Source: Bacteroidales bacterium (GTDB lineage Bacteria > Bacteroidota > Bacteroidia > Bacteroidales > UBA7960). Taken from it: DNA of 38,936 bases. The stretch lies in contig SLOJ01000043.1 of NCBI GenBank assembly GCA_007132585.1, forward strand, positions 1-38,936. The letters are read 5' to 3'. Of the stretch, positions 1-38,936 are shown piece by piece (positions within the stretch are counted from its first letter, which is position 1; each line of letters opens with the position of its first letter). The translations under genes and the position numbers were made by a program. The notes under the pieces were generated by a model that saw only the letters and a list, made by a program, of their open reading frames with translations, had not been told where the DNA came from and did not search any database.

Positions 1-2
1 AC

Positions 3-548
3 CAAAAGCGTATCGAGAGCCTTCATCTTTTAAGAAAAGTAGGTTACCAGGTGGGTACCGGAGTTATGATCGGTCTGCCATTTCAAACTGCGGAAGACCT
101 GGCTGATGACCTGATCTTTTTCCGCGATTTTGATATAGATATGGTGGGAATGGGCCCTTATATTGAACATGAACACACACCCCTGTATCAATATAAAGAT
201 CAGTTGATATCAAAACTTGACAGATTCTATCTCAGTCTGAAGATGGTTGCCGTTTTAAGAATAATGATGAAAGATATCAATATTGCCGCCACCACCGCTA
301 TGCAGGCCATCGATCCACTGGGTCGCGAAAAAGCCATAAAGACAGGTGCCAATATCATCATGCCCAATCTCACTCCTACCCGTTATCGCGAAGACTATCT
401 ACTTTACGAAGACAAGCCCTGCACCGATGAAGATGCGGAAGAATGTAAAAGATGCCTTGAGGCCCGCATTCATATGGCCGGCGGTGAGATCGGCTACGGC
501 GAGTGGGGCGATTCAAAACATTTCAAAAACAGAAAAGGTGAGAACTGA
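3..548 (+). CDS. hydE: [FeFe]-hydrogenase maturase HydE, C-terminal part (5' end outside window)
   Basis: The reading frame is open from the first bases of the window and ends at TGA 546-548, so this is the C-terminal half of a longer protein. The segment GYQVGTGVMIGLPFQT followed by DIDMVGMGPYIEH is typical of the radical SAM maturase HydE, which helps build the organic bridging ligand of the H-cluster. The radical SAM CxxxCxxC motif would lie upstream, outside the window. Near the C-terminus there is a Cys-x7-Cys-x2-Cys set (CTDEDAEECKRC), which corresponds to the optional second iron-sulfur site known from Thermotoga HydE. The gene implies an [FeFe]-hydrogenase elsewhere and therefore an anaerobic, H2-metabolising host. 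A strong terminator follows at 621-653. The family call is firm; occupancy of the second cluster is inference. Confidence 0.93.
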   Translation, partial: QKRIESLHLLRKVGYQVGTGVMIGLPFQTAEDLADDLIFFRDFDIDMVGMGPYIEHEHTPLYQYKDQLISKLDRFYLSLKMVAVLRIMMKDINIAATTAMQAIDPLGREKAIKTGANIIMPNLTPTRYREDYLLYEDKPCTDEDAEECKRCLEARIHMAGGEIGYGEWGDSKHFKNRKGEN

Positions 549-620
549 AGCAATAGAACTAAAACCCGAACCCGCTCCGCCGGTAAGGTACAGAAGACCT
601 GATCCAAAAGATTAAGTTTT

Positions 621-653
621 AAAAAAGGCTTCCTGTTTGTGGAAGCCTTTTTT
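621..653. terminator. bidirectional intrinsic terminator between hydE and the mntA-hepT locus
   Basis: The arms AAAAAAGGCTTCC (621-633) and GGAAGCCTTTTTT (641-653) are perfect inverted complements with a 7-nt loop. The A-run before and T-run after the GC-rich core make it usable from both sides, for hydE on plus and for the hepT remnant on minus. Confidence 0.88.
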
Positions 654-1005
654 AATTTATATTCAACAAGTTTCTTATTTCTTTATGATGATCCTTTAAA
701 CTGGAATGAATTATTTGTCAGACTTCTTCAGCATCTACACCAAAATAATTGTGAGCAATAATATTTCTGAATCCTTTAATTTTCAGCCAATCAATATTAT
801 TTTGCGATTCTAAAATATTTTTATCCGATAGCTTTCCAGCCATTTTGCCAACAACAAAAAAAATCATCAAAACGGCATCAAATGCTATAGAATCTTTATA
901 AAAATCATCAGCTAAGTTAAATTTATCCGAATATCTGAAAATCTTTTCAATAGAATCTAATATATTGAAAAGGTATAATGAATCTTTATGATTTATCTCA
1001 GATAT
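652..1005 (-). pseudogene. hepT: HepT-like HEPN (DUF86) toxin gene, probably inactivated by a nonsense codon and a lost start
   Basis: The frame encodes a HEPN/DUF86 protein with the toxin signature RNIIAHNY (RX4HXY), the RNase/AMPylation-target motif of HepT. Two lesions are visible. The frame stops at TGA 720-718 right after GVDAEEV, but the same frame continues for 21 codons (QIIHSSLKDHHKEIRNLLN and two more) to a TAA at 654-652. Family members normally have a Trp at the stop position and end about 20 residues later, so TGG to TGA is the simple explanation. At the 5' end, homology begins at an ATA codon (1005-1003, then SEINHKD), where an ATG would give the usual 8-bp overlap with the mntA stop. 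The only in-frame starts are TTG 1083 and ATG 1068, deep inside mntA. The longest uninterrupted version is 1083-718 (121 aa). The family call is firm; loss of function is inferred. Confidence 0.8.
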
Positions 1006-1297
1006 AAACGGCTTCGGATAATATCTTATTCTTAAAAACAGGCTTAATATATTTCTCCCTGCAAACATCCACAGGTCTATCAAAATATTCAGCGATTTCT
1101 TCCTTGAGTTTTAACTTAATGGAATACAAATCAGGAGTATTTTCCTCAAACTCAACAATAATATCTATATCACTTACATCTGAAAAATCATTTCTTACAA
1201 CTGATCCAAATAAACCGATACGGGTAAGATGATATTCCTTCTTGAGTCTTTCCTTATTTTGGGACAGAAATAATAATATTTCCGGTTTCTCTGACAT
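998..1297 (-). CDS. mntA: MntA-like minimal nucleotidyltransferase antitoxin
   Basis: This 99-residue protein carries the minimal nucleotidyltransferase signature GLFGSVVR followed by SDIDIIVEF, which is GSx3R plus the DxD metal-binding aspartates, all intact. In MntA-HepT systems this protein neutralises the HEPN toxin by adding AMP residues to the tyrosine of RX4HXY. The ATG at 1297-1295 is preceded by a TATATTTG box on the minus strand. The gene overlaps the hepT remnant downstream, the normal operon order. Since the toxin seems broken, the antitoxin may be a leftover or may have another target. Length is normal for the family. Confidence 0.88.
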   Translation of the reverse strand: MSEKPEILLFLSQNKERLKKEYHLTRIGLFGSVVRNDFSDVSDIDIIVEFEENTPDLYSIKLKLKEEIAEYFDRPVDVCREKYIKPVFKNKILSEAVYI

Positions 1298-1310
1298 TGT
1301 ATATTTTTTT

Positions 1311-1318
1311 CAAATATA
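1311..1318 (-). promoter_or_regulatory. putative -7 box (TAnnTTTG) for mntA-hepT
   Basis: Read on the minus strand the bases are TATATTTG, a match to the Bacteroidota -7 consensus, 13 bases upstream of the mntA ATG. No convincing -33 TTG was found, so this is tentative. Confidence 0.4.
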
Positions 1319-1365
1319 ATTACTTTTTGCTTTAAACATTTGACTGCAGCACTTATTTAAAATTA

Positions 1366-1710
1366 CTACCCACCGGCCTTTTTTGCCTTATACCCATCTT
1401 TAATAAGAATCTCCAGCACTTTATCGCGCAAATCACCCTGTAAAAGAACTTCTCCGTCTTTTACCGAGCCTCCCACACCACATTTTGCTTTAAGTTTTTT
1501 TCCCAAACTTTCCATATCCTCATCGGAACCGACAAAACCTGTTATCAGGGTAGCGGTTTTGCCACCCCTGCCCTTTTTGCTCAGGTGAATCCTAAGGTTT
1601 TGCTGTTGAGGTGGAAGCGTCTCCTCCTGTTCATCAGGTAAACTAAAATCTAAATCTCTGTTGGTTGAGTAAACAATATTGCCAAATGTCTTTTTATTCT
1701 TCTTTGCCAT
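1366..1710 (-). CDS. yciH: YciH/SUI1 (eIF1-like) translation factor
   Basis: The 114-residue protein has a charged, variable N-terminus (about 1-40) and a C-terminal SUI1 domain containing [32 protein letters not shown] and the end GYKAKKAGG, all hallmarks of bacterial YciH/eIF1-like proteins. The family is structurally related to eukaryotic eIF1 and is thought to affect start-site fidelity, but its bacterial role is poorly defined. It lies 19 bases downstream of the lipid kinase gene on the same strand and probably shares its transcript. Confidence 0.92.
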
Positions 1711-1729
1711 GAAATTTAACTTTTAAAAT

Positions 1730-2605
1730 TCAGGAAACAATTACGTTCAAAGATAACGGATTTACCTTAACACGAATTGTGTTCTCAGTATCAACAGGAT
1801 CGCCGTCAATATGCAGCGCTACACCTTCAGGTTTATTTAAAACTACTTCGCTGGTTTTAAAATATTCAACGTAATGGGTTTTATTTAAAAGTCTGGATAC
1901 CAGCATAGTTCCCATAACAGGTACTTCTAACAGTGGTACTTTCGAAATAACACAGATATCTATCAAACCGTCATCTGCACATGCCCCGGGGGCAATAACA
2001 GTATTGTTTCCAAATTGATTGGAATTGGCAAAGCATATCATCAAGGCTTTCCTCTCAATAGTTTTCCCATCAAATTCCAGAACATAATTCTGTGATTCAT
2101 ATGTCACGTATTCCTGAAGAACTATTCTGAAATATGACCAGAAACCTCTTCGTTTAACTTTTGAAAACTCATCGGCTACCTTTGCATCAAAACCCACTCC
2201 AGACAGATTGCATCCAAATCTGCTATTTACAGTAAAAGTATCAATTTTTTTTACCCGGAAAGCTTTGATATTATCAATAGCTTTACTCAAATTGAATGGT
2301 AACTTAAGAAAATGGGCCAGTCCGTTTCCTGACCCGGTTGGAATAATACCTAACGCTACATCTGTATTTACCAATGCCTTAGCGACTTCACTTACAGAAC
2401 CATCACCCCCGGCAACAACTACTGCATCAAGGCCCAAATTAACAGCCTCATGTGCAAGCTCTGTACCATGACCGGAATACCCGGTAAATTTTACCTGATA
2501 ATTGAAACCTGAATCATACAGTTTCTCTTTTAATATCTGTTTGATCCTGTCTTTGTTGCTTATTCCGGAAACAGGATTAATCAATATAAGAATGTTTCTC
2601 TTCAC
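1730..2605 (-). CDS. diacylglycerol kinase-family lipid kinase (DagK/YegS type)
   Basis: The 291-residue protein begins with NILILINPVSG and has VVAGGDGSVSEVAKAL and GIIPTGSGNGLAHFL, the nucleotide-binding motifs of the diacylglycerol kinase catalytic domain (roughly residues 1-130). The C-terminal beta-sandwich with ANSNQFGNNTVIAPGA and DDGLIDICVI is also typical. Such soluble enzymes phosphorylate diacylglycerol, sphingoid bases or related lipids; the substrate cannot be read from sequence. The gene sits upstream of yciH with a 19-base gap and downstream of the ferritin terminator. Confidence 0.9.
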   Translation of the reverse strand: MKRNILILINPVSGISNKDRIKQILKEKLYDSGFNYQVKFTGYSGHGTELAHEAVNLGLDAVVVAGGDGSVSEVAKALVNTDVALGIIPTGSGNGLAHFLKLPFNLSKAIDNIKAFRVKKIDTFTVNSRFGCNLSGVGFDAKVADEFSKVKRRGFWSYFRIVLQEYVTYESQNYVLEFDGKTIERKALMICFANSNQFGNNTVIAPGACADDGLIDICVISKVPLLEVPVMGTMLVSRLLNKTHYVEYFKTSEVVLNKPEGVALHIDGDPVDTENTIRVKVNPLSLNVIVS

Positions 2606-2626
2606 TTATAAAGTTTTTACACCGAA

Positions 2627-2659
2627 TAAAAAACCGGGATAATCAAAAGATCTCCCGGT
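2627..2659 (-). terminator. intrinsic terminator after the ferritin gene
   Basis: On the minus strand ACCGGGA (2659-2653) pairs with TCCCGGT (2639-2633) across a 13-nt loop and runs straight into a T-tract. It lies 24 bases after the ferritin stop codon. Confidence 0.75.
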
Positions 2660-2682
2660 ATAATTCACGCTGTTATTTAATG

Positions 2683-3186
2683 CTATTCTTCTCCTTCACC
2701 TTCAGCACGCATAGCCATTATATCACGGTCAAACATATAGAGATTGCCATCGCCAAGTAAATCAAGTTTATCCAGCAAACTTTGTACTGATGATTCTTCT
2801 TCCAATTGTTCGTCCACAAACCATTGAATCCAGTTATGTGTAGTAAAATCTTTTTCGTCAAGACATATGCCAACAATGTTATTGATAGATTTTGTAACCA
2901 TCTGCTCATGCTCCAGTGAAGCTTCAAAAGCCTGTTTTACGCCCTTGAATTCACGTGGTGGCTGGTCAATTTTTGGGACTACTGCGTGTCCCCCTCTTTC
3001 ATTTATATATTTAATAAATTTAAGCATGTGCTCAATTTCTTCCATGTGCTGAGCATAAAACCAGTTGGAAATTCCTTCAAGCCCTTTGCTATCGGCCCAT
3101 GATGCCATAGCCAGATATAGCTGTGCTGCGTATCCTTCCTTTTCCACCTGTTCATTTAATACTTTTTCCAGTTTCTTCGTCAACAT
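2683..3186 (-). CDS. ftnA: non-haem ferritin
   Basis: The 167-residue protein is full length for bacterial ferritin (FtnA), the 24-mer cage that oxidises Fe(II) and stores it as ferric mineral. The ferroxidase ligands can be placed with E. coli-like numbering: E17, Y24, E50 and H53 in the first helix pair (MEEIEH), E94 in the third helix (EHEQ), and the site C set E49, E126, E129, E130 (DEQLEEE). All are present, so the protein should be catalytically active. The gene stands alone between the ATP synthase cluster and the lipid kinase gene, with its own terminator and a TAACTTTG box 42 bases upstream. Confidence 0.96.
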   Translation of the reverse strand: MLTKKLEKVLNEQVEKEGYAAQLYLAMASWADSKGLEGISNWFYAQHMEEIEHMLKFIKYINERGGHAVVPKIDQPPREFKGVKQAFEASLEHEQMVTKSINNIVGICLDEKDFTTHNWIQWFVDEQLEEESSVQSLLDKLDLLGDGNLYMFDRDIMAMRAEGEGEE

Positions 3187-3228
3187 ATTTACATATTTTA
3201 AGGGTTAATAATATCAATTTTTATACAA

Positions 3229-3236
3229 CAAAGTTA
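3229..3236 (-). promoter_or_regulatory. putative -7 box for the ferritin gene
   Basis: The minus strand reads TAACTTTG, an exact TAnnTTTG match, giving a 5' leader of about 35-40 bases before the ATG at 3186. No clear -33 element is visible. Confidence 0.45.
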
Positions 3237-3266
3237 GCAAATAATCTAAGGATTAATAGCTGATAG

Positions 3267-3322
3267 CAGATAAAATTACCTGTTATCGGAACCCGGAAAA
3301 GCATGAAATGGAATTTTATCTG
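3267..3322. repeat. 11-bp perfect inverted repeat overlapping the atpG stop codon
   Basis: CAGATAAAATT (3267-3277) is the exact reverse complement of AATTTTATCTG (3312-3322), with a 34-base spacer. The right arm contains the last sense codon and stop of atpG. There is no T-tract after the left arm on the minus strand, so it is not a classic terminator; an mRNA 3'-end stabilising hairpin is possible. Confidence 0.55.
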
Positions 3323-4197
3323 TTAAGGGCCTCTGCTCCACCCACAATCTCTACAATTTCGTTAGTTATAGATGATTGCCTTACCTTGTTATAGGTAATT
3401 GTAAGATTTTTAAGCAGTTCGGTGGCATTATCGGTGGCCTTATGCATGGCTGTCATTCTGGCCCCCTGTTCGCTTGTAAAAGAGTCAAGCAATATTCGAA
3501 ACATGTAGGTTTGAATTACTTTGGGAACCAGTTCTTCAAGTAATTCTTTTCTGGATGGTTCCATAATATATTCCGGGGCATCAAAAGGCATCTGATCCTT
3601 ACCCGGAATATCAGGAATATGCATAGGTAAAAACTGTTCTGTTACTAGATTGTAAACAGCAGCGTTTTTGAACCTGTTGTATACCACATCGATCTTCTGG
3701 AATGTACCATCTTCAATAAAGTTTATAGCTTTACGCGCCAAAGCAAATGCATCTTCATATTTTACATGATCGATAAGATCATGATGACATTCAAGAATTG
3801 TATAATTACTTTTCCTGAAAAACTCTTCTGCTTTTTTACCAATCAACCACAATTTCACATTAAATCCTTGCTCCTTGAGTTTTCTCAAATGATCAACGGT
3901 ACCCTTCAGCAGATTGGAGTTAAAGGTACCGCATAAACCTTTGTTGGCAGAGACCACTATAACTAGTGCATCTTTCACAGGTTTCTGAATGCAAAGTATG
4001 TTTTTCTCTTCAGGTTTAAGGGTTTCATTGATTTTGTCCAGTGTCAGCCTCAATTGTTTTTCATAAGGTATAAGATTCAGAACGGCATTTTGTCCTTTAC
4101 GCAATTTGGAAGCAGATACCATTTTCATGGCACTGGTAATCTGCCTTGTAGATTTTATAGATGCTATTCGTACCCTAACTTCTTTCAGGTTTGCCAT
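3316..4197 (-). CDS. atpG: F1Fo-ATP synthase gamma subunit
   Basis: The 293-residue protein starts MANLKEVRVRIASIKSTRQITSAMKMVSASKLRK, here recognised through IKSTRQITSAMKMVSASK, the N-terminal helix that forms the rotating central shaft in F1. The end (NEIVEIVGGAEAL) is the matching C-terminal helix, and GLCGTFNSN in the middle is also conserved. It is the last gene of the ATP synthase run, 17 bases after atpA. No terminator of the standard type follows; instead an inverted repeat overlaps the stop codon. Confidence 0.98.
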   Translation of the reverse strand: MANLKEVRVRIASIKSTRQITSAMKMVSASKLRKGQNAVLNLIPYEKQLRLTLDKINETLKPEEKNILCIQKPVKDALVIVVSANKGLCGTFNSNLLKGTVDHLRKLKEQGFNVKLWLIGKKAEEFFRKSNYTILECHHDLIDHVKYEDAFALARKAINFIEDGTFQKIDVVYNRFKNAAVYNLVTEQFLPMHIPDIPGKDQMPFDAPEYIMEPSRKELLEELVPKVIQTYMFRILLDSFTSEQGARMTAMHKATDNATELLKNLTITYNKVRQSSITNEIVEIVGGAEALNR

Positions 4198-4214
4198 ATC
4201 AGAATCTTAGTTGT

Positions 4215-5813
4215 TTAAATACTCTCTCCTTCTGAAATAATTTTGGAAACTATTGTTTTTGCTGCTTCTTCCAGGATCCCTGCAATATTATCATTAAAAT
4301 CACCATTCTTCAACTGATCAAGAGTATCCCGATGATTCTCATCAAGGTATTCAAGATACAATTCTTCAAATAAAGCAATTCTTTTAATTTCAAGTTTTCT
4401 GAGCAATCCTTTGGTACCGCAGTATACAAGGGCGATCTGCTTTTCAACAGGAACCGGTTTGAATTGTCCTTGCTTTAGTAGCTCTACATTTCTTGACCCT
4501 TTTTCAAGAACTGCTTTTGTTGTTGCATCAAGGTCAGAACCAAATTTTGAAAATGCTTCCAGCTCTCTGTATTGAGCCTGATCAAGCTTAAGAGTACCGG
4601 CAATTTTCTTCATTGATTTGATCTGTGCATTACCTCCAACTCTGGAAACTGATATTCCTACATTAATGGCAGGTCGAATACCTGAATTGAAAAGACTTGA
4701 CTCGAGGAATATTTGTCCGTCGGTAATAGAGATTACATTGGTTGGAATATAAGCTGATACATCACCGGCCTGGGTTTCAACGATAGGAAGTGCTGTAAGA
4801 GATCCTCCGCCTTTTACTTTTCCTTGGAGTGATTCAGGAATATCATTCATTTGGGCGGCAATCTCATCTGATTCAATAATCTTTGCAGCCCTTTCAAGCA
4901 AACGACTGTGCAGGTAAAACACATCACCCGGATAAGCTTCACGACCGGGTGGGCGGCGCAAAAGCAATGATACTTCCCTATACGAAACAGCCTGTTTAGA
5001 AAGGTCGTCAAAAATTACCAGTGCATGTCGGCCCGTATCTCTGAAAAATTCGCCAATGGAAGCACCTGCAAATGGAGCAAAAAATTGCATTGCAGCAGGA
5101 TCACTGGCGTTGGCAGAAACGATGACTGTATAATCCATGGCCCCATGTTTCTCAAGGATTGACATAATATTGGCCACTGTTGATCCCTTCTGACCAATAG
5201 CAACATAAACACAAAAAACGGGTTCACCTTTATCAAAAAATTCTTTCTGGTTTATGATGGTATCCAAAGCTATGGCACTCTTACCTGTTTGCCTGTCGCC
5301 AATGATTAGTTCGCGTTGTCCCCGTCCAATAGGAATCATAGAGTCAATGGCTTTGATTCCTGTTTGGAGAGGATTTTTTACCGGTTGCCGGTAAATTACA
5401 CCCGGTGCTTTTCTTTCCAGGGGCATATCCAGTAACTCTCCTTTTATCGGCCCTTTTCCGTCAATCGGCTCCCCAAGTGTATTTACAACCCGTCCGAGCA
5501 ATCCCTCACTCACTTTTATAGAAGCAATTCTTTTGGTGCGCTTTACCAGGTGTCCTTCCTTCACATCCTGAGCTTCACCCAACAGTACTACCCCCACATT
5601 ATCTTCCTCAAGGTTGAGCACCACACCCTGTAAATCGGAGTCTTCAAAGCCTACTAATTCTCCACTCTTGGCATTTGAAAGTCCGTAAATACGGGCAATA
5701 CCATCACCAATCTGTAACACAGTGCCTGTTTCTTCCAGTTCGGTTTCCATCTTGAAACCAGACATTTCCTGCCTTAAAATTGCAGATATCTCTGCGGGTT
5801 TAATCTCTGCCAT
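4215..5813 (-). CDS. atpA: F1Fo-ATP synthase alpha subunit
   Basis: The 532-residue protein is full length. It has an N-terminal beta-barrel (about 25-95), a nucleotide-binding domain with Walker [10 protein letters not shown] (Lys178), and the signature [14 protein letters not shown], which contains the arginine finger that reaches into the catalytic site of the neighbouring beta subunit. Alpha binds nucleotide but is non-catalytic. The catalytic beta subunit (atpD) is absent from this window, as in many Bacteroidota where atpD-atpC form a separate transcription unit. The gap to atpH is 47 bases. Confidence 0.99.
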
Positions 5814-5860
5814 AGTAATTTCTTTAACTTTTCTGTTTTGCTATTTATAGCCTGGTCTTC

Positions 5861-6412
5861 TCATTGCTCCATAAGATGTTTTCTCAATTTGGCCAGTTTT
5901 CTTTTCACACTTGCATCATATTGCATATCACCGACCCGCAACACAAAACCACCAATTAAATCAGGATTAACCTGTCTGTTAAATTCGATATTGGATTTTT
6001 TTGTCAGCTTTCTTGAAATTTCGAGTGCCTTTTTCTCAAGCAATTCATCAATACTTCCAGCTGTAATAAGGGTTACTGTTTCGATATCCAGATTTTCCTT
6101 ATGAATTTTCTGAAATTCCCATGCTATTCCTTCTATCAGAGCTGCTCTCTTTTTCCGTGTGATGATATTAAGATAATGCAGCGTAACCGTATGTATTTTA
6201 TCTTTAAAAACCGAATTGATAATATTGAGTTTTTTGCTAACCCTTACAATAGGACTCTTCATAACGGTTTTCATTTCCTTGCTGTTGACAAAAACATCAT
6301 AAACCAGTTTCATGTCATCAAAGGCCTGGTCTGAAAAATCATTTTCTTCAGCCAGACCCAGCAGGGCTTTAGCATAACGGTTTGCAACTCTCAGGTTTTT
6401 CATAAGGGGCAA
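5861..6412 (-). CDS. atpH: F1Fo-ATP synthase delta subunit
   Basis: The 183-residue protein matches the delta/OSCP family: an N-terminal helical domain starting with VANRYAKALLGLAEE that caps the alpha3beta3 head, and a C-terminal domain with the conserved stretch NPDLIGGFVLRVGDMQYDASVKRKL. It links the peripheral stalk (b subunit, next gene upstream) to F1. Spacing of 21 bases from atpF supports cotranscription. Confidence 0.97.
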   Translation of the reverse strand: MPLMKNLRVANRYAKALLGLAEENDFSDQAFDDMKLVYDVFVNSKEMKTVMKSPIVRVSKKLNIINSVFKDKIHTVTLHYLNIITRKKRAALIEGIAWEFQKIHKENLDIETVTLITAGSIDELLEKKALEISRKLTKKSNIEFNRQVNPDLIGGFVLRVGDMQYDASVKRKLAKLRKHLMEQ

Positions 6413-6433
6413 TAATAATTCTTATGTTGGAAA

Positions 6434-6928
6434 TCAATTCAATTGGATATCTCCAAGAAGTTTCTCAACATAATCATTGTTTTTCTTGTTGTCGGTAAAC
6501 TCCTCGCGAAGAAGTTTTCTGGCTACATCTACTGTAAGGTCAACAATTTGTTGACGTATTTCACGCTCTGCAGCCTTACGTTCTGCATTGATGCTGTTTT
6601 TAGCATTATCAATAATTTTTGATGCTTCTTCACGCGCTTGCTGCTGAGCTTTTATGATGATCTCATCACCTTCTTTTTTGGCTTGCTGAACAACTTCTGC
6701 TGCTTTATCCTTCGCCTGTAGCAGTAACTTTTCCTTGGTTGCATCAAGCTCAGCCAACTCCCTCTGGATTCGCTTACTATTGCGAATCGAGCCTGCAATA
6801 TAAAGTTCTCTTTCTCTTATTGTAGAGAGTATCGGTTTCCAGGCAAACTTCCGCAGGATAAGCAAAACAAGGCCAAAGGACAATGTCATCCAGAAAATGA
6901 GCCCGATTCCGGGGGTTACAAGTTCCAT
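6434..6928 (-). CDS. atpF: F1Fo-ATP synthase b subunit
   Basis: The 164-residue protein has one N-terminal membrane helix (about 8-28, GIGLIFWMTLSFGLVLLILRKF) followed by FAWKPILSTIRERE and a long charged helix up to about residue 145, the architecture of the peripheral stalk b subunit. Only one b gene is present, so a homodimeric stalk is expected. It lies between atpE and atpH in the standard order. Confidence 0.97.
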   Translation of the reverse strand: MELVTPGIGLIFWMTLSFGLVLLILRKFAWKPILSTIRERELYIAGSIRNSKRIQRELAELDATKEKLLLQAKDKAAEVVQQAKKEGDEIIIKAQQQAREEASKIIDNAKNSINAERKAAEREIRQQIVDLTVDVARKLLREEFTDNKKNNDYVEKLLGDIQLN

Positions 6929-7046
6929 AATTCAAATTTTTTATTAAAAATTGGTTGAAATTATACTTTCAAAATAATTCAACGCAAATTAAATTACACA
7001 TGCAGATTATAAATAAGCCTGCAGTGCACCAATAAAAAAGCTTCTA

Positions 7047-7310
7047 TTATACAAATAACACAAGCAAACAAACTACAATAGCAAAGAATGTAGCACCCTC
7101 AATAAGAGCTGATGCAACAATCATTGACGAGCGAAGATCATTGGCTGCTTCAGGCTGACGGGCAATTGATTCAAGGGCTGTTTTTCCTATTTTGCCAATA
7201 CCCCACGCTGCTCCAAATACAGCAGCTGCCGCAGCAAAAGCTGCTCCCATTTTCATCCATTGCATGGCTACTTCCACGCTTGCTTGCATTAATACATCTG
7301 TTAACAACAT
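7047..7310 (-). CDS. atpE: F1Fo-ATP synthase c subunit (rotor ring)
   Basis: The 87-residue protein is a two-helix hairpin with the polar loop ARQPEA (50-55). The ion-binding carboxylate is Glu71 in SALIEGATFF. The residues after it are Gly-Ala rather than the Ser-Thr of Na+-binding rings, and no Gln stands at the matching place in helix 1, so proton use is expected. Helix 1 is strongly enriched in Ala (residues 23-30 are all Ala but one), and its small-residue packing motif is a mixed Ala/Gly pattern instead of pure GxGxGxG. The helix packing sets the ring size, so the stoichiometry may be unusual. Confidence 0.97.
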   Translation of the reverse strand: MLLTDVLMQASVEVAMQWMKMGAAFAAAAAVFGAAWGIGKIGKTALESIARQPEAANDLRSSMIVASALIEGATFFAIVVCLLVLFV

Positions 7311-7360
7311 AAGTTTTAGTTTTAGGTGATACTTAGTTTAGTTTCAATTAATATTTGTTT

Positions 7361-8443
7361 TTAATGATGTTCATCAGGTACGGCCATACCAAAAAATATG
7401 GCACTGAAAAATGTAAATACATATGCCTGTATAAATGCTACAAGCAATTCCAGAAAGTTCATAAAAATGACAAAAATGACTGAAAGGGGTGATATTGCAA
7501 AGCCCATTACAGTTCCTGCAGCTCCAAGTACAAAGATCAAACTGACAAATCCCAATATGATCATATGTCCTGCAGTAATGTTTGCAAATAACCTAAGGGT
7601 TAATACTACAGGTTTTACAAAAACACCTACCAACTCGATAACAGGCATAAGTGGTATAGGAAACTTAAGCCAAAACGGCACACCGGGGGTATTAAAAATA
7701 TGTTTCCAGTATTCTTTATTGGCAAACAAATGCAAAGTCATAAAAGTAAATAATGATAAGGTAAGCGTAACACTTATGCTTCCGGTAACATTAGCCCCAC
7801 CCGGGAAAAAAGGGACAAGACCCAGCAAATTATTAAAGAATATAAAGAAAAATAAGCTAAGTAGATAAGGTAAAAAACGATCGACTTTATCTTCGGGTAT
7901 GGCTGAACGGGCAATATCATCCCGAACAAAAAGGATAAGAGGCTCAAGGAATGCAGAAAGACCACGTGGTGCCCTATGGGGTCCGCAATGTGCATAAGAT
8001 CGTGCAACGGAAATCAGCAACCAGCAAAGCAAAACTGCACTTATAAATATGGAGAAAACATTTTTTGTAATAGAAAGATCAAAAATAAATGATGCATTCG
8101 GATCAGGTGTAACTCCATCATCCATTACCCTTATGATGCGTCCCTTTTTAGGGCCATCGGCGGCAATTCTGAAACCTTTGTACGCGTCCTTACCGTGATG
8201 GAATTTATGGGAAAAAAAGAAATATCCTTCACCCTCGTAAAATAAGATTACAGGAAGCGGAATACTTATATGGGTGTCTCCATAGTCAGCAATATGCCAG
8301 TCATAAGCATCAAGAATATGATCTATGATAACTTTCCCTGCATCAAATTTCTTTTTCCCGGCCGGTTCTTCCTGTTCTTTGCTTCCAGAAAAAGCTTGAT
8401 TGGTAATCAGAAAAAATGCAAGTAAAAAAGCTAACTTTTTCAT
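7361..8443 (-). CDS. atpB: F1Fo-ATP synthase a subunit
   Basis: The start at 8443 gives MKKLAFLLAFFLITNQAFSG, a signal peptide, which makes more sense than the upstream in-frame ATG at 8497 that would add 18 polar residues before it. A roughly 110-residue segment follows the signal peptide, as is usual in Bacteroidota a subunits, and then five or six membrane helices. The essential arginine is Arg284 in LTLRLFANITAGH, which faces the c-ring carboxylate. The C-terminal helix LVAFIQAYVFTFFSAIFF is also canonical. The gene is 50 bases upstream of atpE. The 246-base gap to the preceding AtpI-like gene holds a weak hairpin. Confidence 0.96.
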   Translation of the reverse strand: MKKLAFLLAFFLITNQAFSGSKEQEEPAGKKKFDAGKVIIDHILDAYDWHIADYGDTHISIPLPVILFYEGEGYFFFSHKFHHGKDAYKGFRIAADGPKKGRIIRVMDDGVTPDPNASFIFDLSITKNVFSIFISAVLLCWLLISVARSYAHCGPHRAPRGLSAFLEPLILFVRDDIARSAIPEDKVDRFLPYLLSLFFFIFFNNLLGLVPFFPGGANVTGSISVTLTLSLFTFMTLHLFANKEYWKHIFNTPGVPFWLKFPIPLMPVIELVGVFVKPVVLTLRLFANITAGHMIILGFVSLIFVLGAAGTVMGFAISPLSVIFVIFMNFLELLVAFIQAYVFTFFSAIFFGMAVPDEHH

Positions 8444-8624
8444 TACACTATAGCATTTACTGATATTTGATTTGCACAGATTCCCTTTGTCTTCCATTCC
8501 GGTATGACTTGGCTCTAAATTTTAATGCGCAATTTATAAATTATTTTGTATGCAAATACTAGTGTTTCCCTTTATTTCATGCATTTTGGAAAAATTCAGG
8601 GATTCTTTGAGTACAAAAAAATAT

Positions 8625-8647
8625 TTAATCTTTGATTATCAGATTAA
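8625..8647 (-). terminator. weak AT-only hairpin plus T-run between the AtpI-like gene and atpB
   Basis: TTAATCT and AGATTAA form a 7-bp stem with a 9-nt loop; on the minus strand a stretch of seven T follows four bases later. The stem has little GC, so it is at best a partial terminator or attenuator. Confidence 0.3.
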
Positions 8648-8689
8648 TATACTTTTTTGAAAAATATTTAAAACTTTAAATTAGGTGAA

Positions 8690-9070
8690 TCACTTAGATG
8701 TTAGCTTAAGAACCATCATTACCTCAATGAAGGTATAAACAATGTATATAAAGAAAAAGCTTATAAAAAATGCTGCTGCATCCTCTCTGTTCAGAAAACC
8801 GTAAACGATTAAAATAGCAAGGTATAAAAAAAGTTTTACAGCCGAAGTACCCATATACATCGCTAACGACTTCTTAGTGTCATTGCCTGATTTACGCTTT
8901 ATAAAGAAACGGGATAAAACAGATATTACATAGAAGAAAGGAACAATCCACAAAAGATAATCACTTACAATATTTTCGGGAGCAAAATACCTGAACAGGT
9001 ATACAAAAACAAACAGAACTGCTGAAAAAAGTAAAAGATTTAGATGGTATCCTTTTTCCTGAATCATCAT
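8690..9070 (-). CDS. AtpI-like four-helix membrane protein upstream of atpB
   Basis: The protein (126 aa from this start) has four hydrophobic segments: LNLLLFSAVLFVFVYLF, YLLWIVPFFYVISVLS, AVKLFLYLAILIVYGFL and AFFISFFFIYIVYTFI. Position directly upstream of atpB and the SAVKLFLYLAILI helix recall AtpI, an assembly helper for the c-ring, but similarity is low and the match rests mainly on location. I chose ATG 9070 (MMIQEKGYHL) because a terminator-like hairpin covers 9086-9120, including the alternative ATG at 9103 (137 aa). The partner AtpZ, often found next to AtpI, was not seen. Confidence 0.65.
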   Translation of the reverse strand: MMIQEKGYHLNLLLFSAVLFVFVYLFRYFAPENIVSDYLLWIVPFFYVISVLSRFFIKRKSGNDTKKSLAMYMGTSAVKLFLYLAILIVYGFLNREDAAAFFISFFFIYIVYTFIEVMMVLKLTSK

Positions 9071-9085
9071 AAATAATTTTATGAA

Positions 9086-9120
9086 AAAACCGGAACAATC
9101 CATTATTGACTATCCCGGTT
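9086..9120 (-). terminator. terminator-like hairpin between bactofilin and AtpI-like genes
   Basis: On the minus strand AACCGG (9120-9115) pairs with CCGGTT (9093-9088) and runs into further T residues. The 21-nt loop contains the ATG at 9103. It could stop or attenuate transcription after bactofilin, or mask that start codon. Confidence 0.4.
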
Positions 9121-9138
9121 ATATAAAGTTAAGGGCTT

Positions 9139-9561
9139 CTATTTTTTTTCCTGGTTTTCTTTGGAAACCAGTTTTACATCCGTTTCAGGAGTTTTATCCA
9201 TGGTGCAGGTGCCGGTAAATCTTGCTCCAGGCTCAATAGAAAGTTTATTTGTAACGATTTCACCGCGTAATCTGGAAGTTGCTTTTAATGTAAGTAATTC
9301 TGATACTTCAACTTTCGCATTGATATTTCCCGAGAAATCAGCATTCTGACAATAGATTTCTCCTTCAATAACACCTGTATTTCCAACAACAATTTTTCCT
9401 TTTGAGTAGACCTGACCATTAACAGTTCCATCTATTCGAATATCACCATTGCTTTTTACTTCTCCTTTTATGGTGGTACCGGTTCCTATTAAATTAATAG
9501 AAGTGTGCTCTGATTCGTTTGTTTTAGCCATTGTAGTATCCTTCTTGTTTTTACTAAACAT
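9139..9561 (-). CDS. bactofilin (polymer-forming cytoskeletal protein)
   Basis: The 140-residue protein contains a central right-handed beta-helix of short repeats (about 25-125: TIKGEVKSNGDIRIDGTVNGQVYSKGKI is the start of this region, seen as repeated G-x-I/V-x-G turns) flanked by polar tails, the bactofilin layout. Bactofilins self-assemble into filaments without nucleotide and organise envelope processes such as local peptidoglycan remodelling. The start may also be the inner ATG at 9531 (MAKTNESEH). Placement between porW and the ATP synthase genes, with an M23 peptidase gene just beyond porW, is a recurring Bacteroidota arrangement as far as I recall. Confidence 0.9.
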   Translation of the reverse strand: MFSKNKKDTTMAKTNESEHTSINLIGTGTTIKGEVKSNGDIRIDGTVNGQVYSKGKIVVGNTGVIEGEIYCQNADFSGNINAKVEVSELLTLKATSRLRGEIVTNKLSIEPGARFTGTCTMDKTPETDVKLVSKENQEKK

Positions 9562-9680
9562 TTTATTTTATGAATTATATCGATAATATTTACAAATCCT
9601 GATAATCTGACTTTTTCAGACTAACAAGTTGGTAATTTTATTAAATGATTCTTTTTCAGCTTATCCAAAGCAACAAAAGT

Positions 9681-9707
9681 AAAAAAAAATATTCTTCAGA
9701 AAAGAAT
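9681..9707 (-). terminator. probable intrinsic terminator after porW
   Basis: On the minus strand ATTCTT (9707-9702) pairs with AAGAAT (9696-9691) over a 5-nt loop, followed by one A and nine T. The stem is AT-rich but the T-tract is long, and it lies 30 bases past the porW stop. Confidence 0.5.
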
Positions 9708-9737
9708 TAATTTGGAAACAAAACGTAAGAAAACCAT

Positions 9738-12401
9738 TTACTCTTCAAAGGAGTAAGCTACGTTGTAAAATTCCATATATTCATCAAGTTTTCTTTCCTG
9801 ATAAAATATAGGATAATTATCAACAGAAATAATAAAACCCTGATAATTCTCATCATCGTATTCCTTCTTTGTGAGTTCTTCTTTGAGTAGTAATCCGTAA
9901 TCAATTGCTTTTTCTGCATCAGGGAAATTGGTAATAGTTACAAGCTGTCTTCTGTCATCAAAAAACAATGTGCTTATATTTAGATTATCATCACTGAACA
10001 TATCACGGTTAAACTCATTTATATCTGCTCTGAGTTGTCTTATCTGTGCACTGCGTGTATTAACCACCATTACATAGAAATGGACAGATTCGGGCCGGTA
10101 AAGAAAAGGTGTTTTTTCCATCATATCGGCATGTTCATCTGTCAAATCCGCCATTCTTCGTCGTTCGCTCCTTCGCGGAGATTCCGGATCAATGGCAGTA
10201 CCTGAACTACCGAGATAGGCCAATAGGTTTTCAGCGGGCTCATGAACCGGTGTTCCCTGAAAATTTTCAGTCACATAAACAAGGCTTTCCACAAAGTCTT
10301 CAGGTTCTTTTGTTTTACCAATAATAAGTGCTCTAAGAAATGAAAACTGGCCTGCCTGATCAATGGATTGCTCTAATCTTTCTGCTTCCTGAATAAGGCT
10401 TAATGCTTCACTGAAACGAGCCTGCTGATATGCATCAAAGGCATCACCGTAAACCTGTTTTACTTTTGCCTGACGTGCACGTAAATTTTCGGCATAATTC
10501 GGATCAGACAATATTTTAGCGAAATCTGTATCAGGAAAATCTTCTATGATAAGGTTTTTAAAAGTCTGTGCTCTGAGCGTATTACCGGCATTATCGTACA
10601 TTGTATATAAAAAATAGGCACTGTACAGTTTTTGTTCACTTTCAGGAAATCTTGATAATAAAGTTTCAAAACTTTGTATAGCAGCCGGTCTGTCATTTAG
10701 TTTTTCTTTGAAAAGAATTCCTTTATTGTAATATGCTCTTGCCAACCTTGTATTTGATGCCTGCATTTTTTCAGGAGTGGTAGGAATATTTTCCATAAGG
10801 CTTGCACGTGTTACTCTTCCTCCCTCCTGCAATTCATCATCATCCAAAACAAATTCGCCGGTATCAACAAAGGCCATAATACGCTTATTACTTATGCGCC
10901 ATAAGTCTTCAAGGTCTCTTTCACCCCATTTTGCATAAAACTCATTTTGTCCGAAACTGATTGCTGATGGATTATAAAAATACCACCCCCCCCCACCGGT
11001 ATCAGCCATTTGTCCGCGGCTTCGTCCATGTCGGGCCATTTCCTGTCGCATTAGAGCTCTTTCCTGCTCTCTTTCCCTTTCAAGACGTTCCTCTTCCTGG
11101 ATATCTTCAATAATTTGATCAAGAATTGCATTTCGTTCGGTTGTGCTTAAAGAAGCCAGCCTTTGCAAAGAGTCTTCGCGTTCAACCACATTTAAATATG
11201 TTGCCAGTTCTTTAAGGATAAGGTTTCTGCGACCCGCTGTTTCATAATTGGGGTATTCCCTTGAAAGATAAACCATTGTACTGTCGTACATTGTTGCTGA
11301 CTGGCGATATTCTTTACGATCGAAATAAATTTCACCCAACCGCAAAAATGTTACACCTTTTTGCAAGCTATTGCCCCTGTAGTTTTCCAGGGCGAGATTG
11401 TAATAATCGATGGCCTTATCAGTATTATTCTGGCGCATAGAAAACTGGGCAAGTGCATAATAGATCTGGTCTCTGAACTCTCTGTTGCGACTATCTTTCA
11501 GCATATCTTCCAGCTCTGAAAGTATAAACCGGGCATCACCACTTTGTGTATCAAATGCCATTGCCATATTTATTCTTGCCTGGAAAGCCATCTGAAAATC
11601 AGGATTTAACTTAAGAACTCTGGCATAAGTTTGCTGAGCGGCTGAGTAATTCCGATCCCGATGGTAGGTTTGGGCAAGTATAAATGTCAAACGGGTACGT
11701 TGGGCACGATTACCTGAAAGTTTAAGCGATTCTTCCAGATATGGAGCTGCCTGTCTGTAATTTTCCTGCTGCAGGTGATAGTCAGCATAAACCATATTAT
11801 ACAGCAGCAAAGCTTCTTCATCAAGCAATCCATCTTCTATATTGCGTGAAACTCTCTCAAGGGCCTGAAGTGCATTATTAAATTGTTCAGCCTGAATATA
11901 GGTTTTAGCAACCCATACCATAGATTTATATTTTAACGGACTCTCAAATTGCCTGATTATATATTCGAAGGTTAATACTGCAAGGTTAAAATCTCTTCTG
12001 AAGTAATGGCTGCGGGCAATAAGAAAATAACTGTCATCAACCCACCGGTTATACTCTACCCCTCTTATGTTCATCGAATGTCTTCTTATGGCAGTACTTG
12101 CTTTTTGGTAAGCAATATCCATGTTAGAAGATACAGTACCCATCTGTTGTTCGCTTCCATACCTGAAAATACTTAAAACTGTTTCATAGTTGTCTTCGTG
12201 CATATCAGATAGACTTTTTAAGCCATCACGATAACTTTCGCGGGCATTAAAATAACCATTATACTTGGTGGTAATACTATGATAATTACGGTTCAGAAAG
12301 GTGTTTTTCTGGGTTGAACAACCGGCAAAAAACAGGATAAGGAAAATTGAACCGAACAGAAGTATTTTAGGATGTAATAATTTTTTCACAAGGTGTTTCA
12401 A
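9738..12401 (-). CDS. porW: type IX secretion system TPR lipoprotein PorW/SprE
   Basis: The 887-residue protein starts with a lipoprotein signal peptide ending in FFAGC (Cys28) and then the family-typical FLNRNYHSITTKYNGYFNA. Several tetratricopeptide-like repeats follow (about 100-380 and again 540-720), with a highly charged coil near 420-460 (QEEERLEREREQERAL). PorW/SprE is an outer-membrane-associated lipoprotein needed for T9SS secretion and, in gliding species, motility; it links the periplasmic motor to the translocon. The start is TTG at 12401 or possibly GTG at 12389. A run of nine G (nine C on plus, 10986-10994) lies inside the coding region and encodes three of the four Gly in DTGGGGWYFYNP. 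The gene is divergent from the M23 peptidase gene. Confidence 0.93.
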   Translation of the reverse strand: MKHLVKKLLHPKILLFGSIFLILFFAGCSTQKNTFLNRNYHSITTKYNGYFNARESYRDGLKSLSDMHEDNYETVLSIFRYGSEQQMGTVSSNMDIAYQKASTAIRRHSMNIRGVEYNRWVDDSYFLIARSHYFRRDFNLAVLTFEYIIRQFESPLKYKSMVWVAKTYIQAEQFNNALQALERVSRNIEDGLLDEEALLLYNMVYADYHLQQENYRQAAPYLEESLKLSGNRAQRTRLTFILAQTYHRDRNYSAAQQTYARVLKLNPDFQMAFQARINMAMAFDTQSGDARFILSELEDMLKDSRNREFRDQIYYALAQFSMRQNNTDKAIDYYNLALENYRGNSLQKGVTFLRLGEIYFDRKEYRQSATMYDSTMVYLSREYPNYETAGRRNLILKELATYLNVVEREDSLQRLASLSTTERNAILDQIIEDIQEEERLEREREQERALMRQEMARHGRSRGQMADTGGGGWYFYNPSAISFGQNEFYAKWGERDLEDLWRISNKRIMAFVDTGEFVLDDDELQEGGRVTRASLMENIPTTPEKMQASNTRLARAYYNKGILFKEKLNDRPAAIQSFETLLSRFPESEQKLYSAYFLYTMYDNAGNTLRAQTFKNLIIEDFPDTDFAKILSDPNYAENLRARQAKVKQVYGDAFDAYQQARFSEALSLIQEAERLEQSIDQAGQFSFLRALIIGKTKEPEDFVESLVYVTENFQGTPVHEPAENLLAYLGSSGTAIDPESPRRSERRRMADLTDEHADMMEKTPFLYRPESVHFYVMVVNTRSAQIRQLRADINEFNRDMFSDDNLNISTLFFDDRRQLVTITNFPDAEKAIDYGLLLKEELTKKEYDDENYQGFIISVDNYPIFYQERKLDEYMEFYNVAYSFEE

Positions 12402-12612
12402 CGATACAAAGTTTTTGGCTACAACTGCAACTATAACTATGAAATTGCAAATTTATTTTAATTATTGGTGCAATTCAAACTTTTTTTTTGAACTTGCCGT
12501 TTTAAACAGGCATGAATGGATTAAAATTGCGATATTTGCATTTGCTGAAATATAATCAAAAAAAACAATACATTTTGTATAGTAGAATTTTTTAGGAAGT
12601 ATTACTCTGATA

Positions 12613-13494
12613 ATGGCTGAAAACACCTCTAAAAAAGAAAAATCTTTCTTTAACAAATTACATGACAAATACAGGCTGGTATTAATGAATGACGATACTT
12701 TTGAGGAAAAGTTATCATTCAGGCTTACACGTTTCAACGTATTTATCTTTTTTGGTACACTTGTTATATTTCTTGTATTTGCCACCACTTACCTGATTGC
12801 ATTTACTCCATTACGCGAATACATTCCGGGTTATGCCGATTTTAATACCAGAAAAGTACTTCGTGAACTAAACCTTAAAGCAGACTCTCTCCAGGCCGAA
12901 CTAAGAAGTAAAGACCTGTATATTACGAATATAAGAAACATTGTTGAAGGGCGCGATTTCGACGAAGAACTTTTTGAACCCACCGACAATCAGGCTTTTG
13001 TTGAGATTTCAGAACTAACTCGTTCCCGTGAAGATTCTATTTTAAGAGCCCAGGTTGAAAGTGAAATAAAATTTATGGGAACAATGCCCGATGACCCCGA
13101 AGGATTTGAGCCTCAGCCCATGTCGCAGTTTTTCTTTTTTCCGCCATTGAATGGCATCATAACCAATCATTTTAACCCTGCGCAAAGACATTATGGTATT
13201 GATATAGTTGCAGATACAGGAGAACCCATTAAAGCCACACTTGACGGTACAGTAATTTTTTCAACGTGGACCCTGGCAACAGGCTACACAATTGGGGTAC
13301 AACATGCAAATAACCTTATCTCCGTTTATAAACACAACAGCAATCTTTTAAAAGCCGAAGGCAATTTTGTAAAAGCCGGAGAAGTAATTGCCATTATTGG
13401 CGAATCAGGTACCCTATCTACCGGAACACACCTTCATTTTGAGTTATGGTTTAACGGTAACCCTATTAACCCCCTTGATTATATCGTCTTTTAG
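12613..13494 (+). CDS. M23 (LytM-type) peptidoglycan endopeptidase, membrane-anchored
   Basis: The 293-residue protein has a cytoplasmic N-terminus, one membrane helix (about 42-65, FNVFIFFGTLVIFLVFATTYLIAF), a helical linker with coiled-coil character (about 80-110), and a C-terminal M23 domain. All zinc and catalytic residues are present: His193 and Asp197 in HYGID, His241 in VYKHNS, and His273-x-His275 in HLHFEL. It should therefore be an active endopeptidase cutting peptide cross-links in the cell wall rather than an EnvC-like activator. It is the first gene of an operon with dxr (15-base gap) and rseP (29-base gap), and divergent from porW. Confidence 0.94.
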   Translation: MAENTSKKEKSFFNKLHDKYRLVLMNDDTFEEKLSFRLTRFNVFIFFGTLVIFLVFATTYLIAFTPLREYIPGYADFNTRKVLRELNLKADSLQAELRSKDLYITNIRNIVEGRDFDEELFEPTDNQAFVEISELTRSREDSILRAQVESEIKFMGTMPDDPEGFEPQPMSQFFFFPPLNGIITNHFNPAQRHYGIDIVADTGEPIKATLDGTVIFSTWTLATGYTIGVQHANNLISVYKHNSNLLKAEGNFVKAGEVIAIIGESGTLSTGTHLHFELWFNGNPINPLDYIVF

Positions 13495-13509
13495 AAGGAC
13501 AATCTGCAT

Positions 13510-14715
13510 ATGCAAAACAGTAGAGGAAATCAGGTGAAAAGAAATATTGCAATTTTAGGTTCTACGGGTTCTATTGGCTCTCAGGCACTGGAAGTTATCA
13601 AATCGAACCCTCAGGCATTTTCCATTGAAGTACTTACTGCACAAAACAATGCAGGTTTACTTATTAAACAGGCAATGGAATACAAACCCAATGCTGTAGT
13701 TATAGGGAATGAGAGTCATTATAATAAAGTAAAGGATGCCCTTGAACCCCATTATATTAAAGTTTTTTGTGGTGAGAAATCTCTTGAGGATATAGTAGAG
13801 TTTGATGGCATTGACATCATTTTAACAGCAATGGTTGGTTTTGCCGGATTAAAGCCTACACTTAAAGCAATACAGGCTGGCAAAAATATTGCACTCGCAA
13901 ACAAAGAAACCCTTGTAGTAGCAGGCAACTTAATTACCCGGGAAGCCATGGAAGCAGGCGTAAATATTTATCCTGTTGACTCTGAACATTCAGCCATTTT
14001 TCAGTGCATGATCGGCGAGTTTCACAATCCCATCGAAAAAATTTATCTTACTGCCAGCGGTGGACCTTTCAGGAAAAAATCACGGGAGTTTCTTAAAAAT
14101 GTAAAAAAAGAAGATGCACTAAAACATCCTAACTGGGATATGGGTTGTAAGATTACCATCGATTCAGCCACGCTCATGAATAAAGGTCTTGAAGTGATTG
14201 AAGCCCGGTGGTTATTTGCCCTTAAACCCGACCAGATAAAGGTAATTGTGCATCCACAGTCTATTATTCATTCCATAGTGCAATTTGAAGATGGGTCAAT
14301 GAAAGCCCAGATGGGACTTCCTGATATGAAGTTACCCATTCAATATGCACTAGGTTATCCGAACAGAGTAAGATCTGATTTTCCAAGGTTTGATTTTGTC
14401 GATTATCCCGAGCTCACTTTCGAACAACCAGACAGGGAAACCTTCAGAAACCTCGATCTGGCGTACATGGCCATGGAAAAAGATGGTAATATGCCCTGTA
14501 TATTAAATGCAGCCAATGAAATTGCAGTAGCTGCATTTCTGAAAGATAAAACAGGCTTTCTTGATATGCCTGAAGTCATTGAAAAGTGTATGGAAAAAAT
14601 ACAATATATCCAGGATCCTTCACTTGATGATCTTTGTGCAACAGATAATGAAGCCCGAAAACTTGCACGTGAACTTTTTTACGGTTCCGGTCATGCAAAT
14701 AATGAGAATTGTTAA
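13510..14715 (+). CDS. dxr: 1-deoxy-D-xylulose 5-phosphate reductoisomerase
   Basis: The 401-residue protein converts DXP to MEP with NADPH, the committed step of the non-mevalonate isoprenoid pathway. The N-terminal NADPH-binding loop is GSTGSIGSQ (17-25). Further signatures are ANKETLV, the metal/substrate motif VDSEHSAIFQ, the substrate loop ASGGPFR, and the segment NPNWDMGxK-like HPNWDMGCKITIDSATLMNKGLE, cited here by its ends HPNWDMG and TLMNKGLE. Length is standard. The start is the ATG at 13510; an internal GTG at 13534 is also possible. Confidence 0.98.
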   Translation: MQNSRGNQVKRNIAILGSTGSIGSQALEVIKSNPQAFSIEVLTAQNNAGLLIKQAMEYKPNAVVIGNESHYNKVKDALEPHYIKVFCGEKSLEDIVEFDGIDIILTAMVGFAGLKPTLKAIQAGKNIALANKETLVVAGNLITREAMEAGVNIYPVDSEHSAIFQCMIGEFHNPIEKIYLTASGGPFRKKSREFLKNVKKEDALKHPNWDMGCKITIDSATLMNKGLEVIEARWLFALKPDQIKVIVHPQSIIHSIVQFEDGSMKAQMGLPDMKLPIQYALGYPNRVRSDFPRFDFVDYPELTFEQPDRETFRNLDLAYMAMEKDGNMPCILNAANEIAVAAFLKDKTGFLDMPEVIEKCMEKIQYIQDPSLDDLCATDNEARKLARELFYGSGHANNENC

Positions 14716-14744
14716 AATAAATAATTAATGTTAGTTTTAAATAC

Positions 14745-16067
14745 ATGGAAGTAGCAATTAAAGTAATACAGTTTCTTTTAAGTTTATCTATACTTATAGC
14801 TATTCACGAGCTGGGGCATTTTTTGGCTGCCCGTTATTTCAATATAAAGGTTGAAAAGTTTTATCTTTTCTTTAACCCATGGTTCACCCTTTTTAAAAAG
14901 AAATTCGGTGATACTGAATATGGAATTGGCTGGCTGCCGCTGGGTGGTTATGTTAAGATATCGGGTATGATAGATGAATCGATGGACAAAGAACAAATGA
15001 AGCAGGAGCCCAAACCTTGGGAATTCAGATCGAAACCGGCCTGGCAAAGATTGATTGTTATGCTCGGAGGCGTTACATTTAACGTTATCCTCGCAATTCT
15101 GATCTATATCTTTATGTTATCAATAACCGGTGAACAATATTTACCTGCAAAAAATGTAAAGTACGGCATACATGCCGATTCCCTTGCTCTTGAGGTAGGT
15201 ATGAAAACCGGTGACCGGATACTATACATTAACAACGAGCAAGTAGATGACTTTATGGATATCCCCCGCGAATTTATTATGGGAAATGCCAGAACAGTTG
15301 GTGTTGAGAGAGATGGTGAAATTGTAACCCTGGATATTCCTGATGACTTCTTCTCACGGATAATATCAAACAGGGGCGCAAATTTTATGAGTATTCGCTT
15401 TCCCTTTATGGCAGAAGGCTTTGTTGATGGATCTCCCGCTAAAGATGCAGGCGTTCAGAAAGGTGACCATATTATGGGTATCAACGATATTGAAACCTGG
15501 TCATTTGATGAATTCAGAGCACAGATCGGAAATTTTGCAGGACAGGAAATAGATCTTCAGGTAATAAGAGATGGCGAAAGGAAAAGCATACCAATGAAGG
15601 TGACCGACGAAGGTCAGATCGGGGTTTACCTGAAGCCCCTGGATGAGATATTTGAATATGAAAAACGTGACTACTCATTCTTAGCTGCAATACCGGCCGG
15701 AACAAAAAAAGCATATACCACCACAGTCAATTATCTGGGTGAGTTACGACTACTATTCCGCCCTGAAGTAAAAGCAAGGGATAGCCTGGGTGGTTTTATT
15801 ACCATAGGCAGTATTTTTGCTCCTACCTGGGATTGGGTACACTTTTGGACCATAACTGCATTCCTTTCCATCATTTTAGCCATCATGAATATTTTACCTA
15901 TACCCGCCCTGGACGGTGGTCATGTGATGTTTCTTTTTTACGAAATCATTGCGGGGAGAAAACCATCAGACAAGTTTATGGAATATGCCCAAACTGTGGG
16001 TATGATCCTTTTGCTTTCGTTAATCGTCTTTGCCAATTACAATGACATAATGCGGTTATTCCGATAG
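14745..16067 (+). CDS. rseP: RseP-type site-2 zinc metalloprotease
   Basis: The 440-residue membrane protease has the zinc-binding motif HELGH (His21, Glu22, His25) in its first membrane helix and the third ligand in NILPIPALDGGH (Asp390) in a C-terminal helix. Two PDZ domains lie between, seen as DSLALEVGMKTGDRILYIN and DGSPAKDAGVQKGDHIMGIN. The family cuts membrane-embedded substrates such as anti-sigma factors and clears signal peptides. The dxr-rseP neighbourhood is widely conserved in bacteria. The gene ends the M23-dxr-rseP operon. Confidence 0.97.
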   Translation: MEVAIKVIQFLLSLSILIAIHELGHFLAARYFNIKVEKFYLFFNPWFTLFKKKFGDTEYGIGWLPLGGYVKISGMIDESMDKEQMKQEPKPWEFRSKPAWQRLIVMLGGVTFNVILAILIYIFMLSITGEQYLPAKNVKYGIHADSLALEVGMKTGDRILYINNEQVDDFMDIPREFIMGNARTVGVERDGEIVTLDIPDDFFSRIISNRGANFMSIRFPFMAEGFVDGSPAKDAGVQKGDHIMGINDIETWSFDEFRAQIGNFAGQEIDLQVIRDGERKSIPMKVTDEGQIGVYLKPLDEIFEYEKRDYSFLAAIPAGTKKAYTTTVNYLGELRLLFRPEVKARDSLGGFITIGSIFAPTWDWVHFWTITAFLSIILAIMNILPIPALDGGHVMFLFYEIIAGRKPSDKFMEYAQTVGMILLLSLIVFANYNDIMRLFR

Positions 16068-16124
16068 ATAATACCGGCGAAAACAATTACTTCTTGCACC
16101 ATGGTTGATGGAAAAGAAAATCCA

Positions 16125-16132
16125 TATCTTTG
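16125..16132 (+). promoter_or_regulatory. putative promoter for iadA (TATCTTTG -7 box)
   Basis: TATCTTTG is an exact TAnnTTTG match, with a TTG at 16105-16107 seventeen bases upstream as a possible -33 element. It lies 46 bases before the iadA start, in the gap after rseP. Confidence 0.55.
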
Positions 16133-16177
16133 ACAACGCCACAGAACAAAACAAATGCGAATATTTATTAAGATACT

Positions 16178-17341
16178 ATGATGATCTTATTTAAAAATTG
16201 TGAGTTGTATGCACCTGAAAAACAGGGAAAAAAAGATATTCTTATTGCAGGGAATAAGATTGTAGCCATCGGCAAAAACCTTGAGTTGCCCAAAGGTACA
16301 GAAGGTAAGGAAATAGATGCCAAAGGGCTTAAAATGATTCCCGGACTTATAGATGCCCATGTGCATATTGCCGGAGCCGGTGGTGAAGGTGGACCTGCAA
16401 GTCGTACTCCTGAATTACATCTTAGTCATATGCTTGAAGCCGGAGTAACAACTGTTGTTGGCTGCCAGGGGACCGATGGCATGACCCGTGGCATTGAATC
16501 AGTATTGATGAAAGCCAAAGGACTGCGACAGGAAGGTGTAAGTGCCTGGATTTATACCGGCTCTTACCAGGTGCCCACCCCTACTTTGCTTGGAGATGTG
16601 GGTAAAGACATTGCTCTTATTGAAGAGGTTATTGGGGCCGGCGAAATAGCTATATCAGATCACAGAAGTTCGTTCCCTTCGGCCCATGAGCTCGTTCGTA
16701 TTGCCCGACATGCAAGGGTTGGAGGTATGCTGGGTGGCAAAGCAGGTATAGTAAATATTCATATGGGTGATGTTCGCAATCCCTTTAAACCACTGTATGA
16801 AGCAGTAGCCATAAGTGATATGAAATTTACCCAGTTTTTGCCCACACATTGTAACCGCAATGAATATATTTTTGAAGATGCAAAAACCTGGGGTAAAAAA
16901 GGCTATGTGGATATTACTGCCAGTTCTTACCCATACTTCCCCGAATTTGAAATCAAGCCGTCTAAAGCCATTGTAAAACTTGTGAAAGCTGGTGTTCCTC
17001 TCGAACACATTACAATGACAAGTGATGGGTGTGGCTCTTTGCCTGATTTTGATGAAAACGGAAGGCTAAAACAACTGGAAATGGGCTACCCAAAATCTAT
17101 TTTCGATGAAATGGTTGATACTGTGGTATCGGAGAAAATGGCCCTGCAGGATGCCCTTAAAGTGGTAACAAGTAATGTAGCTGACATTTTATGGCTTAAG
17201 GAAAAAGGACGTATTGCCGAAGACAAAGATGCCGATGTGGTACTCATTGATGCAAAATATGAGATCGTACATATGACAGCCATGGGCAATTTAATGGTAG
17301 AAGACAAAAAAATGCTCAAAAAAGGTAGTTACGAGAAATAA
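16178..17341 (+). CDS. iadA: isoaspartyl dipeptidase (beta-aspartyl-peptidase), M38 family
   Basis: The 387-residue amidohydrolase removes isoaspartyl residues from dipeptides that arise from protein ageing or cyanophycin. Binuclear metal ligands are visible: HVH (His61, His63), His195 in NIHMGD, His224 in LPTHCNRNE and Asp283 in TSDGCGS. ISDHRSS, VGGMLGGKAG and PTHCNRN also match the E. coli enzyme. The bridging residue is unusual: where E. coli has carbamylated Lys162 just before AISDHRS, this protein has Glu156 (GEIAISDHRS). Glu serves as bridge in some other amidohydrolases, so activity is likely but altered chemistry is possible. Start ATG 16178 or the adjacent ATG 16181. Confidence 0.92.
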   Translation: MMILFKNCELYAPEKQGKKDILIAGNKIVAIGKNLELPKGTEGKEIDAKGLKMIPGLIDAHVHIAGAGGEGGPASRTPELHLSHMLEAGVTTVVGCQGTDGMTRGIESVLMKAKGLRQEGVSAWIYTGSYQVPTPTLLGDVGKDIALIEEVIGAGEIAISDHRSSFPSAHELVRIARHARVGGMLGGKAGIVNIHMGDVRNPFKPLYEAVAISDMKFTQFLPTHCNRNEYIFEDAKTWGKKGYVDITASSYPYFPEFEIKPSKAIVKLVKAGVPLEHITMTSDGCGSLPDFDENGRLKQLEMGYPKSIFDEMVDTVVSEKMALQDALKVVTSNVADILWLKEKGRIAEDKDADVVLIDAKYEIVHMTAMGNLMVEDKKMLKKGSYEK

Positions 17342-17356
17342 TAATTCTTCAGACCT

Positions 17357-17364
17357 TACATTTG
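17357..17364 (+). promoter_or_regulatory. putative -7 box for RNase Z gene
   Basis: TACATTTG matches TAnnTTTG and lies only 10 bases before the ATG at 17375, which would give a very short leader. No clear -33 element; cotranscription with iadA (33-base gap) is the alternative. Confidence 0.35.
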
Positions 17365-17374
17365 CTAATACATT

Positions 17375-18304
17375 ATGCGAAAAAATTTTAAGGTTTATAT
17401 TCTTGGATCATCGGCAGCAACACCCACATCTGCAAGACATACAACGTCTCAGCTTCTGAATTATCACAATAAGTATTTTATGCTCGATTGCTCTGAAGGT
17501 GCACAAAAACAACTTCGGCGTATGCGGTTGCCCATGATGAAGATTGACAATATTTTTATTTCTCATTTACACGGAGATCATTACCTGGGTTTAGCCGGAT
17601 TGTTGTTTTCATATCACCTGCTGGGGCGAACAAAGGCTCTTAATATTTACAGCCCTGAAGGATTACAGGAAATTATTGAACTACAGTTCAAAGTATCTGC
17701 GCATGAACCGGCCTATCCGATAAACTTTCATGTGGTGAAGCAAGGCAGACAATGGGTTTATGAAGATAAAAACATCACAGTTGAAACCATACCGATGATG
17801 CATAAGATACCAACCTATGGTTATCTTTTTAAAGAAAAGCAGGCCTTACGGAATATGCGAAAAGAAGCTATTGATATGTACCAGATTCCTGTAGAACAAA
17901 TCACAAACATTAAATCAGGAGAAGATTTTAAATCTCCGGAGGGCGAAATCATTGCCAATCAGAAGCTAACCCTTGATCCGCTAAATCCAAGGTCTTATGC
18001 ATTTTGTTCTGATACCGGCTATACGGAAGATTATATTGATCAGATTAAAAATGTGGATTTGCTATATCATGAAGCTACTTTTTTACATGACAAGGCAGAT
18101 ATTGCTAAGGAAAAAACACACTGCACTACCATAGAAGCAGCAACCATTGCAAAAAAAGCCGAAGCAAAAAAACTCATGATAGGACACTATTCGGCCCGTT
18201 ATGATGACATGAAACTATTTGATAATGAAGCCAGAAGCGTATTTTCTGAAACAATAATTGCCATTGAAGGAATGTGTGTGGATATTGGCAACAATGAAAA
18301 ATGA
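17375..18304 (+). CDS. rnz: ribonuclease Z
   Basis: The 309-residue metallo-beta-lactamase-fold enzyme matures tRNA 3' ends. It opens with VYILGSSAATPTSARHTTSQ, carries the zinc motif SHLHGDHYLGLAGLL, the later aspartate in FCSDTGYTEDY, and HEATF and IGHYSARY near the C-terminus, which together separate RNase Z from generic MBL hydrolases. Length is normal for the short bacterial form. It ends 10 bases from the convergent lplA stop codon with no visible terminator between them. Confidence 0.95.
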   Translation: MRKNFKVYILGSSAATPTSARHTTSQLLNYHNKYFMLDCSEGAQKQLRRMRLPMMKIDNIFISHLHGDHYLGLAGLLFSYHLLGRTKALNIYSPEGLQEIIELQFKVSAHEPAYPINFHVVKQGRQWVYEDKNITVETIPMMHKIPTYGYLFKEKQALRNMRKEAIDMYQIPVEQITNIKSGEDFKSPEGEIIANQKLTLDPLNPRSYAFCSDTGYTEDYIDQIKNVDLLYHEATFLHDKADIAKEKTHCTTIEAATIAKKAEAKKLMIGHYSARYDDMKLFDNEARSVFSETIIAIEGMCVDIGNNEK

Positions 18305-18314
18305 GAATAGAGCT

Positions 18315-19295
18315 TCAGAAAAATAACATGAGCAATGTCAATGGTTCATTAAGACCATTAAATCCTAAGAAGTTAATTTCTGCCAATAGATCTTCTATCC
18401 TGTCAGGATTGTGCGGATGGTTTTCCAATCCTTTTATGAGCATATGTTTTTCATCAAGTTTTTTTCCGTCAACAAAAACGAGTGCAGTCTCTACCCTGCC
18501 CTTTCTTACTTTCAGTTCAACTGAAATCTCTTTTTCATTTAAATGAATCCGGTTTTTAAACACGTAAACCGGCGACCATCCGAAATTCCATTCCCACTTT
18601 GTATATTTTTCCTCTTTAATACGGTTTATGGATCGTATATCGGCTTGATCAGGAGTATATAATTCAAGATTTGGCCAATGCTGAAAAAACCAGGCTTTCA
18701 GTTTTATCATAAACTCATCCCGTGTAACAGGATATTGAAGAAACCGGCTGATATTTGCCACTTCGCTTCGTATGGATTTCACTGCCTTACTGTCAAAATT
18801 CTCTTCCTTTGCCTTAATAGCTTCATAAAGATGATCGAGATTTGCATCAAAAAGTAAGGTTCCATGGTGCAGGATCTTATCTTTATGAATGTGCTCAGCA
18901 TTGCCCGAAATTTTTAACCCGTTTACACGAAGATCATTCTTACCCTCAAATCTTGCATCAACACCAAGACTTTGTAAAAAATCAATGACGGGTTGAGTAT
19001 GACTTTGAAAATTCACAAGATTATCTTTGTCTGCCTTCTTAATAAAAGTAAAATTTATATTACCCGGATCATGAAACACAGTACCTCCGCCGGATAATCT
19101 TCGAACAACCGGAATATTGTTTTTTCTTATATACTCCAGATTGATCTCTGCAAGTGTATTCTGGTGCTTTCCTACAATTATGGAAGGGTGGCTGCGCCAT
19201 AGCATAACTGCTTCACGATCAAGATGCTTAAATAAGTATTCTTCGGTTGCAATATTGAACCAGGGATCAAGAGAAGTGTTTTCAAAAAATAACAT
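18315..19295 (-). CDS. lplA: lipoate-protein ligase A
   Basis: The 326-residue enzyme attaches lipoate to the lipoyl domains of 2-oxoacid dehydrogenases or glycine cleavage H protein. Motifs include LDPWFNIATEEYL at the start, VVRRLSGGGTVFHDPGNINFTF (cited by RRLSGGGTVFHD) for lipoyl-adenylate binding, and GLKISGNAEHI with the active-site Lys. The C-terminal accessory domain (about 250-326) is present. It is 28 bases downstream of the repeat-protein gene and probably shares its transcript. Confidence 0.95.
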   Translation of the reverse strand: MLFFENTSLDPWFNIATEEYLFKHLDREAVMLWRSHPSIIVGKHQNTLAEINLEYIRKNNIPVVRRLSGGGTVFHDPGNINFTFIKKADKDNLVNFQSHTQPVIDFLQSLGVDARFEGKNDLRVNGLKISGNAEHIHKDKILHHGTLLFDANLDHLYEAIKAKEENFDSKAVKSIRSEVANISRFLQYPVTRDEFMIKLKAWFFQHWPNLELYTPDQADIRSINRIKEEKYTKWEWNFGWSPVYVFKNRIHLNEKEISVELKVRKGRVETALVFVDGKKLDEKHMLIKGLENHPHNPDRIEDLLAEINFLGFNGLNEPLTLLMLFF

Positions 19296-19323
19296 AACAG
19301 GAAACTATTTTATCAACCCATCA

Positions 19324-20157
19324 TCAAAGCACAGCCAACCTGTTATTGATTTTTCTTACGATATAGTGATCTTCAATTTCGGCAAGTAGCTGTTGCAGCA
19401 TATCTTTGTCCTGTATACGTGAAATAGCCCTTTTACGTACTTCAAAATCAGAATCTTTCTTTATGATCTCCATCAATGCATTGGAATCATCCATTTTTTC
19501 CACAGCTTTATTCCGAACATAATAATCGGGATCACCAAAAGCTATTTCTTTTATAATATCGGCATTTTGAACCTTCTCAACGGCCAAAGCTCTCACATAA
19601 TAGTCATCATCATTGCGGGCAATATCTTCCAGTGTTGTCTGGTCATAGATCTTTTTAATAGCATCAGAACGTACATAGAAATCATCATGGGTTTTGGCAA
19701 TATGTGTGAGTATTTCCTGGTTTGATATGGCTTCAACGGCCGATTTCATAATATCGCGATCGGTGATTTCTTTAACCAGACCAAAAAGAACAGCATCATC
19801 ATTAATTTTCGCCAGGGCATCTTTGCAGATATAATAATCTTCCTGGCTTTTTAAAACGATGTGGGCAAGAGTTTTGGGTTCTGTAATCCTTTTTACAGCT
19901 GCAACCCTTACATAGTAATCGCTATCGTTCAGAGCAATCTGCATGAGTACTTCAGGATCTTCAATCTTTTCGGTGGCTGTTTGCCTTACATAATAATCCG
20001 GATCGTTGGCAGCCACTTTTCGTAAAATCTCCTGATCTTCAATTTCTTTTAACGCATCAACCCGGTCGTAATAATCAACAGCATTAAAAACTTTATCAAT
20101 GAGCTCTGCCATTCTTTTTTGAGCGGAGTTTTCATGTTGGTTATTTTCGTTTTCCAT
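19324..20157 (-). CDS. repeat protein built of about nine 26-residue LRV/HEAT-like units
   Basis: The 277-residue protein has no signal peptide and consists almost entirely of tandem 26-residue units (one of 27) after a short polar N-terminus. A typical unit reads DPDYYVRxxAxEKIEDPEVL and ends with an aliphatic-rich helix (MQIALN). Two units (middle, starting QEDYYICKD and ITDRDIMKS) are degenerate. The pattern D-x-D-Y-Y-V-R followed by helix, loop, helix resembles the leucine-rich variant (LRV) and HEAT-like repeats, which form solenoids for protein binding. No catalytic motif is seen. Position directly upstream of lplA suggests cotranscription, but no functional link is known to me. Confidence 0.85.
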   Translation of the reverse strand: MENENNQHENSAQKRMAELIDKVFNAVDYYDRVDALKEIEDQEILRKVAANDPDYYVRQTATEKIEDPEVLMQIALNDSDYYVRVAAVKRITEPKTLAHIVLKSQEDYYICKDALAKINDDAVLFGLVKEITDRDIMKSAVEAISNQEILTHIAKTHDDFYVRSDAIKKIYDQTTLEDIARNDDDYYVRALAVEKVQNADIIKEIAFGDPDYYVRNKAVEKMDDSNALMEIIKKDSDFEVRKRAISRIQDKDMLQQLLAEIEDHYIVRKINNRLAVL

Positions 20158-20340
20158 GGTGAAAGGTTTAAGAAATTCCTAAAGGCATTGTAAATTGGGT
20201 ATTTAATGAACCAAAATCTGGGTTTAAAAATACAGAAAAATTATCAGTTTGCAGAAACCATAAAATAAAAATAAATTCTAAGGCCTGCACTTTTCATAAT
20301 GTATTCCAAATGGGAGCTTCCAAACTAAAAATTATCTCAC

Positions 20341-20348
20341 TATCTTTG
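20341..20348 (+). promoter_or_regulatory. putative -7 box for valS
   Basis: TATCTTTG matches TAnnTTTG and would give a leader of about 95 bases before the valS ATG. No -33 TTG is evident at the usual distance and no T-box or other known riboswitch pattern was recognised in the leader. Confidence 0.4.
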
Positions 20349-20448
20349 CGAGTTGTTTCAGGGACTTATTGCTGCACGAATTTGGTAAATACAGTATTTG
20401 CAAAACCCAAAAAACGAAACTTTTAAATCTGGTAACCGATAATAGAAA

Positions 20449-23085
20449 ATGAAAGAACTTCCCAAGCAGTATTCTCCTGCAAAGATTGAAAATAAGTGGT
20501 ACGCTCACTGGATGGAGAAAGGCTATTTTAATTCAACCCCCGATAACAGAGAACCCTATACAATAACAATCCCACCGCCCAATGTAACCGGTGTTTTGCA
20601 TATGGGTCACATGCTCAACAATACCATACAGGATGTGCTGGTGCGTCGGGCGCGTATGGAAGGAAAGAATGCCTGCTGGGTGCCCGGTACCGATCATGCA
20701 TCTATTGCCACAGAAGCGAAGGTTGTTGCCAAGCTTCGGGAAGAAGGTATTGATAAAAATAAAATTTCACGCGAAGAGTTTCTGGAACATGCATGGGAAT
20801 GGAAAGAGAAGCATGGTGGCATCATCCTGGAACAGCTTAAAAAACTTGGTGCTTCCTGCGACTGGGATCGTACGGCATTTACCATGGATGAATCGCTTTC
20901 GCAATCGGTTATCAAAGTTTTTATCGATTTATATAATAAAGGTTTGGTGTATCGCCGGGTACGTATGGTAAACTGGGACCCGCAAGCACTTACAGCACTC
21001 TCTGATGAAGAGGTAATATACAAAGAACTGAACTCTAAGTTTTATTACCTGCGCTATAAGATAGAGGGTAATGAAAACGAATATGTTACCATTGCTACCA
21101 CACGACCGGAAACTATCCTTGGTGATACTGCCATTTGCGTGCACCCCGAAGATGAGCGTTTTCAACACCTGAAAGGGAAAAAAGCTCTGGTACCGCTCAT
21201 CAACCGACCGATACCTGTCATCTTTGATGAATACGTTGACAGGGAATTTGGTACGGGAGCATTGAAAGTTACTCCTGCTCACGATATCAATGACTATAAC
21301 CTGGGGATTAAGCATAATTTGCCTTCCATTGATATTTTTAACGATAATGGCACTCTTAATGAAAAAGCAGAGATCCATATTAATGAGGACCGCTTTGCAG
21401 TAAGAAAAAAAATCGTAGTAGAACTGGCTGATCAGGGCCATCTTATTAAGGTTGAAGATATAGTAAATAAAGTCGGTTATTCTGAGCGTACCGATGAAGT
21501 AATCGAACCCAAGCTTTCACTCCAGTGGTTCCTGAAAATGGAAGAACTCGCTAAACCGGCGCTGGATGTGGTGATGGATGATACCATAAAGTTCTACCCT
21601 GCGCGTATGAAAAACATTTACCGCCATTGGATGGAAAATGTTCGCGACTGGTGTATCAGCCGCCAGCTTTGGTGGGGACATCGTATACCTGCATATTATC
21701 TGCCCAACGGAGATATCATTGTTGCCGAATCTACCGAAGAAGCCCTTGCCTTAATGAAAGAAAAATATAACGATAAATACACCGAAGCCGATATTAAGCA
21801 GGATGAAGATGTGCTGGATACATGGTTCAGTTCATGGCTTTGGCCAATCTCAGTTTTCGATGGTATAAGACATCCCGATAATAAAGATATCAGGTATTAC
21901 TACCCTACTGACGATATGGTAACGGCACCCGAGATTTTGTTCTTCTGGGTGGCACGTATGATCATGTCCGGACTGGAATACCGCAATGAAATTCCCTTCC
22001 GCAATGTTTACCTGCACGGTATTGTCCGCGACAAGCAGGGACGTAAAATGTCGAAATCACTGGGTAACTCACCCGACCCACTGGCGCTGATCAATCAGTA
22101 TGGTGCCGATGGTGTGCGTGTGGGCATGCTTTTCTCGGCTCCTGCCGGAAATGATTTGTTGTTCGAGGAAAGTTTGTGTGAACAGGGTCGCAATTTCTGT
22201 AATAAAATCTGGAATGCTTTCCGTTTAACTCAAGGCTGGCAGGTTGATAATTCTCTTAAACAACCGCAAAGCAGCAAAGTTGCCATTGAGTGGTTTGAAG
22301 CCAATTTTAACAAAACCCTTGCCCTGATTGAAGACCATTTCTCAAAATATCGCATTGCAGATGCTCTTATGGCAGTTTATAAGTTAGTATGGGATGATTT
22401 CTGCTCATGGTATCTTGAGATGGTGAAACCGGTATATCAGCAGCCCATAGATCAGGTCAGCTTTAATAAAACCGTTGAGATATTTGAAAAGCTGCTGAAA
22501 GTGCTTCATCCTTTTATGCCTTTCATCAGCGAAGAGATATATCAACATCTTCGCCAAGATGACGCTCCTGAGAGTATAATGATCGCTCGTATGCCCAGAC
22601 CCGCAAAATACGATGAAAATATTCTGCGGCAATTTGATTTTGCATCGGAAGTGATCATGGCCATACGCAATCTGCGACAGGAGAAAAATATTGCCAACAG
22701 GGATGCTATTGAGCTCCTGATCCGCAAAAACTACGATGATCAACCTGAAATTACCTTTGATAATGTGGTAATTAAGCTTTGTAACTTGTCGAAACTGGAT
22801 TATGTAGAGCAGAAACCCGAAGGTGCTTTCAATTTCATAATAAAAACCACTGAATTTTATATACCGGTTTCACAGAATATTGATATGGAAGCGGAAATTC
22901 AGAAACTTGAGCAGGAACTCAAGTACCAGAAAGGTTTTCTTACTTCAGTTATGAAAAAACTGGATAATGAGAAGTTTGTAAACAACGCACCCGCCCATGT
23001 TGTAGAAATGGAAATGAAAAAGAAGGCCGATGCCCAGGCAAAAATCAAGGTTATTGAAGATCAATTGAAAACACTAAAAGCCTGA
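20449..23085 (+). CDS. valS: valyl-tRNA synthetase
   Basis: The 878-residue class Ia synthetase has the HIGH-type motif as HMGH in [14 protein letters not shown] (near residue 45-58), the editing (CP1) domain with [18 protein letters not shown], the [14 protein letters not shown] segment, and the KMSKS loop [14 protein letters not shown]. The C-terminal about 65 residues form the coiled-coil arm typical of ValRS ([16 protein letters not shown]). Editing and catalytic parts both look complete. It is a single-gene unit with its own terminator. Confidence 0.99.
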
Positions 23086-23100
23086 TGCAAGATTTCTTCA

Positions 23101-23143
23101 AAAAAAATGCCTTTGTTTTCTTTATGAAGCCGGGGCATTTTTT
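23101..23143. terminator. bidirectional terminator between valS and the M14 peptidase gene
   Basis: AAAAAATGCC (23102-23111) pairs with GGCATTTTTT (23134-23143) across a 22-base loop. It lies 16 bases after the valS stop and 37 bases from the convergent peptidase gene. Confidence 0.7.
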
Positions 23144-23179
23144 GATTTCCGGAAAAATCCCAAAGTGAAAATACTGAAT

Positions 23180-24913
23180 CTACTTTTTAAGCAATTTCTG
23201 GTTGATTATTTTTTCAGATGTAAAAATTCTCAACAGATAAATTCCACTGCTGATTGATGAAACATCAACAACATCGTATTTTGAAGTATTAGTAAATTCA
23301 GCGATAATCCTCCCTCCTATATCAAGAATTTGAATTTTTTGAACTCCGGTAAGGTTATCAAGATACAATCTGTCTGCTACCGGATTTGGGTAAAACCAGG
23401 TTCCTGAAAAATCGCTGTAACCTATAACCGAAACTTCAGCTCCCAGTTCAATATCCAGGAAAACAGTACTGTAATTTTCGACACTTACACCGGAAATTGT
23501 TTTAACAGGATGATCCGGGGCGTGCACTTCAACATCGTATGTGCCAGCCAGCACCGGGCGACTAAACCCTCCATGCTCCGCACTTGAAAATACCCAGGAA
23601 TTATCAAAATCATGACCTGCCAGTTCAATTCTGGCACGTATCGGATCACCGGTATTGATATCTGTTACTTTACCATGAATTCCATACAGACTCTGCGTGA
23701 GATAATTCATTAATGATCTGTAGTTGTAATCCCAGTGCGCAGGAAGCTGAGAAGTAGGCAATAATTTTACATCTGAAATCTCGAGAGTAAATTCCCTTTG
23801 ACTTACATAGTAATTTGCATAATCCTGGCGGCTGCCGTATATCACGTACCAGTCGCCTCCATGAGTAACACCATCTCCCAATCCGGTCATGTAATCCGAT
23901 GGTGCATTTGCTCTAACTGTATTTACATATTCGTACATTGTAAACTCCCACCAGTCATGATCGGCGTGCAATTTCTGATTTGATTTCCAGGAGTCCCACG
24001 GAAAGTTGACAAGTTCAATACCGCCATGAATATTGGCAGAAAGCACAAAATCGTACTCATTTAGCAACGATACCATTGCCAGGGTTTCCATTTGATAATC
24101 ATGTTCAGGATTTTGCACCGGATTGGGGTAGTTTCTGTTCAAATCAACTCCATTTAAATTGCCACGGGTGGCTCCGTTTACAGAACTGTTATCATAACGA
24201 TATGTACCATCAGGGTTTTCATTGGGGCATATCCAGATTTCCAAATTATCCAGTAAATAAGTTACATGATCATCTTCACCATAATTATTTAGCATATGAT
24301 GTATTAACCTGAGTAGAAGATTAAAACCTGTAGTTTCATCACCATGCATGGTGGAAGTATACATCGATTTGGGCCTTTCATTGGGGTTATTAACATTGGC
24401 AGTTATACGCCCGAAAATAATTTTACGTCCACTGGGCAATGTTTCAATTTCAATATACTGAAAAAGATCAGGAAAAACATCCTCAAACTGCTGCATCATG
24501 CTTTCATAGGCTTCATATGTGGGATAAAAATCCCATGATGAAATGTTTTCCACATCAACAGAAGAAAGCATGTTGTAACTGTTTTTATCATACTTCAGGC
24601 CTGATGGAGTAACCAGTTCATATTCCACACCCAGCTCAAGAAATTCGCGAAAACCCTTTTCATTGGCATAAGAGTAGATATATCCGGAACTCTTATCGAA
24701 AAAATCAATTGAAAGCATCAATGAAAGTTCATTCAGCGATTGCTCAGGCTTAAATCTAAAATAAACTTCTGATCTTTCATTAAGTATTTTCTGAATTTTT
24801 TCAGGGATGCCTGCAGAGAGATAACCATTAATTAATACCAGGAATATGATAACAGTATTTTGCAGATGTTTATTTATTCCTGAATAAAAACCGGGAGAAA
24901 ATCGAGCAAACAT
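23180..24913 (-). CDS. secreted M14 zinc carboxypeptidase with T9SS sorting domain
   Basis: The 577-residue protein has an N-terminal signal segment (about 18-34, NTVIIFLVLINGYLSAG), an M14 catalytic domain with HGDE (His190, Glu193), His296 (NIHGG), the substrate motif DLNRNYP and catalytic Glu378 (FTLEISD). A carboxypeptidase regulatory-like beta-sandwich follows (about 412-485, YGIHGKVTDINTGDPI). The last about 75 residues (FYPNPVADRLYLDNL to IINQKLLKK) are a type A T9SS C-terminal sorting domain. It is therefore a predicted cargo of the system that PorW belongs to, placed outside the cell or on its surface. Its ATG lies 3 bases after dapA stop, so it is probably in the dapA transcript. 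Confidence 0.93.
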   Translation of the reverse strand: MFARFSPGFYSGINKHLQNTVIIFLVLINGYLSAGIPEKIQKILNERSEVYFRFKPEQSLNELSLMLSIDFFDKSSGYIYSYANEKGFREFLELGVEYELVTPSGLKYDKNSYNMLSSVDVENISSWDFYPTYEAYESMMQQFEDVFPDLFQYIEIETLPSGRKIIFGRITANVNNPNERPKSMYTSTMHGDETTGFNLLLRLIHHMLNNYGEDDHVTYLLDNLEIWICPNENPDGTYRYDNSSVNGATRGNLNGVDLNRNYPNPVQNPEHDYQMETLAMVSLLNEYDFVLSANIHGGIELVNFPWDSWKSNQKLHADHDWWEFTMYEYVNTVRANAPSDYMTGLGDGVTHGGDWYVIYGSRQDYANYYVSQREFTLEISDVKLLPTSQLPAHWDYNYRSLMNYLTQSLYGIHGKVTDINTGDPIRARIELAGHDFDNSWVFSSAEHGGFSRPVLAGTYDVEVHAPDHPVKTISGVSVENYSTVFLDIELGAEVSVIGYSDFSGTWFYPNPVADRLYLDNLTGVQKIQILDIGGRIIAEFTNTSKYDVVDVSSISSGIYLLRIFTSEKIINQKLLKK

Positions 24914-24916
24914 AAT

Positions 24917-25816
24917 TTATTCATTGGTAAATGATTCGTTAAGAGCAGAAAGATGGTTAAATACTCCCTTATTTACCTTAACAAGAGGAAGCCGGAGGTT
25001 ATTTTTTGCAAGTCCTTTGATTTCAAGTAATGCTTTTATTCCTGATGGACTGCCATCAGAGTAAATTGCCTCTATAATATCAAAAAGTTTGAAATGAATT
25101 TTCCTGGCTTCTACGTAATTGTTTTTAAGGCAATGCCTTACCATTGTTGAAAATTCATCCGGAAATGCATTGGCAATAACAGAAATAACTCCGTCGCCCC
25201 CAATTGCCATAAAGGGTAAAGTATTTGGGTCTTCGCCAGATATTACGAGAAAATCTTCCGGTTTTCCATTTATGATCCTTGAACTTTGAGCCAGATCACC
25301 TGATGCCTCTTTAATTGCGATTACATTAGGTACTTCATGGGCAATACGTAAAGTGGTTTCAGCATTAATATTGGAAGAAGTACGGCCCGGAACATTATAA
25401 ATAATAACAGGAACAGGACTCTCTGCTGCCACGGCGCGATAATGATTAAATATACCCCGGGGTTGTGGTTTGTTATAATAAGGACTAACTGATAATATAG
25501 CTGAAACGCCGGTAAAATCTGTGTTTTTAATGTCTGTAATAACCTGCCGGGTATTATTTCCACCAATACCAATAACTACGGGCACTCTACCTTCAACGAT
25601 CTCAAGGCCGAAGTTGATTATGGCATTTTTCTCATCTGCATTTAATGTCACCGACTCACCGGTTGTTCCCATAAACACTATGTACTCCACACCACCTTTG
25701 ATCTGATATTCAATAAGCTTTTGAAAAGATTTAAAATCGATACTTCCTTCTCTATGAAATGGTGTAACGATGGCAACACCTGTGCCTCTGAATTTATCAT
25801 TGGTTTTATTGGTCAT
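24917..25816 (-). CDS. dapA: 4-hydroxy-tetrahydrodipicolinate synthase
   Basis: The 299-residue TIM-barrel aldolase condenses pyruvate with aspartate semialdehyde in the lysine/diaminopimelate pathway. The pyruvate-binding loop MGTTGESVTL, the Tyr/Arg motif IIYNVPGRTSSN and the Schiff-base Lys169 in AIKEASGDL are present. GGDGVISVIANAFP is also conserved. Its start overlaps the end of the DUF6913 gene by 11 bases, which indicates translational coupling, and the M14 peptidase follows at once. Confidence 0.98.
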   Translation of the reverse strand: MTNKTNDKFRGTGVAIVTPFHREGSIDFKSFQKLIEYQIKGGVEYIVFMGTTGESVTLNADEKNAIINFGLEIVEGRVPVVIGIGGNNTRQVITDIKNTDFTGVSAILSVSPYYNKPQPRGIFNHYRAVAAESPVPVIIYNVPGRTSSNINAETTLRIAHEVPNVIAIKEASGDLAQSSRIINGKPEDFLVISGEDPNTLPFMAIGGDGVISVIANAFPDEFSTMVRHCLKNNYVEARKIHFKLFDIIEAIYSDGSPSGIKALLEIKGLAKNNLRLPLVKVNKGVFNHLSALNESFTNE

Positions 25817-26357
25817 TGTTGATCATTTTTAAATAATACATGGTTTGTTTTATGGTTTCTTTCTGGGATGTAGAATCATCGATCTGTATCATCAAATCAT
25901 ACAAATCAACATATTTTTCATGAAATCTTCCCACTTTGAAAGACGCATCTGATATTGCCATCAGATACTTGATATGAAAAAAAACTGAAGGTGTAAGGTC
26001 AATTATTACATCGTATTGCGAGTGAATAAAATCCAAAACTGCCTTATCTTTAGGTTGCTGATTCCATGCAAAACTACCTGCATTACAAAACTCAAAAGAA
26101 AGTTGTGGAAAGCAATGCTCAGGAAGATCTTTCATATTAAAAAATCCCAGTGTTTTTACCTTCTTTTTATCATTTTGTAGCTCTTTTACCAGGGAAGCGA
26201 TTTGCCTGTAATTCTCTTCTGTGGAAGCATCGTAAAGGATACCAAAAGTTTTTGCCTGGTTATATCCGAAAGTCTTTTTGGTGCGTTTTAGTTCTTTCAA
26301 CGCCCTTTTCAAAAACCAATGCCTTACGCCGTCTCGTATGTTTGTGAATATTTTCAC
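25806..26357 (-). CDS. DUF6913-family protein upstream of dapA
   Basis: The 183-residue soluble protein has a basic N-terminal helix (WFLKRALKELKRTKKTF), then alternating strands and helices (TFGILYDAST, KVKTLGFFNM, YDVIIDLTPS) suggesting a Rossmann-like or flavodoxin-like fold. I recognise it as the small Bacteroidota family (DUF6913) usually found next to dapA; its function is unknown. The 11-base overlap with dapA argues for coordinated expression. No catalytic signature was identified. Confidence 0.75.
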   Translation of the reverse strand: MKIFTNIRDGVRHWFLKRALKELKRTKKTFGYNQAKTFGILYDASTEENYRQIASLVKELQNDKKKVKTLGFFNMKDLPEHCFPQLSFEFCNAGSFAWNQQPKDKAVLDFIHSQYDVIIDLTPSVFFHIKYLMAISDASFKVGRFHEKYVDLYDLMIQIDDSTSQKETIKQTMYYLKMINNDQ

Positions 26358-26419
26358 AGAATGCTCAATATGATTTATTTTACTACGTTTGTATTAATTC
26401 TCCCGATAAAACATCAAAA

Positions 26420-26935
26420 TTAAACAAATTTGGTTATTGCATGTATAATTTCTCCGATATAAAAACGATGATAATCCTTTTCAGGGTACATATTATGAAT
26501 ACCCTTATCAAGAAAATTCTCCGGTTTTATGTCATCACAATATATCTTCCTGCATTCCAGCGCAATACGGGCCTGTTTAAAGTACACAGACCCCTGTGTG
26601 GAAGGTAGAGCATCCAGCCCGTCAACCTTCATTTTATCCATATCTCTGCCTGATTCAGTGCCCAGCAGATTCAAAGTTTTTCTAAACGACTCATCAAAAA
26701 AGTTAAGGGTAAAAATATCGTGTTTTTCCACAAACTCATAGGTATATCGCTGTGGTCTTATGTAGGCTGTGGCAATGGGTTTATTCCACAAAATTCCACA
26801 GGTACCCCAGCTGGCAGTCATCATATTATAATTTCCCGGTGTACCCGCACAAACGAGCATCCAATCCTGGTCGAGCAGTTTAAAAATGCTTTCATTCAAT
26901 TTATAAAGATCTGACTTCTTAAACTTTTCAATCAT
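26420..26935 (-). CDS. flavin reductase-like FMN-binding protein
   Basis: The 171-residue protein has the split-barrel flavin-binding pattern: DWMLVCAGTPGNYNMMTASWGTCGILWNKPIATAYIRPQRYT (cited by NMMTASWGTCGI and IATAYIRPQRYT) and later FTLNFFDESFR. Such proteins bind FMN and reduce it or serve as NAD(P)H-flavin oxidoreductases; the real substrate is unknown. It is a single gene, divergent from the MBL-fold gene across a 124-base gap. Confidence 0.87.
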   Translation of the reverse strand: MIEKFKKSDLYKLNESIFKLLDQDWMLVCAGTPGNYNMMTASWGTCGILWNKPIATAYIRPQRYTYEFVEKHDIFTLNFFDESFRKTLNLLGTESGRDMDKMKVDGLDALPSTQGSVYFKQARIALECRKIYCDDIKPENFLDKGIHNMYPEKDYHRFYIGEIIHAITKFV

Positions 26936-27023
26936 ATGAGCTTTGGTTTTGTTGTTCTATTAATGAATGCTACGAAAGTAGGCTTTTTTCGGCGGATAAT
27001 AAAATATGTGACTCAATAAACTT

Positions 27024-27031
27024 TATCTTTG
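27024..27031 (+). promoter_or_regulatory. putative -7 box for the MBL-fold gene
   Basis: TATCTTTG matches TAnnTTTG, 28 bases before the ATG at 27060. No -33 TTG at the usual spacing. Confidence 0.4.
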
Positions 27032-27059
27032 GTTTTTAGTTAAAAAAACATTGATATCA

Positions 27060-27833
27060 ATGAATCAAAATATAAAAATTACATTACTGGGCACGGGAAC
27101 ATCGCAGGGAATTCCTGTAGTTGCCTGCGATTGCAGGGTATGTCAAAGCACCGACCCCAAGGATAATCGGCTTCGCACTGCTGTTATGATTGAAACCCCA
27201 CACAATAATATCATAATTGATGCAGGACCCGATTTTCGTCAACAGATGCTTAAAGAGAATGTAAAAAAAGTTGATGCATTGCTTATTACCCACAACCATA
27301 AAGATCATACCGGTGGACTTGATGATGTAAGGGCTTTCAACTGGATACTAAAAAAACCTATGGAAGTTTTTGCCCGAGATAGTGTTTTAAAATCTATCAA
27401 AAAAGATTTTGATTATGCTTTTGAAGAAGAAAAATACCCGGGAGTGCCGCAAATAAATCTTCACACCATTACCAATGAATCGTTTGATTTTCATGGTGAT
27501 CATATTATTCCCATTGATGCCCGACATGCCAAAATGCCCGTATTTGGTTTTCGTATCGGTGATTTTTCCTACCTTACCGATGCAAGCATTATAAGGCCTG
27601 AAGAGCTGGATAAAATGAAAGGCTCAAAATACATTATTATCAATGCTTTAAGAAAGGAAAAACATTACTCCCATTTCAATCTTAAGGAAGCCATTGAAAT
27701 ATTACAGTATCTCAAACCCGAAAGAGGTTATTTAACCCATATCAGTCATCAGATGGGCCGTTATAAAGAAGTAAGCAAAGAACTACCACCCGGAATTGAG
27801 CTGGCTTATGATGGGTTAAGATTTCAGGTTTAA
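27060..27833 (+). CDS. MBL-fold hydrolase, PhnP-like
   Basis: The protein (257 aa from ATG 27060) begins with KITLLGTGTSQGIPVVACDCRVC, then the metal motif THNHKDHTGGLDD, and later HARHAK-like DARHAKMPVFGFRIG and SYLTDAS. The GTGTSxGxP start with a CxCxxC-like cysteine set is typical of PhnP-type phosphodiesterases and related enzymes that act on cyclic phosphates. There is no phosphonate gene cluster here, so the substrate is open. A TTG at 27051 is an alternative start but the ATG is more likely. Confidence 0.88.
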   Translation: MNQNIKITLLGTGTSQGIPVVACDCRVCQSTDPKDNRLRTAVMIETPHNNIIIDAGPDFRQQMLKENVKKVDALLITHNHKDHTGGLDDVRAFNWILKKPMEVFARDSVLKSIKKDFDYAFEEEKYPGVPQINLHTITNESFDFHGDHIIPIDARHAKMPVFGFRIGDFSYLTDASIIRPEELDKMKGSKYIIINALRKEKHYSHFNLKEAIEILQYLKPERGYLTHISHQMGRYKEVSKELPPGIELAYDGLRFQV

Positions 27834-28053
27834 GCCATGGTGTTCCATGTGGGTGTTTTTTACTAATTTTGACTCCCGATGAATAAGAGTTATAAACTTA
27901 TACCGGTTAAAGCCTGAATGACCATCTGGCGATCAAGAAACGATAAAAATGAAATTCACGCAAGTTAAATCGTAAGACCTGGTCACCAGGATGCACAAGC
28001 AATAGAAAAAAGGGAGTTCAGCAAAGCAAATACTTTAATTTAATTATTTTTGA
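27834..28053 (+). other. 220-base intergenic stretch with several hairpins, no gene recognised
   Basis: After the MBL stop there is a weak hairpin (CATGG 27836-27840 with CCATG 27845-27849) followed by a short T-run, then a TAATTTTG box (27864-27871). Beyond it are GACTCCC (27871-27877), able to pair with GGGAGTT (28012-28018), and the hairpin CCTGG-tca-CCAGG (27978-27990). This could be a long 5' leader of the DUF6452 gene or a small RNA. No known riboswitch, 6S, SRP or tRNA pattern was recognised. Confidence 0.45.
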
Positions 28054-28593
28054 ATGACATTGTTTAATTACATTTCGTGGATCAAATTAAAAAACTTGCT
28101 CCAGGTTGCAATGCTCGGGGGTGTCTTTTTAACTTCGTGCGTAAATGAAGAAATCTGCGAAGATCTGGAAAATGTTCCTGTAAGACTGGGTTTTTATTAT
28201 ATTGACCAGGATCAGGATGAACCCCTGGTTTTAAATATTGATAGTATTTACATTCATGGTTTGAATAATGATTCCATCATTTATGATTACCGGCGAAATG
28301 TAAGTCGTGTTGAACTTCCACTCAATGCTGCTACTAAAACCACAGCTTTTTTGATGTATTTTCCAGCACCACCTGAAATTGCAAATCTTATAAAAGATAC
28401 TATTTGGTTTACCTATGAAGTAAAACCTACTCTTATTTCAATGGAGTGTGGTTTTGCCAGTTTTTTTGAATTGATTGAAGTAAGCCATAGCAACATGATG
28501 ATTGACAGTATTTCTATTGAAGAAACATCAGTAAACAATAACCTTGATGAACATATTAAAATATTTCCTTTTGTTGATGACAGTGATCTTTAG
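28054..28593 (+). CDS. DUF6452-family putative lipoprotein
   Basis: The 179-residue protein has a hydrophobic N-terminal segment ending in the lipobox-like GVFLTSC (Cys about 29), followed by a C-rich start (CVNEEICEDL) and a beta-rich body with a conserved late Cys (SMECGFASFFEL). I recognise it as the Bacteroidota family DUF6452, generally paired with DUF6048 downstream. Function unknown; a periplasm-facing envelope role is inferred from the lipobox. It overlaps the next gene by 47 bases. Confidence 0.75.
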   Translation: MTLFNYISWIKLKNLLQVAMLGGVFLTSCVNEEICEDLENVPVRLGFYYIDQDQDEPLVLNIDSIYIHGLNNDSIIYDYRRNVSRVELPLNAATKTTAFLMYFPAPPEIANLIKDTIWFTYEVKPTLISMECGFASFFELIEVSHSNMMIDSISIEETSVNNNLDEHIKIFPFVDDSDL

Positions 28594-29224
28594 TTATGCT
28601 GCGTTTGCCCAAAATGAACACAGCACTGATACTGTCAAACATGATTTTGAAATTACACCTTTTATCAGGTTAGGAATTGACGTTTCTGCTATTGGCAGAT
28701 CATTTTATGAGCCTGAAGTCCGCCAGATTGAGTTCTCCGTTGATTCTGAGCTGATCCGGAATTTTTTCTTCAATCTTGAAGGTGGTGTATTACGAGTAAA
28801 TTCTGAACAGGAAACCTTTTCCTATAAATCTTCCGGTTATTTTGTGCGTGCGGGTACCGATTTCAACCTTTTAGGCAGGCCCGATCCAGGTCAAAAAGAT
28901 CTGGTTCTTTTTGGCTTGCGCTATGCTTACGCTTATTTAAACCATGAATCACCGTTTTTTGATCTTGAAAACCCCTACTGGGGGAGCTACTCCGGAAGCA
29001 TTGATCCTTCGGGTTATCATGCGCACTGGTTTGAGTTGACGGGAGGTGTTCGCACCGAAGTATTCAAAAATCTATTTGTAGGCTGGACATTGCGAACCAA
29101 AGTACCACTTTATAAAACTGCTGAACCCGAAATTGAACCTTACTACATTGCCGGTTTGGGTTACGGTAAACTTAAGACACCTGTTATGGTGCATTTTTCA
29201 TTGTTTTACCGTTTTGGATTATAA
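28547..29224 (+). CDS. DUF6048-family putative outer-membrane beta-barrel protein
   Basis: The 225-residue protein starts at ATG 28547 with a signal peptide (MNILKYFLLLMTVIFSYAAFA). The remainder is rich in alternating aromatic/aliphatic strands and ends in HFSLFYRFGL, whose C-terminal aromatic pattern fits an outer-membrane barrel. It matches what I know of DUF6048, the usual partner of DUF6452. The overlap with the upstream gene indicates coupled translation. It ends 8 bases from the convergent PAS gene. Confidence 0.75.
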   Translation: MNILKYFLLLMTVIFSYAAFAQNEHSTDTVKHDFEITPFIRLGIDVSAIGRSFYEPEVRQIEFSVDSELIRNFFFNLEGGVLRVNSEQETFSYKSSGYFVRAGTDFNLLGRPDPGQKDLVLFGLRYAYAYLNHESPFFDLENPYWGSYSGSIDPSGYHAHWFELTGGVRTEVFKNLFVGWTLRTKVPLYKTAEPEIEPYYIAGLGYGKLKTPVMVHFSLFYRFGL

Positions 29225-29232
29225 TAAGAAAA

Positions 29233-30294
29233 CTATTTGTGGGTTGCTTTGATATATTCAAGCAATATGGCATTAAGTTCTGATAACCGGGTTTCTGAAA
29301 TGTGTAGTTTTTCATTAATCCGTTGCAATTCAAGGTTCTTTTCTCCGATAGTATGATAAGCCTTATGCGCATCATCGCGTGCAGCTTCAAGTTCTTCTAT
29401 CAATTCTTTCAGCTGCGATACATCCTTGAAAATGCAAAATAACCCGGTAAACCCAATACCTTTGCTATCAGTTTGGGGTGTTATGGTTATACTAACATGC
29501 CTTTTTTTGCCGGGCAAAGTGCATATGGATGTTTCAAGCACAGCTTTATCGCCCGGATTTAATTTACCTGCCACATCCATTATTCTTTTCATTTCATCTG
29601 GTGATGCTATAAATTCTGAGAGATTTTTATCTACCAGGTGTTGTGTTTCAAATATTTCGGTCATGGCATTATTTGTAAATATAAAATCATATGTAAGATC
29701 AATAATAGCAATACCTTCTCCCAGTTTTTCAATCAGGTCACGTAACTTTTCTTCCCTGTCGGTAAGCGCAACAGCCATATGCTTAATTTCTGAAATATCT
29801 TCCCCAACAAGAACAAATGAACAATCGCCCTGCTTTCCGTAAACCGGGCTTAAACTGCCATATAACCAAACCTTTTCTCCATTTTTATGTCTGAGGGAAT
29901 ATTCGCCTCTCCATTTTTTATTGTTCTTTAGAGCATCTTTGATGCCTGGATTTTCAAGTAAATTACAAAGTGCATTGATTCCTGAGTGAAGAGATTTTCC
30001 TATGAGTTCATCCTGTTCATAACCCGTTAGCTTTGTAAATCTTGAATTCAGAAATTCTATATATGAATTTGTATCGGTAATTACAAATAAACTTTCACTC
30101 TGGTTGATCGCTTCATACAACTTGGCAATAGTTTGATTCTGGTAGTTCAGTTTTTGCTTCAGACTTGCATTTTGCTCATTTTCGTCTGAATGCCAGCCGT
30201 TATCAAATTGCATATTACCAAAGTTTGCGGATGCTTTTACTTTCCGAGAAGGTTTCGCTGTTTTTTCCTTAATATATAATGTATTCCTTTTCAT
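29233..30294 (-). CDS. PAS-PAS coiled-coil sensor protein lacking an output domain
   Basis: The 353-residue cytoplasmic protein has a basic N-terminus, a PAS domain with PAC segment (about 60-170: YIEFLNSRFTKLTGYEQDEL, then VLVGEDISEIKH), a second PAS (about 185-300: GEGIAIIDLTYDFIFTNNAM, then CIFKDVSQLKE), and a terminal coiled coil. The coil ends in ETRLSELNAI, a stretch that in many Bacteroidota histidine kinases runs straight into the phospho-acceptor helix, but here the protein stops after 11 more residues. No HisKA, HATPase, GGDEF or other effector is present, and none was found in other frames downstream. It is divergent from the receptor cyclase gene and may work with it or be a truncated kinase. 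Confidence 0.85.
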   Translation of the reverse strand: MKRNTLYIKEKTAKPSRKVKASANFGNMQFDNGWHSDENEQNASLKQKLNYQNQTIAKLYEAINQSESLFVITDTNSYIEFLNSRFTKLTGYEQDELIGKSLHSGINALCNLLENPGIKDALKNNKKWRGEYSLRHKNGEKVWLYGSLSPVYGKQGDCSFVLVGEDISEIKHMAVALTDREEKLRDLIEKLGEGIAIIDLTYDFIFTNNAMTEIFETQHLVDKNLSEFIASPDEMKRIMDVAGKLNPGDKAVLETSICTLPGKKRHVSITITPQTDSKGIGFTGLFCIFKDVSQLKELIEELEAARDDAHKAYHTIGEKNLELQRINEKLHISETRLSELNAILLEYIKATHK

Positions 30295-30639
30295 TAAATT
30301 GTTTTACAGGTATTGATTTGTATTATTGTAAAAACAGTATAAATATCCTGAAAATTCTTTATTGGAGAAGAAAAATGAAAACTAAACTACTTCCAGAATT
30401 TTTTTTTATACCCGTAAAATAAAATTTATCTTATCATTAACAGTCTTTAACCCAGCTAATAATTGTTTTGATGATTTTTCAAAAGTTTAAAAGTTATTAA
30501 CAATCAAAAATATATACTATATTGCTGTTATTCAGTTATTTATGTATTCTATGAGATAAAAACATGAAATTATGACCTCTATAAAACGCCTTGTAACAAT
30601 ACTTTTTTTATTTTTGAGTGCCACTAACATAAATAAAAC
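30295..30639. other. 345-base divergent intergenic region between PAS and cyclase genes
   Basis: Very AT-rich. It contains a TATTTTTG box at 30609-30616, close to the cyclase start, and a 23-codon ORF (30572-30643) with a signal-peptide-like sequence MTSIKRLVTILFLFLS whose TGA overlaps the cyclase TTG start. No repeat, operator or RNA motif was recognised otherwise. Confidence 0.5.
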
Positions 30640-33600
30640 TTGAAATTTGTTGTAAAACATTACCAAAGAACACTGATCCTTTGCATTCTGGTTTTCATTG
30701 GCTTACATCAGCCTCTTATGGCCCAGCCCGGTATACCTACTATGATGAATTATCATCACTCGGAATACAGGGCTGAAACACAAAACTGGTCTGTTGTACA
30801 AGATAAAAGAGGTTTGATATATGTGGCCAATTTAAGCGGAGTACTGGAGTATGATGGCAATCACTGGAGGTTGATTTCGCTTCCGGGAAATAAATTTGTT
30901 ACATCACTTGGTATTGATGAACAAGGTATTATTTATGCAGGAAGCCATGGCGAGTTCGGCTATCTGAAACCCGACTCAAAAGGATCTCTTCAATATCAAT
31001 CGCTTCTTCACCTTTTCCCTGCCGAGCACCGAGATTTTTCTTATATATGGCAAATTAATAATACATCAGAGGGTATATTCTTTTCCAATTATGATAACCT
31101 GTTCCGTCTTAAAAACGACACTGTTACCGTATGGACATACAGCAGATACAGTAATTTTTTCACTATAGATGATAAAGTCCTTGTATATGATCATGATAAC
31201 CCTTCACGTCTTCTCTATGTAAAAGGTGATTCACTAAAAAATATTCCAGGAGGTGAGTTACTTTCCAGTTACAGAATCAGAGGCATTTATCCATTCGACT
31301 CTGAAAATATTCTGATATATTCTGATAATAAAGGCTTTGCCAGTATCCCTAATCCGTTTAAAAATAAAGATAAAGATTTGATCGCAAAACCCTTGCCCAA
31401 TCAAGGTGTGTTTAACTTTCTGAATCAAAACAGGCTTACCTACGGCAAAAGGCTTAGGAACGGACATTACGCTTTTGCAACGCTTAAGGCAGGTATTATT
31501 ATAATGGATAATACAGGAAGTGCAGTTAGTATTCTAAACAGAAACATGGGGTTACAAAATGAAACAGTAAATTTTTTATATGAAGATCGTGATGAAGTGC
31601 TGTGGCTGGCACTCGACAATGGAATAAGTACGGCAAACATAAATCTTCCAGTTCAATTTTGGAGCAGAAAGTCGGGCATTAAAGGATCTGTGTTGAGTAT
31701 TACCGAATTTGAAAACCATATATATGCTGGCACATGGCAAGGACTTTACAAAATGGATAAAAATCATAAGCTTGATGATATGATTTCATCAGAAACCGGC
31801 TATTTGTCAGGCAGCTTTAAAAATACTTCGAACATCAATGGCATTACCTGGCACCTGAATACTCTAAATTCGGGAAATAGAAATACAGGTTTATTGGTGT
31901 CGGGAAGCGACGGACTTATCTATATTGACCGCAATCATAATCCCATGGTTATTGAAAAAGGATATTTTTACTTCAGTCTTCAATCGGAAGAGTTTCCGGA
32001 ATTTATTCTGGCCGGGGGGTCTGAGGGATTATTTGTTTATCATATGCCGGTTAAAAACAATTCTTCTATCAAAAAGATTGCCGAATTTCCTGATTTCAAA
32101 TATCTGGAACCTTATAAAATAACTGAAGGGCAAAATCTTACATTCTGGATATCTCATCGTAGCGATGGCATTTCGCGTTTGAGTTTGTCCGGCCTTTTAT
32201 CTGCAGTTAACTTAACAGCCGATGATATAACAGAGAATAACAAAGCTATTGAAGTAAAACATTTTAACTCAGATCAGGGCTTACCCGTAAATGTTAAAAT
32301 AGAAGCATTTAATTACGGTAATAAAGTTTTCTTTCTCACAGGAAAAGGTATAATGTCAGTTTCAGAAAACCGTTCAGATAAAAGTGAGTATTTTAAAAGT
32401 ATAAATTTTTTTACTGATTTTATTTTAAAAAAATTTGTCTCGGTAAGATTTATCAAAACCTGCCATAATAATTGCTTATGGATGCAAATTTATGATAAAC
32501 ACTCAAGAGAAAAGAGTGTTGTCCAGCTAAGTTATGACCGTAACAAAAACCATTTCATATTAAATAACAATCGTTTCAATTTTCTTTCCGGACAAACGGT
32601 TGATGATATTTTCATTGATAAAACAAACAATGCATCGTGGTTTGCCGCCGATGATTATATTTACAGGTATGAGATTGATGAAAATTTTCAGCGAAATAAT
32701 TTCAAATGTTTGATCCGGAACATTGCGGTGAACAAAAAAACATATTTCGGCGGTAAAATCAATAGATCTCAAAACAAAATCAAAATTTCCAACAGAGCCA
32801 AGTCTGGAATTTCAGGGTTTTCACATCATCAAAGTCACCTTGAGTTTAGTTATGCTGTAACAGATTATTTTTTCCCACAACATACGGTCTTTTCCAGTAA
32901 ACTAAAAGGACATGAAAAAAACTGGACACCATGGACCAATCAATCATCAAGAGAGTTTAATAACCTAAATCCGGGTAATTATATTTTCATGGTAAGAGCC
33001 AGAGATGCCTTCGGAAATGAAAGCACAATGGACTCCTTTAGTTTTCAGATCTTCAAGCCCTGGTATGTAACCAATCTGGCATACTTTACTTATTTTCTGC
33101 TGGCTGCAGGGCTTATAGTAATCTTATTTTGGATTATAAACAAACAATTGTTAAAAATCAAATACAAACTGGAAAGGAATATAAAGGAAAGAACATCTGA
33201 AATAGAAGAAAAGCAATATCAGCTTAAAGAAGAAATGAAAAGATCAGACCAGCTTCTTAAAAATATTCTGCCTCTGCAGATTGCTGAAGAACTTAAAAAC
33301 ACAGGAAATGTAAGACCTCAGTATTACGATCTTGCTACCATAATGTTTATGGATTTTAAGGATTTCTCAAAAATATCGCAGTTCATTAACCCCCTTAAGC
33401 TTATCAATGAGTTAAATGAGAGCTTCATTAAATTTGATGAGATTGCACATAAACATCGTCTTGAAAAAATCAAAACCATTGGCGATGCCTACATGTGTGC
33501 AGGAGGTATTCCTGAACCCAATATCACCAACCCATTTGATACTATTATTGCTGCTTTTGAAATATTGAATTACTTAAAAGTTGCTGAAGAAAATCAATGG

Positions 33601-33966
33601 CTGAGTGATGTAAGAATTGGAATTCATACCGGAGAGATAATGGCCGGAATAATTGGGAGAAATAAATTTGCCTATGATATTTGGGGTGAAGCTGTTAATA
33701 CAGCCAGCCGAATGGAAACATCGGGTGAAGCAGGTAAAATAAATATTTCGGGTGAGACCTACAGACTGGTGAAGAATTTTTTCGATTGCGAGTATCGTGG
33801 CAAATTGGAAGCAAAGCATAATAACCAGTTTGATATGTATTATGTTATCCGAATTAAGAAAGAGTTTAGCAAAGACGAAGATGGTACTTTTCCAAACGAT
33901 ATGTTTTATGAAAAACTAAATGATTTTTTGAGTATGGGTAAAAAACAAAAGATCAACTTACAATAA
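30640..33966 (+). CDS. receptor-type adenylate cyclase: periplasmic propeller, Y_Y_Y domain, membrane helix, class III cyclase
   Basis: The 1108-residue protein has a signal peptide (ends near LMAQ, residue 29), a periplasmic two-component-regulator-type beta-propeller (about 45-700, e.g. FLYEDRDEVLWLALDNGIS), a Y_Y_Y domain (about 728-803, ending LNPGNYIFMVRARDAFGNES), one membrane helix (about 812-836), a signalling coiled coil with LLKNILPLQIAEELK, and a class III cyclase domain (about 895-1090). Catalytic residues are complete: metal Asp905 and Asp949, adenine-selecting Lys945 and Asp1013, transition-state Asn1020 and Arg1024. Lys/Asp rather than Glu/Cys argues for ATP as substrate. The sensor half is that of hybrid two-component carbohydrate sensors, here joined to cAMP synthesis. 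The start is TTG 30640; no ATG is available upstream in frame. Confidence 0.93.
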   Translation: MKFVVKHYQRTLILCILVFIGLHQPLMAQPGIPTMMNYHHSEYRAETQNWSVVQDKRGLIYVANLSGVLEYDGNHWRLISLPGNKFVTSLGIDEQGIIYAGSHGEFGYLKPDSKGSLQYQSLLHLFPAEHRDFSYIWQINNTSEGIFFSNYDNLFRLKNDTVTVWTYSRYSNFFTIDDKVLVYDHDNPSRLLYVKGDSLKNIPGGELLSSYRIRGIYPFDSENILIYSDNKGFASIPNPFKNKDKDLIAKPLPNQGVFNFLNQNRLTYGKRLRNGHYAFATLKAGIIIMDNTGSAVSILNRNMGLQNETVNFLYEDRDEVLWLALDNGISTANINLPVQFWSRKSGIKGSVLSITEFENHIYAGTWQGLYKMDKNHKLDDMISSETGYLSGSFKNTSNINGITWHLNTLNSGNRNTGLLVSGSDGLIYIDRNHNPMVIEKGYFYFSLQSEEFPEFILAGGSEGLFVYHMPVKNNSSIKKIAEFPDFKYLEPYKITEGQNLTFWISHRSDGISRLSLSGLLSAVNLTADDITENNKAIEVKHFNSDQGLPVNVKIEAFNYGNKVFFLTGKGIMSVSENRSDKSEYFKSINFFTDFILKKFVSVRFIKTCHNNCLWMQIYDKHSREKSVVQLSYDRNKNHFILNNNRFNFLSGQTVDDIFIDKTNNASWFAADDYIYRYEIDENFQRNNFKCLIRNIAVNKKTYFGGKINRSQNKIKISNRAKSGISGFSHHQSHLEFSYAVTDYFFPQHTVFSSKLKGHEKNWTPWTNQSSREFNNLNPGNYIFMVRARDAFGNESTMDSFSFQIFKPWYVTNLAYFTYFLLAAGLIVILFWIINKQLLKIKYKLERNIKERTSEIEEKQYQLKEEMKRSDQLLKNILPLQIAEELKNTGNVRPQYYDLATIMFMDFKDFSKISQFINPLKLINELNESFIKFDEIAHKHRLEKIKTIGDAYMCAGGIPEPNITNPFDTIIAAFEILNYLKVAEENQWLSDVRIGIHTGEIMAGIIGRNKFAYDIWGEAVNTASRMETSGEAGKINISGETYRLVKNFFDCEYRGKLEAKHNNQFDMYYVIRIKKEFSKDEDGTFPNDMFYEKLNDFLSMGKKQKINLQ

Positions 33967-34036
33967 CTTAATGAATAGGGTTGATAATTTATTTGAAAAT
34001 TAAAAGTTTCACTGAGATATTGACATATATATTAAT

Positions 34037-34044
34037 TAATTTTG
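34037..34044 (+). promoter_or_regulatory. putative -7 box for the HD-domain gene
   Basis: TAATTTTG matches TAnnTTTG, 32 bases before the ATG at 34077. A TTGACA lies at 34020-34025, but the 14-base spacing from its TTG is short for this promoter class. Confidence 0.4.
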
Positions 34045-34076
34045 AAGTGTCCTAAACACTGAATACCTCCAAAAAT

Positions 34077-34712
34077 ATGGACTTAAAAAAACTTAGACCC
34101 ATAGTATTAAATAAGCTCAAAAAAGAGTTGAACCCGAATCTCTATTATCACAATTATCAGCATACACTGGATGTATGCGAGTCGGTTGACAGACTTGCCG
34201 AAATTGAAGAGATTAAAGGCGAAGAACTTGTAACCTTACGCACAGCTGCTTTGCTTCATGATACCGGTTTTATCTGGCAATATGAAAACAACGAAGAAAT
34301 TGCCTGCAAATATGGGATGGAGATATTGCCTGATTTCGATTACTCCCCAGGCCAGATAGAACACATCTGCGCTATGATCATGGCAACACAGATACCACAA
34401 AATCCAAAAGATAAATTGGGTATGATACTTTGTGATGCTGACCTTGATTATATTGGTCGAGGAGATTTCTTTATAACTGCTTTAAGATTACACCGCGAAT
34501 GGAGCGAAAACAGCAGCCAGAAAATTACCTTTAAGAACTGGTATATCAAACAACAAAATTTTATTTTACAACATGAATATTTCACCCAGGGGGCAAAAGA
34601 TCTCAGAAATGGCACCAAACAACATAATTTGTCACAGATAAAAGAACTTTTAAACCTCCTTGAATCAACCAATACTGAAACTGCTGACAACCTTTCCGGA
34701 GTTCTTAAGTAA
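34077..34712 (+). CDS. HD-domain phosphohydrolase, candidate cyclic-nucleotide phosphodiesterase
   Basis: The 211-residue soluble protein has an HD fold: YHNYQHTLDV (His25, His29), LLHDTGF (His61-Asp62), His96, and the late Asp120 in LCDADLDYIG. The YHNxxHxxDV start is like the metal-site motif of class I cyclic-nucleotide phosphodiesterases. The gene lies 110 bases after the adenylate cyclase on the same strand, so cAMP hydrolysis is an attractive but unproven role; (p)ppGpp or other nucleotide hydrolysis is also possible. Family assignment is firm, substrate is inference. Confidence 0.85.
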   Translation: MDLKKLRPIVLNKLKKELNPNLYYHNYQHTLDVCESVDRLAEIEEIKGEELVTLRTAALLHDTGFIWQYENNEEIACKYGMEILPDFDYSPGQIEHICAMIMATQIPQNPKDKLGMILCDADLDYIGRGDFFITALRLHREWSENSSQKITFKNWYIKQQNFILQHEYFTQGAKDLRNGTKQHNLSQIKELLNLLESTNTETADNLSGVLK

Positions 34713-34721
34713 AGAAAAAAC

Positions 34722-34751
34722 GTACAAAGACCATTTAAATATTTTTTGTAC
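34722..34751. repeat. 7-bp inverted repeat upstream of the universal stress protein gene
   Basis: GTACAAA (34722-34728) and TTTGTAC (34745-34751) are perfect inverted complements with a 16-base spacer. The site is 55 bases before the usp start and could be an operator or a weak terminator for the HD gene. Confidence 0.35.
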
Positions 34752-34806
34752 TTTGGCATCACTTTAATTACCTGACAATTTTTTTTAACACAAAACAAAA
34801 CAAGAA

Positions 34807-37807
<3,001 letters not shown>

Positions 37808-37809
37808 TT

Positions 37810-38481
37810 TTAAGCGATTTCCTGCGAACCAACGATCATACCATCCTTTATGGTTAGTTTGCGATCAGCCATATCTGCCAGTTCATTATTGTGGGTAACA
37901 ATTATGAAGGTTTGTTCCAGTTTGTCGCGTAAATCAAAGAACAATTGATGCAATTCTTCTGATGTTTCAGAATCAAGGTTTCCGCTTGGTTCATCAGCAA
38001 GTACCACAGCAGGATCATTAATTAATGAGCGTGCAACAGCTACCCTTTGTTGCTCTCCACCGGATAATTCACCAGGCTTATGTGTAAGTCTTTCTTTTAA
38101 CCCTAAAAGCCCAAGCAGATTGCGTCCTTTCTCAATAACCCGGTCAGTTGGTCTGTTACCTATAAACCCTGGAATACAAACATTTTCAAGTGCATTAAAC
38201 TCGGGTAACAAATGATGAAACTGAAATACAAAACCAATATTGTTATTACGAAAGAATGAAATCTGCTTATCATTCATACCTTTCAATGATACATTATTAA
38301 TGGTAAGATCACCCTTATCAGCTTTATCAAGAGTACCCAATATATGTAAAAGTGTGGTTTTCCCGGCACCGGAAGCACCTACTACTGATACTATTTCAGC
38401 TTTCTGTATTTCAAGATCAATCCCCTTTAGTACCTGCAAAGTACCGTAAGACTTTCTGATATCTTTTGCTGTGATCATCAT
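37810..38481 (-). CDS. lolD: LolD/MacB-type ABC transporter ATPase
   Basis: The 223-residue ATPase has Walker [11 protein letters not shown]-loop [10 protein letters not shown], signature LSGGEQQR, Walker [13 protein letters not shown] and the switch His in VTHN. The sequence pattern and size are those of LolD, the ATPase that drives lipoprotein release from the inner membrane, but the MacB/FtsE relatives are close and the permease partner is not in this window. The end of the gene abuts ligA. Start is the double ATG at 38481. Confidence 0.9.
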
Positions 38482-38675
38482 AATACTTTTATGCTTCTCT
38501 TAAATACTGGTAATCGAGGTAATAGTGAATTTTTAATGATAAAAATTAAAGAATATACCGCAAGTTGTTAATCAATAAGCAGTTGGCTAAAATATAAAAA
38601 ACCGAACAGATAAATATCAGGAAACCCGCTACAGGTAAAAGATTAACTTTATTTAGCTAAAATTCATCTGAACGA

Positions 38676-38936
38676 TTAAAAAAGATAATTCAGACCAATG
38701 TAAAGTCCACCATTACCATCTTCAGGGTCAAGGGGTTTACCATAATCAACTGCAACAATAAAATTTTCGTTCATAGCAATTCTGAAACCACCGCCAAGAG
38801 TTACATGCAGTGTTTCTTTGTCAGTGATGAAAAAATGATTCATGCTTGCACTAACAGGAAATTCACCAACTTCTGACGGACGGTCAAATTCAATCTCTTT
38901 AAGTACCTGACCCATATCGCTGAAAGCATTAAGGGC
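38676..38936 (-). CDS. C-terminal part of an OMP85/BamA-like outer-membrane barrel protein (5' end outside window)
   Basis: The frame is open to the right edge of the window. The visible 86 residues (ALNAFSDMGQVLKEIEFD, then GGGFRIAMNENFIVAVDYGKPL and the end GLYIGLNYLF) have the last-strand pattern of surface antigen/BamA-TamA barrels, including the final aromatic residue recognised by the barrel assembly machine. POTRA domains would lie outside. Whether it is BamA itself or an accessory relative cannot be judged. Confidence 0.7.
   Translation of the reverse strand, partial: ALNAFSDMGQVLKEIEFDRPSEVGEFPVSASMNHFFITDKETLHVTLGGGFRIAMNENFIVAVDYGKPLDPEDGNGGLYIGLNYLF

Follow-up and report, generated by a model that had tools for sequence, protein, structure and literature searches.

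In an early census, the first four Bacteroidetes genomes were without adenylate cyclases, and the authors asked whether this absence would last (PMC1183210). Class III cyclases are now found in about half of the phylum genomes that we sampled (204 of 396), and some of them are receptors that carry an HD domain themselves or have one coded next to them. The closest described systems each share some parts with the receptor cyclase considered here. Hybrid two-component systems (HTCS) such as BT4663, BT3049 and BT4673 have in common with it a signal peptide, periplasmic propellers followed by a Y_Y_Y domain, and a single transmembrane (TM) helix. By contrast, the receptor cyclase lacks the histidine kinase, the receiver and the AraC domain, its output is a class III cyclase, and it lies outside any PUL context. 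In bacterial class IIIa cyclases, as in animal receptor guanylate cyclases (the ANP receptor, for example), one finds the same succession of sensor, membrane anchor, signalling helix and C-terminal homodimeric cyclase. The present protein departs from these in its HTCS-type sensor, in its adjacent or fused HD partner, in its universal stress protein (Usp) and in its ATP-type residues. Pycsar, which combines the cyclase PycC with PycTM or PycTIR, also uses a class III-type cyclase, and relatives of our HD protein are fused to PycTM; the present system differs by its receptor input, its ATP-type residues and a locus devoid of Pycsar effectors. We found no published description of the cyclase, HD and Usp set, or of a propeller cyclase, in the open literature; most subscription journals fall outside that search, which makes novelty uncertain. 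A search of NCBIfam gave no specific match.

The window, that is, the whole stretch of DNA analysed, spans 38,936 nucleotides of a Bacteroidales bacterium (contig SLOJ01000043.1, assembly GCA_007132585.1). Its receptor gene comprises the following features.

30640..33966, + strand: predicted receptor adenylate cyclase gene (open reading frame of 1108 aa, TTG start; Pfam; 21-row alignment A3)
30640..30726, + strand: predicted signal peptide, residues 1-29, MKFVVKHYQRTLILCILVFIGLHQPLMAQ (hydropathy peak 11-29)
30724..33075, + strand: predicted periplasmic sensor, residues 29-812, HTCS-type propellers and Y_Y_Y (AlphaFold2, Foldseek)
32866..33051, + strand: Y_Y_Y domain, residues 743-804 (PF07495, E 5.5e-9)
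33082..33138, + strand: predicted single TM helix, residues 815-833 (hydropathy 2.36)
33151..33294, + strand: putative signalling helix or cyclase transducer region, residues 838-885 (match to the end of HNOBA; helix lengths)
33316..33846, + strand: catalytic domain of class III cyclase type, residues 893-1069 (PF00211, E 1.3e-46; alignment to solved adenylate cyclases)

Architecture of the receptor and its distribution

By every sequence criterion, the assignment of this gene as a receptor adenylate cyclase is well supported. The first-pass annotation had proposed a chain made of Reg_prop, Y_Y_Y and Guanylate_cyc domains, and a Pfam search of the open reading frame bears this out: the matches to Reg_prop (E 8.7e-6), Y_Y_Y, the C-terminal helix of HNOBA (residues 838-885, E 3.5e-5) and Guanylate_cyc (PF00211, 158.9 bits for a cut-off of 21.9) all exceed the curated cut-offs. 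Hydropathy displays two hydrophobic segments, at residues 11-29 and 815-833. The same Pfam analysis finds no histidine kinase, receiver or AraC-type DNA-binding domain in the chain and, judged by its domain content, the protein is not an HTCS.

The sensor had been likened to the periplasmic half of HTCS proteins, and structure prediction agrees. Modelled with AlphaFold2 from 13 sequences, residues 29-812 reach a mean pLDDT of 81, and the best matches of the model in the PDB, as found by Foldseek, are BT4663 (4a2m/4a2l), BT3049 (3v9f) and BT4673 (3ott), with E values of 8e-30 to 7e-25. The family profile of the receptor cyclase matches the same three sensors by sequence. Relatives of the sensor that are not linked to a cyclase end in PAS and histidine kinase domains, or in a LuxR domain; the sensor has therefore been swapped between outputs, and the view that a cyclase stands here in place of a kinase holds. 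This architecture is real, but it is not exceptional: across 198 genomes of the order Bacteroidales, the window's own and 197 others, a search recovered it in 20 of these others. The sensor-cyclase form is widespread, not unique.

The sensor had been compared with carbohydrate-sensing hybrid systems. As had been stated, Pfam identifies no PUL genes among the flanking genes scanned. A carbohydrate ligand is unsupported, because the receptor cyclase is the sole Y_Y_Y protein of the genome and SusD is nearly absent from it (two matches in the whole genome, both weak). Upstream, a divergent gene (29233-30294) codes for two PAS domains and a coiled coil, with no recognisable output domain.

HD and Usp genes beside the cyclase

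The first-pass annotation overlooked two conserved genes located immediately downstream.

34077..34712, + strand: phosphohydrolase of the HD type (211 aa) that may act as a cyclic-nucleotide phosphodiesterase (PF01966; fused to the cyclase in relatives)
34807..35658, + strand: universal stress protein in tandem form (283 aa) that may receive or buffer the nucleotide (PF00582, E 3.3e-26)

When the genes of the window were compared by BLAST with the 20 relatives that share the sensor-cyclase architecture, the HD domain was found fused to the C-terminus of the cyclase in 17 and coded by an adjacent gene in the other three, while in 13 the tandem Usp adjoined either the HD gene or that of the cyclase, in two different arrangements. 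Hardly any conservation of the remaining window genes was seen near the relatives' cyclases, so that the linkage of cyclase, HD and Usp is not a matter of general synteny.

Larger samples extend this picture. Among the best 80 HD loci retrieved by an alignment scan of named genomes, 32 are cyclase fusions, 19 have a cyclase within two genes (some of these, as in L061, being of a distant HAMP-linked type) and 29 have none. All 29 HD-bearing genomes searched in the named set hold a class III cyclase, 28 of the 29 without one beside the HD gene. In the same 80 loci, Usp accounts for 37 of 290 near genes as against 2 of 396 farther ones (Fisher 1e-12) and, in the phylum sample, each of the 23 genomes that hold a close HD homologue also has a cyclase, as against 181 of the 373 others (Fisher 1.5e-7), these association statistics being uncorrected for kinship of the genomes. 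Seen from the Usp side, 26 of the best 30 homologues in the order stand beside a sensor cyclase or a cyclase-HD fusion. Usp genes are mostly divergent and upstream of the fused forms, mostly co-directional and downstream in the split forms, and usually within 150 bases; the existence of two arrangements argues for selection on the association itself. A quick tree of the HD family gathers most fused forms in a single group (47 rows, support 93) and puts the window among 30 split forms that group together with support 98; Usp and the propeller sensor are found in both groups. Finally, in four near relatives (L057, L058, L059 and L060), HD and Usp are followed by a gene of the size of a DNA ligase and no cyclase precedes HD. 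Cyclase, HD and Usp are therefore not obligatory in cis.

A candidate cyclic-nucleotide module

Conservation of this set across the phylum suggests a signalling module that has not been described. We consider it rather probable that the locus codes for a single-pass receptor adenylate cyclase together with its own HD degrading enzyme and a Usp that possibly receives or buffers cAMP. In this scheme, a periplasmic ligand would bind the HTCS-type propeller and Y_Y_Y sensor, and the signal would cross the membrane in the single TM helix and travel along the signalling helix, as a parallel coiled coil, to align the cyclase homodimer, which would then convert ATP into cAMP. The HD hydrolase, coded by the next gene here and fused to the cyclase in most relatives, would destroy the nucleotide near its site of synthesis, and the tandem Usp, downstream here and divergent in relatives, may receive or buffer it. 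The analysis shows the domains, the catalytic residues, the sensor fold, the fusion or adjacency of HD and the adjacency of Usp. That the product is cAMP, that HD is a phosphodiesterase and that ligand is coupled to activity are inferred, and any ligand is speculative. The HD domain fused or adjacent in 20 of 20 relatives, with a Usp neighbour in 13 of 20, counts in favour of this reading, as does, for the HD protein as phosphodiesterase, the fusion of its relatives to the cyclic-nucleotide effector PycTM. The pairing of other HD relatives with YitT proteins counts against it. If HD cleaves cAMP and Usp binds it, the phylum would possess a CRP-independent cAMP pathway. The stronger proposal of a self-contained module that is common in Bacteroidota, with receptor cyclase as maker, HD phosphodiesterase as breaker and Usp as receiver, which would replace the CRP pathway, is doubtful.

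The genome at hand (2.38 Mb, 84% complete) contains two class III cyclases. The second (L002, contig C107, 1477-3498) has a 7TMR-DISM membrane domain, and neither an HD nor a Usp gene is seen beside it in the short flanking stretch. The first-pass annotation had suggested a search for CRP/FNR genes: no HTH_Crp_2 domain scores above cut-off in the assembled 84%, and such a gene could lie in the missing 16%. Two proteins have a cNMP-binding domain. In one (L003, contig C196, 1-1863), it is fused to a lyase of the aspartase/fumarase type and its phosphate-binding cassette, inspected by eye, keeps the Glu and has His where Arg is expected. In the other (L004, contig C209, 1348-2859), whose gene follows those of an anion transporter and a response regulator, it is fused to a histidine kinase and the cassette, again by eye, has neither the Glu nor the Arg of cAMP binders. 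With no CRP above cut-off and the Glu/Arg pair incomplete in both proteins, CRP was rejected as the receiver of cAMP.

A role for the tandem Usp as cAMP receiver or buffer is speculative. Its first domain has a glycine loop, Gx2Gx8GS, in nearly all of 13 aligned module members, where ATP-binding Usps usually have Gx2Gx9G(S/T); the second domain has no such loop. It might instead serve in general stress or in ATP sensing, being co-regulated with the cyclase and binding no cyclic nucleotide; we hold this to be a serious contender if somewhat short of probable. In keeping with this, MJ0577 and further Usps from outside the mycobacteria are its closest solved structures, and the cAMP-binding mycobacterial Usp 5AHW is absent from its PDB sequence matches up to E 10. 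Rv1636 and MSMEG_3811 share the Usp fold and, like the window protein, belong to genomes that make a cyclic nucleotide (here by prediction), whereas the window Usp is a tandem form and not a sequence match to them. Against a mere stress function speaks the tight and repeated adjacency in two arrangements, along with precedents: mycobacterial Usp proteins that bind cAMP are known (PMC11107214), and KdpD has a Usp domain that binds c-di-AMP (PMC4686210).

The HD protein is probably a cyclic-nucleotide phosphodiesterase, this being its likeliest function. The residues of its metal site (His25, His29, His61-Asp62 and Asp120) are invariant across 75 sequences, and they are common to other HD hydrolases as well. 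With class I phosphodiesterases (PDE4, PDE5, PDE9, PDEB1), it shares the YHNxxH...HD...D arrangement and the overall helical fold, but it is about 200 residues long as against about 320, and with 14.5 bits it falls under the PDEase_I cut-off of 24.8 in Pfam, as does the best relative tested (19.9). One may therefore ask whether, next to a genuine receptor cyclase, HD is a YpgQ-like nucleotide (pyro)phosphohydrolase that removes other nucleotides, its link to the cyclase being indirect. The sub-threshold PDEase_I score goes in this direction, and so do the best PDB matches by sequence and by fold, which are the HD hydrolases 2pq7, 2pjq and YpgQ: the profile matches 2pq7 at E 1.2e-7 and class I phosphodiesterases at E 1.4e-3. 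We nevertheless regard this as unlikely, for several observations tell against it. The model (pLDDT 95.8) matches HD hydrolases first, then PDE5, PDE4 and PDE10 with similar scores, and these next-best matches are almost all cNMP phosphodiesterases. Furthermore, HD co-occurs strictly with cyclases, and its relatives are repeatedly fused both to class III cyclases and, at their C-terminus, to PycTM, the membrane effector of Pycsar (E 2.5e-36; L160, L164). More widely, the phylum has many HD frames of similar length, and the genomes that hold them often lack a PF00211 cyclase. Another branch of the family is fused or adjacent to YitT/DUF2179 membrane proteins (L100, L140, L119, L122). In the Chryseobacterium locus L122, the YitT-linked HD lies beside several class III cyclases.

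Catalytic domain and signalling helix

The six catalytic residues expected for ATP had been reported, and all are present. Aligned to solved adenylate cyclases and to the 20 relatives, the domain has the metal residues Asp905 and Asp949, the adenine-selecting residues Lys945 and Asp1013, and the transition-state residues Asn1020 and Arg1024, with Lys1059 also present. Among class III cyclases, a pair such as Lys945 and Asp1013 is of the adenylate type. A single chain holding every catalytic residue is expected to form a homodimer with two active sites. The domain might still be a guanylate cyclase, or inactive, insofar as sequence predicts the specificity of bacterial class III cyclases imperfectly and one receptor cyclase relative (L044, 4557-8243) carries Ser at the position of the first metal Asp and may be inactive or heterodimeric. 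This is very unlikely for the window protein, where the metal, base-selecting and transition-state residues are complete and nearly invariant among the relatives. An antiviral, Pycsar-like pairing of cyclase and effector is more improbable still, for while the cyclase matches the PycC model of PADLOC at E 9.4e-14 and HD relatives are fused to PycTM, neither PycTM nor PycTIR occurs among the flanking genes scanned (membership was rejected for this lack of effectors), the periplasmic receptor fits an external ligand, Lys945 and Asp1013 are ATP-type residues, and the partners, HD and Usp, have no match in PADLOC.

The segment joining membrane and cyclase offers a last comparison. Over the stretch measured, the helix is 22, 29 or 36 residues long, in steps of seven, and the helix of the window protein exceeds that of most HD-fused relatives by one heptad. 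Lengths that differ by exact heptads are expected of a parallel coiled-coil transducer, of which the S-helix is an example (PMC1592074).
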